This document shows positions 1-64,000 of a stretch of DNA of 64,000 nt, in pieces (position 1 is the first letter of the stretch; each line of letters opens with the position of its first letter). Source of the DNA: Zoogloea dura. GTDB lineage: Bacteria > Pseudomonadota > Gammaproteobacteria > Burkholderiales > Rhodocyclaceae. The notes beneath the pieces were generated by a model. That model had not been told where the DNA came from. It saw only the letters and a list, made by a program, of their open reading frames with translations, and searched no databases. The stretch is taken from positions 1 to 64,000 of the forward strand of contig NZ_JABBGA010000027.1 in NCBI RefSeq assembly GCF_012927165.1. The letters run 5' to 3'. The position numbers were made by a program, and so were the translations under genes.

Positions 1-368
1 GCCCGCTCGGCGTTGTGGGTGGTGGAGCCGCACTCGATGTCGACGGTGCCGTTCTGCACGAGGGGGATGCGGTTCTGGGAGGTGACGGGGGTGAGCTTGA
101 CGGCCAGGGCGGGCAGCTTGAGCTCGGCCTTGACGGCGTCGACGACCTTGAGCATGAGCTCCTGGGAGTAGCCGACGACCTGCTGCTTGTCGTCGTAGTA
201 GGAGAAGGGGATGGAGGATTCGCGGTGGCCCAGGGCGATGGTGCCGCTGTCCTTGATCTTCTTGAGGGTGGGGGATTCCTGCGCCAGCGCCGGCTGGGCG
301 GCCAGCAGGGCACAGACGGAGGCCAGCGCGGCGAGGCTGGCAAGGGGGGTTTTGGGCAGGGTGGTCAT
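1..368 (-). CDS. gltI: Glutamate/aspartate ABC transporter substrate-binding protein (N-terminal part, truncated by window)
   Basis: The reverse strand encodes a Sec signal peptide (MTTLPKTPLASLAAL..., cleavage near AQPALAQE) followed by the start of a family-3 amino-acid binding protein. The segments GHRESSIPFSYYDD, VVGYSQELM, SQNRIPLVQNGTVDIECGSTT match the GltI/DEBP glutamate-aspartate binding proteins almost residue for residue. The mature protein would deliver acidic amino acids in the periplasm to a GltJKL permease, which is not in the window. The ATG at 366-368 is preceded by a clear GGAGG. Only about 122 residues are visible; the C-terminal part lies beyond base 1. Confidence 0.85.
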   Translation of the reverse strand, partial: MTTLPKTPLASLAALASVCALLAAQPALAQESPTLKKIKDSGTIALGHRESSIPFSYYDDKQQVVGYSQELMLKVVDAVKAELKLPALAVKLTPVTSQNRIPLVQNGTVDIECGSTTHNAER

Positions 369-588
369 GGGCAATTCCTCCAGGGGTGTTGAAGGCCGAG
401 TGCTGGCGGGGATTGGTGCGCAGGCCGCGGATCGCCGCGGCCCGATGGCAGGGGCATTGTAGCCCTGCCGCAGGTCCGCGCAGGCATTCCGCCTTGAGGC
501 GGGCGACGGGAAAACCACCGCAGTGGTGCCGCCGACCGGCTTTTGTGGACCGCGAGGATTTATGTCACGGGCCGCGGAGGCGCTGTCC

Positions 589-608
589 TTTATAACGAAA
601 GTTATAAA
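589..608. promoter_or_regulatory. 8-bp inverted repeat with GAAA loop upstream of prsT
   Basis: TTTATAAC and GTTATAAA are perfect inverted repeats separated by GAAA, ending 22 bases before the prsT ATG. As DNA this could be an operator; as RNA it would be an AU-rich hairpin with a GNRA tetraloop in the leader. No T-run follows, so a terminator is unlikely. Its function is not known. Confidence 0.45.
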
Positions 609-630
609 TTGCTTCCTGCCTTTGCCCACC

Positions 631-3462
631 ATGTCATTCCGCTCCTGTTTGTTCCGCCTTCCGTCTTCCGGTTCATATGCAGCCGGGGTTCTGCTGTGGG
701 CACTGCTGGGCGGCCCGGCGCAGGCTGCGTTGAGCCCCACCCAGGCGCAGGCGCAGCGCTACTTGCAGGATGCGCAGCAGCGCTTGGAGCGGAGCGATGC
801 GGCGGGGGCCGTCATCCAGGCGCGCAATGCGCTGCAGCAGGACACCGGGATGCTGGCCGCCCGGATCTTGCTCGCACGTGCCTTGCTGCGGGACGGGCAG
901 ATCCCGGCCGCTCAGGCCGAGTTTGAACGCGCCCTGGAGGCCGGCGCGCGGCTCGAAGAGGTGGCTCAGCCCTACGGCAACTCCCTGCTGCTTTTCGGCA
1001 AGAGCGAACGGCTGCTGGAGCGTATCCGGCCGACCGGCCTCAAGCCTGCCGCGCAGGCCGAGATCTTTGCATTGCGGGCTGCCGCCCATGCAGATCTGGG
1101 CGACATGAAGGCGGCTTTCAAGGCGGTGGAGGACGGCCGGCAGCTTGATCCGGCGGCCCTGGCGCCGGTGCGTACCGAGATTGAGCTGGCACTTCGGGTG
1201 GGCGAAAGCGCAAGGGCACGGCGTGCCCTCGATGCGGCGCTCAGGCTGGCCCCGCGGGATCCTCACCTGATCCATCTCCAGGGGGCCTTCCGGCAGAGCG
1301 ATGGTGATGCAAAAGGGGCTATGTCCCTGTATGCCCAGGCGCTGGCGCTGGACCCCAATCTCATCGATGCACGGATCGCCCGGGGCGCCCTCAGCATCGA
1401 CATGGGGCGCCTCGAGGATGCGCTTCCCGATCTGGACAAGGCAGCCAGCCAGGATCCGCAGGAACCCCGCGTGGCTTACCTGCGCAGTCTGATCCATCTG
1501 GCCAGGGGAGATGCCAAGGCATCCCGGGCCGAACTTGAGAAGGTCGCCCGCCTGGTGGATGCCTTGCCCGAATCCTTCCTGTCCCGCCAGCCTTCCCTGT
1601 TGATGCTCGGCGCGCTGGCCAGCCAGTCCCTCGGGCGGATGGAGCGGGCGAGGGCACTGCTGGAGCAGTATGTGCTGCGCTTGCCCAATGATCCGGCCGG
1701 CCGAAAGCTCCTGGCGAGCATCTACATGATCAGCGGCGATACAAGCCGGGTTGCCGATCTGCTGGACCCCCTGCTCCGCTCGGGAGAGTCGGATGTGCAG
1801 GTGCTGACCACCCTGGCGGCCCTGCGCCTGCAGCAGCGACGCTACCGGGAGGCGACCGAAGCTCTGGAGCAGGCCGCCCGGAAGAGCGGCGATCCCGGCA
1901 TCCGTGCCCAGATCGGCTTCCTGCATCTGGCGACGCAGCAGACTGATCTGGGGTTTGCCGCCCTCCGCGCAGCCTTCGATCGGCAGCCTGCCCAGCCGAA
2001 CGTGGCCTCGGCGCTGGCCACCCTGTATCTGCGGCGGGGGGATGGCAAGAGCGCGTTGGCGGTGGTGGATACCCTGGTCCGGCGCATGCCCAACGAGCCC
2101 GTGGTGCACAACCTCCAGGGGGCGATCCGTGCCGCCCTGGGGCGCATGGATGAAGCCAGGCCTGCCTACCAGAGGGCCCTCGACCTGTTGCCCAGCTACA
2201 CGCCGGCCCGCCTGAACATGGCACGCCTGGAGTTGAGCATGGGCCAGACGGATGAGGCCCGCAAGCGCTTGCGGGCCCTGATGCGGGATGAACCCCGGAA
2301 TTTTCAGCCGGCCATGGAGCTGGCGCGCCTTGAGCGCAAGGCCGGGCGACCGCTGGAGGCTCTCCCGTTGGCCGAACAGGCCCGACGCATGGCACCCGAC
2401 GATATACCGGCGGGGATGGAGCTTCTGGCGACCTACGAGGCGCTGGGGCAGTTGGGGGCGGCCATCGACGTGGCGCGCAAGCTTGAGCAGCAGCGGCCGG
2501 ACGACCCGGTGGTGCTGGATGCGCTGGCCCGCTGCGCCCTCACGGTAAGGGATGGTCTGCTGGCCCGTGGCGCGCTGGCGAAGATGGCGCGCATGGCAGG
2601 TTCTGATCCGGAGCGCTTGCTCGCCATCGGGCGCATGCAGTTGCTTGCCGGGGCTGCAAACGATGCCGGGGCCAGCGCGGAGAAGGCCCTGGCCGTCAAG
2701 CCGGGCCTGCTCGAGGCCCGGGTCCTGCAGATCGATGCCGAGGTGCTCGCAGGCAATCTGCCCCGGGCGGAATCCTTGCTCAAGCAACTGCCTTCCAGGG
2801 CGGGGCAGGCGGAGGTGCTGCGGATCGGGGGGGACCTCGCGATGGCCCGCAATCGCCCTGTCGATGCGATCCGTGCCTATCAGTCTGCGCTGGCGCAGGC
2901 GCCTGCCACATCGCTGGCCTTGCGTGCCTACCAGGCTGCATTTCGTGCCGGGATGGGCGAGAAGGGGGTTGCCCAGCTGGAAGACTGGCTGGCCCGGCAC
3001 GCTGACGATGTGGTCGTCCGGAGTGCGCTGGCCGAAGGCTATCTCCGTCTGGGGCAGCTGCCCAAGGCCAGGTCCGCCTACGAAGCCGTGCTGAAGCAGG
3101 AGCCCCGTAACGTGGCGGTGATGAACAACCTCGCCCAGGTTCTGATGCAGTTGAACGAACCGAAGGCGGTGGCGTTGGCAGAACAGGCTGCAGGCCTTGC
3201 GCCGGGAGATCCGAACGTACTGGATACGGTGGGTTGGTTGCAGGTCCGGCGCGGAGATCTGGACGTCGGGCTGGCGCGCCTGAAAGAGGCGCGCGAGCGT
3301 GCCCCGGGGGCCCGGGACATCCGCTACCACCTGGCCTGGGCGCTCGCCCGCAAGGGGCTCAAGGAGGAGGCCCGGGCAGAGCTGGCTTCTGCCTTCCGTG
3401 GCTCGGGAGAGTTTGAGAATGAGCCTGATGCCCGGCGCCTGCGACAGGAGCTCGGAGGTTAG
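631..3462 (+). CDS. prsT: PEP-CTERM system TPR-repeat protein PrsT
   Basis: A 943-residue protein made almost entirely of tandem TPR motifs (for example AYLRSLIHLARGDAKASRAELEK and ALAEGYLRLGQLPKARSAYEAVL) after an N-terminal signal peptide ending near GGPAQA. Length and architecture fit the PEP-CTERM/exosortase-associated TPR family, thought to act in exopolysaccharide and surface-protein export. An in-frame start at 523 exists, but the ATG at 631 places the signal peptide (SYAAGVLLWALLGGPAQA) at the N terminus and is preferred. Family members are usually described as lipoproteins; here no lipobox cysteine is visible, so signal peptidase I processing is expected. A PEP-CTERM substrate gene follows, while exosortase itself is not in the window. 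Confidence 0.82.
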   Translation: MSFRSCLFRLPSSGSYAAGVLLWALLGGPAQAALSPTQAQAQRYLQDAQQRLERSDAAGAVIQARNALQQDTGMLAARILLARALLRDGQIPAAQAEFERALEAGARLEEVAQPYGNSLLLFGKSERLLERIRPTGLKPAAQAEIFALRAAAHADLGDMKAAFKAVEDGRQLDPAALAPVRTEIELALRVGESARARRALDAALRLAPRDPHLIHLQGAFRQSDGDAKGAMSLYAQALALDPNLIDARIARGALSIDMGRLEDALPDLDKAASQDPQEPRVAYLRSLIHLARGDAKASRAELEKVARLVDALPESFLSRQPSLLMLGALASQSLGRMERARALLEQYVLRLPNDPAGRKLLASIYMISGDTSRVADLLDPLLRSGESDVQVLTTLAALRLQQRRYREATEALEQAARKSGDPGIRAQIGFLHLATQQTDLGFAALRAAFDRQPAQPNVASALATLYLRRGDGKSALAVVDTLVRRMPNEPVVHNLQGAIRAALGRMDEARPAYQRALDLLPSYTPARLNMARLELSMGQTDEARKRLRALMRDEPRNFQPAMELARLERKAGRPLEALPLAEQARRMAPDDIPAGMELLATYEALGQLGAAIDVARKLEQQRPDDPVVLDALARCALTVRDGLLARGALAKMARMAGSDPERLLAIGRMQLLAGAANDAGASAEKALAVKPGLLEARVLQIDAEVLAGNLPRAESLLKQLPSRAGQAEVLRIGGDLAMARNRPVDAIRAYQSALAQAPATSLALRAYQAAFRAGMGEKGVAQLEDWLARHADDVVVRSALAEGYLRLGQLPKARSAYEAVLKQEPRNVAVMNNLAQVLMQLNEPKAVALAEQAAGLAPGDPNVLDTVGWLQVRRGDLDVGLARLKEARERAPGARDIRYHLAWALARKGLKEEARAELASAFRGSGEFENEPDARRLRQELGG

Positions 3463-3544
3463 AGTTTGTCGGGAGAATTTACATTTATGTTGAATCTTGT
3501 TGATTTGAATATTTTATTTGTTTCTTTTCATGAGCTTGTTGTTC

Positions 3545-3560
3545 TGGCCTGAATTTTGCA
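3545..3560 (+). promoter_or_regulatory. Sigma-54 (RpoN) promoter of the PEP-CTERM gene
   Basis: TGGCCTG, four bases, then TTGCA matches the -24/-12 consensus TGGCACG-N4-TTGCA with both the GG and GC dinucleotides intact and correct spacing. Transcription would start near 3571, about 39 bases before the ATG at 3610. PEP-CTERM genes in exosortase systems are often controlled by a PrsK/PrsR sigma-54 pair, so the site fits its gene. Confidence 0.72.
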
Positions 3561-3609
3561 AATTATTGATATAAGTGCGAATCAGCACACAATTTTGAAA
3601 GCTCCATTC

Positions 3610-4506
3610 ATGAAAAACACCTTTGCACGCGGTCTGCTTGTGCTGTTGGCCTCGGTTGGTGCCTGGGGGCAAGCCCAAGCCGCAACCACCTGGTCATTCC
3701 TGGGCACAGGTACGGAAACCGGTGCCGGTTCGGCCGGTAACACGCTGACTTACAGTGGTACTGGGGATGCCGGAAAGGTGACCCTGAGCGCGTGGTCGAA
3801 CTCCAAGAACAACACCACCGCCGGAACCCAGTACGGGTACATCGAGAGCGCCTACCTGGGGAGCTACCCCGGCGGGCTCGGGGTGCGCAACCAGGACTAT
3901 GCCAGCACCGGCGCAGGGGACTACAGCGAGAGGAACTCCCCCGGCCATTCCATGGACAACGCAAGCTACAACGCGACCTCCGGTGGCAACTACACCAGCG
4001 GTTCCAAGACCGCCAACGTCGGCCTGCGCTCCGATTCCATCCTGCTGGATTTTGGTGCAGGCAACATCGCCAAGCTCGATACCCTGACCATCGGCTGGTG
4101 GAAGGGCGATGCGGATATCTTTGTGCTGGCCTACACGGGAACGGGAACGCCCAACTTCACCACTCCGAGTTCCAGCGTGGGCTACGCTGATCTGCTCAAC
4201 AGTGGCTGGAAGGTGGTCCGGTCTGACAATTCGGCGAACTACATGGACATGGGCAAGGGAGCCCAGGCTTCCACGAACTCCAGCACCTATGTGGCCGCGG
4301 CAGTGAACAATGCCAATATCTCGGCCCGCTACTGGTTGGTCGGAGCGCTGAGTTCGGCCTTCTATTCGGGCGCCGATGTCAATGCCGACAACGTCAAGCT
4401 GGCTGGCGTGAGTGCCCAGATCACCAAGATTCCGGAGCCCGGCAACCTGGCCTTGCTGGTGGGGGCGCTGGCGAGTGGAGTGTGGCTGCGCCGACGCAAG
4501 GGCTGA
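3610..4506 (+). CDS. PEP-CTERM sorting-domain surface protein
   Basis: A 298-residue exported protein. The N-terminal signal peptide (MKNTFARGLLVLL..., cleavage near AQAA) leads into a Ser/Thr/Asn/Gly-rich beta-type body. The C terminus is a textbook PEP-CTERM signal: IPEPGN, a hydrophobic stretch LALLVGALASGVWL, then RRRKG. Such proteins are cleaved and anchored or released by exosortase (EpsH/XrtA). The body (WSFLG..., GLGVRNQD, ...LTIGWWKGDADIFVLAYTG) resembles exosortase-dependent surface proteins of the XDP type, but I am unsure of the subfamily. The ATG at 3610 is chosen over 3556 because it begins the signal peptide and lies downstream of the sigma-54 promoter. Confidence 0.85.
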   Translation: MKNTFARGLLVLLASVGAWGQAQAATTWSFLGTGTETGAGSAGNTLTYSGTGDAGKVTLSAWSNSKNNTTAGTQYGYIESAYLGSYPGGLGVRNQDYASTGAGDYSERNSPGHSMDNASYNATSGGNYTSGSKTANVGLRSDSILLDFGAGNIAKLDTLTIGWWKGDADIFVLAYTGTGTPNFTTPSSSVGYADLLNSGWKVVRSDNSANYMDMGKGAQASTNSSTYVAAAVNNANISARYWLVGALSSAFYSGADVNADNVKLAGVSAQITKIPEPGNLALLVGALASGVWLRRRKG

Positions 4507-4524
4507 CATTGCGGAGCGGCTGGA

Positions 4525-4570
4525 GAATCAACAAAAACGGCACCCATTGAGGTGCCGTTTTTGTTGATTC
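4525..4570. terminator. Bidirectional rho-independent terminator
   Basis: A perfect 20-bp stem (4525-4544 with 4551-4570) around the loop CATTGA, with A-rich and T-rich flanks on the two arms (CAAAAACGG / CCGTTTTTG). It separates the convergent PEP-CTERM gene and rhlE and can terminate both. Confidence 0.9.
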
Positions 4571-4593
4571 GCGGCCTGCCGGCCGCGGAGGGA

Positions 4594-6480
4594 TTAACGG
4601 TTGTTGTTGTTCTGGCCGCCGCGGGGGCTGAACAGGGCCGCCGGCTTGATATCACCAGGCTTGCGGCCGGTGAGGGTCACCACCGGGCGGGTGGCTTCCG
4701 CCAGGGCTGCGGGAGATCCCTGGTTCGGGTTGCCGCGGCCGCCCTTGTTCTGCCCGCCCGACTTGTCGTTGCCGTAGCGGACGCGGTTGAAGGCGGCCTC
4801 AGGATCGCGGTATTCGCTGCGGGCCTTGGGCTGGTAGTCCACCCGGTTGCCGAAATCGTCGTCTGCCGGCTGGCCGTTGTTCTGGCGCCCCTGGCGTTGC
4901 CCCTGACCGCCGGTGCTGCCCTGAGGCTGGCCGCCACCGCTGCCCTGGGGCGGGCGGCGTCCCTGGCCCTGACCCTGACCCTGACCTTGACCTTGACCGC
5001 CGGAGCGACCCTGGCGCGGGCCTTGTTCGCCGGAGCGGCCTTGCCCCTGTGCCTGGGCGCTGCCCTGGGCCTTCTGCTTGCCCTGACCCTGCTTCTGGCC
5101 TTGCCCTTGACTCTGGCGCGGGGCTTGAGCCTGGCTGCCCTGGGGCTGTCCTTGTGCCTGTCCCTGGGGCTGGCTCTGACCTTGACCTTGTTTCTGGCCT
5201 TGGCCCTGCTTCTGGCCCTGGCGGTCGTTGCGCTTGCCGCGCTGGCCGTCGTGGGTGCCGCGGGGCTCGCGCGGAGGGCGCTCGTCGGATTCGGGCGGGG
5301 CTGCGGAGGGCACGAAGTCAGGGACTTCGACCTTGTCGATGAGGCGCTTCATGACGCGCTCGATGTCCTTCAGCAGCGGCAGCTCCTCGCGGTCCACCAG
5401 GGAGACAGCGGCGCCGCTGGAGCCGGCACGGCCGGTACGGCCGATGCGGTGGACGTAGTCTTCGGGGACGTTGGGCAGCTCGAAATTGACGACCTGTGGC
5501 AGCTGGTCGATGTCCAGGCCGCGGGCAGCGATGTCGGTGGCCACCAGCACCTGCAGCTTGGCTTCCTTGAAGTCGGAGAGGGCGCGGGTGCGCGCTGCCT
5601 GGCTCTTGTTGCCATGGATCGCGGCCGACGGGATGCTGTGCTTGCCCAGGTATTCGGCCAGCTTGTTGGCGCCGTGCTTGGTGCGGGTGAAGACCAGCAC
5701 CTGGAACCACTGGTGCTTGTTGATCAGGAAGGCCAGGAGTTCGCGCTTCTGCTTCTGCGGGCACAGGTGCACCGACTGCTGGACCAGCTCTGAGGCGGTA
5801 TTGCGCTTGGCAACCTCAACGTAGCCGGGGTTGTGCAGCAGGCCGTCGGCCAGGGTCTTGATCTCGTCGGAGAAGGTGGCCGAGAAGAGCAGGTTCTGGC
5901 GCTGCTTGGGCAGCAGGGCGAGGATCTTCTTGATGTCGCGGATGAAGCCCATGTCGAGCATGCGGTCCGCTTCGTCGAGCACCAGGATCTCGACGCCGGA
6001 CAGGTCGATGGTCTTCTGGGTGCAGTGGTCGAGCAGTCGGCCAGGGGTGGCTACAAGAATGTCCACGCGCTTCTTGAGCTTGGCGATCTGCGGGTTGATG
6101 GCGACGCCGCCGAACATGACCATGGAGGTCAGGGGCAGGTGCTTGCCGTAGGTCTGTACCGATTCCTCGACCTGGGCCGCGAGTTCGCGGGTGGGGGTCA
6201 GGATCAGGCAGCGGGGGCGGCCGGCTTTCTGGTTGTGGGCGTGAGCCTCGGACAGCAGGTGCAGGATCGGCAGGGTGAAACCGGCGGTCTTGCCGGTGCC
6301 GGTCTGGGCTGCGGCCATCAGGTCGCCGCCGGCAAGCACCAGGGGAATGGCCTGCGCCTGGATTGGGGTGGGGGCCGTGTAGCCGGTATCGGCAATGGCC
6401 TGTTGGATCGGTGCGCTCAGCGCGAGATCGGCAAAGGTGATCGCAACCGCGGCGGGCGCGGCGGACGAAGCTTGGGTCAT
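4594..6480 (-). CDS. rhlE: DEAD-box ATP-dependent RNA helicase RhlE
   Basis: A 628-residue DEAD-box helicase. The conserved core occupies about residues 1-380: Q-motif region ([24 protein letters not shown]), Walker [13 protein letters not shown] in [15 protein letters not shown] in LFSATF, and [10 protein letters not shown]. It remodels RNA in ribosome assembly or mRNA decay. The C-terminal 230 or so residues are extraordinarily rich in Gly and Gln (repeated GQGQ units, 4910-5230), with a more ordinary Arg/Asn/Gly end; such disordered tails mediate RNA binding or condensation in some DEAD-box proteins. An upstream in-frame start at 6516 was rejected because homologues begin close to the MTQ start at 6480. 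Confidence 0.93.
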
Positions 6481-6745
6481 GGGTCTGTGTGCTCCTGCGA
6501 CGGCCTGTCTGCCCAAAGGGGCAGCACCAATCGGGGCGGGCGCAACGAGAAGTTCGAGATCGCTGGGGATCTGTCGAAACTTGATATGGAAGAGGCCGGT
6601 ACGCTGATTGGCAGGCGCACGGTTGGCGGATTGTACGGGGTTGGCGCCCTTCGTGCTGGCTTTTTTTGGCGCAGATGTAGACGGGAAGGTGAGATTTTCC
6701 CCCTTGTCCCGGGTGTTGCGGCAGGGCGGGGGCCCTGTCGGCCAT

Positions 6746-7153
6746 TCAGCGTGGCATGGAGGGGCTCAGGGAGAAGAAGCCGCGCGCCTTGCTCTGCTCC
6801 CCGTGGCGAATGATGACCCGGTGGATCAGCCAGCGCCCGTCCCGCAGGTGCCAGGCTCTCACTGTTTCGGCGTAGGTCAGTTCCCTGCAGCTCCCCGGCC
6901 TGGCCGGGTCCGGCTCCTCCTCCAGGACATAACAGTAGGCGCAGTAGCAGGGCTGGTCGTCCTCGTCGCGTCCGAGGATGCGCGCGGCCTTCACCAGGTA
7001 TTCCTTGTAATGGTCGAAGTAGAGAGGCGCGACAGCTTGCTCCCGCCATTCTGCGGGGAGTCCCTCGCTCCAGCGGATCGCCGCTTCGGGGCGGCGGGCG
7101 TGGCCGCCCTTGATGTCGAAATACTGATGTGTGTAGTGCGCGTGCTGCGGCAT
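6746..7153 (-). CDS. Small uncharacterised protein with CxCxxC motif, divergent from a ModE-like box
   Basis: 135 residues with no signal peptide or membrane segment. I do not recognise the family. The centre carries PCYCAYCYV (a CxCxxC arrangement) followed by an acidic stretch and another Cys, suggesting a metal-binding site; the rest is rich in Arg, His and aromatic residues. The ATG has GGGAGG upstream. The start lies 25 bases from a strong ModE-like dyad that also faces the TonB-receptor operon, so it may belong to a molybdenum-responsive divergent unit. Codon use matches its neighbours. Confidence 0.6.
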
Positions 7154-7177
7154 GGTGAGGTGCCTCCCTGGATGATG

Positions 7178-7205
7178 TTTGATATATATTCAGATATATA
7201 ACGAT
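7178..7205. promoter_or_regulatory. ModE-box-like operator A
   Basis: Left half TTTGATATATA, six-base spacer TTCAGA, right half TATATAACGAT. The right half is identical to the ModE half-site (TATATAnCGAT) and the left half matches ATCGnTATATA at all but two positions. It lies 25 bases from the divergent 135-residue gene and about 300 bases before the TonB receptor gene; modE is encoded about 5.7 kb away. Confidence 0.75.
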
Positions 7206-7461
7206 ATAAGCATGGGGCATGCCTGGCGCTTGGGTGGGGCGCATGGTCTTGGCTTTGCCTATATTCAGCCAGCCTGATGCTGAGGTTATGGTTGAAATGG
7301 CTGAACGAAATATGTCGTAAAGACGCCATTTTGTGGGTTTTGTCGTGACGATGTATTTTTGTGTATATAGCCAATGTGGGCGTGTGCGGCAATCTCTGGC
7401 TGGGCGGGGGTATTTCGCTTCAGGCATGGAGCTTGCTGAAAAATCTCCATCCTGGTGCATT

Positions 7462-7490
7462 TTCGATATGTACTTTCTTATATATGTGAT
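7462..7490. promoter_or_regulatory. ModE-box-like operator B immediately before the TonB receptor gene
   Basis: Left half TTCGATATGTA matches ATCGnTATATA at all but two specified positions; after CTTTCT comes TATATATGTGAT, which keeps the TATATA core but needs a one-base shift to align the outer GAT. It ends 22 bases before the preferred start of the TonB receptor, a position suited to repression. Weaker than operator A. Confidence 0.5.
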
Positions 7491-7511
7491 TCTCGTTGCG
7501 AGGGGGATGGA

Positions 7512-9563
7512 ATGGGCAGGGTGTTTGGGGGGTGGATGTTGGGAGGGGTGTCGGTGCTGCTGGCGGGGGGCGCTGGGGCGGCCGACGGGGTCTTTGAGCT
7601 CGGTACTGTGGAGGTGGTGGGCAGCCCTGTGCCGTCGCTGGATCCGGCCGAGTCGGTGCTCAAGGCCGAGGTCTTGCGGCGCTTCAGCCGGGACACGCTG
7701 GGAGATGCCGTGGCCCTGACGCCCGGCATCAATCTCTCACGCAACAGCCGCAACGAGGACATCGTCTATCTGCGCGGTTTCGATGTGCGCCAGGTGCCCC
7801 TGTTCATCGACGGCATTCCGGCCTACGTGCCCTACGATGGCTACGTGGACTTCGGCCGCTTCGGCACCTCCGATCTGGCCGAGGTCCGGGTTGCCAAGGG
7901 TGCGGCGTCGCTCCTGTATGGTCCGAACACCCTGGGCGGGGCCATCAACCTGGTCAGCCGCAAGCCGCGCACCGCGCTGGAGGGTGACCTGCGGGCCGGG
8001 GTGGGCAGTGGCGGCCTGCAGACATATGCGCTCAACGTGGGCAGCAACCAGGGGGTGTGGTACTTCCAGCTGGGGGCGTCCTACGCCGACCGCAAGTGGT
8101 ATCCCCTGTCCAGCGACTTCAGCGCACGCAGTGTGCCGACCAGCGCGACGAACGGCGCCCGCAAGGTGCTGGAGAATGGCGGCCACCGGGAGAATTCCTA
8201 TTCCTCGGACTCCCGCCTGTCCTTCAAGCTGGGGCTGACACCGAATGTCACCGACGAATACGCGATCGGCTACGTGCGCCAGGACGGCAGCAAGGGCAAT
8301 CCGCCCTACGCGGGGAATGCGCCGGGGCAGTACCTCAACATCGGTGGTGGCGCCAACAGCCGTTTCTGGCGCTGGCCCTACTGGAACCTGGAGAGCGCCT
8401 ACTTCATCGGCAACATCGCGCTGGGCCGCGACCACATGCTCAAGGTGCGGGCGTACCAGGACAACTACGACAACAAGATCCTGGCTTATACCGACGGCAG
8501 CTACACCAGCCTGATCGCCAACAAGACCAATTTTCCCAGCTGGTACAGCGACTCGACCACCGGGGCCTCCGTGGAGCTGGCGAGCTTTGCCTTCAGCGGC
8601 CACGAGCTGGCGCTGGCCGCCCATTACAAGGAAGACAAGCACGCCGACAACGGCTTGAGCGGCACCAAGAACTACCGCGACGTGACCACCTCCCTGGCGG
8701 CCGAGGACACGATCCAGCTCTTCGAGCTGTGGCGCCTGCGCCTGGGGCTCAGCCACGACAAGCGGGATGCCCGCGAGGTGTACTACTGGCCCACCGGCGC
8801 CACCTCCGGCACCAACTGGCTGGTGGAGGTGGCCCGCAGCCTGGACGGCGGCAACGAAGCCTATGCCAGCGCGGCGCGCAAGACCCGCTTCCCGACCATC
8901 AAGGACCGCTACTCGGCCCGTCTTGGCAGCGCCCTGCCCAATCCCGACCTGAAGCCCGAGGAGGCGCTCAACTTCGAGACCGGCCTCAAGGGGCGGCCGT
9001 GGGCCGGCGCGCGTGGCCACGCGGCCCTGTTCTACAGCCGCATCGACAACCTGATGCAGGCCATGAACATCCTGCCGGTGTCCCTCTGCAACCAGCCCGG
9101 CCTGTCTGCCGCGACCTCCTGCAGCCAGTTGCAGAACATTGCCAAGGCGCGCCACGCGGGCATCGAGTTGTCGATTGAGCAGGACCTCGGCCGCGGCTGG
9201 CAGGTGGGTGGCAACTACACCTACCTGGACCGGGAGAACAGGAGCTCCGACAAGCCCCTCACCGACACGCCGCGCAACCGCGTGTTTGCCTACGCCAGCT
9301 GGAAGCCGTCGGACCGTTGGGAGTACCTGGGCTCGGTGGAGGCCGAGAACGGGCGCATGGTGGCGTACGGCAGTGGCAATGCGGCCAGCTATGTGAAGCT
9401 GTCCGGTCATGCCCTGGCCAACCTCAAGGTGGTCTACAAGCCGCTGCCCGCCGTGGCACTGGAGGGTGGAGCCAGCAACATCCTGGATGCCAACTACGCG
9501 CTGGCCGACGGCTATCCCATGCCGGGCCGGATGTGGTTTGCCAATGCCCGTTACCGCTTCTGA
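7512..9563 (+). CDS. TonB-dependent outer-membrane receptor, possibly molybdenum-regulated
   Basis: A 683-residue receptor with a signal peptide (MGRVFGGWMLGGVSVLLAGGAGAA), an N-terminal plug (LGDAVALTPGINLSRN..., IVYLRGFDVRQVPLFIDGIP, GAASLLYGPNTLGGAINLVSRKP) and a C-terminal beta-barrel ending in NARYRF, the terminal aromatic typical of outer-membrane proteins. It would take up a ligand at the outer membrane using TonB energy. An in-frame start at 7455 was rejected: ATG 7512 begins the signal peptide and follows AGGGGG. It heads an operon with a binding protein and a di-haem protein, and the ModE-like box just upstream suggests that the ligand is a molybdenum or tungsten species; that is inference. 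Confidence 0.88.
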   Translation: MGRVFGGWMLGGVSVLLAGGAGAADGVFELGTVEVVGSPVPSLDPAESVLKAEVLRRFSRDTLGDAVALTPGINLSRNSRNEDIVYLRGFDVRQVPLFIDGIPAYVPYDGYVDFGRFGTSDLAEVRVAKGAASLLYGPNTLGGAINLVSRKPRTALEGDLRAGVGSGGLQTYALNVGSNQGVWYFQLGASYADRKWYPLSSDFSARSVPTSATNGARKVLENGGHRENSYSSDSRLSFKLGLTPNVTDEYAIGYVRQDGSKGNPPYAGNAPGQYLNIGGGANSRFWRWPYWNLESAYFIGNIALGRDHMLKVRAYQDNYDNKILAYTDGSYTSLIANKTNFPSWYSDSTTGASVELASFAFSGHELALAAHYKEDKHADNGLSGTKNYRDVTTSLAAEDTIQLFELWRLRLGLSHDKRDAREVYYWPTGATSGTNWLVEVARSLDGGNEAYASAARKTRFPTIKDRYSARLGSALPNPDLKPEEALNFETGLKGRPWAGARGHAALFYSRIDNLMQAMNILPVSLCNQPGLSAATSCSQLQNIAKARHAGIELSIEQDLGRGWQVGGNYTYLDRENRSSDKPLTDTPRNRVFAYASWKPSDRWEYLGSVEAENGRMVAYGSGNAASYVKLSGHALANLKVVYKPLPAVALEGGASNILDANYALADGYPMPGRMWFANARYRF

Positions 9564-9573
9564 GGAGCCCATC

Positions 9574-10875
9574 ATGGCGCAGCGTCTTCAGCCGGCCCGT
9601 CGGGCCTTCATCCGCCAGGCCGGCGCATTGGCGGCCGCTGGTGCCAGCGCCCCCCTGTGGGCGGCCACACGCCGCGATGTGGTGGTGCTGACTGCCTATC
9701 CGGACGCGGTGGTGTCCCGTTTCGAGGCCGCCTTCGAGAAAGCCTGGCCCAGGTACCGCCTGCGGGTGGTCTGGCGCATGCCCCACGACGCGCTGCCCTA
9801 TCTGCGTCAGCCAGGGCAGGGGGGCGTGGATGTCTACTGGAGCGCGTCGCCGCGGACCTACGTCCAGTTGAAGGCCGAGAAGGCGCTGCGAAAGCTGCCG
9901 GTCGGCCTGGCTGGCCTGCCGGGCAGGGTCGGGGGCAGCGTGATCGACGATCCGGATGGCTACTTTGCCGCCTCCGAGGTGGCCGGCTACGGCTTTGCCG
10001 TGAATCCGGCCTATCTCGCCCGCGAAGGTCTGCCGGTGCCGGCGGACTGGACCGACCTGGCCCGGCCTGCTTTTGCCGGCCACCTGCTGGTGCCCGATCC
10101 GGTGGAGGTCGGCTTTGCCCCCGTACTGGTGGACATTCCGCTGCAGGCCTACGGCTGGGACAAGGGCTGGGCCCTGTGGAGCGCCATCGTCGCCAATGCC
10201 CGTTTCGTCGGGCGGGGTGGCAACTTCGTGTCCGATGAGATCGACGGCGGGCGCAGCGGGGTGGGATTGTCCATCGACTTCTTCGTGGCGGCGGCGATCG
10301 CCAACGGGGCGCCGCTGGACTTCGTCTATCCCCGCCAGGGCGGCGTCAATCCGGCGCATGTCGCGGTGATGGCCGGCAGCCCGAACCCGGCCGGTGCAAA
10401 GGCCTTTGTCGAATTCATCCTGTCGGAGGGCGGGCAGCGCATCCTGGCGCACCCGGACATCCGCAAGCTGCCGGTGCGGCCCTCGGTGTACGCCGGTCTG
10501 CCCTCCGGCTACCACAACCCCTTTGCCGTGGCGGAGCAGGGTGGATACCGCTATGACAACGGCCGCGGCAGGGGGCGGGCGGCACCCGTGGCCGCGGCTT
10601 TCGGGCAGGTCTTCGTGCAGCCCCGGGAGCGCCTCGCCGGGCTGTGGCGGCGCTTGCGGGCTGCCGACACGGCCACCTGGAGCAAGGCCTGGCCGCTGCT
10701 GACGGCGCCGCCTTGCGCGGAGGCGGAGGTCGACGATGCGGCCGTGCAGCAGGCCTTCTTTGCGCGTCGTGACGACCCCGCCGCCGAGGCCCGTGCGCGG
10801 GCCCTGGAGCTGGATTGGGCGGCCCGGGCCCAGGCGCGTTACGCCCGGGCCGAAGCCCTGCTGGGGGGCGCGTGA
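9574..10875 (+). CDS. Tat-exported extracellular solute-binding protein (family 1) without its own permease
   Basis: 433 residues. The N terminus has a twin-arginine signal (ARRAFIRQAGALAAAGASAPLWA). The body is of the iron(III)/thiamine-type periplasmic binding fold: DVVVLTAYPDAVVSRFEAAF..., GVDVYWSASPRTY, GYGFAVNPAYLA, GVGLSIDFFVAAAI, NPAGAKAFVEFILSEGGQRIL. About 100 extra residues follow the usual end of the fold. It starts 10 bases after the TonB receptor stop and overlaps the next gene (TGATG), so the three are almost surely co-transcribed. No ABC permease or ATPase lies beside it, so it may pass ligand to another transporter or act as a periplasmic scavenger. Confidence 0.78.
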   Translation: MAQRLQPARRAFIRQAGALAAAGASAPLWAATRRDVVVLTAYPDAVVSRFEAAFEKAWPRYRLRVVWRMPHDALPYLRQPGQGGVDVYWSASPRTYVQLKAEKALRKLPVGLAGLPGRVGGSVIDDPDGYFAASEVAGYGFAVNPAYLAREGLPVPADWTDLARPAFAGHLLVPDPVEVGFAPVLVDIPLQAYGWDKGWALWSAIVANARFVGRGGNFVSDEIDGGRSGVGLSIDFFVAAAIANGAPLDFVYPRQGGVNPAHVAVMAGSPNPAGAKAFVEFILSEGGQRILAHPDIRKLPVRPSVYAGLPSGYHNPFAVAEQGGYRYDNGRGRGRAAPVAAAFGQVFVQPRERLAGLWRRLRAADTATWSKAWPLLTAPPCAEAEVDDAAVQQAFFARRDDPAAEARARALELDWAARAQARYARAEALLGGA

Positions 10876-12227
10876 TGGGTGGCTTGCTGATGCGCCTGGT
10901 GCTCGCCGGGCTGGTCGGCTGCCTCAGCCCGGGGGTGGCCGGCGGCGAGGCCCGGGTTTTGTCGTGGCAGGTGGCGGATGCGGGGCGCGAGGCATTTTCA
11001 CGGCCCCTGGCGGATCTCACCGAGGCGGAGCGGGAGCGCTTCTTCCGCGGCCGTTCACTGTTCAACCAGAGCTGGGTGGTGGCGCCGGCAAAGGATGATC
11101 GGCTCGATGGGCTGGGGCCCTTGTACAACCGGCTGGCCTGCGTCTCCTGCCATGCCCGCAATGGCCGCGGCCTGCCTCCCGAGGGGCAGGGCGAACGCAT
11201 GCAGTCGATGCTGCTGCGGCTGTCGGTGGCGGGAGTGGGGTCGCACGGGGGGGCGCGCGCCCATCCGGTCTATGGCGAGCAGTTCAACGAAGAGGCGATT
11301 CCCGGCGTGACGCCGGAGGGGCGGGCCGAGCTGCGGTGGATCGAAGTACGACGACGCCTGCCCGACGGCTCCCTGGTCAGCCTGCGGCGGCCCCGGCTGA
11401 GCTTCCCGGAACTGGGTTACGGCGCCATGGGCCCGGTGCGCATCTCGCCGCGGGTGGGGCAGCAGGTGGTGGGGATGGGTCTGCTCGATGCGGTCTCCGA
11501 TGCCACGCTGGAGGCCCTGGCGGCGGAAGCGAAACCCGACGGAGTGAAGGGGCGGGTCAACCGGATCGGCAGCGAGCCCCCGGAGCTCGGGCGTTTTGGC
11601 CACAAGGCCAACATGAGCAGCCTGCGGGCCCAGATCGCTGGCGCCTTCCTGGGGGATCTGGGGATTACCTCGACCCTGCATCCGCAGGAGAACTGCACAC
11701 CGGCCCAGGCGGCGTGCCGGCGGGCGCCGAGGGGTGGTGAGCCGGAGCTGGATGACGCGCAGCTCGATGATGTGGAGTTCTACCTGGCCCACCTGGCGGT
11801 GCCGGCCCGCCGCGATATGAGGGCACCGCAGGTGCGGCAGGGGGAGTCGCTGTTTGCCGCGGCCGGCTGTGTCACCTGCCACCGGCCAGCCCTGCGCACT
11901 GGCGATTCGTCCCGCTTCCCGCGGCTGGCCGGGCTCGACATCGCGCCATACACCGACCTGCTGATCCACGACATGGGGCCGGGCTTGAGCGATGGCCGGC
12001 CGGATTTCCAGGCGTCCGGGCGGGAGTGGCGTACGCCGCCCCTGTGGGGCATCGGGCTGACCCGCAGGATCACCGAGCGGGAGCGCTATCTGCATGACGG
12101 CCGCGCCCGCAACCTGACCGAGGCCATCCTGTGGCATGGCGGCGAGGCCGCTGCTGCAAGGCGGCGCTTCGAAGCCCTGGCGCGTCCCCGGCGGGAGGCG
12201 CTGGTGGCCTTCCTGGAGAGCCTGTGA
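10875..12227 (+). CDS. Di-haem oxidoreductase, DUF1111 (putative thiol/peroxidase-like) family
   Basis: 450 residues with an N-terminal hydrophobic export signal and two c-type haem sites: CVSCH at residues 89-93 and CVTCH at 332-336. Segments such as LFNQSWVVAP...DGLGPLYNRLACVSCHARNGRG and ...LWGIGLTRRI...YLHDGRARNLTEAILWHGGEA are characteristic of DUF1111 proteins, distant relatives of MauG and cytochrome c peroxidases. It would be periplasmic. Family members often occur next to metal-uptake genes. The ATG overlaps the stop of the binding-protein gene. A redox step on the imported metal or its carrier is possible but not shown. Confidence 0.82.
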   Translation: MGGLLMRLVLAGLVGCLSPGVAGGEARVLSWQVADAGREAFSRPLADLTEAERERFFRGRSLFNQSWVVAPAKDDRLDGLGPLYNRLACVSCHARNGRGLPPEGQGERMQSMLLRLSVAGVGSHGGARAHPVYGEQFNEEAIPGVTPEGRAELRWIEVRRRLPDGSLVSLRRPRLSFPELGYGAMGPVRISPRVGQQVVGMGLLDAVSDATLEALAAEAKPDGVKGRVNRIGSEPPELGRFGHKANMSSLRAQIAGAFLGDLGITSTLHPQENCTPAQAACRRAPRGGEPELDDAQLDDVEFYLAHLAVPARRDMRAPQVRQGESLFAAAGCVTCHRPALRTGDSSRFPRLAGLDIAPYTDLLIHDMGPGLSDGRPDFQASGREWRTPPLWGIGLTRRITERERYLHDGRARNLTEAILWHGGEAAAARRRFEALARPRREALVAFLESL

Positions 12228-12267
12228 ATGGGGCGATCAAGCCGGGTCATGCCTGAAGCTGGTGCAT

Positions 12268-12295
12268 CTCGCTATATATCAGTGCATATAAAAGA
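12268..12295. promoter_or_regulatory. Half-conserved ModE-like box between convergent genes
   Basis: Left half CTCGCTATATA matches the ModE half-site except for one base; after TCAGTG the right half is only CATATAAAAGA. It lies between the ends of the DUF1111 and molbindin genes, so it is not placed to control an obvious promoter. Confidence 0.3.
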
Positions 12296-12332
12296 AAGAG
12301 GGGCGGTGGCAGGCACCATTGCGGTGAATGGG

Positions 12333-12761
12333 TCAGCTGCTCACGCCGATGATCACCGAGGGCGCCTTGAACACGGCCGCCGCGGCCACGCCCACCTTCA
12401 GGCCGAGGGCGGCGGCGCCTTCGCGGGTGATGGTGGCGTAAACGTTAAGGCCGTTGGCCAGGGTGATCGCCACCTCGGTGCTGACCGGTCCTTCGATGAG
12501 GGCCGAGACGCTGCCCTCGAGACGGTTGCGGGCCGACAGCCGGACGCCTGCTCCGTCGGCCAGCACCAGCACCGACGAGGCCTTGACCAGGGCCTTGACG
12601 GCCTTTCCGGCGACCAGCCCGAGCTCGCTGACGCTGTCGTTGGTCACGGTGGCGACGATCCGCAGGCCGCCGGGCAGGAGTACGTCGACCTCGGAGTTGA
12701 TGGCGCCGGGTTTGATGGCTTCGACGTTGCCGTCGAACACATTGCGGGCACTGATCTTCAT
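12333..12761 (-). CDS. modG: Molbindin with two Mop domains (ModG type)
   Basis: 142 residues made of two tandem Mop/TOBE units of about 68 residues: MKISARNVFDGNVEAIKPG...VLADGAG and VRLSARNRLEGSVSALIEG...VIIGVSS. The SARN...G.V motif and the V.A.I....LGL..G..V.A..KA.SV pattern are diagnostic. Di-Mop molbindins assemble into rings that bind molybdate or tungstate in the cytoplasm and buffer or store it. The gene is divergent from modE with a 158-base shared control region. The domain call is firm; the gene name follows the ModG architecture. Confidence 0.88.
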   Translation of the reverse strand: MKISARNVFDGNVEAIKPGAINSEVDVLLPGGLRIVATVTNDSVSELGLVAGKAVKALVKASSVLVLADGAGVRLSARNRLEGSVSALIEGPVSTEVAITLANGLNVYATITREGAAALGLKVGVAAAAVFKAPSVIIGVSS

Positions 12762-12887
12762 GCTGGATGCTCCTGGAATGCGCGGAAATGCGCCGGGGTG
12801 AGCCCACTATACGGACGGGCGTGTGCCCCCGGCAACCATAGCGCAGTGCAGCATTTGTGGCCCGCTATTTGCTCAAGTACAGTACGT

Positions 12888-12915
12888 ACCGTTGTGTATG
12901 AATATATATAGGCGA
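12888..12915. promoter_or_regulatory. Degenerate ModE-like box overlapping the modE leader
   Basis: Left ACCGTTGTGTA, spacer TGAATA, right TATATAGGCGA: the inner TATATA of the right arm and the CGTT of the left arm fit the ModE half-sites, the outer right arm does not unless a base is inserted. It ends five bases before the modE ATG, in the modE/molbindin divergent region, and could serve autoregulation. Confidence 0.4.
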
Positions 12916-12919
12916 ATTG

Positions 12920-14529
<1,610 letters not shown>

Positions 14530-14531
14530 CC

Positions 14532-15221
14532 ATGGTGCTGACTCCCGACGACTGGATGGCAGTACGTCTGACGCTGGAGCTGGCCAGCCTGGTCACCGTG
14601 CTGTTGTTGCTCGTCGGTACGCCGATTGCTTGGTGGCTGGCGACGACGCGCTCCCGGTTCCGCAACGTCGTCGGCGCGATCGTGGCGCTGCCTATCGTGC
14701 TGCCGCCGACGGTGCTCGGCTTCTACCTGCTGATCCTGATGGGCCCGAACGGGCCGGTGGGGCAGATCACTCACTGGCTGGGGTTGGGGCGCTTACCCTT
14801 CACCTTTGCCGGACTGGTGATCGCCTCGGTGTTCTATTCCCTGCCGTTCGTGGTGCAGCCCATCCAGAACGCCTTCATGTCCATGGGCGCCCGCCCGCTG
14901 GAAGTCGCCGCCACCCTCAGGGCGTCGCCCTGGGACAGCTTCGTGCATGTCGCCCTTCCGCTGGCCCGGCCGGGCTTCATCACGGCTGCAGTGCTGGGTT
15001 TTGCCCATACCGTGGGGGAGTTTGGCGTAGTGCTGATGATAGGCGGCAATATTCCGGGCAAGACCCAGGTGCTTTCCGTGCAGATCTATAACCATGTGGA
15101 AGCCATCGAGTATGCCCAGGCCCATGGTCTGGCTGCCGGTCTGGTGGTGTTCTCCTTCCTCGTGCTGCTGGCCCTGTATTCGGTCGGCGGAGCGCGCAAC
15201 ACCCTGGGGGCGGGGCGATGA
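14532..15221 (+). CDS. modB: Molybdate ABC transporter permease ModB
   Basis: 229 residues, strongly hydrophobic with about five membrane helices. It carries the ABC permease EAA-type loop ([32 protein letters not shown]) that contacts the ATPase, and [20 protein letters not shown] typical of ModB. It starts two bases after modA and overlaps modC by four bases (ATGA), which implies translational coupling within the modABC operon. Confidence 0.95.
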
Positions 15222-16297
15222 GCGGCGGCCTCGACTTGCGGTGCCGGCTGCCCCTGGCGGATTTTGCCCTGGAGGCGGATCTGTCCCTGCCCGGGCGCGG
15301 GGTGACCGCCCTGTTCGGCCCTTCCGGGTCGGGCAAGACCACCTTGTTGCGCTGCGTGGCGGGCCTGGCCCGGGCCGCGGGGCGGGTGGAGATCAACGGG
15401 GAGTGCTGGCAGGACGATGCCCGGCGGATCTTCCTGCCCACTCACCAGCGGGCCCTCGGCTATGTCTTCCAGGAGGCCAGCCTGTTCGCCCACCTGTCGG
15501 TGAAGGCCAACCTGGAGTTCGGCCTCAAGCGCATCGCTCCGGCGGAGCGCAAGGTCGGTTGGGATGCGGCGCTCGAGCTGCTCGGCATCGGCCACCTGCT
15601 GGAGCGGGGCACGGGGGCGCTCTCGGGGGGCGAGCGCCAGCGCGTGGCGATCGCCCGCGCCCTGCTCACCAGCCCCCGCCTGCTGTTGATGGACGAACCC
15701 CTGGCCGCCCTCGACGCGCGCCGCAAGCAGGAGATCCTGCCCTACCTGGAGCGCCTGCACGACGAGCTGGCCATCCCCATCCTGTACGTCAGCCATTCTC
15801 CCGATGAAGTGGCCCGGCTGGCCGATCACCTGGTGCTGCTGGAGCAGGGCCGGGTGCTGGCCAGCGGGCCGATCGCCGAACTCCAGGCCCGCCTCGACCT
15901 TCCCCTGGCCCTCGACGAGGATGCCGCCGTGGTGGTCGAGGCGCAGGTGCTGGAGCACGACGAGGCCTATGCCCTGACCCGCCTCGGGCTGGCCCGCGGC
16001 TCCATCCAGGTGACCCGCAAGCCGCTGGCGGTAGGGGCCCGCGCGCGTATCAAGATCCAGGCGCGGGATGTGAGCATTGCCTTGTCGGCCGACAACCCTT
16101 CGAGCATCGTCAACCGCCTGCCGGCACGCATCCGCGGTTTTGGCGAGGCCGTGCACCCGGCCCAGTGCCTGGTGAGCCTCGATGCCGGCGGCACACTGCT
16201 GCTGGCGCGCATCACGCGCCTGTCCCGGGATCAGCTCGATCTGCGGGAAGGCATGGAGGTGGTGGCGCAGATCAAGTCGGTGGCCTTGCTCGGCTAG
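15218..16297 (+). CDS. modC: Molybdate ABC transporter ATP-binding protein ModC
   Basis: 359 residues. The nucleotide-binding domain has Walker [10 protein letters not shown] near residue 31, Q-loop [12 protein letters not shown], signature LSGGERQR, Walker [13 protein letters not shown] and the switch His in YVSHSPDEV. The C-terminal third holds the regulatory Mop/TOBE domain ([19 protein letters not shown]...[15 protein letters not shown]), which binds molybdate and can feedback-inhibit transport. It ends the modEABC operon; the next gene starts 172 bases later with its own leader. Confidence 0.95.
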
Positions 16298-16421
16298 CTG
16301 CGGGCAGATGGGCCCGCACTGTGGCTGCCGGCCCCGTTACGGTGGATGATCGCCGCACTTCTCCCTGGAACTCTTGGGGCTTCATGGCCAATGAGACAGC
16401 CTGGTTGTTTAAATTAGAATT

Positions 16422-16447
16422 TGCTTATATTCTGAAATGTATAAGCA
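16422..16447. promoter_or_regulatory. Inverted repeat TGCTTATA...TATAAGCA in the sqr promoter region
   Basis: TGCTTATA and TATAAGCA form a perfect 8-bp inverted repeat with a 10-base spacer, ending 22 bases before the sqr ATG. It overlaps a possible -10 hexamer TATATT (16426-16431). The dyad is probably an operator for sqr. It bears a loose resemblance to the ModE-like boxes (6-base centre, TATA arms) but lacks the CG of the half-site, so I do not assign the regulator. Confidence 0.5.
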
Positions 16448-16469
16448 CCCAACAACCAAAGGAGACCGT

Positions 16470-17747
16470 ATGGCCAGGATCATCGTTATTGGCGCCGGCA
16501 TAGGGGGAGTGCCTGCCGCCTATGAGTTGCAGGCGAAGCTCGGGAAGTTGCATCGCATCACCGTGGTCAGTGCGAGCGAGTACTTCCAGTTCATCCCGTC
16601 GAACCCCTGGGTGGCCGTTGGCAAGCGGGAGAGGAATGAGATCACGGTGGGATTGCGGCCGCAGCTTGAAAGGAAGGGGATTGATTTCATCGTTCAGCCC
16701 GTCGAATCGATTCTTGCCAAGGACAGCCGCCTGAGGCTGGCCGATGGAACGGTGCTGGAATACGACTATCTCGTCATCACGACGGGGCCGCACCTTGCAT
16801 TCGAGGAGGTGCCGGGCTCAGGGCCGGTAGATGGCTTCACCCACTCCATCTGCACCATCGATCATGCCGAGCGGGCATTTGCTGCCTACGAGGCCTTTCT
16901 GCAGAATCCCGGGCCTGTTGTCGTGGGGGCGATGCCGGGGGCCAGTTGCTTTGGTCCGGCTTACGAGTTCGCGTTCGTTCTGGACGCCGATCTGCGGAGG
17001 CGGAAACTGCGTCACAAGGTCCCGATCACCTATGTGACCAGCGAGCCATATGTCGGTCACCTGGGGTTGGGGGGTGTCGGGGATTCGAAATCGATGCTCG
17101 AAAGTGAGTTTCGGAACCATGACATCAAGTGGATAACGAACGCCAGAACAACCCGGGTCGAGGCTGGCCGGTTGTTTACAACGGAACTCGATGGTTTGGG
17201 CAAGGTGCTGCAGGAGCATGAGTTGCCCTTCCTGTTTGCGATGATGCTGCCGGCCTTCAAGGGCGTTGATGCGGTAGCCGCCGTTGATGGACTGTGTAAT
17301 CCGCGCGGTTTTGTGCTGATCGATGAACATCAGCGCAGCCCGGGATTCAGGAACATCTTCTCGGCTGGCGTGTGTGTCGCCATTCCTCCCGTGGAGGTGA
17401 CACCGGTGCCTACCGGCGCACCGAAGACGGGTTACATGATCGAGACGATGGTGACCGCCATCGTCGAGAATATTGCCGCCGACCTTGCAGGGAGGGAGGC
17501 AAGTGCCAAGGGAACATGGAACGCCATTTGCCTCGCAGACATGGGTGATACGGGGGCCGCATTTGTCGCCTTGCCGCAGCTGCCTCCACGTAACGTCAAT
17601 TGGTTCAGGAAGGGCAAGTGGGTGCATCTGGCAAAGATTGCCTTCGAGAAATACTTTCTGCACAAAGTGCGCTCAGGGTCATCCGAACCCGTCTTTGAGA
17701 AGTATGTGCTCAAGGCGCTGGGTATTTTCCGTCTCGAGGAAAAGTGA
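16470..17747 (+). CDS. sqr: Sulfide:quinone oxidoreductase
   Basis: A 425-residue FAD enzyme with the dinucleotide-binding start RIIVIGAGIGGVPAAYEL. Three cysteines at residues 128 (HSICTID), 160 (GASCFGPAYEF) and 354 (NAICLADMGD) sit where type I SQR has its FAD-linking and redox-active cysteines. The loop VEVTPVPTGAPKTGYMIE and the amphipathic C terminus also fit. It oxidises sulfide at the cytoplasmic membrane and passes electrons to the quinone pool, which the bd oxidase encoded downstream could drain. ATG 16470 follows AAAGGAG; the earlier in-frame start lies inside the inverted repeat and is rejected. Confidence 0.88.
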   Translation: MARIIVIGAGIGGVPAAYELQAKLGKLHRITVVSASEYFQFIPSNPWVAVGKRERNEITVGLRPQLERKGIDFIVQPVESILAKDSRLRLADGTVLEYDYLVITTGPHLAFEEVPGSGPVDGFTHSICTIDHAERAFAAYEAFLQNPGPVVVGAMPGASCFGPAYEFAFVLDADLRRRKLRHKVPITYVTSEPYVGHLGLGGVGDSKSMLESEFRNHDIKWITNARTTRVEAGRLFTTELDGLGKVLQEHELPFLFAMMLPAFKGVDAVAAVDGLCNPRGFVLIDEHQRSPGFRNIFSAGVCVAIPPVEVTPVPTGAPKTGYMIETMVTAIVENIAADLAGREASAKGTWNAICLADMGDTGAAFVALPQLPPRNVNWFRKGKWVHLAKIAFEKYFLHKVRSGSSEPVFEKYVLKALGIFRLEEK

Positions 17748-17899
17748 CATCAATGCGGGGGCGCAATTCAATGAGCTGGCGCCGGGGGCTGGCAACTGCC
17801 GGGCTTCCGGTAGGGCCGTCGTGATCCCCATGCGCTTGCAGCGCAAGTCCTTGGGAAACGCGAGTGATGGGGGGCGGGCCGTGCTGCAGGCCCAGCCGC

Positions 17900-19222
17900 T
17901 CAGGGCAAGGACTTGAGCCGCCGGTAAAGCGTCCGCTCGCTCATCCCGAGTCGTGCGGCCAGGGTTTTGCGGGAGCCTTGATGGGCACGCAGGGCGGCGG
18001 CCAGTTCTGCATCGTTCAAGCTGCCGGCCGGCACTGCCATGGCGGTGCTGCGGCAGGGCGGCTGCTCCGCTTGCCGTGGTGTGCCCGGATCATGCAGCTC
18101 CTCGGGCAGGTGGCGGCTTTGCAGAGTGTCTCCGTCGCACAGCAGGCTGGCCCGCTGCAGGATGTTGCGCAATTCACGCACATTGCCGGGGTAGTCGTAG
18201 TTTTCGAGGCAGGCCAGGGTGTCAGCCGCGATGCTCAGATGCCGTTCGGGCGCCACGCGCTCCAGCAGCGCGGCGGCCAGCAGTGCGATGTCTTCCCGGC
18301 GCTGGCGCAGCGGCGGCAGGCTGATCGGGAAGGTATTGACCCGATAGAAGAGGTCCTGGCGGAACTGCCCCTGTTCGACCAGAGACTTCAGCGGCCGGTG
18401 GGTGGCGGAGATCAGGCGGATGTCGGAGCGCAGCAGTTCGGTACTGCCCACGCGCCGATAGGTGCCGGTTTCCAGCAGGCGCAGGAGCTTGACCTGCATG
18501 GCCAGCGGGATGTCGCCCATCTCGTCGAGGAACAGGGTTCCGCCGCCGGCTGCTTCGACCAGCCCGATCCTGCGCGCGGTGGCGCCGGTGAAGGCCCCAC
18601 GTTCATGGCCGAAGAGCTCACTCTCGAACAGGGTTTCGGTGAGGCCGGAACAATCCACTGCCACGAACGGCCCCCTGGCGCGGCGGCTGGCATCGTGGAT
18701 GGCCTGGGCGACCAGCTCCTTGCCGGTGCCCGACTCTCCCTGCAACAGGACCGTGGCCTCTGAGGGGGCGACGCGGGCCACCAGCTCGAGCATGGCCCTG
18801 AAAGCGGGGGCCCGTCCGGTGAGTTGCGGTGCGTCGGCAAGCCCGCGTGCCACCGGCAGGGGCTCGAGCTTCTCGATGAAGTAGGCGATCTGGCCGTCAC
18901 TGCCACGCACGGGTGACAGCTCGATGTTCTCGTAGCTCTCACCTGCCGGGGTGTGGTGGAGATGCACCACCCTTTCCCGCTGTCCGGATTTGAGGCTGCG
19001 TGCCAGCGGGCAGGATTCGCCGGCCTGGTCGCAGGGGACCGGGTAGCGATGGGAGACCTCGAAGCAGGTGCGCCCGATGAGGTCGGCAGGGCGGCCGGAG
19101 CCGGCCCGGTAAGCCGCGTTGGCGGCCAGGATCCGGTAGTTGCGGTCGCACAGGATATGCGGTTCGGGCAGGGTCTCGAGGAAGGACACGAGCTCGGGCA
19201 GAGGGGGCGGAGTGGCGGTCAT
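17900..19222 (-). CDS. Sigma-54-dependent PAS-domain regulator, probable activator of the cyd operon
   Basis: 440 residues: N-terminal PAS domain (about 10-120), sigma-54 AAA+ domain (about 140-370) with Walker [15 protein letters not shown] loop and Walker [10 protein letters not shown], and a Fis-type helix-turn-helix at the end ([21 protein letters not shown]). The PAS domain holds several cysteines (IGRTCFEV...[15 protein letters not shown]), suggesting a redox or metal/haem-based signal. It is divergent from cydP-cydA, whose leader has a sigma-54 promoter and two related palindromes, so control of cytochrome bd is likely. Confidence 0.85.
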
Positions 19223-19270
19223 CGAGAGCTCGTTCTCTGCCAGGCAGGCAGTCAGGTTGGCAGCAAAATG

Positions 19271-19282
19271 CTGTCATGGCAG
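19271..19282. promoter_or_regulatory. Upstream palindrome CTGTCATGGCAG (candidate activator site)
   Basis: A near-perfect 12-base palindrome sharing the TGTCATG core with the site at 19338-19349. It lies about 100 bases upstream of the -24 element of the cydP promoter, a typical distance for a sigma-54 enhancer site, and just upstream of the divergent regulator gene. Confidence 0.45.
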
Positions 19283-19321
19283 TGTGCCAGCGTCAAGCCC
19301 GTGCGGCTGATCGTCACGTGC

Positions 19322-19349
19322 GACAAAGTGCAAGGCTTTGTCATGACAA
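19322..19349. promoter_or_regulatory. Overlapping dyads in the cyd control region (candidate second activator site)
   Basis: GACAAAG (19322-19328) and CTTTGTC (19336-19342) form a 7-bp inverted repeat; TTGTCATGACAA (19338-19349) is a perfect 12-bp palindrome overlapping its right arm. The latter resembles CTGTCATGGCAG 67 bases upstream. The pair are candidate binding sites of the divergent PAS/AAA+ activator. Confidence 0.45.
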
Positions 19350-19372
19350 GAGTTTTTGATTATTGGGGAGAA

Positions 19373-19387
19373 TGGCACGGGTCTTGA
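19373..19387 (+). promoter_or_regulatory. Sigma-54 promoter of the cydP-cydAB operon
   Basis: TGGCACG, four bases GGTC, then TTGA. The -24 element is a perfect match to consensus; in the -12 element the final GC is GA, and spacing is correct. The cydP ATG follows at 19401, so the leader would be very short (about 3-5 bases) unless translation starts at the next gene. Confidence 0.6.
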
Positions 19388-19400
19388 TTAGCAAGTTCTT

Positions 19401-19607
19401 ATGTTCAAGAAAGGCTGCCAGACCGTGACTTCTTCCGACGCGCTCCTGCGGCGCCATCTGGGCTGGGTTGTGGCCCTCAAGTTGATTGCGCTCATCGCTC
19501 TGTGGTGGTTCTGCGTGCGTGATGCCGGGCTGCACGTCGATCCTTCCACGGTATTGAGGCAGTTCGCCCCCAACCCCATCGCGCAAGGAGTCCCCCGTGG
19601 TCAGTGA
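19401..19607 (+). CDS. cydP: Cytochrome bd small subunit-like protein CydP
   Basis: 68 residues with a single membrane helix ([20 protein letters not shown]) after LLRRH, matching the CydP family of small proteins encoded just before cydA in proteobacteria and thought to support cytochrome bd assembly or stability. The stop overlaps the GTG start of cydA by 11 bases, implying translational coupling. A shorter version starting inside the frame is possible because the predicted transcription start is so close to ATG 19401. Confidence 0.75.
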
Positions 19608-21150
19608 ACAACTGGTCGATCTATCCCGGCTGCAGTTTGCAGCCACTGCCCTGTACCACTTCCTGTTCGTGCCCCTCACCATCGGCATGGTGTGGCTGCT
19701 GGTGATCATGGAGTCGGTCTACGTGATGACCGGCAAGCCGCTCTACAAGGACATGACCCGGTTCTGGGGCAAGCTCTTCGGCATCAACTTTGCGCTGGGG
19801 GTCACCACCGGCATCACCCTGGAGTTCCAGTTCGGCACCAACTGGGCCTACTACTCCCATTACGTGGGCGACATCTTCGGGGCGCCGCTGGCCATCGAGG
19901 GGCTGATGGCCTTCTTTCTCGAGTCGACCATGATCGGCCTGTTCTTCTTCGGCTGGGACCGCCTGTCGCGGCGCCAGCACCTCATGGTGACCCTGCTGAT
20001 GGCGCTGGGCACCAACCTGTCGGCCCTGTGGATCCTGATCGCCAACGGCTGGATGCAGAACCCGGTGGGCGCCGAGTTCAGCTACGTGACCATGCGCATG
20101 GAGCTGACCGATTTCCAGGCGGTGCTCTTCAATCCGGACGCTCAGGCCAAGTTCGTGCACACCGTGTCGGCGGGTTACGTCACCGGGGCGATGTTCGTGC
20201 TGTCGATCTCGTCCTGGTACCTCCTGCGTCGTCGCGACGTGGAGTTTGCCAAGCGCAGCTTCGGCATCGCGGCGGCCTTCGGGTTTGCCTCGGTGTGCTC
20301 GGTGATCGTGCTGGGTGACGAGTCGGGCTACACGGTGGGCGAGGCCCAGCAGACCAAGCTGGCCGCCATGGAGGCGATGTGGGAGACCGAGCCGGCACCT
20401 GCTGCCTTCAATCTCGTCGCCATCCCCAACGAGGCTGGGATGAAGAACGACTTCGCCATCGAGATCCCCTGGCTGATGGGGCTCATCGGCACCCGCTCGC
20501 TGGACCGGCAGATCCCCGGCATCAAGGAGATCAAGGCGAAGAACAGGGTGCGCATTGTCTCGGGGATCGAGGCGGTGACCGCGCTCGACGCACTGCGCCG
20601 CAACCGGGACGATGCCGCCGCGCGCCGCAGCTTCGAGGCGCACAAGGCCGACCTGGGCTTCGGGCTGCTGCTCAAGAAGTACGTCAGCCGTTTTGATCAA
20701 GTGACGCCGGCGATCATCGACAAGGCGGTGAACGACACCGTGCCCCGCGTTGCCCCGATGTTCTGGAGCTTCCGCCTGATGGTGGCCCTGGGCCTGGCCA
20801 TGCTGCTGCTCTTCGGCCTGGCCCTGTGGCATTCGGTGAAGGGGGACTTCACCGACAAGCCCCGGCTGCTGCGCGCGGCCCTGTATGCCTTGCCGATGCC
20901 GTGGATCGCCTGCGAGGTCGGCTGGTTCGTGGCCGAGTATGGCCGCCAGCCGTGGACCATCTATGGCGTATTGCCGACCCACCTGTCGGTGTCGACCCTC
21001 AGCGTCGACAGCCTGTATGGCTCCCTGGCCGGCTTCGTCGGCTTCTACACCGTACTGCTGGTCGTCGAGATGTACCTGATGATCAGGTTTGCCAGGCAGG
21101 GCCCGGGGAGCCTGGGTACCGGTCGTTATGCCAACGAGGCTCACGCCTGA
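19597..21150 (+). CDS. cydA: Cytochrome bd ubiquinol oxidase subunit I
   Basis: 517 residues, close to the usual length. It begins [23 protein letters not shown] with the haem-ligand His, and includes [43 protein letters not shown] and the [13 protein letters not shown] motif, all hallmarks of CydA. It oxidises quinol and reduces oxygen at high affinity together with CydB. The start is GTG at 19597 behind AAGGAG. The operon order is cydP-cydA-cydB-cydX, followed by a Rieske protein and a YbgE-like gene. Confidence 0.97.
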
Positions 21151-21166
21151 ACCGAGGACACCCCGA

Positions 21167-22306
21167 ATGCTCGACTACGAATCCCTCAAACTGATCTGGT
21201 GGCTGCTGGTTGGCGTACTGCTGGTGGGCTTTGCCGTGATGGACGGCCACGACATGGGGGTCGGCACACTGCTGCCCTTCGTCGCCAGGGACGATATCGA
21301 AAGGCGGGTCGTCATCAATACCGTCGGCCCCCACTGGGATGGCAACCAGGTGTGGTTCATCACCGGTGGTGGTGCCCTCTTCGCCGCCTGGCCGCTGGTC
21401 TATGCCACCGCCTTCTCCGGCTTCTACTGGGCCATGCTGGCGGTGCTGTGGGCCTTGTTCTTCAGACCGGTGGGTTTTGACTACCGCAGCAAAATCAGCC
21501 ACCCCACCTGGCGCAAGACCTGGGACTGGGGTCTCTTCATCGGCGGAGCCGTGCCACCACTGATCTTCGGTGTGGCCTTCGGCAACCTGTTCCAGGGCGT
21601 GCCCTTCAGCTTCGACGACCACCTGGTGTCCACCTACTCGGGCAGCTTCCGGGATTTGCTGAATCCCTTTGCGCTGCTCGCCGGCGTGGTGTCGACGGCG
21701 CTGATCACTTTCCACGGCGCCATCTATCTGGCCCATCGTACCCAGGGCGAGATCCAGTGGCGGGCCTTGCGGGCGGCAGGCTTCTTCGGTGGGCTGCTGG
21801 TGCTGAGCTTTGCCGCTGCCGGCGTCTGGCTGTGGATGGGCATTCCCGGTTATGTCATCCAGTCGACGGTGGAGGCTGCGGCCTTGCCCGACCCGCTGGC
21901 CAAGACGGTGGTGCGCGAGGCGGGCGCCTGGTTTGCCAACTACCGGCGCTATCCGCTGACGCTGGGGCTGCCGGTGCTCGGCTTCGCCGGGGTGGTCGCC
22001 GCCCAGGTGCTGGCCCGTTCGGGGCGCACGCTGGCCGCCTTCTGGGCGTCGGCGCTGGCCATTGCCGGCGTCATCGGCACGGCGGGGGCGGCGCTGTTCC
22101 CCTTTGTCATGCCGTCATCCGTCGACCCGCGGGCCAGCCTCACCGTGTGGGACAGCGTCTCCAGCCAGCTGACCCTCAACATCATGTTGTGGGCCACGCT
22201 GATCTTCATGCCGCTCATCGTGCTGTACACGAGCTGGGCCTACCGCGTGATGGGGGGCAAGGTCAGCGCCGCCTACATCCGTGAAAACAGTCATTCCGCC
22301 TACTGA
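21167..22306 (+). CDS. cydB: Cytochrome bd ubiquinol oxidase subunit II
   Basis: 379 residues and multiple membrane helices. Starts MLDYESLKLIWWLLVGVLLVGFAVMDGHDMGVG, with GPHWDGNQVWFITGGGALFAAWP, YATAFSGFY and FRPVGFDYRSK, all typical of CydB of the bd-I type. ATG 21167 is selected because homologues begin with MLDYE; it lies 16 bases after the cydA stop. The ORF extends upstream in frame but has no support there. Confidence 0.97.
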   Translation: MLDYESLKLIWWLLVGVLLVGFAVMDGHDMGVGTLLPFVARDDIERRVVINTVGPHWDGNQVWFITGGGALFAAWPLVYATAFSGFYWAMLAVLWALFFRPVGFDYRSKISHPTWRKTWDWGLFIGGAVPPLIFGVAFGNLFQGVPFSFDDHLVSTYSGSFRDLLNPFALLAGVVSTALITFHGAIYLAHRTQGEIQWRALRAAGFFGGLLVLSFAAAGVWLWMGIPGYVIQSTVEAAALPDPLAKTVVREAGAWFANYRRYPLTLGLPVLGFAGVVAAQVLARSGRTLAAFWASALAIAGVIGTAGAALFPFVMPSSVDPRASLTVWDSVSSQLTLNIMLWATLIFMPLIVLYTSWAYRVMGGKVSAAYIRENSHSAY

Positions 22307-22318
22307 GGAGTTAACGAC

Positions 22319-22435
22319 ATGTGGTACTTCACCTGGTTGCTGGGCATCGGCTTTGCCGTGCTGCTGGCCATTCTCAATGCACTGTGGGCCGAGCATGAGG
22401 CCGGCCGCCAATCAACACTCGGGAGTCACGAATGA
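22319..22435 (+). CDS. cydX: Cytochrome bd small subunit CydX
   Basis: A 38-residue single-helix protein beginning MWYFTWLLGIGFAVLLAILNA, the classic CydX/YbgT signature, with the conserved LWAE(H) after the helix. It stabilises the haem environment of cytochrome bd. It follows cydB by 12 bases with GAGGAG upstream, and its stop overlaps the start of the Rieske gene (ATGA). Confidence 0.93.
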   Translation: MWYFTWLLGIGFAVLLAILNALWAEHEAGRQSTLGSHE

Positions 22436-23067
22436 TGATGTCGACCAGCGCCCCTTCCCTGCCACCGGACGGCTGTACCGACGGGGCATCCTGCAATCCT
22501 TCCCGGCGCGCCTTGTTGATGGTCACGGCCGGTGCCGGCGGTGCCCTGCTTGCGGCGGCGGCCGTTCCGTTCGTCAGCAGCCTGACCCCTTCCGAGCGGG
22601 CCATGGCGGCGGGGGCACCGATCGAGGTGGATATCGACAAGCTCGCGCCGGGCGACATGATGGTGCTTGAGTGGCGCGGCAAGCCGGTCTGGATCCTGCG
22701 CCGCACACCTGAGATGCTGGCGGCGCTCGCCAAGGCCGAACCCGGACTGGCCGACCCCGGGTCGGGCGTCGAGGCGCAGCAGCCCGACTATGCGCGCAAC
22801 AGCCATCGTTCCCTGCGTCCCGAGGTGTTTGTGGCGGTGGGCATCTGCACCCATCTCGGATGTTCGCCGTCCAGCGCCTTTCAGGCCGGCAATCCGGCGC
22901 TCGGGGCGGACTGGCCCGGCGGTTTCCTGTGCCCCTGCCACGGCTCGACCTTCGACTTTGCAGGCAGGGTCTTCAAGAACAAGCCGGCGCCGACCAATCT
23001 GGAAGTGCCGCCGCACACCTACCTGAGCGATACGCGCCTGCTCATTGGCGCCGACGACACCGCCTGA
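22432..23067 (+). CDS. petA: Rieske iron-sulfur protein (cytochrome bc1 iron-sulfur subunit type), orphan
   Basis: 211 residues: an N-terminal anchor (RRALLMVTAGAGGALLAAAAVPFV) after a cysteine-containing leader, then a bc1-type Rieske domain with CTHLGC (C139, H141, C144) and CPCH (C167, C169, H170), so all [2Fe-2S] ligands and the disulfide pair are present. In bc1 complexes this subunit carries electrons from quinol to cytochrome c1. Here no cytochrome b or c1 gene is adjacent; instead the gene overlaps cydX and is followed by a YbgE-like gene. Three ATGs in a row (22432, 22435, 22438) leave the exact start open. Confidence 0.9.
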   Translation: MMMSTSAPSLPPDGCTDGASCNPSRRALLMVTAGAGGALLAAAAVPFVSSLTPSERAMAAGAPIEVDIDKLAPGDMMVLEWRGKPVWILRRTPEMLAALAKAEPGLADPGSGVEAQQPDYARNSHRSLRPEVFVAVGICTHLGCSPSSAFQAGNPALGADWPGGFLCPCHGSTFDFAGRVFKNKPAPTNLEVPPHTYLSDTRLLIGADDTA

Positions 23068-23090
23068 GCGGACACGAGGAGAACGCCACC

Positions 23091-23390
23091 ATGCGCAAGC
23101 GTGACGCGGATGACGCGATCCCTGAGGCACCCGATTCGGGCTTCCGCATCCTGTCCTTGCTGACGGGCATCGTCCTGGTTGTCATCCTCAGCGTCTTTCC
23201 CCATGTCGCCATGGACCGCTGGGGCGTGGCGGATCATGTGGCGGCCCTGCTGCTGCTCTGGTCGATGAGTGCCGGGCTGGTGAGCGGCGTCGGCTTTGTG
23301 CCCGTGCGCGGCATGCCGCGCCTGTTGTTGTCGAGCCAGGCCTGTCTGCTGGCGCTGGTGCTGGCGCTGCTCCGCATCGTCGGGCACTGA
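23091..23390 (+). CDS. ybgE: Cyd operon protein of the YbgE family
   Basis: 99 residues with about three hydrophobic segments. The central part (MDRWGVADHVAALLLLWSMSAGLVSGVGFVP) aligns with the WHGLLLMWAVCAGVIHGVGFRP region of E. coli YbgE, which is also encoded at the end of the cyd operon. Its function is unknown, presumably bd oxidase assembly. ATG 23091 has GAGGAG upstream. It ends the operon, 24 bases from the end of the convergent hybrid kinase. Confidence 0.7.
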   Translation: MRKRDADDAIPEAPDSGFRILSLLTGIVLVVILSVFPHVAMDRWGVADHVAALLLLWSMSAGLVSGVGFVPVRGMPRLLLSSQACLLALVLALLRIVGH

Positions 23391-23414
23391 AAGGGGCCTG
23401 AGCCGGGCGCTGCG

Positions 23415-26174
23415 TCACCCCTGCGCCAGGATGGCCTTTGCGCTTGCGATGACTGCCTGCATTTCCTGCAGCGTGTCGCGCAGCAGCGCGTCGAGTTCAT
23501 CCCCCGCCTGCCGGGCGTGGGTCAGGTGCTGCAGGCGCCCGGCCATCCGGTGCAGGGGCATGGCGCCGATCTGGGCCGCCGTGCCCTTCAGGTTGTGGGC
23601 GATCTGTTCCGCCGTGTGCCAGTCGGCAGCCCGCAGGGCGGCGCCGATGCGTTCGGCGGCGTCGCGCTGGCCGGCCACGAACTGTTCGAGGATCTGGTGA
23701 TACAGCGTCTCGATGCCGGCGACCTGGGCCAGGCCCTGCTGCGGGTCGATCGCCCCGGGTGTGCCGGCGGGGGCTGAAGCCGCCGCGGGTGTTGCCGGGG
23801 CCGGCGCTGCAACTGCGGGCGGAGCGGGGCGCTTGAGCCATGTGTGCAGCGTCGCGATCAACGTCTGGGGATCGATCGGCTTGCCGATATGGTCGTTCAT
23901 GCCGGCTGCCAGGCAGCGCTGGCGGTCCCTGCTCATGACATTCGCCGTCATGGCGACGATGGGCAAGTCCGCCGGCGTGGCGTGGCGGCGAATCTCGCGG
24001 GTGGCGGTCAGCCCGTCCATGACGGGCATCTGCATGTCCATGAAGACCAGTCCATACGGGTGCTGCCGCACCATGTCCACGGCGACGGCACCGTTCTCGG
24101 CGATATCCGCCTCGACACCCAGGAGGTTCAGCAGGCCCTTGGCGACTTCCTGGCTGAGTTCGTTGTCTTCGGCGACGAGAACCTTGAGGCCCTTGAATTC
24201 CGGGTGCGGCGCGAGAGCCTCCGGGCGTGCCTGGGTCGACGGCGATACGTTGTGCGCCACCCCGCACGGCACCCGCAGGTCTGGCAGAGCCGGCTCGGCT
24301 GGCCGGGCCGTGTCGCCGATGGCGAGCCGGGCGGTAAAGGCAAAGGTGGAGCCGCTGCCCGGCTTGCTCTGGATGGTGATGTCGCCCTGCATCAGCCGGG
24401 CCAGGCGGAGGGAGATCGCCAGGCCCAGGCCGCTGCCGCCAAACTTGCGGGTGGTGGACGCATCGGCCTGGTGGAAGCTCTGGAAGAGGTTCCGGCATTG
24501 CTCTTCCGAAAGCCCGATGCCGCTGTCGCTGACGGCAAAGCAGATGAGCGCTTGCGCCTCCGCGCTCTCCGTTGCCGAGACCACAACGGAGACGTGGCCC
24601 TGGTCGGTGAACTTGATCGCGTTGCTGACCAGGTTGATCAGCACCTGCCTGATCCGGAACACATCGCCGACCAGTTGGCGAGGCACCTCGGGCTCGACGC
24701 GGATGACGAACTCCAGGCCCTTGCGCGCGATGCGTTCGCCGAATACCGCGGTGAGCTCGTCGAAGAGCTGTTCGAGTTTGAAGGCATCGTGCTCCAGCAC
24801 GGTCTTGCCGGCCTCGAGCTTGCTGTAGTCCAGGATGTCGTTGATGACCGAGAGAAGGTGCTGGCTCGCGCCATGGATCTTGTGCAGGTAGTCGCGCACC
24901 GTGGGTGGCGGGTCTGCCTTCAAGGCCAGGTGAGTCATGCCGATCACCGCATTCATCGGGGTCCGGATCTCGTGGGACATATTGGCCAGGAAGGCCGCCT
25001 TGGTGTTGGCGGCGTCTTCCGCCATCTCGCGGGCGCGGTCCATCTCCTCGATGGCGAGCCGTTCCTGGGTGATGTCGGCCACCGTGGCCAGGGCGACGCT
25101 GCCGGCCATGCCGGGCTCGAGCAGGCGAATGGAGACGCGGGCCCACAGGCGCGTGCCGTCCTTGCGGATCATCTCCTGCTCGCGATGGACGGTCTCGCCG
25201 CCCTCGATGTGAGGATAGAGCCGCTCGCCGAAGAGCTCGAACTCGGTGTCGTTCCGGTACCAGGCCCGGGTCGAGTGGCCGATCAGTTCCTCCCTGTCGT
25301 AGCCCAGCAAGGTCTCGAGCATGCGGTTGCACTTGAGCACCACCCGGTTGCGCAGCAGCACGATGCCGATCGGGGCCGCATCGAAGATGGCCCCCAGTTC
25401 AACAGTGCGCTGCTGCACGATGTCTTCGAGGTGGTCGCTGTAGGTCTCCAGGTCGGCCTGGGCCTGCTTCAGTTCCGTGATGTCGCGGGCCACGCCGTAG
25501 AGGCCCACGATGTCCCCGCTGTCGTCGCGGATCGGGTACTTGCGATTGTCCACCCATCCGCGCTGGCCGTCGCGGGTGAGTGTCTGCTGCACGTCCTGGG
25601 CGACTTCGCTGCCGGCAAACACCGCCTTTTCGAGGCGGTAGTAGATGTCGGCGTAGGCCTCGGGGAACACGTCGTAGTCGGTCTTGCCGATGAAGTCGGT
25701 CCAGTGGGCCACGGGTTCGCACAGGGACACCAGGGTCTGGCTGGCGCCGGTGAAGACGTGGTTGCGGTCCTTGAAGTAGATGAAGTCGTCGGTGTTCTCG
25801 AGCATCGCCCTGAGGGTGGGCATGCCGGCGGCGTCCACCATGGTCCGCGGCAGGCTGCGGGCATCCTGCAACAGCAGCAGGAGTTCGATGCCCCCTTGGG
25901 GTGTGCCGCGCCGGGAGAACTCGGCACGGATGCAGCGGATGCGCCCGTCCGCGTGGCGCATGCGCAGGTTGGCGACTTCGACTGTGGCCGTCGGCTCGGT
26001 GCAGAACAGCTGCAGGGCGATGTCCGCGTCGTCGGGATGGATCAGGTGCCCGAGCCGCACCAGGCCGTTTGTCAGGTCTTCACTGCTGTAGCCCAGGACT
26101 TCGTTGATCCCGGCCTCTGCAGACAGCACGCGGAGCTCGGCCCTCAGCTCGACACGCAGGCGAGCCTCTATCAT
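23415..26174 (-). CDS. Cytoplasmic PAS hybrid histidine kinase with receiver and HPt domains
   Basis: 919 residues with no membrane segment. Order: N-terminal PAS-like region (about 1-110), PAS (about 120-240, DFIYFKDRNHVFTGAS), PAS (about 265-385), HisKA with phosphoacceptor H401 in SHEIRTPMNAVIG, HATPase (NLVSNAIKF, SGIGLS, GSGLGLAISL), receiver with D713 in VFMDMQMP, a Pro/Ala linker, and an HPt domain with H860 in AHNLKGTAAQ. It forms a complete internal phosphorelay. ATG 26174 follows GGGAGGAAG; the frame upstream of it is unsupported. It is divergent from a soluble chemoreceptor, so the two may share a signal. Confidence 0.92.
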   Translation of the reverse strand: MIEARLRVELRAELRVLSAEAGINEVLGYSSEDLTNGLVRLGHLIHPDDADIALQLFCTEPTATVEVANLRMRHADGRIRCIRAEFSRRGTPQGGIELLLLLQDARSLPRTMVDAAGMPTLRAMLENTDDFIYFKDRNHVFTGASQTLVSLCEPVAHWTDFIGKTDYDVFPEAYADIYYRLEKAVFAGSEVAQDVQQTLTRDGQRGWVDNRKYPIRDDSGDIVGLYGVARDITELKQAQADLETYSDHLEDIVQQRTVELGAIFDAAPIGIVLLRNRVVLKCNRMLETLLGYDREELIGHSTRAWYRNDTEFELFGERLYPHIEGGETVHREQEMIRKDGTRLWARVSIRLLEPGMAGSVALATVADITQERLAIEEMDRAREMAEDAANTKAAFLANMSHEIRTPMNAVIGMTHLALKADPPPTVRDYLHKIHGASQHLLSVINDILDYSKLEAGKTVLEHDAFKLEQLFDELTAVFGERIARKGLEFVIRVEPEVPRQLVGDVFRIRQVLINLVSNAIKFTDQGHVSVVVSATESAEAQALICFAVSDSGIGLSEEQCRNLFQSFHQADASTTRKFGGSGLGLAISLRLARLMQGDITIQSKPGSGSTFAFTARLAIGDTARPAEPALPDLRVPCGVAHNVSPSTQARPEALAPHPEFKGLKVLVAEDNELSQEVAKGLLNLLGVEADIAENGAVAVDMVRQHPYGLVFMDMQMPVMDGLTATREIRRHATPADLPIVAMTANVMSRDRQRCLAAGMNDHIGKPIDPQTLIATLHTWLKRPAPPAVAAPAPATPAAASAPAGTPGAIDPQQGLAQVAGIETLYHQILEQFVAGQRDAAERIGAALRAADWHTAEQIAHNLKGTAAQIGAMPLHRMAGRLQHLTHARQAGDELDALLRDTLQEMQAVIASAKAILAQG

Positions 26175-26306
26175 TGTTCTTCCTCCCGACAACCGGTTGG
26201 CCGTGTGATGTACTGCGACGGCTTCTGCGAGGATATTAAACCGAGTCGGTAAGATGCGCCGGCCGTGAACATTGATGTAGCAATGGTCCATATGCTTCCC
26301 GCAGTG

Positions 26307-26325
26307 GTGCACATTGAATGTGCAC
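26307..26325. promoter_or_regulatory. Dyad GTGCACAT-TGA-ATGTGCAC between divergent signalling genes
   Basis: A perfect 8-bp inverted repeat with a 3-base centre, 132 bases from the hybrid-kinase start and about 135 bases from the chemoreceptor start. There is no T-run. It is a candidate operator; the binding protein is unknown. Confidence 0.4.
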
Positions 26326-26372
26326 GCGTCCGCATAATGAAAAGCGTCGTGCTTCAAGCTCGGACTTACTCC

Positions 26373-26400
26373 TAAAGAGTTAGCGCCGAGTGTCCGTAAG
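26373..26400 (+). promoter_or_regulatory. Sigma-28 (FliA)-like promoter of the PAS chemoreceptor gene
   Basis: TAAAGAGT followed by 11 bases and GTCCGTAA resembles TAAAGTTT-N11-GCCGATAA. The same TAAAG...CCGTAAG arrangement precedes the other chemoreceptor gene (36486-36512). Transcription would begin about 55 bases before ATG 26460. FliA control is usual for chemotaxis receptors. Confidence 0.5.
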
Positions 26401-26459
26401 CTCCTGTGACGCGCCACACACTTCCGGTGTGCGGGGATGACATCGATAAGGGGAGAAGA

Positions 26460-27851
26460 ATGGGTGCTGCAGAGAAGCCCGCAAGGGCCACCAGGGTGAT
26501 CCGGCCGGCGGTGAACGCCGACACGCAGTTCAGCGTGGCGGAGCAGGACCTGGCTGGCTATGTTGCGGCGATCAGCCGCAGTCAGGCCGTCATCGAATTC
26601 AGCCTGGATGGCACCATCCTGGCGGCCAACCAGAATTTCCTGGACGTGATGGAGTATCGGCTGGAAGAACTGCTGGGGCAGCATCACAGCCTCTTCGTGG
26701 GGCCGGAGGAGGTTGCCTCGTCGGCCTACCAACTATTCTGGGATCGGCTGCGCCGCGGGGAGTTCTGTTCCGGTGAGTTCCGGCGCATCGGGCACAACGA
26801 CAAGGAGGTCTGGATCCAGGCCACCTATAACCCGATCTTCGACCCCGATGGCAATCCGGTGAAGGTGGTGAAGTTTGCCAGCGATGTGACCCACAGCAAG
26901 CTGCGCAATGCCGAGTTCGCGGCCAAGGTGGCGGCCATCGACGAAGGGCAGGCGGTCATCGAGTTCGACCTGGATGGCAATGTGCTCACCGCCAACCGCA
27001 ACTTCCTGGTCGCGATGGGCTACACCTTGCGGGAGATCCAGGGGCATCACCACAGCCAGTTCTGCAGCGTCGAGTACACCCAGGGCGAGGAATACCGGAG
27101 CTTCTGGTTGCGTCTCAATGCCGGCGAGCACATCAGCGGCCGCTTCCACCGGGTCGGCAAGTTCAACCGCGATGTGTGGATCCAGGCCACCTACCACCCC
27201 ATCCTGGACCTCAACGGGCAGGTCATGAAGATCGTCAAGTACGCCCATGACGTAACCCAGGAGGTGTTGCTGGCGAGGCGCATCAATGACAAGGCCAGCG
27301 ACATGACCGGCAGCGTACGCAGCCTGGTGGACAGCATCACGGCGATCGCCGACAACTCGGGGGTCGCCTCGAGCATGGCGATGGAGACCTCCGCCGCCGC
27401 CAAGACCGGCTTCGACGCGGTGCAGAAGTCGATCGCCGCGATCGACCGAATCCAGAGCAGCTCCAGCCGGGTGGCCGAGATTGTCCGGGTGATCAGCGAG
27501 ATCGCCAACCAGACCAACCTGCTGGCCTTCAATGCCGCCATCGAGGCGGCCCGCGCCGGCCAGCAGGGGGTGGGCTTCTCGGTGGTGGCGGCGGAGGTGC
27601 GCAAGCTGGCGGAGCGCAGCTCCACGGCGGCCCAGGAGATCGCACGCCTGATCGACGAGTCCTCCCACAACGTGCAGCAGGGGGCGGAGGTGAGCCGCTC
27701 GGCCGCGCGCAGCTTCGAGGGCATCCTCAGCTCGGTGGAGCGCACTGTCGACAGCGCCAACGAGATCGCCGGCGCCACCGATCAGCAGCGCGAGCTGGCC
27801 GGCCAGGTGTCGCGGCTCATCGAGGAACTCGCCCGGGCCGTCGAGCGATGA
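26460..27851 (+). CDS. Soluble methyl-accepting chemotaxis protein with two PAS domains
   Basis: 463 residues, no membrane helices. Two similar PAS/PAC units (about 30-145 and 150-270) share [17 protein letters not shown] / [17 protein letters not shown] and [10 protein letters not shown] / [13 protein letters not shown] domains of this type in Aer-like receptors commonly bind FAD or haem. The C-terminal signalling domain includes [45 protein letters not shown]. It would sense redox or oxygen in the cytoplasm. ATG 26460 follows GGGGAGAAG. Its stop overlaps the following CheW-like gene by four bases. Confidence 0.9.
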
Positions 27852-29380
27852 GTCTTGCGGACGGTGCTGGCGAGCGCCGCTTCGGGGTCTTCTTCCTGGC
27901 CTCGATGCAACTGGGGCTGCCCCTCGAGGCTCTCCGCGAGGTGGTGCCGCGAGGTGCGCTTGCCGCGCTGCCCTGTGCCGCGCCCTGCGTGGTGGGGGGC
28001 GTGGATTTGCGCGGGACCCTGGTGCCGGTGGTGGATCTGCGCCGCGTGATCGGCATGGACCCGGCGGCCGGCGAGGCTGACAGCATCGTCATCATGGCCC
28101 ATGAGGGGCGCCTGCTGGGCCTGTTGGCCAGCGGCGTGGTGGGGGTGTTCACGTGCGAGGCGGGAGGCTGGAGCCGGCTGGAGGCGCGCAACGCGGCCTT
28201 GCCCCTTTTCGACGGCGGCTTCCGGCGCCCCGACGATGGCGTGCTGGTCAGCGTGTTGTCGCCGGAAGGGCTGGCCGGCTTGCAGGACGTGCCCATGGTG
28301 GACTGCCCCGGCAGCGCCCGTGGCCTCAGCCTGAATCCGGCGGCTACCGGGACGGGGGGCGCGGCCGAGGCCTACCTGATGCTGGTGCGTACCGGCCCGG
28401 TGCCGATGGCGCTGGCATCCGACGCTGTCTACACCACCATCCTGCACCCGCAGATCCTCAATTCGCCCCTGGCTGGCGGCTGGTGCCTGGGCATCATCGA
28501 ATACGCCGGCGTCAGGATCCCGGCGGTGGACCTCCTGGCTTTCTGCGGCCTCGGCGAGATCGCCAATCCCTGGCTGACCCAGGCCTTCCTGGTTCAGTAC
28601 CCGCGGGGCTGGGTGGCCTTCATGGTGGACGAGATCATCGACGTGCTGCGGACCGGCAGCTGCGTGCCCGTTCCCATTCCCGCCGGTACCCTGCCCAGGG
28701 ACGGCCTGTTTGCCGGTGCCCTGCCGATGGCTGTGCTGACCTGTGGGGCCGTCTCGGACGCCGGCCGGCAGACGGCCTACTCCCTGCTGCTGGATGCGCA
28801 GCAGATCCGCGCGAACCCCGAGCTGCAGGGCCTGGGGCGGGTCAACACGCCGGTCGATGGCGCCGCTGCCGGGACGGCAGGCGGCCCGGACGATGAAGCA
28901 CAGCTGGCCGGGACGCGGTGCCAGGTGCTGACCTATGACCTGGGCTTCGAGGTGGCGACGCCCATCGAGCAGATCACCGAGATCCTGCCCTGGTCGGACG
29001 ACTGCACGCTCTTCGGTGCCGGGTCGCGCACCACCGGCCTGGTGGTGAGCGGCGGGCGGGCGATTCCCACGTTCTGCCTGAGCACCCTGATGGGCCTGCC
29101 CGGCGCCGAGCGCTCACCGACTGCCAGCGTGCTGGTGGTGGACACCGGGGGCGGCTTCGTCGGCTTCAACGTGCCGCGCCTGCTGAGCATCGACGACGCG
29201 CCACGCAGCCGGCCCGAGGCGTCCGGTGTGGCGCGGGCCAACCTGCAGGCCCTGCCTGAGGCGGCCGGCGTCCGCTGGTCGCCGCTGCGGGTGGGGAGCG
29301 GCAGCGCCGAGCGCATGCTCGGCGTGCTGGATCTCAAGCACCTGGCCGCCAGCTTGTGCGGCCAGGCCGAGCCCGCTTAG
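27848..29380 (+). CDS. Chemotaxis coupling protein with three CheW-like domains
   Basis: 510 residues that divide into three CheW-like modules (about 10-150, 170-330, 350-505), each with the pattern of a beta-barrel start, a GV.DLRG/VP-type turn ([43 protein letters not shown]) and a second half. Normal CheW has one module of about 150 residues. No receiver domain is present, so it is not CheV. It overlaps the double-PAS receptor, which suggests a dedicated scaffold for that receptor. The modules are divergent from each other, and the third lacks some DLR residues. Confidence 0.8.
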
Positions 29381-30252
29381 TACACATACAGCAGGCGGGC
29401 CTGCAGGCCGCTGATCTTGGGGCCTTCCTCGACCTTCAGGTCATGTACGTACTGCAGTTGCACCTGCCATTGCTTATCCACGAAGGAGGCCCAGGTGAGC
29501 ATGGCCGTGCCGTTGTTCTTGGCGCCGGCGATCTCGGCGCCGTGGAGGGTTTCCTTGGCGCCCCAGGCGTGGCGGTAGGTGGCGGCCAGGTAGGTGGCGT
29601 CGCTGAGGTGGTAGCGCAGGTGGCCGTGGGCCTGCAGCAGCGGGTCCTTCTGCGACTTGGTGTCGCGCTGGTCCTGGTAGAACTCGGTCTCGCCGATCAG
29701 ATCCACCGTCCACTTGTTGCTCAGCTTGCGGATGTAGCCCACCTGCAGGTCGGTGGCCCAGCGGTTGTTGCTGAGGGCGAAGCCCTGGTTCTTGTCGCTG
29801 CCGGTGGGGGCGGTGAAGAACACCGACCAGCCGAGGTGCTCGCCACGGGCCAGGTCGGCGATGGTCCACAGGGTGCCGCCGAAGATCACGTCGCCGATGC
29901 CGCTGGCCTTGCTGTCCGACAGGCCGATCTTCTGGCTGCCGAAGGGCATGATGATCTGCGGGTCGATGATGTAGTCGCCGAGCTTCATGAAATGCACGTA
30001 ACGCAGGATGCCGGCATTGACCGACAGGTCGAGGTTGTCCACCACCTTGTTGCCATTGGCGTACACCTTGTCGGCGCGGGGGAACTGGGCATACACGAGG
30101 GCGAGGTTGGTGCCCGCCGGCAGGCCGGTGTAGTCGCCCGGATCGGGGCGCACGTCGGCCTGGGCGCTGCCGCCGAAGAGGCCGGCGGCGGCCAGGGCCG
30201 CGCTGCACAGGCGGACGCGGAAGGGCTTGGAGGGCTGGTTGGAAGTGCGCAT
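29377..30252 (-). CDS. Outer-membrane transporter, phenol-degradation MetA-pathway family
   Basis: 291 residues with a signal peptide (cleavage near GSAQAD) and an antiparallel beta-barrel-like body. The motifs GTNLALVYAQFPRADKVY, YVHFMKLGDYIIDPQIIMPFGSQKIG, GIGDVIFGGTLWT, VFFTAPTGSDKNQG match the MetA-pathway phenol-degradation (FadL-like channel) family of outer-membrane proteins. It lies downstream of the PQQ alcohol dehydrogenase on the same strand, so entry of the alcohol or a hydrophobic substrate is likely. Its stop overlaps the stop of the triple-CheW gene tail to tail. Confidence 0.8.
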   Translation of the reverse strand: MRTSNQPSKPFRVRLCSAALAAAGLFGGSAQADVRPDPGDYTGLPAGTNLALVYAQFPRADKVYANGNKVVDNLDLSVNAGILRYVHFMKLGDYIIDPQIIMPFGSQKIGLSDSKASGIGDVIFGGTLWTIADLARGEHLGWSVFFTAPTGSDKNQGFALSNNRWATDLQVGYIRKLSNKWTVDLIGETEFYQDQRDTKSQKDPLLQAHGHLRYHLSDATYLAATYRHAWGAKETLHGAEIAGAKNNGTAMLTWASFVDKQWQVQLQYVHDLKVEEGPKISGLQARLLYVY

Positions 30253-30300
30253 GGTCTTGTCTCCGTGTTGTTGTAGGGCGTTGTCTTGCGGGTGGTGCTG

Positions 30301-30358
30301 AATAAAAAGGCCGCGGCCGTCCGGAAGGGAGGGGGAGAGGAAGGCACTGGCCGCGGCA
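30301..30358 (-). terminator. Terminator/attenuator between PQQ dehydrogenase and transporter genes
   Basis: On the reverse strand GCCGCGGCC and GGCCGCGGC form a 9-bp GC stem around a loop of about 31 bases, followed directly by CTTTTTATT. It lies 12 bases after the dehydrogenase stop. Partial read-through would give less transporter than dehydrogenase. Confidence 0.6.
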
Positions 30359-30369
30359 AGAGGGAGGGA

Positions 30370-32511
30370 TTACTTCTTCGGCCGCACGGCGTCGGCGGTG
30401 CCTTGGATGAAGGCCTTGATCTTGTCCACGTCATCCAGGCTGAGCTTGCCGGTGAAGTCGGGCATGCCCTTCTTCAGGAAGGGGCCGTTGAAGACGAAGT
30501 CGGACAGGTTCTCGATGTCGCGTGACGGCACATAGCCCAGGTTGGGGATGTTGCCGCCCTTGTCCACGCCGGGCACGCCGTGGCAGAAGACGCAGTGGCT
30601 GACATACAGGCGGGTGCCTTCGGGGATGTGGGCCGGGTCGTACTTGACGCCGGAGATCAGCTCGCCGAGGGCGTAGGCGGGGGGCTGGGGCAGGGGCGTG
30701 GTGCCGCCCAGCGCAAAGGTGTAGACGCGACCGTTGTCCTGCTTGTCGGTGGCGCGCTGCATCAGGCCGAAGACGCCGCCCCAGCCGACGGCGATCGACA
30801 CGTATTGCCGTCCATCCACCTGGTAGGTGACCGGCGGGGCGATGATGCCGGTGCCGATCGGGGCCTCCCACAGCTTCTCGCCGGTGTCGGCACGGTAGGC
30901 GGCGAAGCGGCCGTCGGCGCTGCCGGCGAACACCAGGTTGCCGGCGGTGCTGAGGGTGCCGCCGTTCCACGGCGAGGTGTATTCCTGGCGCCAGGCCTCC
31001 TTCTGCTTCACCGGATCCCAGGCGATCAGGCGGCCGAAGGCCTTGCTCTTGGGCGGCTGAGTGTTGATCAGCATGCCGGTGTTCCAGCCGGTGCCCGACT
31101 GGGGCTGCCCGGGCTGGTTGCCGTTGTGGGTCCAGGCCTTGTCCTCGGCCAGGTTGATCGGCACGTTCTGCACCGGGAAGTAGGCCAGGCCGGTCTTCGG
31201 GTTGAAGGACATGGCATGCCAGTTGTGGCCGCCGAAGGGGCCGGGCACGCTGTCGAAGGCCTCCCGCGAGCGGGCTTCCGGCGTTTCGATCGGGCGGCCC
31301 TTCTTGTCATAGCCGGTGGCCCAGTTCACCTCGGTGAAGGGCTTGGCGGAAATGAACTTGCCGTTGGTCCGGTCGATGACGAAGAAGAAGCCGTTCTTGG
31401 GGGCGTGCAGCAGCACCTTGCGCTTCTTCCCGTCCAGGGTCAGGTCGGTGAGGATGATGTCCTGCACCGAGGTGTAGTCCCAGTTGTCGCCGGGGGTTTC
31501 CTGGTAGTGCCAGACGTATTTGCCGGTGTCCGGGTCGAGGGCCACCACCGAGGCCAGGTAGAGGTTGTCGCCGCCGCCCGGGCTGCGCTTGCGGTGGTTC
31601 CACGGCGAGCCGTTGCCGGTGCCTACATACATCAGGTTGAGCTCGGGGTCGTAGGCCATGGAGTTCCACACGGTGCCGCCGCCGCCGTTGACCCACCACT
31701 TGCCGGCCGGGTCCCAGGTCTTGGCGGCTTTGGCCATGGAGGCGTCCTCGAAGGGCTTGGCGGGGTCGCCAGGCACGGTGTACCAGCGCCACTTCTGCTC
31801 GCCGCTCTCGGCGTCATAGGCTGTGATGTAGCCGCGCACGCCGTACTCGGCGCCGCCGTTGCCGATGATCACCTTGCCCTTGATGACCCGCGGGGCGCCG
31901 GTGACGGTGTAGGAGTGGCTGCGGTCCTCGATGGTGTCCTTCTCCCATACCGGCTTGCCGGTGGCTGCATCCAGCGCCACCAGGCGGCCGTCGAAGGTGC
32001 CGACGAAGACCTTGCCCTTGTACAGGGCGACGCCCCGGTTCACCACGTCGCAGCAGCCCTTGAAGCCGATCTCGCGGGGCACCTTGGGGTCGTAGGACCA
32101 CAGGCGCTTGCCGCTGCGTACATCCACCGCGTGTACGACGCTCCACGAGGCGGTGACGTACATGATGCCGTCCACCACCAGGGGCGTGGCTTCCACGCCG
32201 CGGGTCGATTCGAGGTTGTAGGACCAGACCAGGCCGAGCGTGTTGACGTTGCCGGCATTGATCGCCGTGAGCGGGCTGTGGCGGGTCTCCGCATAGTCGA
32301 GGCCATAGGCCGGCCAATCATTGCCGCGGGCCGCGTTGGCCCGGATGGCGGGGGCGTCCACCCGGGCGGTGACCGCGGCGATGTGTTCGCGGGAGCCCTT
32401 GGCGGGTTCTGCCCGGGCCGGGCCGGCGAGCAGCGCACAGGCCAGCAGGGTGCTGCCGGCGAATTGCATTGCGCGCTGCCCGGAGCGCCGCATTTCACGG
32501 TGTCCTGTCAT
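30370..32511 (-). CDS. PQQ-dependent alcohol dehydrogenase with C-terminal cytochrome c (quinohaemoprotein type)
   Basis: 713 residues with a signal peptide ending near AGPARAEP. The PQQ propeller shows the vicinal disulfide C153-C154 (GCCDVV), tryptophan-docking repeats (VALDAATGKPVWEKD, VALDPDTGKYVWHYQ) and the catalytic Asp345 in PGDNWDYTS. The second residue after Asp345 is Thr347, not the Asp of lanthanide enzymes, which points to calcium. The C-terminal domain binds one haem at CVFCH (C640, C643, H644) with Met in KGMPDF. It oxidises alcohols in the periplasm and passes electrons to cytochrome c. The ATG follows GAGGAG, and a sigma-54-like promoter lies upstream. Confidence 0.92.
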   Translation of the reverse strand: MTGHREMRRSGQRAMQFAGSTLLACALLAGPARAEPAKGSREHIAAVTARVDAPAIRANAARGNDWPAYGLDYAETRHSPLTAINAGNVNTLGLVWSYNLESTRGVEATPLVVDGIMYVTASWSVVHAVDVRSGKRLWSYDPKVPREIGFKGCCDVVNRGVALYKGKVFVGTFDGRLVALDAATGKPVWEKDTIEDRSHSYTVTGAPRVIKGKVIIGNGGAEYGVRGYITAYDAESGEQKWRWYTVPGDPAKPFEDASMAKAAKTWDPAGKWWVNGGGGTVWNSMAYDPELNLMYVGTGNGSPWNHRKRSPGGGDNLYLASVVALDPDTGKYVWHYQETPGDNWDYTSVQDIILTDLTLDGKKRKVLLHAPKNGFFFVIDRTNGKFISAKPFTEVNWATGYDKKGRPIETPEARSREAFDSVPGPFGGHNWHAMSFNPKTGLAYFPVQNVPINLAEDKAWTHNGNQPGQPQSGTGWNTGMLINTQPPKSKAFGRLIAWDPVKQKEAWRQEYTSPWNGGTLSTAGNLVFAGSADGRFAAYRADTGEKLWEAPIGTGIIAPPVTYQVDGRQYVSIAVGWGGVFGLMQRATDKQDNGRVYTFALGGTTPLPQPPAYALGELISGVKYDPAHIPEGTRLYVSHCVFCHGVPGVDKGGNIPNLGYVPSRDIENLSDFVFNGPFLKKGMPDFTGKLSLDDVDKIKAFIQGTADAVRPKK

Positions 32512-32604
32512 CTTGTCTCCTCATTGACTTGAGTTGTCGAACTTATTTAATGTGGTGCGCCCCGTTCCGGGATAGGGATATTCCGCTCGGGGTCATAAGC
32601 CCAT

Positions 32605-32620
32605 AGCAGCCGGCGTGCCT
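32605..32620 (-). promoter_or_regulatory. Sigma-54-like promoter of the PQQ alcohol dehydrogenase
   Basis: Reverse strand: AGGCACG, CCGG, CTGCT. GG and GC are present at the right spacing; the first T of each element is replaced. The start would be about 85 bases before the ATG. A sigma-54 activator gene lies divergently next door. Confidence 0.5.
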
Positions 32621-32780
32621 GCCGGGGAGTGCTTGGGTTTCACATAAAAACAAATAAAAATCATTGGCTTGCATTTGTTCCGGGCTGCACGCAGTGGATG
32701 GCCCGGAATGGGGTGTATTGAAACGAGTCAACGCCGGGGAAAGGTTGACTTGTTATTCGCCAAATAGAGGAGACAAAAGC

Positions 32781-34739
32781 ATGGGCGAATCCGCGGTGTC
32801 CTTCGGGCAACGGGTTGAACTGGCACGCAGGCATTTTTTCCGGGAGGGAAAAAGGCCGGACGGGTTGATACCCGAAATGGTGATCCGCTCGTGGGAGCGT
32901 TCCCGAGAGCTGGGGCTGGGGACGGGCGACCGGCGCGTCTTCAATCCGGTCGCGCGCCACGAGAAATCACTGATCGAGGAGCGCTGCCGCCCCTTGATCG
33001 CCAGCGCCTTGCCAGAGATGGAGAAGCTCCACCTGTCGCTCGGGCACGCCGGTTGGGCGCTGGCCTGCATCGACATGGAGGGCATCGTGGTCAGCTCGGT
33101 GTGCGGCAGCGGCATCGAGGCCCGCGAGCTGGCTAGCATCTTCCAGGTGGGGCGCAACGTCAGCGAGGCGGCGGTGGGCACCAACGGGCCGGGATGTTCC
33201 CTGACCGAGGGGCGGCCGATGGTGGTGCGTGCCGCCGAGCACTTCCTCGACGAGGTGCGCCCCTTCAGCTGCGCCGCGGTGCCCCTCTTCGGCCCGTCCG
33301 GCGCGCTGGTCGGGGTGCTCGACGCAACGCGCATGGGCCACGGCGAGCCGGTCACCATCCTCGAGCCCCTCGGCATTGCCGCCCGCGCCATCGAGAACCG
33401 CATGCTGGCTGAGCTGCAGGGCGCCCTGACGATGGGCTTCCACTACCGCCCCGATCTGCTCGACACGCCGCTCGAAGGGGTGGTGGTGTTCGCCGAGGAC
33501 GGCACGCTGCTGGGGGCCAACCAGAGCGCCCGACAGCTCCTGGGCCTGGGCGCCGCTGAAGCAGGCCGCGAGCGCTTCGAGACGCTCTTCGACTGCCCGC
33601 CGGAAACCTTCCGGCGCGCCCTCGCCGGCCGGCTCGACAAGGGCGTGCTGCGCAGCGACGGCGGGCTGCGCTTCGACGCGCGCTTCCAGGCGATGCGCCC
33701 GGGGGCGATGCTGGCCGGCCTGCGCGAGGGCGCGCAGCGCATCCATGCCCTGGCCGCGCGTCCGGTGCTGCCGGCGCAGGCCGGGCAGGCGGCGGGCAGT
33801 GGCGACGCCATCGGTTTCGATCCGGTGGCCGGGCAGGCCTTGCACGTGGCCCGGCGTGCCTTCGAGCGTGACATACCGGTGCTCATCAACGGCGAGACCG
33901 GCACCGGCAAGGAGGTGCTGGCGCGTCGTCTGCACGATGACAGCAGCCGCTCCGCCGGGCCCTTCGTGGCGATCAACTGTTCGTCGCTGCCGGCCGGGCT
34001 GATCGAGTCGGAGTTCTTCGGCTACGAGGACGGGGCCTTCACCGGCGGCCGGCGCGGCGGTGCGTTGGGCAAGTTCGAACTGGCGCGCGGCGGCACTCTC
34101 TTCCTCGACGAGATCGGCGACATGCCGATGGAGCTGCAGGGCCGCCTGTTGCGGGTGCTGCAGGAGCGCAGCTTCAGCCGCCTGGGGGGCGCCCGCCAGA
34201 TCGTCTTCGATGCCCGCGTGGTGGCGGCCACCCACCGCCGCCTGGAAACCCTGGTGGCGGAAGGGCGCTTCCGGGAAGACCTGTACTACCGGATCAAGGG
34301 GGTGCGGGTGAGCCTGCCGGCCCTGCGCGAACGTGGCGACCGGGCGGTGCTGATCGACGCCCTGCTGGCCCGCGAGGCGGGGGAGGGCGATGTGCCGATG
34401 CTGTCGCCGGAGGCGCGCCATGTCCTGATGCACTATCGCTGGCCGGGCAACATCCGGCAGCTCGGCCACGTGTTGCGGCTGGCCCTGACCCTGGCGGAGG
34501 GCGAGGAGGAGATCGGCCTGCAGCATTTCCCCGAGGAGCTGCTGACCGATTTCGACGATGCACTGGCGCTGCGGGCGGCGCCGTTGCGCGGCAGCGAGGT
34601 GTGCCTGCGCGACATCGAGCTCGAGGCGGTGCGCGCGGCGATGGCGCGCAATGCCGGCAATGTGTCTGCCACCGCGCGCAGCCTGGGGGTGGCGCGGGCC
34701 ACGCTGTACCGCAAGCTCAAGCTGCTCGGGTTGGCCTGA
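32781..34739 (+). CDS. Sigma-54-dependent activator, AcoR type (GAF-AAA-Fis)
   Basis: 652 residues. The N-terminal part has the AcoR-like helical start (RVELARRHFFREG..., VIRSWERSRELGL) and a GAF domain (about 80-240). The AAA+ domain (about 345-580) has Walker A NGETGTGKE and Walker B TLFLDEIGDMP; a Fis-type HTH closes the protein (NVSATARSLGVARATLYRKL). It should activate the divergent PQQ dehydrogenase, as AcoR-type regulators do for alcohol and acetoin genes. The loop that contacts sigma-54 reads GAFTGG (418-423) instead of GAFTGA. ATG 32781 follows GAGGAGA; the earlier in-frame start lies in the promoter region. Confidence 0.88.
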   Translation: MGESAVSFGQRVELARRHFFREGKRPDGLIPEMVIRSWERSRELGLGTGDRRVFNPVARHEKSLIEERCRPLIASALPEMEKLHLSLGHAGWALACIDMEGIVVSSVCGSGIEARELASIFQVGRNVSEAAVGTNGPGCSLTEGRPMVVRAAEHFLDEVRPFSCAAVPLFGPSGALVGVLDATRMGHGEPVTILEPLGIAARAIENRMLAELQGALTMGFHYRPDLLDTPLEGVVVFAEDGTLLGANQSARQLLGLGAAEAGRERFETLFDCPPETFRRALAGRLDKGVLRSDGGLRFDARFQAMRPGAMLAGLREGAQRIHALAARPVLPAQAGQAAGSGDAIGFDPVAGQALHVARRAFERDIPVLINGETGTGKEVLARRLHDDSSRSAGPFVAINCSSLPAGLIESEFFGYEDGAFTGGRRGGALGKFELARGGTLFLDEIGDMPMELQGRLLRVLQERSFSRLGGARQIVFDARVVAATHRRLETLVAEGRFREDLYYRIKGVRVSLPALRERGDRAVLIDALLAREAGEGDVPMLSPEARHVLMHYRWPGNIRQLGHVLRLALTLAEGEEEIGLQHFPEELLTDFDDALALRAAPLRGSEVCLRDIELEAVRAAMARNAGNVSATARSLGVARATLYRKLKLLGLA

Positions 34740-34769
34740 GCCGCGGCTGACGCGCTGCTGAGCATGACT

Positions 34770-34789
34770 CCGGAGGGATGTCCCTCCGG
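34770..34789. terminator. Strong hairpin between convergent genes
   Basis: CCGGAGGG and CCCTCCGG pair perfectly around the loop ATGT, 30 bases after the AcoR-type gene and 17 bases before the end of the chemoreceptor gene. It lacks a T-run, so it may act as a transcript-end stabiliser rather than a strict rho-independent terminator. Confidence 0.55.
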
Positions 34790-34805
34790 GAGCATGGCGG
34801 GCGGC

Positions 34806-36419
34806 TTACAGCCGGAAGCGCGACACGCTGGCCTTCAGGCTGCTCGACACCGACTGCAGGGTGTGGGCGGTGCTGGCCACTTCGCTCACCGCGGCGGAGT
34901 TCTCTTCCGACATCTGGGCGATGGATTCGACATTGCGGGCCAGGTCGGTGGAAGCGCCGCGCTGTTCCTTCAGGGCATCGTTGATGCCGCCGATGGCCTG
35001 CTGCATGGTCGCCGCGGAGTCGCGGATCTCGCCCATCGACTCGCTGGCCCGGTTGGCGTCCTCGACGACGTTGCTGACCAGGCTGCGGCTCGATTGCATG
35101 CTGGTCACCGCATCGCTGGCGCCCTGCTGGATGGTGCCGATGACGGCGCTGATCTCCTGCACCGAGCTGGTGGTGCGTTCGGCCAGCTTGCGTACCTCAT
35201 CGGCCACCACCGCAAAGCCGCGGCCTTGCTCGCCGGCCCGGGCGGCCTCGATGGCGGCATTGAGCGCCAGCAGGTTGGTCTGGTCGGCCACTTCGCGGAT
35301 CACCACGGTGATGCGGTCGATCTGCTGCACGTGGTTGGACAGGCTCTGGATCTGCTGGGCGGTGTTCTCCACCTGCTGGGCGACCTGGCCGATGCGCTGG
35401 GCGGCGCTGTCCACGCCACGGCCGCTGTGGCTGGCCAGGCCTTCGGCCTCCTGGGCACGGCGGCTGGCATCCTCGGCGCTGTTGCCGACGTGGTCGATGC
35501 TGACGGTGAGTTGTTCCACCGCGGCGGCGGCGGCCGAGGTGGCGCTCGACTGCTGTTCGCTGCTGATCGACACCTGCTGCGCCGCGCTGGACAGCTGGCT
35601 GGCGGACTGGGCGACCTGTTCGGACTCGGCGACGATCTCGCCGATGGTCCGCGCCAGATCGGCGCGCATCGCCTCGAGCGAGCCCAGCAGTTTGCCGATC
35701 TCGTCCTGGTTGCCCGCTCCCGCCGCATGCTCGGCGGCGAGGTTGCCGGACGCGATGCGCGCGGCGGAGCGGTTGGCCGCGTCGAGCCGGCTGGTGATGC
35801 TGCGGATGGTGGTGACGCTCAGGGCGACCAGCGCCAGCGCCGCAACGACCAGCACGCCGATGCTGATCTGCAGCGCGCTGCCGAGGGTGCCGGCGGCTTT
35901 GGTGGCGGCATCCTTGCCGATCCGCTCGTTGTACTTCATGTGGGCCGTCAGCTGATCCACGAAGCGGGTGGCGTAGGGGGCCACCGAGTTCAACAGGGCG
36001 CGTGCCTCCTCGTGCCGGTTCTGGCGTGACAGCGCCAGGACTTCGTCAACCCGCTTGTTGTATTCATGGAAGGCCGTGCGTTCCGCCTCGAGCAACTGCC
36101 GGTCTTCCGCATCGAAGATCAGCTGCTCATAGGCCTTGAACTGCTGCGTGATGGCGTCGCGGGCGCTCTGGATGGTCTTCTCGATCTCGGCTATTTCCTT
36201 CACGTCGCTCGCCAGCACATGGCGATAGATGCGGACCCGCAAACGTCCGGTGTCGATGGCCGTTTCCGACAGGACCAGCATGCTGGGAACCACATTGACG
36301 GTGCTGAAGTTTGCGTCTTCGTAAACCCGGCTGATCTGTTGGTAGGACATGCCGGCGAGGGCGATCAGCCCGAGCAGCGCCGTTCCGACGATGAGCATGA
36401 GGCGGCGGGAGATGGTCAT
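34806..36419 (-). CDS. Methyl-accepting chemotaxis protein (4-helix-bundle sensor, HAMP, MCP)
   Basis: 537 residues. A first membrane helix ([20 protein letters not shown]), a periplasmic four-helix sensor of about 150 residues ([31 protein letters not shown]...), a second helix ([21 protein letters not shown]), HAMP, and the signalling domain with [40 protein letters not shown]. The pentapeptide for CheR docking is not seen. The start at 36419 places the first helix at the N terminus; 36458 or 36500 are alternatives. It is convergent with the AcoR-type gene and preceded by a FliA-like promoter. Confidence 0.92.
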
Positions 36420-36485
36420 GGCAGATATCCAATGAGCAATTGGTATGCGGGGCAACATCCCCTGAGGAGGAGCTTGATTGCGGGG

Positions 36486-36512
36486 CTTACGGCAGGACAT
36501 GCAGTATCTTTA
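36486..36512 (-). promoter_or_regulatory. Sigma-28-like promoter of the chemoreceptor gene
   Basis: Reverse strand: TAAAGATA, 11 bases, GCCGTAAG. TAAAG and GCCG match the FliA elements, and the arrangement repeats that at 26373-26400 before the other chemoreceptor. It lies about 65 bases before ATG 36419. Confidence 0.5.
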
Positions 36513-36573
36513 AAAAGTGTGCCTTGAACCCGGGGGGTACAATGAGGCCCTGTCGTATCCATCCTGTCCTGCC

Positions 36574-37440
36574 GTGCCTGCGTCGAACCGCCCCGCCATA
36601 CTGGTCCTGCCCAGCCCTTTCTTTTCCGATTCGGACACCATCCATCTCCTTGAAGAGGTGGATTGCGACCATCAGGCCGTGCTGCGCCAGGTGGTCTCAG
36701 GGGCTTATGACAAGCCTTTTGTGATTGATGACGGGCAGACCCGCAGCCTGCATTTCTCGCTCTCGCTGATCCAGAGCACCATGAGCCTCAAGGATCCGTT
36801 TGCGCTGGAGCTGGATTACACCCAGGCCATGATGAGCTTCCTGCTGTTCCTGGCGCGGCCACGTCAGATCCTGATGCTGGGGCTGGGTGGCGGCTCGCTG
36901 GCCAAGTTCTGCCATCGCCAGGTGGGGTCGGCGCGCATCACCGTGGTGGAGATCGACCCGCGTGTGATCGCCTTCCGTGACGTCTTCGAGCTGCCCCCCG
37001 ACGATGCCCGGCTACGCGTCTGCGAGGGGGATGGCGCCGATTGGGTCGGGCAGAGCGCGGGCTGGGAGGAGCGCCCGGACGTGATCATGATGGACGCCTT
37101 CGACCGCCACGGGCTGTCGGATTCGGTCAGTTCCACGGCCTTCTATCAGTCGGTGCACGATGCGCTGACCGGCAAGGGCCTGATGGTGGCCAATCTGGCA
37201 GGCGAGCGGGATGACCGGGAGGACCACATGGCGATGATCGCCGAGGTCTTTGATGACCGCGTGCTGCGCTATTCACTGCAGGACGGCAACGACATCGTGC
37301 TGGCTTTCCGGGCCTCCGGCTTTGCCCCCCGCTGGCGCGAGATCGCCAGCCAGGCAAAGGCCTTGCGCAGCCGCACCGGCCTGGATTTTCCCCGCTATGC
37401 CGAGCGCCTGGAGCGCAGCCGGCGCCTGCGTTACGTCTGA
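36574..37440 (+). CDS. Spermidine-synthase-like methyltransferase-fold protein
   Basis: 288 residues from the GTG at 36574. The SAM/aminopropyl-type Rossmann core shows ILMLGLGGGSLAKF, ITVVEIDPRVIAFRDVF and PDVIMMDAFDRHG, the pattern of spermidine synthases and relatives. The polyamine-binding aspartates of true SpeE are not clearly present, so the substrate is uncertain; single-domain relatives in proteobacteria are of unknown function. An earlier in-frame GTG at 36517 is less likely because a TACAAT hexamer at 36540 suggests transcription starts after it. The 3' end overlaps fdhD by 10 bases, convergent. Confidence 0.75.
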   Translation: MPASNRPAILVLPSPFFSDSDTIHLLEEVDCDHQAVLRQVVSGAYDKPFVIDDGQTRSLHFSLSLIQSTMSLKDPFALELDYTQAMMSFLLFLARPRQILMLGLGGGSLAKFCHRQVGSARITVVEIDPRVIAFRDVFELPPDDARLRVCEGDGADWVGQSAGWEERPDVIMMDAFDRHGLSDSVSSTAFYQSVHDALTGKGLMVANLAGERDDREDHMAMIAEVFDDRVLRYSLQDGNDIVLAFRASGFAPRWREIASQAKALRSRTGLDFPRYAERLERSRRLRYV

Positions 37441-38282
37441 TCGACAGGGCTGAAGCGCTCGGGGCCGGCGTAGATCACCATGCGCCGGTCGCGGGCGAAG
37501 CCGGCCAGGCCGAGGCCGGACTCGCGGGCCAGGTCCACCGCCAGCCCGGTGGGGGCGGACACCGCCACCAGGCTGCCGATACCCAGCGCCAGGGTTTTCT
37601 GGACCATCTCGTAGCTGGCCCGGCTGGACACCAGCACAAAGCCGTCGGTCGGGTCGAAGCGTGTGGCGGCCAGGTGGCCGAGCAGCTTGTCGAGGGCGTT
37701 GTGGCGCCCTACATCTTCGCGCAGGGCGCGGATCGCGCCGTCGCGTCCGATCCAGGCCGCGGCATGCACCGCGCCGGTGGTCTGGCGCAGGGGCTGGTGG
37801 CCGGGCAGGGCGGCGAGGCCGGCAAAGGCCGCGGCGATGGGCACCGGTGCATGCGAGGGCAGGTGAGGATGGGGGCGGGCCAGCGCATCCAGGCTCTCTA
37901 CCCCGCACAGTCCGCAGCCGGTGCGGCCGGCCAGGTTGCGCCGGCGGGCCTTGAGGCCGGCAAAGCGCTCCGAGGAGATTTCGAGATGCAGTTCGATCCC
38001 CCGGCTGCCGGGCACCTGTTCGGCGTCATAGAGTTCGGCGCGGCTGGCCAGGATGCCTTCGCTGAGGCTGAAGCCCAGGGCCAGGTCTTCCAGGTCGGCG
38101 GGGGTGGCGAGCAGTACGGCGTGGGAAATTCCGTTGTAGACCAGGGCGACGGGAATCTCCTCGATCAGCTGGTCGGTGTCGGCGATGACGTGGTTGCCGT
38201 CCACCCGCCAGACCTGTGCCGGGCGGGTGGCGGTGGGGGTGTCGGGCGGCGGGGGGGAGAGCTTGGGGGCAGGGCAATGCAT
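37431..38282 (-). CDS. fdhD: Formate dehydrogenase accessory sulfurtransferase FdhD
   Basis: 283 residues. FdhD passes sulfur from IscS to the molybdenum cofactor of formate dehydrogenase. The essential CxxC pair lies at C123 and C126 in GRTGCGLCG, and the motifs EIPVALVYNG, LATPADLEDLALGFSLSEGI, EDVGRHNALDKLLG and SRASYEMVQK are diagnostic. It is on its own here, with no formate dehydrogenase genes in view, but the window's molybdate genes show that Mo enzymes matter to this organism. The first 20 residues are Pro-rich and the true start could be slightly later. Confidence 0.93.
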   Translation of the reverse strand: MHCPAPKLSPPPPDTPTATRPAQVWRVDGNHVIADTDQLIEEIPVALVYNGISHAVLLATPADLEDLALGFSLSEGILASRAELYDAEQVPGSRGIELHLEISSERFAGLKARRRNLAGRTGCGLCGVESLDALARPHPHLPSHAPVPIAAAFAGLAALPGHQPLRQTTGAVHAAAWIGRDGAIRALREDVGRHNALDKLLGHLAATRFDPTDGFVLVSSRASYEMVQKTLALGIGSLVAVSAPTGLAVDLARESGLGLAGFARDRRMVIYAGPERFSPVDQT

Positions 38283-38313
38283 GCCCCATTGTAGCGGGAG
38301 CCGGGGGGCCGGT

Positions 38314-40191
38314 TCAGCCTTCGATGCGTTGCCCGCCGCGCCGCTTGGCGCGCTGCATGCGCATGTCGGCCATGTCCAGCAGGCCGGAGGCGGTGTCAGC
38401 GTCCTCGGGGAACAGGGCGATGCCCATGCTGGCGCCGAGGGGGGCGCGCGGAAAGGGGCGCTGGATCGGCTCGTGGAGCGCCGAGAGCACCTTTGCGGCG
38501 ACCTGCTCGGCGTGCTGCATCTGCTCCAGTCCGGGCAGCAGGATCACGAAGGCGTCACCCTCGAGGCGGGCCACGGAGTCGCAGGAACGGACCGCGTGGC
38601 GCAGGCGGTCGGCGATCTCCATGAGGACCTGGTCGCCGGTGGAATGGCCGGCCAGGTCATTGATCCGTTTGAAGTCGTCCACGTCGAGGAGGATGACCCC
38701 GACCCGCCCGCGGTTGCGGCGGGCATGCGCCATGGCTTGGTTGAGGCGGTCGCTCAGCAGGCGCCGGTTGGGCAGGCCGGTGAGGTGATCGTGGTAGGCC
38801 AGGTGGTGGATGCGCTCGGTGTTGCGGATCTGTTCGGTGACGTCGATGGCGGTACCGTGGTAGCCGGCGAAGGCGCCATGGTCGTCCAGCCGCGGGGTGC
38901 CGGACAGGTGCAGATGCAGCGGCGGGCGCATGCCGTCAGGAACCGTTACGCGGAGATCCCGGAAGCCCTCCCGGCCCTCGAAGATCTCCCGCAATTGTGC
39001 GCTGCTCAGGCCGGGGCTGTGATCGCTGCGGGGAAACTGCCACCAGGTACGCCCCACGTTGCGGCACAGGCGCTCGTCGCCTCCCGTCCGGTGATGGACG
39101 ATGTGCATCAGGCGGTGCTCGCAGTCGGTCTGCCAGTACCAGTCGGAGCCTTGCTCGATGAGCTTGCGCAGCTGATTGTGCGCCAGTGCATCGCGGGCGT
39201 CTTCGCGGATGCGGTTGGAGATGTCGGCGGCGACCCAGATCGCCTGCACCGGGGAGGTGCCGGCGGCAACCCGGCGGCCCGAGATCTCGGCCCAGAAGTC
39301 GCTGCCGTCATGGCGCCGCAGGCGGGTGACGCCCTGGTACACGGTGCCGCGGCCGAAGGCTTCCAGAGCGGCCCGCGCATGGCGCTGCCACTCTTCCGGG
39401 TCGGCGAAGCAGTGGCGCAGGCTGCTGTGCCTGGCCTCGTGGCGGGGCAGGCGCATGACTTCGCTGAAGCGGCGGTTCCAGCGCTGGATGCGATGCCCAT
39501 GGGTCAGCACGATGGCTTCACGGGCGTTGTCCAGCATCAGCTGCTGGGTCAGGAGCTGCGCGGCACCGCTGGTGCGTCGGCGCACGACGCGGCGGTGGGT
39601 GGAGTGCAGCAGGCTGTTGAGTGCCAGGGCGAACAGCACGAACAGGCCGAGCAGCAGGCTGGCATGGGGCAGTGCCGGCGGCGGGTCGGCCAGGGTCTGG
39701 ATGAACAGGGGGAGCAGGGTTGCCGTGATGAACACGGCGAAGGCCGTTCGGCTGCCGGAAAGGGTGCTGGCGCCGGCAAGCGTGACTCCGCCCAGTACGG
39801 CGTACTGGGTGGCCAGGGCCAGGGCCGGGGCGTCGGCAGGGAGCACCAGGGGCAGGGTGCCCCAGGCCCCACCGCCGATCAGTGCGCTGGCCGCCGAGAA
39901 GTAGTGGCGCAGCAGCGGGTCGTGCTGGGTGGTCGAGCCCTGCCACCAGGCGGGCGGCTGGGCCATCGTGAGGAGCACCGCCTGGCTGGTGGTGAGGGCC
40001 ACCCACCAGATGGCCAGGGCCGTCCCGGCCTCCACCTGGCTGGAGATCACCAGAACGCAGAGCAGGCCGGTCAACTGGCCCGTGCCGTGCAGGCGCAAGG
40101 CGTGCGACAGCGCGGACGGGGAGGCCCGGCGCCTGGCGGAGTGTGCTGACCTCGTGTCCTGGCGGAAGAGGGATAGGCTGCCAAATTTCAT
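38314..40191 (-). CDS. Membrane PAS-GGDEF protein with a degenerate GGDEF motif
   Basis: 625 residues. The N-terminal 220 hold several hydrophobic helices (LTGLLCVLVISSQVEAGTALAIWW..., SLLLGLFVLFALALNSL). Two PAS regions follow (about 230-340 and 350-455), then a GGDEF domain (about 465-620) beginning HHLAYHDHLTGLPNRRLL. The signature that should read GGDEF is EGDAF (544-548), with the catalytic Glu replaced by Ala, so diguanylate cyclase activity is doubtful; it may act as a GTP sensor or partner protein. No EAL domain is present. ATG 40191 (MKFGSLSLF) is taken as start over 40275. Confidence 0.85.
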   Translation of the reverse strand: MKFGSLSLFRQDTRSAHSARRRASPSALSHALRLHGTGQLTGLLCVLVISSQVEAGTALAIWWVALTTSQAVLLTMAQPPAWWQGSTTQHDPLLRHYFSAASALIGGGAWGTLPLVLPADAPALALATQYAVLGGVTLAGASTLSGSRTAFAVFITATLLPLFIQTLADPPPALPHASLLLGLFVLFALALNSLLHSTHRRVVRRRTSGAAQLLTQQLMLDNAREAIVLTHGHRIQRWNRRFSEVMRLPRHEARHSSLRHCFADPEEWQRHARAALEAFGRGTVYQGVTRLRRHDGSDFWAEISGRRVAAGTSPVQAIWVAADISNRIREDARDALAHNQLRKLIEQGSDWYWQTDCEHRLMHIVHHRTGGDERLCRNVGRTWWQFPRSDHSPGLSSAQLREIFEGREGFRDLRVTVPDGMRPPLHLHLSGTPRLDDHGAFAGYHGTAIDVTEQIRNTERIHHLAYHDHLTGLPNRRLLSDRLNQAMAHARRNRGRVGVILLDVDDFKRINDLAGHSTGDQVLMEIADRLRHAVRSCDSVARLEGDAFVILLPGLEQMQHAEQVAAKVLSALHEPIQRPFPRAPLGASMGIALFPEDADTASGLLDMADMRMQRAKRRGGQRIEG

Positions 40192-40408
40192 GCGAAATGC
40201 GTCGGGACGACGGCTGGATGCGTGAGACGTCGGTGGTGGTGTGCCCGTTTCGCGGCAGCGGCTTCGCTGCGACAATCGAACCCTCGATCAATTCGAGTGC
40301 GGGATTATCCCGGCGGGACGATGGGGGCGGAATATGCCGAAAGTTATAATTGTAAATTCTTTTTGCATAAGCCTATGATTTTTAAAATATTGTGTCGTTT
40401 GTAAAAAG

Positions 40409-41347
40409 ATGAAAGAAGTGCAGGATTCTCATCCCGAAGTCATGCTCGGGCAGGTTGTCGGGCGTTTTGCCCCGTCGCCCAGCGGCCCCTTGCACTTCGG
40501 GTCCCTGGTGGCAGCGCTCGGCAGTTGCCTGTCGGCGCGCAGTCAGGGTGGGCGGTGGCTGCTGCGGATCGAGGATGTGGATGTACCGCGTTCCGTGCCG
40601 GGCGCGGCGGACGGGATCCTGCAAACCCTGGAGCGTTTCGGGTTTGAATGGGATGGGCCGGTGGTGTGGCAGAGCCGGCGCACGGCGGATTACCGCGAAG
40701 CCTTTGAGCGCCTCCAGGCGGCCGGCCATCTTTTTCCCTGCGCCTGTACGCGCAAGGAGATGGCTGATTCGGCGTTGGCGCGGGACGGGACGCGGCGTTA
40801 CCCCGGCACCTGCCGCAACGGCCTGGCGCCCGGGCGATCGGCGCGGGCGTGGCGCCTGCGGGTGCCACCTGGCGAGGTGACCTTCGACGACGCGCTGCAA
40901 GGCCGGGTGGTGGAGGATGTTCTGGCGGACGTGGGCGACTTCGTCCTGCTCAGGGCCGATGGCTTGTTCGCCTACCAGCTGGCGGTGGTGGTGGATGACG
41001 CCGAGGCTGGTGTCTCCGAGGTGGTGCGGGGGGCCGACCTGCTGGACTCGACGCCCCGCCAGATCCTGCTGCAGCGCCTGCTCGGCCTGCCGCAGCCCGC
41101 CTATGCGCACTTGCCGGTGGCTGCCAATGCGGCCGGAGAGAAGCTCTCCAAGCAGACCCTCGCCCGGGCCGTGGACGGGATGACCCCGGCTGTGCTCCTG
41201 GTGGAGGTGCTGGACTTCCTGGGGCAGATGCCGCCTGCCGGGCTGGCCGACTCCGGATTGCTGGCGGTGTGGGCATGGAGCCTGGCCAACTGGGCCCCGG
41301 CCCGCGTGCCCCGGCTGCGCCTGGCGCTGGCGCCGGCTGATGTCTGA
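40409..41347 (+). CDS. gluQ: Glutamyl-Q tRNA(Asp) synthetase
   Basis: 312 residues, the length of truncated GluRS-like enzymes. It has [22 protein letters not shown] (HIGH-type motif), the IEDVDVPR segment, a zinc-site region (CACTRKE...YPGTCRNG) and [10 protein letters not shown] (KMSKS-type). It lacks the anticodon-binding domain and attaches glutamate to queuosine in tRNA-Asp. ATG 40409 is used; a later ATG at 40442 ([13 protein letters not shown]) is also plausible because homologues start near it. An exact TATAAT at 40345 lies upstream in an AT-rich leader. Confidence 0.92.
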
Positions 41348-41368
41348 GCCCGGTGGCTCAGGTCCGGT

Positions 41369-42307
41369 TCAGGCCTGAGCTTCGGCCGGGTGGCCCTCCC
41401 GCCAGGTCCGCAGGGCCTCGGGCAGTTCGTCGATCGAATCGAACAGGCGGACGTCCGTCAGCTTGCGGGCGATGCCCTGGAGGCCCGTACCGCCCGCCCA
41501 CAGAGCGGTTTCCGGCGGGAGCCCCTCGCGCAGGCTGCGCAGGCCGTCGAGGGCCTGGCGGGCAGGGAAGGCTGAGCTGAACGAAAGCGCCACAATGTCG
41601 AAGCGGCCGGCCTGTGCCGCATTCCGGATATCGTCCAGGGGCGTCTGGGTGCCGAGGGAAATACAACAGGCACCCTCTGGCACCATCATGGCCTCGGCCA
41701 TCAGCAACCCCAGTGCGTGCTGCTCGTCGGGGAAGGTGGTCAGCAGCACCCGCGGGCACCCCTCGCTGGCTGCCGCCTGACTGCTGATTGCAGCACGGAG
41801 CAGGTTCTGCACCTGCTCCGTATACAAGTGCTCTTCGGGCACCTCCAGCTCACCGCGCAGCCAGGCGTCCCCCACCAGCAGGTTGAGGGGCGCCAGCACC
41901 TCCCCGACAAAGCGCTGCAGGCCGAGCTTCATGAGCAGCTGCTGCAGGCTGCGGCGCAGGTCTTCATGCAGATGCAGGCGCACGAATTTCAGGATCGCCT
42001 CGAATTGGGCGCTGCGTGCCGGGTCGCCCGAGGGAGGTGTCGCCGCCAGCCCGCCAAGGAGCTCGGACAGGGCTGCCGGGTCCAGGCCGATGAGTTTGGC
42101 CGGGCGCAGCCCCTGGTCGATCAGGCGCCGGATCAGCCGCAGCTTGTCGACCTGATCGGCGGGATAGACCCGCTCACCATTGTTGTCGCGGGCCGGAGAG
42201 GGGAAGCCGTAGCGCCGCTCCCAGACACGCAGGGTGTCCTTGGCCAGGCCGGTGTCGCGCTCCACTGCGGCGATCGGGAGGCCGGGCGGCGGGGAAGAAG
42301 TGTTCAT
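41369..42307 (-). CDS. litR: MerR-family regulator with B12-binding domain, CarH/LitR photoreceptor type
   Basis: 312 residues. The N-terminal MerR helix-turn-helix (LPIAAVERDTGLAKDTLRVWERRYGFPSPAR) is followed by a helical cap with W149-x9-E159-H160 and a cobalamin-binding domain with E195-x-H197-xx-G200. The W-x9-EH motif is the mark of adenosylcobalamin light sensors of the CarH/LitR type; H197 is the expected cobalt ligand. In the dark such proteins bind DNA as tetramers and repress; light breaks the cofactor bond. A perfect palindrome lies directly before its ATG (42307) and contains its AGGA ribosome site, so it likely represses itself. The start at 42334 would put the palindrome inside the gene. 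Confidence 0.85.
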   Translation of the reverse strand: MNTSSPPPGLPIAAVERDTGLAKDTLRVWERRYGFPSPARDNNGERVYPADQVDKLRLIRRLIDQGLRPAKLIGLDPAALSELLGGLAATPPSGDPARSAQFEAILKFVRLHLHEDLRRSLQQLLMKLGLQRFVGEVLAPLNLLVGDAWLRGELEVPEEHLYTEQVQNLLRAAISSQAAASEGCPRVLLTTFPDEQHALGLLMAEAMMVPEGACCISLGTQTPLDDIRNAAQAGRFDIVALSFSSAFPARQALDGLRSLREGLPPETALWAGGTGLQGIARKLTDVRLFDSIDELPEALRTWREGHPAEAQA

Positions 42308-42326
42308 ATTTTGTCCTGGACAAAAT
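42308..42326. promoter_or_regulatory. LitR-box candidate 1 (autoregulatory)
   Basis: A perfect palindrome, ATTTTGTCC and GGACAAAAT around a central T, abutting the regulator's ATG. Its arm contains the AGGA that would be the ribosome site on the reverse strand, so binding would block both transcription and the start region. Confidence 0.65.
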
Positions 42327-42373
42327 GTTGACATGCGTGAGATTTGATCCTAGTGTAGAGGCATGATCAATCA

Positions 42374-42386
42374 TTGTCCAGGACAA
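42374..42386. promoter_or_regulatory. LitR-box candidate 2
   Basis: TTGTCC-A-GGACAA, the same 13-base palindrome as box 1, six bases before the ATG of the 66-residue protein gene and including its AGGA ribosome site. It lies 57 bases from box 1 centre to centre 60, in the divergent promoter region. Confidence 0.65.
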
Positions 42387-42392
42387 ACGGCC

Positions 42393-42593
42393 ATGAATAC
42401 AGGTGATGTCAATCCTCTTCGCGGATGGCTGACTGCAGGCTTTCTCCTGCTCTCCGCTGCCGGCGGGCTGCTGGCCCTGTCCAGCTTTCCGGCGCCGGCC
42501 GAGGGGCTTGATGCGGTTGAACGCTCGACGTTGTTTGTCCTGGACGAGGATCTGGATGTGAAGATCTTTGTCCACCAGAACCGTCCTGTCTGA
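42393..42593 (+). CDS. Small single-helix membrane protein behind a LitR-box
   Basis: 66 residues: a short polar start, one hydrophobic helix (WLTAGFLLLSAAGGLLAL) and a C-terminal acidic half (DAVERSTLFVLDEDLDVKIFVHQNRP). I do not recognise it. ATG 42393 is preceded by AGGA within the palindrome. The position, first in the divergent unit controlled by the CarH/LitR-type regulator and 15 bases before the glutathione peroxidase gene, suggests that it is light-induced. A third, imperfect box lies inside its coding region. Confidence 0.55.
   Translation: MNTGDVNPLRGWLTAGFLLLSAAGGLLALSSFPAPAEGLDAVERSTLFVLDEDLDVKIFVHQNRPV
42535..42547. promoter_or_regulatory. LitR-box candidate 3 (imperfect, intragenic)
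   Basis: TTGTCC-T-GGACGA differs from the palindrome at one base. It lies inside the 66-residue gene, 61 bases before the glutathione peroxidase ATG, where it could govern a second promoter. Confidence 0.45.
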
Positions 42594-42608
42594 TTCTGGA
42601 GATTCACC

Positions 42609-43172
42609 ATGCGATTCCTCTGCCACTGGGCTGCGGCCCTGATCCTTTTTCCCGTCGCCGGTATTGCCACGGCTGCGGACGAGGCCTGCCCGGCGCTGCT
42701 CGATCATCGCTTCCCGCGCCTGCAGGACGACCAGCCCCAGAACCTCTGCCAGTACCGGGGCAAGGTTGTGCTGGTGGTCAATACCGCCAGCTACTGCGGC
42801 TTCACCGGGCAGTACGACGGCCTGGAGAAGATGTATGCCCGCTACAAGGACCAGGGCTTGGTGGTGGTGGGCTTTCCCTCCAATGACTTCGGCAGCCAGG
42901 AGCCGGGCAGCAACAAGGAGATCGCCGAGTTCTGCCGCCTGACCTATGGCGTCAAGTTCCCGATGCTGGCCAAGACCGACGTGGTCGGGTCCGGGACCAA
43001 TCCCTTGTACAAGCAGCTGGCCTCGCTCACCGGTGAGCGGCCGAAGTGGAATTTCCACAAATACCTGATCGACCGTAGTGGTCAGAAGGTCTTGAGCTTC
43101 CCCAGTACCACGGCACCCGACAGCCGCAGCCTAGTGACTGCGGTCGAGAAGGCCCTGGCCGCCCGTCCCTGA
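42609..43172 (+). CDS. Exported glutathione-peroxidase-family protein
   Basis: 187 residues with a signal peptide ([23 protein letters not shown]). The thioredoxin-fold peroxidase body has [20 protein letters not shown] with the peroxidatic Cys63 (not selenocysteine), [16 protein letters not shown] and [13 protein letters not shown] with the catalytic Trp-Asn. It reduces organic or lipid hydroperoxides, here apparently in the periplasm. It follows the 66-residue gene by 15 bases and leads into folE2, in a gene set that fits protection against photo-oxidative damage. Confidence 0.9.
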
Positions 43173-43203
43173 GCCCATCCCCCTTACCGAGGAGCGCCTG
43201 CCC

Positions 43204-44004
43204 GTGAATGCACCCGAGAAATTCCACCTGCCCGACATCCAGTCCTCGGCCGACCTCCGCCAGCTTGCCATCCAGCGGGTTGGCGTACGCGGCCTGCGCT
43301 ATCCCTTGCGCATCCTTGATCGGCAGGGGGAGGTCCGGCACACCGTGGCGACCCTGGAGATGACGGTCTTCCTGCCGCCGGACGTGAAGGGCACCCACAT
43401 GTCGCGCTTCGTGGAAGTCCTCGAAAGCGAACGCGAGGCCCTGGATCTGGCCGGGGTGCGCAGCATGTTCCGCGATACCTTGCGGCGTCTCGACGCCCCT
43501 GCCGGGCGCATCGAAATGCGCTTTCCGTATTTCGTGCGCAAGCAGGCTCCGGTGTCGGGTGTCGAAAGCCTGCTCGACCTGGATGCCGCCGTCTGCGTGG
43601 AGCAGGCGGAAGGTCAGGCGCCGACGCTGACCCTCAAGGTGGTGGTGCCGGTGACCAGCCTGTGCCCCTGCTCGAAGAAGATCTCCGATTACGGCGCCCA
43701 CAACCAGCGCTCCCACCTGACCCTCACCGCCACCCTGCGCGACGACATGAGCCTGGAGGAACTGGTCCGCATCGCCGAGGAGGAGGCCTCCTGCGAGGTC
43801 TTCGGCCTGCTCAAGCGGCCGGACGAGAAGTGGGTGACCGAGCGCGCCTACGACAACCCGAAGTTCGTCGAGGACCTCGTCCGTGACGTGGCCCTGCGCC
43901 TGCGGGCCGAGCCACGGATTGCCGGCTGGACCGTGGAGTCCGAGAACTTCGAGTCCATCCACAACCACTCCGCCTATGCCCTGATCGAGGGGCGTAATGC
44001 CTGA
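43204..44004 (+). CDS. folE2: GTP cyclohydrolase FolE2 (type IB)
   Basis: 266 residues. The motifs [62 protein letters not shown] and [16 protein letters not shown] are specific to FolE2, which makes dihydroneopterin triphosphate for folate; the metal-site Cys lies in SLCPCSK. Unlike FolE it can use metals other than zinc. It starts at GTG 43204 behind GAGGAG. Related light- and B12-controlled gene sets in other proteobacteria also include folE2, possibly for the photolyase antenna; no photolyase gene is in this window. Confidence 0.95.
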
Positions 44005-44026
44005 TCACGCCCGGAAGGAAGCCATC

Positions 44027-44131
44027 ATGGACATCGATAGTCTGATCCTGCGCAAGCGCCTTTCCCCCTCTTTCCGGAAGTGGGTGGCCGTCCGTGCCCG
44101 TCGCCTGGCGCTGCGGCGCCGGGTGGCTTGA
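44027..44131 (+). CDS. 34-residue Arg-rich small protein
   Basis: A small frame starting MDIDSLILRKRLSP with GGAAGGAA upstream; the second half is strongly basic (ARRLALRRRVA). It fills the gap between folE2 and the FAD oxidoreductase, 22 bases after the former and 10 before the latter, which favours a real gene. The composition resembles small nucleic-acid- or membrane-binding peptides. I do not recognise it. Confidence 0.45.
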   Translation: MDIDSLILRKRLSPSFRKWVAVRARRLALRRRVA

Positions 44132-44141
44132 GGAGAGCGCC

Positions 44142-45482
44142 ATGGACCGGGCTCCCCTGGGCAATTTCGTTCCGCGCCGTCCTGGCGCCCGGCGTATCGC
44201 CGTGATCGGCTCCGGCATCGCCGGCCTGGCCAGCGCCTGGCTGCTTAGCCGGGAGCACGACGTGGTGCTGTTCGAGGCCGGCGACTACCTGGGTGGCCAC
44301 ACGCACACCGTGGATGTGCAAGTCGAAGGCCGCCGCTTTCCGGTGGACACCGGCTTCCTGGTCTTCAACCGGCGCACCTATCCGAACCTGTGCGCCCTCT
44401 TCAGCCTGCTCGGGGTGGAGTCCGTCGAGAGCGAGATGTCTTTCGGCGTGAGTCTGGCCACCCCCGACCTGGAATGGGCGGGCAGCGACCTGGGCAGTCT
44501 CTTTGCCCAGCGCAGCAATCTCGTGAAGGGAGCCTTCTGGGGCATGCTGGCCGACATCCGGCGCTTCAACCGCGACACCACCCGGATGGCCCTCGGCGGC
44601 GAGACGCCCGACATCGCCCTGGGTGACTACCTGGCCCAGCAACGTTACGGCGAGGCCTTCCGCGACTGGTACCTGATCCCGATGGCGGCGGCGATCTGGA
44701 GCTGCCCGACGCACAGCATGATGGCCTACCCGCTGGCCACCTTCGTGCGCTTCTGCCACAACCACGGCCTGCTGCAGATCTTCGACCGGCCGCGCTGGTA
44801 CACCGTGAAGCACGGTGCGCGCAGCTATGTGGACATCTTGAGCGCCGCCATCGGCGAGATCCGCCTGAACACGCCGGTGTTGCAGGTGCAGCGGGAGGAG
44901 GGCGTCGGGGTGCTGCTGCGGACTCCGGCCGGCCAGGAGCGCTTCGACGAGGTGATCTTCGCCTGCCACTCCGACCAGACCCTGGCGCTGCTGGGCGATG
45001 GCGCCACGCAGGAAGAGCGGGCGGTGCTCGGCGCGGTGCGTTACCAGCGCAACGATGCCTGGCTGCATACCGATCCATGCCTGCTGCCGCGCCGTCGCGG
45101 CGTGTGGTCGGCCTGGAACTACTTCTCGGGGCACGGCCTGCCCGGTGAGCGCCCGGTGTCGGTGTCCTACCTCATCAACCGCCTGCAGCCGCTGCCGGTC
45201 GAGACGCCCGTGGTGGTCAGCCTCAACCCCTTCGACGAGCCGTCGCCGCAGCATGTGATCGGGCGCTACGACTACGCCCATCCGGTCTTCGACCAGCGGG
45301 CGATCGCTGCCCAGGCCCGCCTGCCCGCACTGCAGGGGCGCAAGCACAGCTGGTTCGCCGGGGCGTGGACGGGCTATGGCTTTCATGAGGACGGCCTCAA
45401 ATCCGGGCTGGCCGTGGCCGCCGCCCTGGGCGTCCAGGCACCCTGGCAGGGCCGGGCGTGCGCGCTGGCGGAGCCGGTCTGA
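44142..45482 (+). CDS. FAD-dependent amine-oxidase-type oxidoreductase
   Basis: 446 residues. The N-terminal Rossmann fold RIAVIGSGIAGLASAWLLSREHDVVLFEAGDYLGGHTHTVD binds FAD; VDTGFLVFNRRTYPNL and the C-terminal LPALQGRKHSWFAGAWTGYGFHEDGL are typical of the family found beside DUF1365 and cyclopropane-fatty-acid synthase genes. In Rhodobacter a comparable set responds to singlet oxygen, and flavoenzymes act in furan fatty acid synthesis. The start at 44142 follows GAGGAG. It overlaps the DUF1365 gene by one base. Confidence 0.85.
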   Translation: MDRAPLGNFVPRRPGARRIAVIGSGIAGLASAWLLSREHDVVLFEAGDYLGGHTHTVDVQVEGRRFPVDTGFLVFNRRTYPNLCALFSLLGVESVESEMSFGVSLATPDLEWAGSDLGSLFAQRSNLVKGAFWGMLADIRRFNRDTTRMALGGETPDIALGDYLAQQRYGEAFRDWYLIPMAAAIWSCPTHSMMAYPLATFVRFCHNHGLLQIFDRPRWYTVKHGARSYVDILSAAIGEIRLNTPVLQVQREEGVGVLLRTPAGQERFDEVIFACHSDQTLALLGDGATQEERAVLGAVRYQRNDAWLHTDPCLLPRRRGVWSAWNYFSGHGLPGERPVSVSYLINRLQPLPVETPVVVSLNPFDEPSPQHVIGRYDYAHPVFDQRAIAAQARLPALQGRKHSWFAGAWTGYGFHEDGLKSGLAVAAALGVQAPWQGRACALAEPV

Positions 45483-46255
45483 TGAGCCAGGCGCGCTTTG
45501 AGCCGGTGGTCTGCATAGGCGCCGTGATGCACGAGCGGACATGGCCGACGCACAACCGCTTCATCTATCCCCTGGCCACCCTGCGCATCCCCCTGAGCCG
45601 CCTCGAGCAGCTTAATGTGCCCCTGCTCGGGGTGGACCGGCCCAACCTGTTCTCCCTGCGCAGCCGCGATCACGGCGCGCGGGACGGCTCGCCGCTGCTG
45701 CCATGGATCCGCGGGCTGCTGCACGAGCACGGGCTGGCCGAGGCGGATGGCGAGGTCGTGCTGCAGACCATGCCGCGCATGTTCGCTTACCTCTTCAACC
45801 CGGTCAGCCTGTGGTTCTGCCACGACCGCGACGGCCGCCTGAGGGCGGTGCTGGCCGAGGTCAACAACACCTTCGGCGAGCGCCACAACTATCTTGTCGC
45901 CCACCCCGACCACCGCCCCATCCTGCCGGGTGACGAGTTGCGGGCCAGTAAGGTCTTCCATGTGTCGCCCTTCTTCCCGGTGCGTGGCGAGTACCGCTTC
46001 CGCTTCGCCCGCCAGGGCGGGGTGGTGAGCACCGCCATCGACTATTGGGAAGGCGGGCGCTGCCAGCTCGCCACCCGCCTGTCGGGCCACGAACAGCCGC
46101 TCACCGGACGTGCCCTGGCCGCCTGGCTGGTGCGCCTGCCTCTGATGACCTTCGGCGTCGTTGCCCGCATCCACTGGCAAGCCCTGCGCCTGGCCCTGCG
46201 CCGCGTGCCCTTCCATCGCAAACCCCTGCCCCCCACCGAGGAGATTTCTTCATGA
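45482..46255 (+). CDS. DUF1365 family protein
   Basis: 257 residues. The segments VMHERTWPTHNRFIYPL, MPRMFAYLFNPVSLWFCHDRDG, LAEVNNTFGERHNYL and KVFHVSPFFPVRGEYRF are diagnostic for DUF1365, a family without known biochemical activity but almost always encoded between the FAD oxidoreductase and a cyclopropane-synthase-like methyltransferase. A role in modifying unsaturated acyl chains is inferred. It overlaps both neighbours (TGATG before, ATGA after). Confidence 0.9.
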   Translation: MSQARFEPVVCIGAVMHERTWPTHNRFIYPLATLRIPLSRLEQLNVPLLGVDRPNLFSLRSRDHGARDGSPLLPWIRGLLHEHGLAEADGEVVLQTMPRMFAYLFNPVSLWFCHDRDGRLRAVLAEVNNTFGERHNYLVAHPDHRPILPGDELRASKVFHVSPFFPVRGEYRFRFARQGGVVSTAIDYWEGGRCQLATRLSGHEQPLTGRALAAWLVRLPLMTFGVVARIHWQALRLALRRVPFHRKPLPPTEEISS

Positions 46256-47472
46256 ACCAGCTTGATCAGCCCTTTGTCGGCTCGGCCGCCGGCCAGGCTG
46301 CCCGGCTGCGCCGCGGAACCCGCCTTGTGCTGGGCCTGCTGGACAGCATTGAGGGCGGCGCCATCGACGTGCATCTGCCCGGCGGCCTGATCCGGCGGGT
46401 CGGGCATGGCCCCGGTGGCCTGCATCTGCAGGTGGGTGACGAGGCCTTGTTCGACGAGGTGCTGGCCAAGGGCGACATCGGCTTCGCCGAGTCGTGGATG
46501 GCCGGCGACTGGCACACCAATGATCTGGCGGCACTTCTGACCCTCCTGGCCCGCAACCGGGATCGCGTGCAGTCGGCCATCCACGGGCGCGCCTGGCGCC
46601 TGATCGGGCATCGCCTGACCCACCTGTTGCGCGCCAACACCCGCGCAGGATCGCGGCGCAACATCAGCGCCCACTACGATCTGGGCAATCCCTTCTATCG
46701 CCTGTGGCTGGACCCGACGATGACTTACTCCAGCGCGCTTGGCGTCACCGCGGGCGAGCCGCTGGAGGCGGCCCAGCAGCGCAAGTACCGGCGCATCCTC
46801 GAGCAGCTTGGAGCGCGGCCGGGGCAGCTGATCCTGGAGATCGGCTGCGGCTGGGGCGGCTTCGCCGAGATGGCGACGACCGAGTTCGGCTGCCGGGTGC
46901 TGGGGCTCACCTTGTCCACCGAACAGCTGGCCTGGGCTCGCGCCCGCGCCGAGCGGGGCGGTTGGGCCGACCGGGCGGATTTCGAACTGTGTGATTACCG
47001 GGATGTGCGGGGCAGCTACGATCACATCGTCTCCATCGAAATGCTGGAGGCGGTGGGAGAGCGTTTCTGGCCCACCTATTTTGCCCAGCTGCATGACCGG
47101 CTCAAGCCGGGCGGGCATGCGCTGATCCAGACCATCACCATCGCCGACAGCCTGTTTGCCTCCTACCGCAAGGGGACGGACTTCATCCAGCGCTACATCT
47201 TTCCCGGCGGCATGCTGCCCAGCCCCCTCGTCCTGCGTTACCACGCGGTGCAGGCCGGCCTGGCCGTCACCTCCGATCTGGCCTTCGGCGAGGACTACGC
47301 CAACACCCTGGTGCGCTGGCACCAGGCCTTCGAGGCCGAGCTCCCCCAGGTGCGGGCTCTCGGTTACGACGAGCGCTTTGTGCGCCTGTGGCGTTTCTAC
47401 CTGGCCTACTGCGAGGCCGGCTTCCGTGCCGGCAGCGTGGATGTGCACCAGTTCCGCCTGAGCCATGCCTGA
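46252..47472 (+). CDS. Cyclopropane-fatty-acid-synthase-type methyltransferase (possibly UfaM-like)
   Basis: 406 residues. The N-terminal lipid-binding domain is followed by a SAM domain with ISAHYDLGNPFYRLWLDPTMTYSSAL and LEIGCGWGGFAEMA, and the C-terminal YIFPGGMLPSP, all typical of the CFA synthase family. It methylates the double bond of membrane phospholipid acyl chains, giving cyclopropane rings or methylated precursors of furan fatty acids; which one cannot be told from sequence. Placement in the light-regulated cluster favours protection of unsaturated lipids against singlet oxygen. Confidence 0.88.
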   Translation: MNQLDQPFVGSAAGQAARLRRGTRLVLGLLDSIEGGAIDVHLPGGLIRRVGHGPGGLHLQVGDEALFDEVLAKGDIGFAESWMAGDWHTNDLAALLTLLARNRDRVQSAIHGRAWRLIGHRLTHLLRANTRAGSRRNISAHYDLGNPFYRLWLDPTMTYSSALGVTAGEPLEAAQQRKYRRILEQLGARPGQLILEIGCGWGGFAEMATTEFGCRVLGLTLSTEQLAWARARAERGGWADRADFELCDYRDVRGSYDHIVSIEMLEAVGERFWPTYFAQLHDRLKPGGHALIQTITIADSLFASYRKGTDFIQRYIFPGGMLPSPLVLRYHAVQAGLAVTSDLAFGEDYANTLVRWHQAFEAELPQVRALGYDERFVRLWRFYLAYCEAGFRAGSVDVHQFRLSHA

Positions 47473-47992
47473 GCTGCGGCGGGCCGTCCTGGTGCTGCTG
47501 TGGTTGTTTGCGTCAGCCGCATCGGCGGCGTTGCCCGAGCCGGTGCGGGCCTTGGCGCCGGGCTGGCGCCTGCTGGGCAGCGGCGAGGCCCGCTTCATCG
47601 GCCTGCGCCTGTACGACGCCAGCCTGTGGGTGAGCGGGCCGGAGTGGAGCGACAGCCGGCCCTATGCGCTGGTCCTGACCTACGCCAGGGGCTTCAGCCG
47701 GTCTATGCTGGTGACCACCAGCCTCGACGAGATGCGTCGCCTGGGCAGCGGGGACGAGGCCGCGCTGCTGCGCTGGAAGGCCGACCTGGAGCGGGTCTTC
47801 CCTGATGTCGCCGAAGGGGAGACCATCGTCGGGGTGAGCCTGCCCGGGCGCGGTGCGGCCTTCTACCACCAGGGGCGGCTGGTCGGGGAGGTCGCCGATC
47901 CGGTCTTTGCCCATACCTTCTTCGCCATCTGGCTCGATCGCCGCACCCGCGTGCCGGCCCTGCGCGCCCGCCTGTTCGGGCAGCCTTCATGA
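47465..47992 (+). CDS. Chalcone-isomerase-like exported protein
   Basis: 175 residues with a signal peptide (VLVLLWLFASAASAA). The body LLGSGEARFIGLRLYDASLW...YALVLTYARGFSRSMLV...FFAIWLDRRT fits the chalcone-isomerase-fold family of bacteria, some members of which bind fatty acids. It overlaps the CFA-type gene by eight bases and the MFS gene by four, so it belongs to the same operon and could carry lipid intermediates in the periplasm (inference). Confidence 0.8.
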   Translation: MPELRRAVLVLLWLFASAASAALPEPVRALAPGWRLLGSGEARFIGLRLYDASLWVSGPEWSDSRPYALVLTYARGFSRSMLVTTSLDEMRRLGSGDEAALLRWKADLERVFPDVAEGETIVGVSLPGRGAAFYHQGRLVGEVADPVFAHTFFAIWLDRRTRVPALRARLFGQPS

Positions 47993-49245
47993 GCGCCGGT
48001 GCCCTGCAGGCCGGGCTGGGCTGGCGCTATGGCCTGCTCGGTCTGCCACTGGCCTTCGCGGCCCTGCCGATCTACGTGCATGTGCCTCACCTCTATGCGG
48101 CGGAGATGGGGCTGAGCCTGTCTCTGGTGGGGACCATCCTGCTGGCCACCCGGGTCGCCGATGCCCTTGCTGATCCGCTGATCGGCTGGTTTTCGGACCG
48201 GAGGGCGTCACGTCGCGGGCTGATCGCCCTGGCCCTGCTGCCACTGGCCCTGGGGCTGGCGGGGCTGTTGGTGCCACCTGCCGGCGCCGGTGCGTTGTGG
48301 CTGGCCGGCGGCCTGGTGCTGGTGAGCGTCGGCTATTCCCTGGCGACAATCAACCACGCCGCCTGGGGGGCGGAGCTGGGGCGCGATGACGACGGACGCA
48401 CCCGCCTGGTGGCGAGCCGGGAGGGCTTCGGGCTGCTCGGCGTGATGCTCGCCTCAGCACTGCCGGCCCTGCTGGCGAGCAGTCTTCCGGAGGGGCTCGC
48501 GCGCATGGCGGTGGTGTTCATTGCCCTGCTGGGGCTGGTCGCCCTCGTCAGCCTGCCGGGGCTACCAGCCGGACTGCGTCCGCCACCCGTGGCCGAAAGG
48601 CCCTGGGCCGGCCTGCGCCTGGCCCTGTCCGAGCGGCCCTTTGCGGCCCTGCTCGGCGTGTTTGCAGTGAATGGGGTGGCGGCCGCGATCCCGGCCTCCA
48701 CCGTGCTGTTCTTCGTGGCCGACGTGGTGCAGCGGGAAGATCTGTCCGGGCTGTTTCTGGCGCTCTACTTCGTGGCGGGGGCGGCCGGCCTGCCCCTGTG
48801 GGTGCGCCTGGCCAGTCGCATCGGCAAACCGCTGGCCTGGCTTGCCGGCATGGGGCTGGCCATGGCCGTGTTCGCCTGGGCAGGCAGCCTGGGAGCTGGC
48901 GATGCATGGGCCTTCGGCCTGATCTGCGTGCTGTCCGGACTGGCGCTGGGAGCCGACCTGGCCCTGCCCTCGGCGATCCTGGCCGACCAGCTGGCGCGCA
49001 TCCGCTCGCCGCGGGCCGGCGCCTGCTTCGGCTGCTGGGCCTTTGTTGCCAAGGCCAGCCTGGCGCTGGCCGCGGGTCTGGCTTTGCCGGTGCTCGATGC
49101 CCTGGGCTATTCACCGGGGCTGCGCGAGCCTCAGGCTGTGGCCGCCCTTGCTGCTGTCTATGGGGGGCTGCCCCTTGTTCTCAAGATACTGGCTGCCGGC
49201 CTGTTGTGGCGCTGGCGGAAAATCCTCGATGGGAGGGATGCATGA
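47989..49245 (+). CDS. MFS transporter
   Basis: 418 residues with about twelve hydrophobic helices. The cytoplasmic loop WFSDRRASRRGLIAL matches the MFS signature between helices 2 and 3; VADALADPLIGWFSDR resembles the GPH (glycoside-pentoside-hexuronide) branch. The substrate is unknown. MFS genes of this kind are regular members of the DUF1365/CFA cluster, where they may export a lipid precursor. It overlaps the neighbouring genes at both ends by four bases. Confidence 0.85.
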   Translation: MSAGALQAGLGWRYGLLGLPLAFAALPIYVHVPHLYAAEMGLSLSLVGTILLATRVADALADPLIGWFSDRRASRRGLIALALLPLALGLAGLLVPPAGAGALWLAGGLVLVSVGYSLATINHAAWGAELGRDDDGRTRLVASREGFGLLGVMLASALPALLASSLPEGLARMAVVFIALLGLVALVSLPGLPAGLRPPPVAERPWAGLRLALSERPFAALLGVFAVNGVAAAIPASTVLFFVADVVQREDLSGLFLALYFVAGAAGLPLWVRLASRIGKPLAWLAGMGLAMAVFAWAGSLGAGDAWAFGLICVLSGLALGADLALPSAILADQLARIRSPRAGACFGCWAFVAKASLALAAGLALPVLDALGYSPGLREPQAVAALAAVYGGLPLVLKILAAGLLWRWRKILDGRDA

Positions 49246-49769
49246 CAAAGATGATGATGGCGCTGGCCGGCCTGCTTGGCCTGGCCGGCTGTGCCTCGGT
49301 GGACCCGCTGGAATATGCCGCCGAGACGCCGCAACTGGAGCTGCCCCGCTACTTCAACGGCACCCTGGACGCCCACGGCATGTTCCAGGACCGCTCGGGC
49401 AAGGTGGTCAAGCGTTTCCACGTGGAGATCGCGGCCAGCTGGAAAGGCGAGACAGGCACCCTGGATGAGCGCTTCACCTATTCGGATGGCTCGACCCAGC
49501 GCCGGGTGTGGACCCTGACCCGGGTCGATGCCCACCACTACACCGGCCGCGCCGACGATGTGGTCGGCGAGGCCCGCGGCGAAGCGCGGGGCAATGCGCT
49601 ACGCTGGACATACGTGCTGGCACTTCCGGTGGACGGCAAGGTCTACAACGTGGATTTCGACGACTGGATGTTCCTGATGGATGACCGGACCATGCTCAAC
49701 CGTTCTGTGATGAGCAAGTTCGGTGTCCGCCTCGGCGAAGTCACCCTCAGCTTCCGCAAGCGCGACTAG
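49242..49769 (+). CDS. DUF3833 lipoprotein
   Basis: 175 residues with a lipoprotein signal (MTKMMMALAGLLGLAGC, lipobox LAGC). The mature part PRYFNGTLDAHGMFQDRSGKVVKRFHVEI...LDERFTYSDGSTQRRVWTL...NVDFDDWMFLMDDRTMLNRSVMSKFGV is characteristic of DUF3833, a beta-rich family of unknown function. It is translationally coupled to the MFS gene and lies 11 bases before the SDR gene. Probably anchored in the outer membrane. Confidence 0.87.
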   Translation: MTKMMMALAGLLGLAGCASVDPLEYAAETPQLELPRYFNGTLDAHGMFQDRSGKVVKRFHVEIAASWKGETGTLDERFTYSDGSTQRRVWTLTRVDAHHYTGRADDVVGEARGEARGNALRWTYVLALPVDGKVYNVDFDDWMFLMDDRTMLNRSVMSKFGVRLGEVTLSFRKRD

Positions 49770-49780
49770 GGAATCGCCCC

Positions 49781-50578
49781 ATGGCTGGCCTGCTGCCCCT
49801 GTTCCGCCCCCTCAACACGCCGATCACCGACTGGCGGGATCGGCGTGTCTGGATCGTCGGTGCGTCCAGCGGCATCGGCGCAGCCCTGGCCGCCGACCTG
49901 GATGCCCGGGGGGCCCGCCTGGTGCTGTCGGCCCGCAGCGCGGACCGCCTGCGCCAGCAGGCTGAGGGCTTCCGGGATGCGCTGGCCTTGCCTCTCGACG
50001 TGACCGATGCAGGGGCCTTCATCCCCGCGATGATGCAGATTCTCGACACCTGGGGCGGGGTGGACCTGGTGATTCTCAACGCAGGGACTTATTCACCCCT
50101 GCGCGCCTGGGAGCTGACCATCGACAATGCGCGCCAGACGGTGCATACCAACCTGCTCGGGGTCATGGACGGCGTGGCAGCGGTGGTGCCGCAGCTGTTG
50201 CGCCAGGGCCACGGGGCGGTGGCCGTGGTGGCCAGCGTGGCCGGCTACCGGGGTCTGCCCCGGGCGATGGCCTACGGGCCGAGCAAGGCGGCCCTGATCA
50301 ACTTCGCCGAAACCCTCTACCTGGATCTGGCGCCCCGCGGAGTGTCCGTCTTCCTGATCAATCCGGGCTTCGTGGCCACCCCGCTGACCGCCCGCAATGA
50401 CTTCGAGATGCCGGCGCTGATCTCTGCCGAGGAGGCGGCCCGCCGGATCATCGGCGGCTTCGCCTCCGGTTGCTTCGAGATCCACTTCCCGCGGCGCTTC
50501 ACCGGCTTCCTGAAAATTCTCCGCCTGCTGCCGGATCGCCTGTATTTCCACCTGATCTCCCGGAGGACCGGGCTGTGA
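49781..50578 (+). CDS. Short-chain dehydrogenase/reductase
   Basis: 265 residues. SDR hallmarks: GASSGIG cofactor loop, LNAG, catalytic Tyr165 and Lys169 in YGPSK with the preceding Ser in VASVAG, and NPGFVATPLT. It reduces or oxidises an unknown substrate with NAD(P)H. The C-terminal extension (FTGFLKILRLLPDRLYFHLI) may bind the membrane. It sits between the DUF3833 and NTF2-like genes in the same operon and overlaps the latter by four bases. Confidence 0.87.
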   Translation: MAGLLPLFRPLNTPITDWRDRRVWIVGASSGIGAALAADLDARGARLVLSARSADRLRQQAEGFRDALALPLDVTDAGAFIPAMMQILDTWGGVDLVILNAGTYSPLRAWELTIDNARQTVHTNLLGVMDGVAAVVPQLLRQGHGAVAVVASVAGYRGLPRAMAYGPSKAALINFAETLYLDLAPRGVSVFLINPGFVATPLTARNDFEMPALISAEEAARRIIGGFASGCFEIHFPRRFTGFLKILRLLPDRLYFHLISRRTGL

Positions 50579-51015
50579 GGAGCACCCTGGAGGCGGTGGC
50601 AGACCTGATCCGGTTCTACGAAGGCCTCTCGCCCGCCAGCCTGGCCGAGATCAGCCGGATCTACGCGGCAGAGGCTGCCTTCAAGGACCCCTTCAACGAG
50701 GTGCGCGGTGTGGCGGCGATCGAGCGGGTCTTCCGGCACATGTACACGCAGGTGCATGAGCCGCGCTTCCGCGTGGTGTCGCATCTGGCGGAGCAGGGCG
50801 AGGCCTGGCTGGCCTGGGAGTTCCGCTTCCGCTTCCGGGGTTGGCGGAGCGGTGAGATACAGCTCGTGAGGGGCGCCACCCATCTGCGCTTTGCGCCGGA
50901 CGGGCAGGTGCTGGCGCATCGGGACTACTGGGACAGCGGTGAGGAGCTCTTCGCCAAGCTGCCCGTGTTGGGTAGTCTGATCGGCTGGCTCAGGCGCCGC
51001 CTGGCGGCAGGATGA
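50575..51015 (+). CDS. NTF2-like (SnoaL-type) protein
   Basis: 146 residues starting at GTG 50575, which overlaps the SDR stop. The pattern LIRFYEGLSPASLAEISRIYAAEAAFKDPFNEVRGVAAIERVFRHMYTQV and HLRFAPDGQVLAHRDYWDSGEELF fits the NTF2/SnoaL fold, as small binding or enzyme subunits. It is the last gene of the light cluster. Function unknown. Confidence 0.82.
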   Translation: MRSTLEAVADLIRFYEGLSPASLAEISRIYAAEAAFKDPFNEVRGVAAIERVFRHMYTQVHEPRFRVVSHLAEQGEAWLAWEFRFRFRGWRSGEIQLVRGATHLRFAPDGQVLAHRDYWDSGEELFAKLPVLGSLIGWLRRRLAAG

Positions 51016-51145
51016 GTCCGGAATGTCATTGTGCTGCGGCGCAATAATGTTTAACGCCGCGATTTTGCCAAATCTCTAGAATTCGTTCCGCGAACCGGGC
51101 GGCATGTCGTGCCCCCGAATCGCCAAACGACAGGAGATTCAAGCA

Positions 51146-51382
51146 ATGCAGGCCCATGGTGATTTCGTTTTCAAGCCCTACGCGGTGCCGCGCCCCGGCA
51201 TCGAACCCAAGTGGGACGGCTGTTACGATCTGTTCGCCCGCGATGGCAATCCGCTGCGCCGGTCGATCCGGGTTCCGTCCCCCGAAGGCTTCGATGACCC
51301 CGAACTGGCCTGTGTCGCAGCGGAGATTCTCGCGGAATGGGACATCCGTGACGGCTACGGGGTGGCCCGCGCCGGCAACTGA
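51146..51382 (+). CDS. 78-residue uncharacterised protein
   Basis: A small soluble protein (FVFKPYAVPRPGIEPKWDGCYDLFARDG...DPELACVAAEILAEWDIRDGYGVARAGN) with AGGAGA upstream of ATG 51146. It has no signal peptide, helix or motif that I recognise. It is preceded by a 130-base gap with TTGCCAAATCTCTAGAAT, a possible promoter region, and is separate from the light operon. Convergent with the DUF2917-like gene. Confidence 0.6.
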   Translation: MQAHGDFVFKPYAVPRPGIEPKWDGCYDLFARDGNPLRRSIRVPSPEGFDDPELACVAAEILAEWDIRDGYGVARAGN

Positions 51383-51415
51383 GCCGTGCATGGCGGGGCT
51401 GTTGTCAGCTCCGCC

Positions 51416-51820
51416 CTAATCATGGGCATCGGGCTGAGCCAGACGTAGCCGCAGGGCCCGGGCGGTGGCGGCCAGCAGCCGGTTCTCCAGCCGGCGCAGT
51501 CCGCGCAGGCGGGCCAGCACCGCGTCCAGGGGAGTGTCCCCCGAGCCCGGTGGCGCAATCAGGCGTACCAGGCCGTCTGCCTGGCAATCATCTTGGTGAC
51601 CCTCCGCCCGTGACAGGCGGATCCAGCCCGCCCTCTCCACCCAGTGTCCGCAGCCTTCACGCACGCAGCTGCGGGGGGCCAGCAAGTGTTCCCCGATCCA
51701 GTGAGGCGGGCCTTCCACCAGGATCTCGGCGCCCTCGGCCAGCAGCAGGGTGCCCGCCTCGACCCGGGTCAGGTGCAGGGCGCCGGGGGCCAGGCGCAGG
51801 ATTTCGTCGGTGGCTTGCAT
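51416..51820 (-). CDS. DUF2917-like protein
   Basis: 134 residues. The first half (ILRLAPGALHLTRVEAGTLLLAEGAEILVEGPPHWIGEHLLAPRSC) has the cupin-like pattern of DUF2917 proteins, common in betaproteobacteria and of unknown function; the second half is more Arg/Leu-rich. The ATG follows GGAGAA. It is divergent from the MocR regulator gene, which may control it. Confidence 0.55.
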   Translation of the reverse strand: MQATDEILRLAPGALHLTRVEAGTLLLAEGAEILVEGPPHWIGEHLLAPRSCVREGCGHWVERAGWIRLSRAEGHQDDCQADGLVRLIAPPGSGDTPLDAVLARLRGLRRLENRLLAATARALRLRLAQPDAHD

Positions 51821-51992
51821 GTCGATTCTCCGGAGTTGCGATGTGCTCAGGCTACGGATTCGCAGGCGGTGGCGGCAGGCACAGCCACAGGCTTTCTGTA
51901 TCGGTGCAGCGGCCTTTTTTGAACGCTGTTATGGTGTGCTTTTGCCCTGTCTGTACCTGTGGCCGCTTGTCGGCTTCGGGGATGATTCCGCG

Positions 51993-53465
51993 ATGGACAC
52001 CGAGCGCACCGCAACCCTTCTCTATGCCCGCCTGGCGGGCCATTACCGTCAGGCCATCCAGTCCGGCGTGTTGACGCCGGGCACGCGCATGCCCTCGGTG
52101 CGTACCCTGGTGCGGCAGCACGGAGTCAGCCTGTCCACCGCCCTGCAGGCCTGCCGCACGCTGGAGGACGAGGGCCTGCTGGAGGCACGACCGCGCTCCG
52201 GTTATTTCGTGCAGCGGCCGCGCCGGGCCGCCTTCCGGCCGGTGAGCGAGCCGGATCCACGCAGCTTTGCGCAGGTGTCCGTGCAGGCACCTGATCCGGC
52301 AGCCTTCACAGGCATTCACGACCGGGTCTCGGACTTCGTCACCAAGTGCGAGCGCTTTCCGGTGAAGACCAACCTGGCCCTGGCCTTCGGCGCGCCGGAG
52401 GCCTATCCCCGCGATGCGCTGCGGGCCGCGGCGCAGCGGGCCCTGCGGCGGCATCCCGAGGTGCTGGTCAGCCCGGTGCCGCCCCAGGGGGATCCCGGCT
52501 TCCGGGCCGTGCTGGCGCGGCGGGCCCTGGCGTCGGGCATGAGCCTGACGCCCGAGGAGATCCTGGTGACCCACGGCTGCACCGAGGCGATCAACCTGGC
52601 CCTGCGCGCCGTGACCCGGCCGGGCGATCTGGTTGCTGTCGAGTCGCCCACCTACTTCGGCCTGCTCCAGGTCATCGAGAGCCTGGGCCTGCGGACCCTG
52701 GAGATTCCCACCAGCCCGAGCCGGGGCATTTCGGTCGAGGCCCTCGAACTGGCCTTTCGCAGCCACGAGCGGGTTGCCGCGGTGGTGGTCATCCCCAACT
52801 TCCAGAACCCCCTGGGCTGCGTCATGCCCGATGAGGAAAAGCAGCGCCTGGTGACCCTCTGCGAGGCCCATGGCGTGCCCCTGGTGGAGGACGACATCTA
52901 CGGCGCCCTGAGCGACGATGCCCAGCCGCTGAAGTGCTGCAAGGCCTGGGATCGCAGCGGCAACGTGATCCACTGCGGATCCTTCCACAAGACCCTCGCG
53001 CCGGGCATGCGGGTCGGCTGGATGACCGGCGGGCGCTGGCAGGACCGTATCCGCATGCTCAAGCATGCCCAGAGCCGGCCCAACGATGCGCTGGCCCAGC
53101 TGACCCTGGGCGAGTTCATGGGCAGCCATGCCTTCGACCGCCACCTGGCCCGCCTGCGGGCGCAACTGCGGGTGCAGCGGGAGCGTACGGCCGAGACCAT
53201 CGCCGCCCACTTTCCGGCTGGCACCTGCCTCAACATGCCGGGCGGTGGCATGTTGCTGTGGGTCGAACTGCCCGAGGGGTGTTCGTCCCGGCGCATCTTC
53301 GAGGCTGCCCTGCGAGAAGGCATCCGGGTGGCCCCGGGGGCGCTGTTCTCCAACTCGGACCGCTTCGACCGTTTTCTGCGGGTCAGCTGCGGCTATCCCC
53401 ACTCGGAGCAGATCGACGCAGCCCTGGTGCGATTGTCCGCGATCGTGGCCGCCGACCCGGGCTGA
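51993..53465 (+). CDS. MocR-family regulator (GntR HTH fused to PLP aminotransferase domain)
   Basis: 490 residues. The N-terminal GntR winged helix (YARLAGHYRQAIQSGVLTPGTRMPSVRTLVRQHGVSLSTALQACRTLE) is joined to a class I aminotransferase-like domain with VTHGCTEAINLALRAV, IPNFQNPLGCVMP, EDDIYGAL and the PLP lysine in SFHKTLAPGMRVGW. Such proteins sense PLP-linked metabolites and act as transcription factors. The target is unknown; the divergent DUF2917-like gene is a candidate. ATG 51993 begins the HTH; the longer frame upstream has no support. Confidence 0.9.
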   Translation: MDTERTATLLYARLAGHYRQAIQSGVLTPGTRMPSVRTLVRQHGVSLSTALQACRTLEDEGLLEARPRSGYFVQRPRRAAFRPVSEPDPRSFAQVSVQAPDPAAFTGIHDRVSDFVTKCERFPVKTNLALAFGAPEAYPRDALRAAAQRALRRHPEVLVSPVPPQGDPGFRAVLARRALASGMSLTPEEILVTHGCTEAINLALRAVTRPGDLVAVESPTYFGLLQVIESLGLRTLEIPTSPSRGISVEALELAFRSHERVAAVVVIPNFQNPLGCVMPDEEKQRLVTLCEAHGVPLVEDDIYGALSDDAQPLKCCKAWDRSGNVIHCGSFHKTLAPGMRVGWMTGGRWQDRIRMLKHAQSRPNDALAQLTLGEFMGSHAFDRHLARLRAQLRVQRERTAETIAAHFPAGTCLNMPGGGMLLWVELPEGCSSRRIFEAALREGIRVAPGALFSNSDRFDRFLRVSCGYPHSEQIDAALVRLSAIVAADPG

Positions 53466-53602
53466 GTGCGCCGCAGGCCGGCCCAGTACCCATCCCGGGA
53501 TGTTCCGTTAGCACAAAGCTCTCGCGAAGACACTGTACTATCCCCTTGATGTGACAAAATGTTGCCCGATTCAGGCCCGTCGGGCCGCAAGGGGAGGGTG
53601 TC

Positions 53603-54475
53603 ATGGGCTTGCGACTAAAATTCAACCTGGTCTTACTGGCCGTTTTTCTGGCCGGCTTCGGTGTGGCCGGCTACATCTCCCACGATCTGCTCGATCGCCA
53701 TGCCCGCGAACAGGTGCTCGGCGAGGCGCGGCTCGTGATGGAGGCGGCGATGGCCGTGCGGGGCTACACCGTGGCCCAGGTGCGGCCGCATCTGAACCCG
53801 CTGATGGACAAGCAATTCCTGCCCCAGACCGTGCCGGCCTACGCCGCCACCGAAACCCTGGCAGTGCTCAACAAGAAATACCCCAACTACGCCTACAAGG
53901 AAGCCACCCTCAACCCCACCAACCCCCGTGACCGGGCGGCCGACTGGGAGGCCGACCTGGTCAACGTCTTCCGCAACAACACCGACAGCAAGGAGATCTA
54001 CGGGCAGCGGGACACCCCCACCGGCCCCGCGCTGTACATCGCCCACCCCATCCGCATCGAGACGGCTGCCTGCCTGCCTTGCCACAGCACTCCGGATGTT
54101 GCCCCGGCCAGCATGCTCAAGGTCTACGGCAACGCCAACGGCTTCGGCTGGAAGCTCAACGAAGTGGTGGGGGCACAGGTGGTGTCGGTGCCGATGTCGG
54201 TGCCCCTGGAGAACGCCAGTCAGGCTTTCCGGACCTTCATGGTGTCGCTGGCGGCGGTGTTCGCTGCGGTGTTCGTGGTGCTCAACCTGATGTTGTCGTG
54301 GCTGATCATCCATCCCGTCTCGCGCATGTCGGCGGCTGCCGACAAGATCAGCACAGGCGACTTCGACCAGCCCGAGTTCCCCGAGGGTGGGCGTGACGAG
54401 GTGGCGGTGCTGGCCAGTTCCTTCAATCGCATGCGCCGCAGTCTTGAAAAAGCCATGCAGATGATCGATGGCTGA
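53603..54475 (+). CDS. Membrane c-haem sensor with HAMP domain (DUF3365/Tll0287-like)
   Basis: 290 residues. N-terminal helix (VLLAVFLAGFGVAGYI), a periplasmic domain with GYTVAQVRPHLN..., VPAYAATETLAVLNKKYPNYAYKEATLNPTNPRDRA and a c-type haem site C157-LP-C160-H161, a second helix (VSLAAVFAAVFVVLNLMLSWLII) and a HAMP domain to the end. The domain is the DUF3365 haem sensor usually joined to kinases or receptors. Here the output domain is missing and the gene overlaps the next one, a Ser/Thr kinase, by eight bases, so the kinase is the likely partner. Confidence 0.83.
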   Translation: MGLRLKFNLVLLAVFLAGFGVAGYISHDLLDRHAREQVLGEARLVMEAAMAVRGYTVAQVRPHLNPLMDKQFLPQTVPAYAATETLAVLNKKYPNYAYKEATLNPTNPRDRAADWEADLVNVFRNNTDSKEIYGQRDTPTGPALYIAHPIRIETAACLPCHSTPDVAPASMLKVYGNANGFGWKLNEVVGAQVVSVPMSVPLENASQAFRTFMVSLAAVFAAVFVVLNLMLSWLIIHPVSRMSAAADKISTGDFDQPEFPEGGRDEVAVLASSFNRMRRSLEKAMQMIDG

Positions 54476-56543
54476 GACACGCATGCTGGACGGCCAGGAG
54501 GGCTGTGCGGCAGCCCCGCGGCAGGGCACGCTCACAGCCCTGCCGAACGGGCATGTGCTCAATGAATACCGCATCGAGCGCATCCTGGGGGGCGGTGGTT
54601 TCGGCCTGACCTACCTGGCCCGTGACACCCACCTGGACTGCCTGGTGGCGATCAAGGAATACCTGCCCAAGGATGTGGCCCGGCGCGATGAGGACGGGCT
54701 GGTGCGCCCCAGCTCCGCCGAGGCCGCGGCGGCCTTCGACTGGGGGCTGCAGCGCTTCCTGCTGGAGTCCCGCGCCCTGGCGAGCTTCCATCACCCGGGC
54801 ATCGTGCGGGTGCTGCGCTATTTCCGGGCCAACGAGACGGCCTACATGGTCATGGAATACGAGACCGGCGAGCCGCTGCAGCGCTGGCTGGTCGGCCGCC
54901 TGCCCCTCGACCGGGCGACCCTGCTGCGCATCGTGCGGCCGCTGCTCGACGGTCTGGAGGCGGTGCACGCCGCGGGCTTCCTGCACCGCGACATCAAGCC
55001 CGGCAACATCTACATCCGCGCCGATGGCTCGCCCGTGCTGCTCGACTTCGGCTCGGCCCGGCGCCTCGAGACGGACGGCCCGGAGCAGGCCCTGACGGCG
55101 ATCGTGACGCCGGGCTTCGCGCCGGCCGAGCAGTATCACCGACACGGCAAGCAGGGCCCGTGGACCGACCTGTACGCCCTGGCCGGGGTGATGTACTGGA
55201 TGGTGACCGGCAAGCTGCCCGTCGAGGCCTTCGCCCGCTTGCGCGAGGATGTCATGCCCTCCGCCAGCAGCATCGGCAACGTGGATGCCTTCGGCAGCGG
55301 CCTGCTGAGGGCCATCGACTGGGCTCTCAACCCGGACGAGAACCGGCGCCCCCGCCAGGTGGCGGATTTCCGGCGGGCCTGCCTGGCCCCGCCGACCGGC
55401 GGCGAGGGGCCGGTCGATCCCCCCGTCGAGGCGCCCCTGCCTCTCGGCCTGTCGGCGGCGGAGGCCCGGACCTTCATCGGTGCCGTCCTGTTTGCCGACG
55501 TGGCCGGGCCGGCCGAAGACATGGCGGCGCGCAACGAAGGGCGCACGCGCCTGGTCCGCATGCTCAGCCAGGCCATCGCGCCCCTGTCGCCCACCACCCG
55601 CCTGGCGGTGAACACCAAGGAAGGCTGCGCGGTCTGTTACGTCGGCGATCCCGAGGATGCTTTGCGCACAGCCGTGCAATTGCATGGGGCGGCGGTGGAG
55701 GACGGGCTGGGTGTGCATGTCGGCATCAACCTCGGTCCGGTCCGGGTGGCACCCGATCCCAACGGCCGTTCGCGCATTCTCGGTGACGGCATCACCACCG
55801 CCTGCCGGGTCATGCGCTTTGCCGAACCCGGCCAGGTGCTGGTGGCGCGGGCCTATTACGAAGTGGTGCAGCACCTGCGCCGCAATGCCAGCGACTGCTT
55901 TCGCCATCTCGGCCTGCGCCGCGACCCCCAGGCCCGGGATCACGACGTGTACGCCTGGAGCGGCGAAGGCGTGGCCTTGCTGCCCGGGCAGCCGGCGGAG
56001 GTGTCGATCAGCCGCCCCGTCGCCGGAGCCGACATCAGCCCGGCCTGCATCGATGCGGCCGAGCGCACCCTGGCCCAGCACATCGGTCCGATGGCCAGGA
56101 TCCTGGTGCGCAAGACCGTGTCGCGGGCCGCCAGTCTTGTCGACCTGCATCAGCAGCTGGCCACCCTGATCCCCGATCCGGCGCCCAGGGCGGCCTTCCT
56201 GGCAGGGGTGGCGGCCGCCTCGGGGCTGTCCGGTGCCTCCCGCGCCACGGCCGCGACGCATTCCCGGCCCTTGTCCTCGGGCAGCAAGGCGTCCGTGTCA
56301 GGCGCCGCCTCGGGCAGCGCGTCGCCGGCCGTGGCTGTCGGGCTGCTTGCTGACGAGGATCTGGCCCGTATCGAAAAACTGTTCGCGCGGCACATGGGGC
56401 CGATGGCCCGGGTGCTGGTCCGCCGCGAGGTGCGCGGTGCCCACAACCTCGAGACCCTGTGCCGGGCCCTGGCGAGCCATCTCGAGCAGGACGCCGAACG
56501 TCGGCGCTTCCTGGCCGAGGCGGGTTTCGGCGGAGCGGGATGA
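54468..56543 (+). CDS. Ser/Thr protein kinase fused to a degenerate nucleotide-cyclase domain and a duplicated C-terminal module
   Basis: 691 residues. The kinase (about 25-310) looks active: LGGGGFGLTY loop, K63 in AIKEYLP, HRDIKPGN with D175, and D193 in LDFGSAR. A class III cyclase fold follows (about 335-500, VLFADVAGP with D344, ILGDGITTACRVMRFAEPG). It lacks the second metal Asp (NTKEGCAVCYVGD) and the Asn of the usual N-x3-R (TTACR), so catalysis is doubtful. The end holds two copies of a 55-60-residue unit (from about 522 and 625) sharing HIGPMARILVRK / HMGPMARVLVRR. No membrane helix; coupled to the upstream haem sensor. Confidence 0.85.
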   Translation: MAETRMLDGQEGCAAAPRQGTLTALPNGHVLNEYRIERILGGGGFGLTYLARDTHLDCLVAIKEYLPKDVARRDEDGLVRPSSAEAAAAFDWGLQRFLLESRALASFHHPGIVRVLRYFRANETAYMVMEYETGEPLQRWLVGRLPLDRATLLRIVRPLLDGLEAVHAAGFLHRDIKPGNIYIRADGSPVLLDFGSARRLETDGPEQALTAIVTPGFAPAEQYHRHGKQGPWTDLYALAGVMYWMVTGKLPVEAFARLREDVMPSASSIGNVDAFGSGLLRAIDWALNPDENRRPRQVADFRRACLAPPTGGEGPVDPPVEAPLPLGLSAAEARTFIGAVLFADVAGPAEDMAARNEGRTRLVRMLSQAIAPLSPTTRLAVNTKEGCAVCYVGDPEDALRTAVQLHGAAVEDGLGVHVGINLGPVRVAPDPNGRSRILGDGITTACRVMRFAEPGQVLVARAYYEVVQHLRRNASDCFRHLGLRRDPQARDHDVYAWSGEGVALLPGQPAEVSISRPVAGADISPACIDAAERTLAQHIGPMARILVRKTVSRAASLVDLHQQLATLIPDPAPRAAFLAGVAAASGLSGASRATAATHSRPLSSGSKASVSGAASGSASPAVAVGLLADEDLARIEKLFARHMGPMARVLVRREVRGAHNLETLCRALASHLEQDAERRRFLAEAGFGGAG

Positions 56544-56992
56544 TGGAGACGACGATGACGCCGGAACACAGCGGCATGGAGGTGCGGGCCCTGCGCCTGA
56601 CTCCCGGGCAGGATCTGCGCCGGGCCCTGGAATGTGCGGTGTACGCCGAGGGCTGTTCGGCGGCCTTCGTGCTGTCGGGGATCGGCAGCCTGGAGCGGGC
56701 CCACCTGCGGCGGGCCGGTGCCGATGACGCAGAGGCCCTGCACGGGGACATGGAGGTTTTGACCCTGGCCGGCACCATTGCCGCCAACGGCTCGCACCTG
56801 CACGCCACCCTTGCCGACGCCAGCGGGGCGGTGGTGGGCGGCCACCTGGCCTATGGCTGCCTGGTCAGGACCACCGCCGAAGTGCTGCTGGGCCTGCTGC
56901 CCCGGCTCAGCTTCAGGCGCGAGCCGGATCTGCGGACCGGTTTTGCCGAGCTGGTGGTGCGCCAGGAGGGCGATCCGGCAGGTCTGACCTGA
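56540..56992 (+). CDS. PPC/DUF296-domain protein
   Basis: 150 residues forming a single PPC (plant and prokaryote conserved, DUF296) domain: MEVRALRLTPGQDLRRALECAVYAEGCSAAFVLSGIGSLERAHLR, then LTLAGTIAANGSHLHATLADASGAVVGGHLAYGCLV with the conserved His cluster and GGHL. Bacterial PPC proteins are trimeric, some bind metal, and their role is unknown. It overlaps the kinase stop (GGATGATG), so it is probably part of the same signalling unit. Two start codons in tandem (56540, 56543). Confidence 0.83.
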   Translation: MMETTMTPEHSGMEVRALRLTPGQDLRRALECAVYAEGCSAAFVLSGIGSLERAHLRRAGADDAEALHGDMEVLTLAGTIAANGSHLHATLADASGAVVGGHLAYGCLVRTTAEVLLGLLPRLSFRREPDLRTGFAELVVRQEGDPAGLT

Positions 56993-57049
56993 CCGGCCTT
57001 GCCGCTGCCCATGAGCGGCGGCAAGGGTTAGCGCGTGTGCCTGAGTGAC

Positions 57050-58344
<1,295 letters not shown>

Positions 58345-58734
58345 TTACAAACCCAGCAGGACGTCGATGCGCAGGCGCTTCCAGGGGTTCGGGTCGTCGC
58401 TCAGCCGGCCGATGCGGGCGCTCAGCGGCGTGCCCTGGTCCATCTCGCGGGCGACCTCCCGGTTCTCAGCCCGGGGCAGGTAGCCGAGCATGATGCCGCG
58501 CCACTCGACGCGCACGGCGCGGGGGTCGTGGGGGTTGTCCGGTTCGCGTACCAGCTGCAGCGGATCGCCCTCGCGCAGGGCCTCCCAGTGGATCGCCGCG
58601 CCGTGGTACTGGAAACCGGCCAGCGGCGAGCGCTGCACCAGCACGCGGATGTGCTGGGCATCGGCGGCCGGAGGCCCGAGGCCGCCGAGCACCAGGGCCA
58701 GGCCTGCCAGCAGCGGAGCCGGCCTAGCCCGCAT
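58345..58734 (-). CDS. Exported HIRAN-domain protein
   Basis: 129 residues with a signal peptide (APLLAGLALVLGGLGPPAADA) followed by a HIRAN-like domain: LAGFQYHGAAIHWEALREGDPLQLVREPDNPHDPRAVRVEWRGIMLGYLPRAEN. HIRAN domains in eukaryotic helicases bind DNA ends; stand-alone bacterial ones with export signals are of unknown function. The start overlaps the end of yraN by 11 bases. It is an addition to the usual yraN-SIS-dolP order. Confidence 0.8.
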   Translation of the reverse strand: MRARPAPLLAGLALVLGGLGPPAADAQHIRVLVQRSPLAGFQYHGAAIHWEALREGDPLQLVREPDNPHDPRAVRVEWRGIMLGYLPRAENREVAREMDQGTPLSARIGRLSDDPNPWKRLRIDVLLGL

Positions 58735-59173
58735 CGAAGGCCCCGCGGATCCATTCGAGGCGGGGCGGCTCGAGGCTGTCGAGCAGCACCGCGTCGAAGC
58801 GGCAGGGCTGGGCCGCATGGCGGCGGCCGGCGCCGGCCAGCCAGTAGCGGGCGGCCAGGATGACACGCTGCTGCTTGGTGGCGGTGATGCTGGCGGCGGC
58901 GCCGCCGAAGCGGCTGTTGCTGCGCAGGCGGACCTCGACGAAGACGATGCAGCCCCGGTCGCGGGCGATCAGATCCACCTCGCCGCCGCGGCAGCGCACG
59001 TTGCGGGCCACGACGACCAGCCCGCAGGCGCTGAGATAAGTCTCGGCCAGGGCCTCGGCGGCGGCGCCGCGGCGCAGGTGCTCGGCTTGCTTAGTCGGAG
59101 CCTCGCCCCCACAATCGGACTCCCCCGCACCCGGACTCCCGCTTCTCCATGCTTCCACACACTTCCGATCCAT
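58724..59173 (-). CDS. yraN: YraN family (UPF0102) putative endonuclease
   Basis: 149 residues. The core RRGAAAEALAETYLSACGLVVVARNVRCRGGEVDLIARDRGCIVFVEVRLRS is the UPF0102 Holliday-junction-resolvase-like fold, with the acidic residues of GGEVDLI and of FVEV; the usual EVK is EVR here. The role is unknown, possibly DNA repair. ATG 59173 is preferred because GGAGGT lies seven bases upstream and it does not overlap the divergent rsmI frame at 59194; another ATG exists at 59206. Confidence 0.85.
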   Translation of the reverse strand: MDRKCVEAWRSGSPGAGESDCGGEAPTKQAEHLRRGAAAEALAETYLSACGLVVVARNVRCRGGEVDLIARDRGCIVFVEVRLRSNSRFGGAAASITATKQQRVILAARYWLAGAGRRHAAQPCRFDAVLLDSLEPPRLEWIRGAFDAG

Positions 59174-59193
59174 CCGACACCTCCGCGCTCTCC

Positions 59194-60030
59194 ATGACTC
59201 CGTCATTGTATGTGGTCGCCACGCCCCTGGGGAATCTGCAGGACATGGGCCTGCGCGCGCTGGCGGTGCTGCGCGGGGTGGAGGTGATCGCCTGCGAGGA
59301 CACCCGTCACAGTCAGCGCCTGTTGGATGCCTTCGGCATCACCACGCGGCTGGTGGCCCTGCATGAGCACAACGAGCAGGCGGCCGCCGGCCTGGTGATC
59401 CGCATGCTTGAAGAGGGCAAACGGGTGGCCCTGATCACCGATGCCGGTACCCCGGCGGTGTCCGACCCGGGCGCCCGGGCGGTGGCGCGGGTGCAGGAGG
59501 CCGGCTTCCCGGTGGTGCCGGTGCCCGGCGCCTGTGCCGCGGTGGCGGCCCTGTCGGCCTCGGGGCTGGCCGACGGGCATTTCCATTTTCATGGTTTCCT
59601 GCCCACCAAGTCGGCGGCGCGCCGGGCGGCGCTGGAGGCCTTGAAGGGCGTGCCGGGCACCCTGGTGTTCTACGAGGCGCCCCATCGCATCGTCGAGACG
59701 CTGGATGACCTCGCCGCGACCCTGGAGTCCACCCGGCAGATCGTGGTGGCCCGGGAACTCACCAAGATGTTCGAGCAGATCGTGCGCATGCCCCTGGCCG
59801 AGGCTCCGGCCTGGCTGGCCGCCGACGCCAACCGTGCGCGGGGGGAGTTCGTGCTGCTGGTGTCGGCCGCGCCGGCCACCGAGGGCCTGTCGCCCGAGGC
59901 GGAGCGGGTGCTTGGCCTGCTGCTCGCCGAACTCCCGGTCAAGCAAGCCGCCAAGCTCGCCGCGGCGATCACCGGTGCCTCGAAGAACGCCTTGTATGAA
60001 CGGGCCTTGGAGATGAAATCCCAGGCCTAG
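59194..60030 (+). CDS. rsmI: 16S rRNA (cytidine(1402)-2'-O)-methyltransferase RsmI
   Basis: 278 residues of the tetrapyrrole-methylase fold: LYVVATPLGNLQDMGLRALAVLRGVEVIACEDTRHSQRLL, LITDAGTPAVSDPGA, FPVVPVPGACAAVAALSASGL and LVFYEAPHRIVETL are the RsmI signatures. It methylates the ribose of C1402 in 16S rRNA to tune decoding. It is divergent from yraN and convergent with the LivK-like gene, with only ten bases between the stops. An alternative in-frame start at 59149 has no better ribosome site. Confidence 0.95.
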   Translation: MTPSLYVVATPLGNLQDMGLRALAVLRGVEVIACEDTRHSQRLLDAFGITTRLVALHEHNEQAAAGLVIRMLEEGKRVALITDAGTPAVSDPGARAVARVQEAGFPVVPVPGACAAVAALSASGLADGHFHFHGFLPTKSAARRAALEALKGVPGTLVFYEAPHRIVETLDDLAATLESTRQIVVARELTKMFEQIVRMPLAEAPAWLAADANRARGEFVLLVSAAPATEGLSPEAERVLGLLLAELPVKQAAKLAAAITGASKNALYERALEMKSQA

Positions 60031-60040
60031 GCCCCTGCAT

Positions 60041-61174
60041 TCAGCGCAGATGCGTGCCGCCGCGGCCGAGCAGGGTGACTTCCACGTGGCGGGAGCCGAG
60101 GCGGTCGCCCGGGGCGAAGCGCACCGCGAAGCCGCCCAGGTCCACCTCCAGCTTTTCCAGTGACTGCATCACCGCCGCCGGCGTGGGGCTGCCGCGCACG
60201 CGGCGGATCGCCTCGAGCAGGATGCGGGCGCCCACGTATTCCTCGAAGCTGGTGTAGGACGCCTCCTCGCCGGGGGCGAAGCGCTGCAGGGCCTCGTTGT
60301 AGTCGCGGGCGATGCGGGTGACGCCGCTGAAGGGCGAGGGCATCACCTGGGTGATGCCTACGCCGCGGGCGTAGTCGCCACCGGCCAGCTCGTGCAGTTC
60401 GCGGCCGTTGATCACCGAGATGCTGAACAGCTGGGTGCCCGGATGGGCGCTGCGGTAGGCCTTGACGAAGGCTGCGGTGGGGCGCACCACGCCGATCATG
60501 ATCACCGCCTGGGGCTCGCCGCGGGCGATGTCGGCCACCGCGCCGCTCACATTTTCCGAGTTCTTGGCATAACGCCCGGTGGACACCGGCTTGAGGCGGT
60601 GGTGCGCAAGCGCCTTCTCGACGCCGGCAAGGCCGGCCTGGCCGAAGGGGTCGTCCTGGTAGAACACGGCGATGCGCTGCAGGCCGGTATTGACCAGCTG
60701 GGTGACCATCGCCGTCGTCTCGTCGCCGTAGCTGGCGCGGATGTGGAAGATCCACGGGTTGTACGGGTCGCGCAGGGGTTCGCCGCCGGTGTAGGGGGCG
60801 ACCAGGGCGATGTTGCCTTCCGCCAGCACGCCCTGGCGCAGGAGTTCGAGGATGTTGCCGGTGCCGGCGTAGCCGATCAGCGCGGCGGCCTTGTCCTTGT
60901 GGATCAGTTCGCGGCTCAGGCGCAGGGTCTCGGCGGTCTGGTAGCCGTCGTCCTTGAGCGCGTGCCTGAAGCGGTGGCCATTGATGCCACCGGCGGCGTT
61001 GGCCGCATCGAGAGCGAGGCGCACGCCAAGGGCCATGGCCTTGCCGGTGCTGGCGAGGGAGCCGCTGAGGGGCGCGCACTGGCCGATCACGATCGTGTCG
61101 GCGCGGGCGTTGCCACCCAGCGCGGCCACGGCCGCCAGCAGCACCGCAACGAGGCGGGGGAAGGCCATAGCCAT
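60041..61174 (-). CDS. LivK-type branched-chain/aromatic ABC substrate-binding protein, orphan
   Basis: 377 residues with a signal peptide ending near GNARAD. The type I periplasmic-binding body starts TIVIGQCAPLSGSLASTGKAMALGVRLALDAANAAGGING and includes KDKAAALIGYAGTGNILELL, VFYQDDPFGQAGLAGVEKAL and VMIGVVRPTAAFVKAYR, as in family-5 (LivK-like) binding proteins. The ligand is not predictable. No permease or ATPase is adjacent; it lies downstream of dctD on the same strand with a 118-base gap. ATG 61174 has GGGAG upstream; an earlier ATG at 61195 lacks one. Confidence 0.85.
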   Translation of the reverse strand: MAMAFPRLVAVLLAAVAALGGNARADTIVIGQCAPLSGSLASTGKAMALGVRLALDAANAAGGINGHRFRHALKDDGYQTAETLRLSRELIHKDKAAALIGYAGTGNILELLRQGVLAEGNIALVAPYTGGEPLRDPYNPWIFHIRASYGDETTAMVTQLVNTGLQRIAVFYQDDPFGQAGLAGVEKALAHHRLKPVSTGRYAKNSENVSGAVADIARGEPQAVIMIGVVRPTAAFVKAYRSAHPGTQLFSISVINGRELHELAGGDYARGVGITQVMPSPFSGVTRIARDYNEALQRFAPGEEASYTSFEEYVGARILLEAIRRVRGSPTPAAVMQSLEKLEVDLGGFAVRFAPGDRLGSRHVEVTLLGRGGTHLR

Positions 61175-61292
61175 GTTTGATGCTCCCATCTGCAAGATTG
61201 ATGGGGGAGTATGGCGTGTTGTTGCGGCCTTGCCAGTGAACGGATGTTGCGGTGCGATGTGCGTTAAGTCGCAGCCTGCCTTGCAGGCCGCC

Positions 61293-62626
<1,334 letters not shown>

Positions 62627-62630
<4 letters not shown>

Positions 62631-64000
62631 GGGCTTTCTTTCGGTGCAGCGGGAAGATTCAGGATGAAACGGGCGCCGCCTTCGGGGCGGTTCTCGGCGC
62701 GCAGGTCGCCGCCAAACTCGCGCACGATGTCGCGCGAGATGGCCAGCCCGAGGCCGAGTCCTTCGCCGGCCGGCTTGGTGGTGAAGAAGGGTTCGAACAG
62801 CGCGCCGTCGGCGGGCAGGCCGCAGCCGCTGTCGGCAATCGCCAGCTCCAGGCTGCCATCGGGCAGCTGCACGGCGTCGATCTGCAAGGTTTTCAGGGGG
62901 CTCTCGGCCATGGCGTCGCCGGCATTGCGGATGAGGTTGATGAGCACCTGCTCGAGGCGGTTCTGGTCGCACCAGGCGATGTGCTGGCCGGCCTCGAGGC
63001 GATTGTCCACGCTGATGCCGGCCTTGGCCAGGCGCTGGTCCAGCAGGAACAGGGCGGCGCCGACGGCATGGGCCAGGTCGGCGGGGGCCGGGATGGCCGG
63101 CGACTTGCGGGCAAAGGTCTTGAGCGGGGTGATGATGCGCCCCATCTGGTCGGCCAGGCGGGCGATGATGCCCAGGTTCTGCTCGACGGTGGCCAGGTTG
63201 CCGCGCTTCATGAACTCCACGGCGTTGCCCGACAGGGTGCGCATGGCGCCGAGGGGCTGGGCCAGCTCGTGGGTGATGCCGGCGGCCAGTTGGCCGAGCA
63301 CGGCGAGCTTGGCGGCCTGCACCAGCTCGTCCTGGGCCGCGCGCAGGGTCTGCTCGGCCTGCTGGCGCTCGGCCACCTCCTTGCGCAGGCGGGCGTTGGT
63401 GTCGGTGAGGGCGCGGGTGCGCCGTGCCACCTTGCTCTCCAGCTGCGCGTTGGCCTGCTCCAGCAACTCCTTGGCCTCCAGCTTCTGGCGCACGATGCGG
63501 CGGCGCTGGGCCACCACCAGCAGCAGGAGCAGCACGAAGCCGGTGGCCACCGCGGCCAGGGCGCCGTGGCCGAAGGCCTGGGCGCGCACCGGGCGCAGGT
63601 CGGAGAAGATCAGCAGGCGCCAGCCCACGTCCTGCAGGCCGCGCCCATGCACCAGGTAGCTGCCGGCCACATCGGGCCGGCCGCGCACGGCGGGCACACC
63701 GGGGCTGCTGCTGCGCAGGTTCATGTGCACGATCTGGCCCTCGGGGCCGGGGTCGGGGTTAACGCTGACCGGAAAGTCGCCGATCGGGCCGTCGTTGTAG
63801 AGGCGGGAGAGCTTGATGTCCACCCGCGTGTCGAGGGGCAGGGGGGTGAGCGCGGTGTAGCGCCACTCGGGCACCGAGGTGAGGATCACCACGCCGTTGC
63901 CGTCGGCGATCAGGGCCGGCGCGCCGAGCAGGTCCCAGGCCTTGTCGAGCTGGCCCAGGCTGATCTTGATGACCGCCACGCCGACCACCCGGTTGCCGCT
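62627..64000 (-). CDS. dctB: DctB-type sensor histidine kinase (N-terminus beyond window)
   Basis: The last 457 residues are visible. They hold the second half of a periplasmic PDC-type sensor (VVGVAVIKISLGQLDKAWDLLGAPALIADGNGVVILTS..., SYLVHGRGLQDVGWRLLIFSDL), a membrane helix (ALAAVATGFVLLLLLVVAQ), a coiled coil, HisKA with ITHELAQPLGAMRTLSGNA, and HATPase (NLIRNAGDAMAES, DSGCGLP, GEGLGLGLAIS). This is the DctB layout; it senses C4-dicarboxylates and phosphorylates DctD, whose gene overlaps by four bases. The gene is cut by the window end. Confidence 0.88.

Follow-up and report, generated by a model that had tools for sequence, protein, structure and literature searches.

Genes of the operon and its neighbours

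The window, which is the whole stretch of 64,000 nucleotides analysed here from a Zoogloea-like genome, contains a single operon of genes for a TonB-dependent receptor, a Tat-type solute-binding protein and a di-haem DUF1111/DHOR protein (together, the trio), and this operon adjoins mop and modEABC (Table 1). Both the plug and the barrel domain of a TonB-dependent transporter are present in the receptor. The receptor gene is followed after 10 bases by that of the solute-binding protein, which overlaps the DHOR gene by 1 base, and the coordinates thus bear out the three genes with a 10-base spacing and one overlap described in an earlier note on this DNA; its assignment of molbindin and modEABC beside the operon was likewise confirmed, for all five genes, by family profiles. 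A permease gene is absent from the operon. The DHOR protein has two CxxCH motifs, both invariant in the 17 alignment rows, and its gene is the sole DHOR gene found in the genome.

Table 1. Coordinates of genes and predicted sites in the window.
Feature	Position	Strand	Basis or remark
orf135, unnamed 135-aa protein family, probable Mo-regulon member	6746..7153	-	divergent from operon
ModE box 1 (predicted)	7178..7205	.	3/22 mismatches, right half exact; recurs in Zoogloea alignment
Degenerate NifA-type site (TGT-N10-CCA, one mismatch)	7313..7328	.	pattern scan
ModE box 2 (predicted)	7347..7374	.	7 mismatches; upstream of sigma-54 element
Sigma-54 type -24/-12 element (predicted) GGCATGGAGCTTGCT	7423..7437	+	score 13.7 of 15.7, p=0.038 alone
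ModE box 3 (predicted)	7462..7489	.	8 mismatches; downstream of -12 element, near expected transcription start
TonB-dependent receptor (plug + barrel)	7512..9563	+	PF07715, PF00593 over cut-off
Tat-type solute-binding protein	9574..10875	+	PF13343; RRAFIR leader
Di-haem DUF1111/DHOR protein	10875..12227	+	PF06537, 280.7 bits vs cut-off 22
ModE-like box (predicted)	12268..12297	.	convergent DHOR/mop gap; 5 mismatches, spacing 8
mop, molbindin (two TOBE/Mop domains)	12333..12761	-	TIGR00638, 131.6 bits
Weak ModE box (predicted) before modE	12888..12915	.	7 mismatches; recurs in alignment
modE	12920..13747	+	TIGR00637, 107.7 vs cut-off 98.5
modA	13774..14529	+	TIGR01256, 230.2 vs cut-off 62.5
modB	14532..15221	+	TIGR02141, 240.2 vs cut-off 182.6
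modC	15218..16297	+	TIGR02142, 472.6 vs cut-off 285.05

The divergent gene, orf135, is probably a member of the molybdenum regulon, since in 14 of 17 other genomes its relatives are neighbours of mod genes; the earlier note did not contain this association. The protein does have the CxCxxC motif that had been pointed out, although C69 alone is invariant in the family. No match was found in Pfam or NCBIfam, and the AF2 model (mean pLDDT 77), which is all-beta, gave no match in the PDB at E<=0.001. A sigma-54 element with a score of at least 13.7 was found in only 2 of 17 promoters of orf135 relatives (L099 and L107), and NifA control is therefore not general for this family.

Predicted ModE boxes and sigma-54 promoters

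ModE sites were scored against a consensus (ATCGYTATATA-N6-TATATARCGAT, 22 scored positions), and the sigma-54, NifA and Fur patterns were consensus patterns as well; chance and AT-rich spacer DNA were tested by Markov resamples, control relatives and reversed patterns. Box 1 corresponds to the dyad with an exact right and a nearly exact left half-site in the earlier note, and this description stood; no site came within 5 mismatches of the consensus when the whole window was resampled 10 times by an order-1 Markov model. At the position of box 2, ten relatives have sites with 4-6 mismatches. Box 3, the weaker dyad previously placed at 7462-7490, was only partly upheld: three other Zoogloea loci have the same left core at the same position, but the box is weak alone and L034 and L035 have no site with <=8 mismatches there. 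Four Azonexaceae loci have 2-5 mismatches at this position. The core of the box between the DHOR and mop genes is kept in 7 aligned Zoogloea-group loci. This box and box 2 are additional to those of the earlier note.

A search of the whole 5.83-Mb genome with <=3 mismatches allowed located the ModE pattern at 4 places, all in this locus, whereas the reversed control pattern was found at 6, four in this locus (in a shifted register) and two elsewhere; the number of ModE sites is therefore not enriched, and the distinctive features are the clustering of the places and a best place with 1 mismatch.

The recurrence of ModE boxes in related genomes, to which the earlier note had tied its proposal of ModE control, was found at the level of sequence comparison: of the 26 related loci, 22 have an upstream box better than resampled sequence (p<=0.003), whereas among the 24 control loci a single one has a box at p<0.01. 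The full trio was found in 21 of the 26 loci (including L045, the DHOR of which matches in two pieces); DHOR is lacking in L051 and L067, no receptor was found nearby in L060 and L061, and L039 is cut. Comparison thus showed that the receptor, binding protein and di-haem protein occur together and share predicted upstream ModE sites. In many loci modE, mop, modABC or modD is close to the trio, but in nine of the 22 box-bearing loci (L045-L047, L051, L061-L063, L066 and L075) no mod gene was recognised next to the operon. The ModE pattern (<=2 mismatches) has 3 places in each of three Pseudomonas genomes, of which 2 belong to the trio, and in Pseudomonas donghuensis the three places were two before the trio and one before modA. 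Counts of the reversed and ModE patterns were about equal in several genomes (6 and 4 in the own genome, 3 and 3 in P. donghuensis, 3 and 3 in G072), and the N6 ModE pattern had no match in G487, G758 and G978. For L041 and L050, ModE is encoded in the genome although an upstream box is absent, and L043 has only a 6-mismatch site, located outside the stretch tested.

A strong match to the ModE protein (E<=1e-24) was found in 15 of 16 handles of other genomes, two genomes each being counted under two handles, but only 10 of the 16 were over the curated cut-off, as is modE of the own genome. The exception was G578 (best match 35.6 bits), which also has no ModE box. The ModE reading frames of G025 (L063) and G072 (L062), 118 and 152 aa, are too short for Mop domains.

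A sigma-54 element with a score of at least 13 outside a gene was found in 15 of 26 loci and 1 of 24 controls (16 and 2, respectively, when in-gene elements in L061 and L073 were counted), with p<=0.02 individually in only 8 of the 26. L061 (score 13.0) was dropped from the sigma-54 group because its element lies inside a gene. In 7 Zoogloea-group loci the element is ~85-94 bp before the receptor start, and both the Zoogloea and the Azonexaceae loci show a narrow spacing between the ModE boxes and this element. An exact NifA-type site (TGT-N10-ACA) was present in 12 of the 15 sigma-54 loci, compared with a resample expectation of 0.49 loci on average and at most 4 in 500 resamples; the window itself, L048 and L049 have no exact site. 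The site is usually 80-125 bp upstream of the sigma-54 element. Under the strictest overlap filter it was kept in only 4 of the 15 loci (resample mean 0.51, maximum 4), and the filter was relaxed after this run because NifA-type sites abut ModE boxes (1-3 bases) in eight loci.

All 15 sigma-54 genomes contain nifH, compared with 3 of the other 11 (L051, L060 and L075); the Fisher test in the comparison of sigma-54 loci gave p=1e-4 with common descent ignored, and the relatives are not independent, the 15 loci representing about seven lineages by our own grouping. NifA was over the cut-off in 15 of 19 genomes tested, including all 12 tested of the 15, and scored 693.4 bits in the own genome (cut-off, 528.85). 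By this comparison, most nitrogen fixers among the holders have a promoter with a predicted sigma-54 element, usually a NifA-type site, and a ModE-like box near the transcription start. This putative sigma-54/NifA-type layer on the operon, absent from the earlier note, is new in this analysis.

Binding protein, di-haem protein and known systems

The nearest listed solved folds to the binding protein were binders of sugar phosphates, ferric iron or metal-citrate, and its fold points to anion or metal ligands rather than to one substrate. Although AfuA, FbpA and 2-AEP binding proteins have the same fold and belong to the same superfamily, the trio's binding proteins formed a branch separate from the control relatives with a support of 100/100 in a tree of 22 of the 26 trio loci (L035, L038, L039 and L046 were left out as near-copies or cut). 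The control relatives also differ in that 19 of 24 have a recognised ABC permease or ATPase gene in the stretch, and all but one of the 24 lack a ModE box at p<0.01. For DHOR, a single-sequence search of the PDB gave no match at E<=0.1, and the matches of a profile were limited to fragments of c-type cytochromes, peroxidases and other haem proteins.

A close regulatory parallel exists in Rhodobacter capsulatus, in which the molybdate-transport-like genes morAB are experimentally known to need NifA and to be repressed by the ModE-type regulators MopA and MopB; morAB/morC and mopA-modABC differ in being an inner-membrane ABC transporter, and the cited passages describe no outer-membrane receptor or di-haem protein (PMC6925177). 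In methanobactin operons, a TonB transporter of a metal chelate (MbnT) occurs with a di-haem peroxidase and its partner protein (MbnH/MbnP), but the metal is copper and MbnH is described in the cited passages as MauG-like (PMC3621798), whereas the present protein belongs to PF06537.

Proposed function and alternatives

Taken together, we propose, with a probability of roughly 0.6, that the operon encodes an outer-membrane uptake system that scavenges molybdenum, with ModE-molybdate as its repressor and NifA as its activator in most of the diazotrophs seen. As the substrate we infer molybdate, a chelate or tungstate, and the chemistry of DHOR is proposed in the same manner: a molybdenum or tungsten species, with DHOR acting on the metal or its carrier, is plausible. 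When molybdate is present, ModE-molybdate would block the activator and the transcription start site; when molybdenum runs short, together with fixed nitrogen in the case of diazotrophs, the operon would be expressed. The molybdenum species that the receptor would then draw into the periplasm is most likely a chelate; there the Tat-exported binding protein would hold it, the di-haem protein would oxidise the carrier or ligand to free molybdate, and ModABC would move the latter across the inner membrane. The orf135 protein, in which no export signal was recognisable by eye, may be a cytoplasmic helper in the same regulon.

An operon in the ModE (and NifA) regulon might instead import iron or another metal needed in molybdenum shortage, such as iron for other enzymes or an alternative nitrogenase, which we regard as unlikely. 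The fold of the binding protein is near that of FbpA as well as AfuA, but where FbpA has the tyrosine pair that binds iron, the trio's proteins apparently have an invariant D-F-F (235-237 in A1), as placed by eye against that motif. Control by an iron regulator, which the earlier note had held would speak against its proposal, was not seen and was rejected: a scan with a 19-base consensus found no Fur-like site at p<=0.01 in any of the 26 upstream regions (nearest, p=0.025 in L066). The system also stands under ModE boxes in three Pseudomonas genomes without nifH over the cut-off. On the other hand, the cited passages of PMC3143127 place di-haem DUF1111 proteins beside periplasmic, imelysin-like iron-uptake proteins, although these are not SBP_bac_6 proteins, the metal is iron, and ModE is not mentioned there. 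In Azotobacter vinelandii, sigma-54-driven TonB-dependent siderophore receptors are switched on via VnfA1 only without molybdenum and vanadium; these operons differ in the VnfA1 site (GT(T/A)C-N6-GTAC) and in containing ABC components, and DUF1111 is not mentioned in the cited passages (PMC9542535).

That the receptor moves free molybdate or tungstate, with DHOR as an accessory electron-transfer or stress protein, seems rather improbable. For these families it is established that ModABC, encoded next to the operon, transports the free oxyanion and that molybdate is the signal for ModE, and in a scan of 18 neighbour proteins none was recognised as belonging to chelator biosynthesis; however, small oxyanions normally pass through porins, and both the binding protein in an operon without a permease and the second, divergent receptor paired with a Peripla_BP_2 binding protein in L036 fit a bulkier ligand. 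It is very improbable that the operon merely lies beside mod genes, its boxes being those of modE or a part of TATATA-rich spacer DNA. In the own genome the reversed patterns do fall on the same AT-rich places, and in several others they are similarly frequent, but boxes precede the operon in the nine loci where no mod gene was recognised next to it, and the controls have almost none, and the narrow spacing to the sigma-54 element also argues against this.

A further-reaching claim can be made tentatively, at less than even odds: the operon may be the first dedicated outer-membrane molybdenum importer, comprising a TonB receptor for a molybdenum chelate, a capture protein and a di-haem enzyme that oxidises the carrier to release molybdate, with ModE-molybdate and NifA competing at adjoining sites in many diazotrophs. 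The supply of molybdenum can be limiting for nitrogen fixation and nitrate use, and according to the cited passages of PMC3440940, molybdenum-binding compounds released by Azotobacter are available for uptake. Among the literature matches listed, the portions consulted gave no answer as to a receptor taking molybdenum complexes through the outer membrane. The operon, also present in strains including Zoogloea sp. LCSB751, Azonexus sp. R2A61 and Pseudomonas donghuensis HYS, is a concrete candidate for this passage with a readable regulatory code, and orf135 points to an unstudied protein family in molybdenum biology. Such a system would help explain how cells get scarce molybdenum through the outer membrane.

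Gene content of the locus and its relatives

Relatives of the binding protein were gathered from named genome contigs (27 loci) and from genome samples of the order (250), class (369) and phylum (398), and longer stretches were taken for 25 places. The closest were Zoogloea records (compared loci L033-L035 and L039; 84-91% identity), and the source genome of the window is, by its sequence, Zoogloea-like. In the tree, in which some branches were flagged as long, 22 rows of binding proteins encoded beside a receptor and/or a di-haem DHOR protein formed one side of a branch with 100/100 support, and the other relatives (31 rows) the opposite side. The trio of receptor, binding protein and DHOR protein was complete in 21 of the 26 loci of this kind: L051 and L067 lacked DHOR, L039 was cut by the contig end, and no receptor was found in the neighbourhood of L060 and L061. 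The only DHOR gene in the window's own genome was that of the operon. The binding protein of the window carries a twin-arginine leader (RRAFIR); the arginine pair occurred in many relatives, not all, and was missing, for example, in three Pseudomonas proteins and L051.

Genes and predicted regulatory elements of the locus
Feature	Position	Strand	Remark
orf135	6746-7153	minus	leftmost gene listed here
Gap between orf135 and receptor gene			358 bases
Predicted ModE-type site	7178-7205		best in 64 kb; 3 mismatches, right half exact
Predicted ModE-type site	7347-7374		7 mismatches
Sigma-54 element	7423-7437		aligns with elements of relatives
Predicted ModE-type site	7462-7489		8 mismatches
TonB-dependent receptor	7512-9563
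Binding protein	9574-10875
Di-haem DHOR protein	10875-12227
Predicted ModE-like site	12268-12297		5 mismatches, spacing 8; between convergent DHOR and mop
mop (molbindin)	12333-12761	minus
Predicted ModE-type site	12888-12915		7 mismatches; before modE
modE, modA, modB, modC			in that order, right of mop

Further molybdenum genes were found in several relatives: modD downstream of DHOR in L043 (272.3 bits; cut-off 178.85), and a second ModC-, ModA-, ModB-like set between DHOR and mop in L048 and L049 (the family scan covered that of L048). A divergent set in L036 (L036:3360-7585) encodes a second TonB barrel plus one protein each of SBP_bac_11 and Peripla_BP_2, and has one intergenic ModE-box region in common with the trio. 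Large minus-strand ORFs occupied the place of this second receptor in L038 and L040, and their size and position suggest a second receptor there too. The DHOR of Pseudomonas donghuensis HYS (L045:11329-12163) matched in two pieces and its relatives in L046 and L047 in one, so that this gene looks broken or misassembled; RND efflux genes (HlyD-type and AcrB-type; L045:12353-16786) downstream of it might serve to export a metallophore, or have no connection with the operon.

The orf135 protein had no match in Pfam or NCBIfam. In the order sample, a profile search recovered it from 17 of the 249 genomes besides the window's own, with modE, modA, modB, modC or mop within ~1.5 kb in 14 of the 17; two of the other three had a box (≤4 mismatches). 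It opens the operon in four Azonexaceae loci, where the boxes precede it. It lay 3.8-5.6 kb from the receptor gene in L036, L038 and L040: a 6-mismatch box was directly upstream of it in L036, the listed sites fell inside the gene in L038, and no site was listed at it in L040. Of the cysteine motif (CxCxxC) read in orf135 by the earlier note, C69 was invariant and the other cysteines were not.

ModE boxes in the window and across loci

Sites were scored against a ModE consensus (22 scored positions). The observation of the earlier note proved real; for its dyad at 7178-7205, 10 Markov resamples of the window contained no site with even ≤5 mismatches. A simplified pattern (≤3 mismatches) occurred at four places in the own genome, all within this locus. 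The reversed pattern occurred at six: four coincided with those AT-rich spots, offset in register, and two lay outside the locus. Since site number alone proves nothing (six versus four), the comparison must bear the argument.

For each locus, the best box within 400 bp before the first gene was compared with 300 order-1 Markov resamples. A box was detected (p≤0.003) in 22 of the 26 receptor/DHOR loci, versus one (L084; p=0.007, 7 mismatches) of 24 control loci. The controls were loci of relatives with neither receptor nor DHOR, and 19 of them had a recognisable ABC permease or ATPase gene. The comparison of the two groups strongly supports the central idea of the earlier note, that ModE controls an outer-membrane uptake operon. 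The loci failing the test were L041, L043, L050 and L067. The best ModE match in the genome of L067 (G578) was 35.6 bits, and matches in the other 15 genome handles were 88-107 bits, exceeding the curated cut-off in 10. L043 has a 6-mismatch site farther upstream than the tested stretch; L041 and L050 remain exceptions, with ModE elsewhere in the genome yet no box.

No mod gene was recognised beside the operon in nine of the 22 positive loci (L045-L047, L051, L061-L063, L066 and L075). One of these, L051 (Magnetospirillum fulvum), had a box with spacing 7 and one mismatch of 22; a 34% ABC ATPase match lay ~3.7 kb away, and nothing else mod-like was recognised. With ≤2 mismatches, the pattern occurred at three places in each of three Pseudomonas genomes, two belonging to the trio, and the third place in P. 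donghuensis was directly before modA. The trio's was one of three places in each of genomes G025 and G072, and there was none in G487, G758 and G978. The reversed control gave 3, 2, 2, 1 and 3 places in G974, G975, G976, G025 and G072, respectively, and 0 in G487, G758 and G978. The best ModE matches in G025 and G072 (G025:C14:211583-211825 and G072:C4:205504-205770) lie in reading frames that span just 118 and 152 aa, which would suit regulators lacking the molybdate-binding Mop domains. The core of the 12268-12297 box was kept across seven aligned loci and its flanks diverge; it may act as a roadblock, or as the promoter of a small RNA.

Sigma-54 elements and NifA-type sites

A sigma-54 -24/-12 element (score ≥13 of 15.7) outside a gene was found in 15 of the 26 loci versus 1/24 controls (16/26 versus 2/24 counting in-gene matches), and taken singly it reached p≤0.02 in only 8/26. 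Within 300 bp upstream of the 15 elements, TGT-N10-ACA, the NifA site pattern, occurred 21 times (0.68 expected), part of these inside ModE boxes. When sites overlapping a ModE box by >4 bases were dropped, 12/15 loci had one between -80 and -125, inside a 160-bp limit (500 resamples averaged 0.49 loci and never exceeded 4); when any overlap with a weak box was disallowed, 4/15 loci kept one (mean 0.51, at most 4). The NifA-type site abutted a ModE box (~-82 to -46) in eight of the 12 (L034, L035, L036, L038, L039, L040, L042 and L044), and no upstream box abutted it in L041, L043, L050 and L066. The exact site was absent from three sigma-54 loci: the window, L048 and L049. Downstream of the element, a ModE-like box (≤8 mismatches) was present in 12/15 loci (exceptions: L034, L035 and L043); in those from Zoogloea and Azonexaceae its position was about +25 to +72.

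In a search that left out L033, nifH exceeded the curated cut-off in 15/15 sigma-54 genomes and three of the other 11. NifA did so in 15 of 19 genomes searched, including all 12 searched among the 15; G025, G039, G578 and G974, in which it was not found, were also without nifH. The nifH promoter of the window's own genome, taken as a positive control, had a full-score sigma-54 element and two NifA-type sites, and a NifA-type site was present in three of four nifH promoters inspected. The only DHOR gene found in the genome of L048 shares its contig (G979:C7) with nifH, ~10 kb from nifA. A minus-strand ORF at 17900-19222 of the window, adjoining a cytochrome bd-like operon, resembles by eye a (putative) sigma-54 enhancer-binding regulator.

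Proposed mechanism

On top of the observed gene content, co-occurrence and box and promoter geometry, ModE-molybdate would occlude both activator and start sites, and thereby repress the operon. Rhodobacter capsulatus morAB (PMC6925177) is the closest experimental precedent for such control, Azotobacter offers one for sigma-54 driven receptors under lack of Mo and V (PMC9542535), and modAB of Pseudomonas stutzeri is among predicted NifA-sigma-54 promoters (PMC2820453). Among the matches listed in open-access literature, by titles and abstract starts, none linked ModE to a TonB receptor.

The receptor would bring in a molybdenum species. The favoured candidate is a chelate, since small oxyanions go through porins and the operon of the capture protein has no permease. 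Another reason is that other loci for metal uptake or metal chelates also come with di-haem enzymes (PMC3143127 and PMC3621798). The binding protein would capture the imported species, the di-haem protein may release molybdate from it, and ModABC would complete import.
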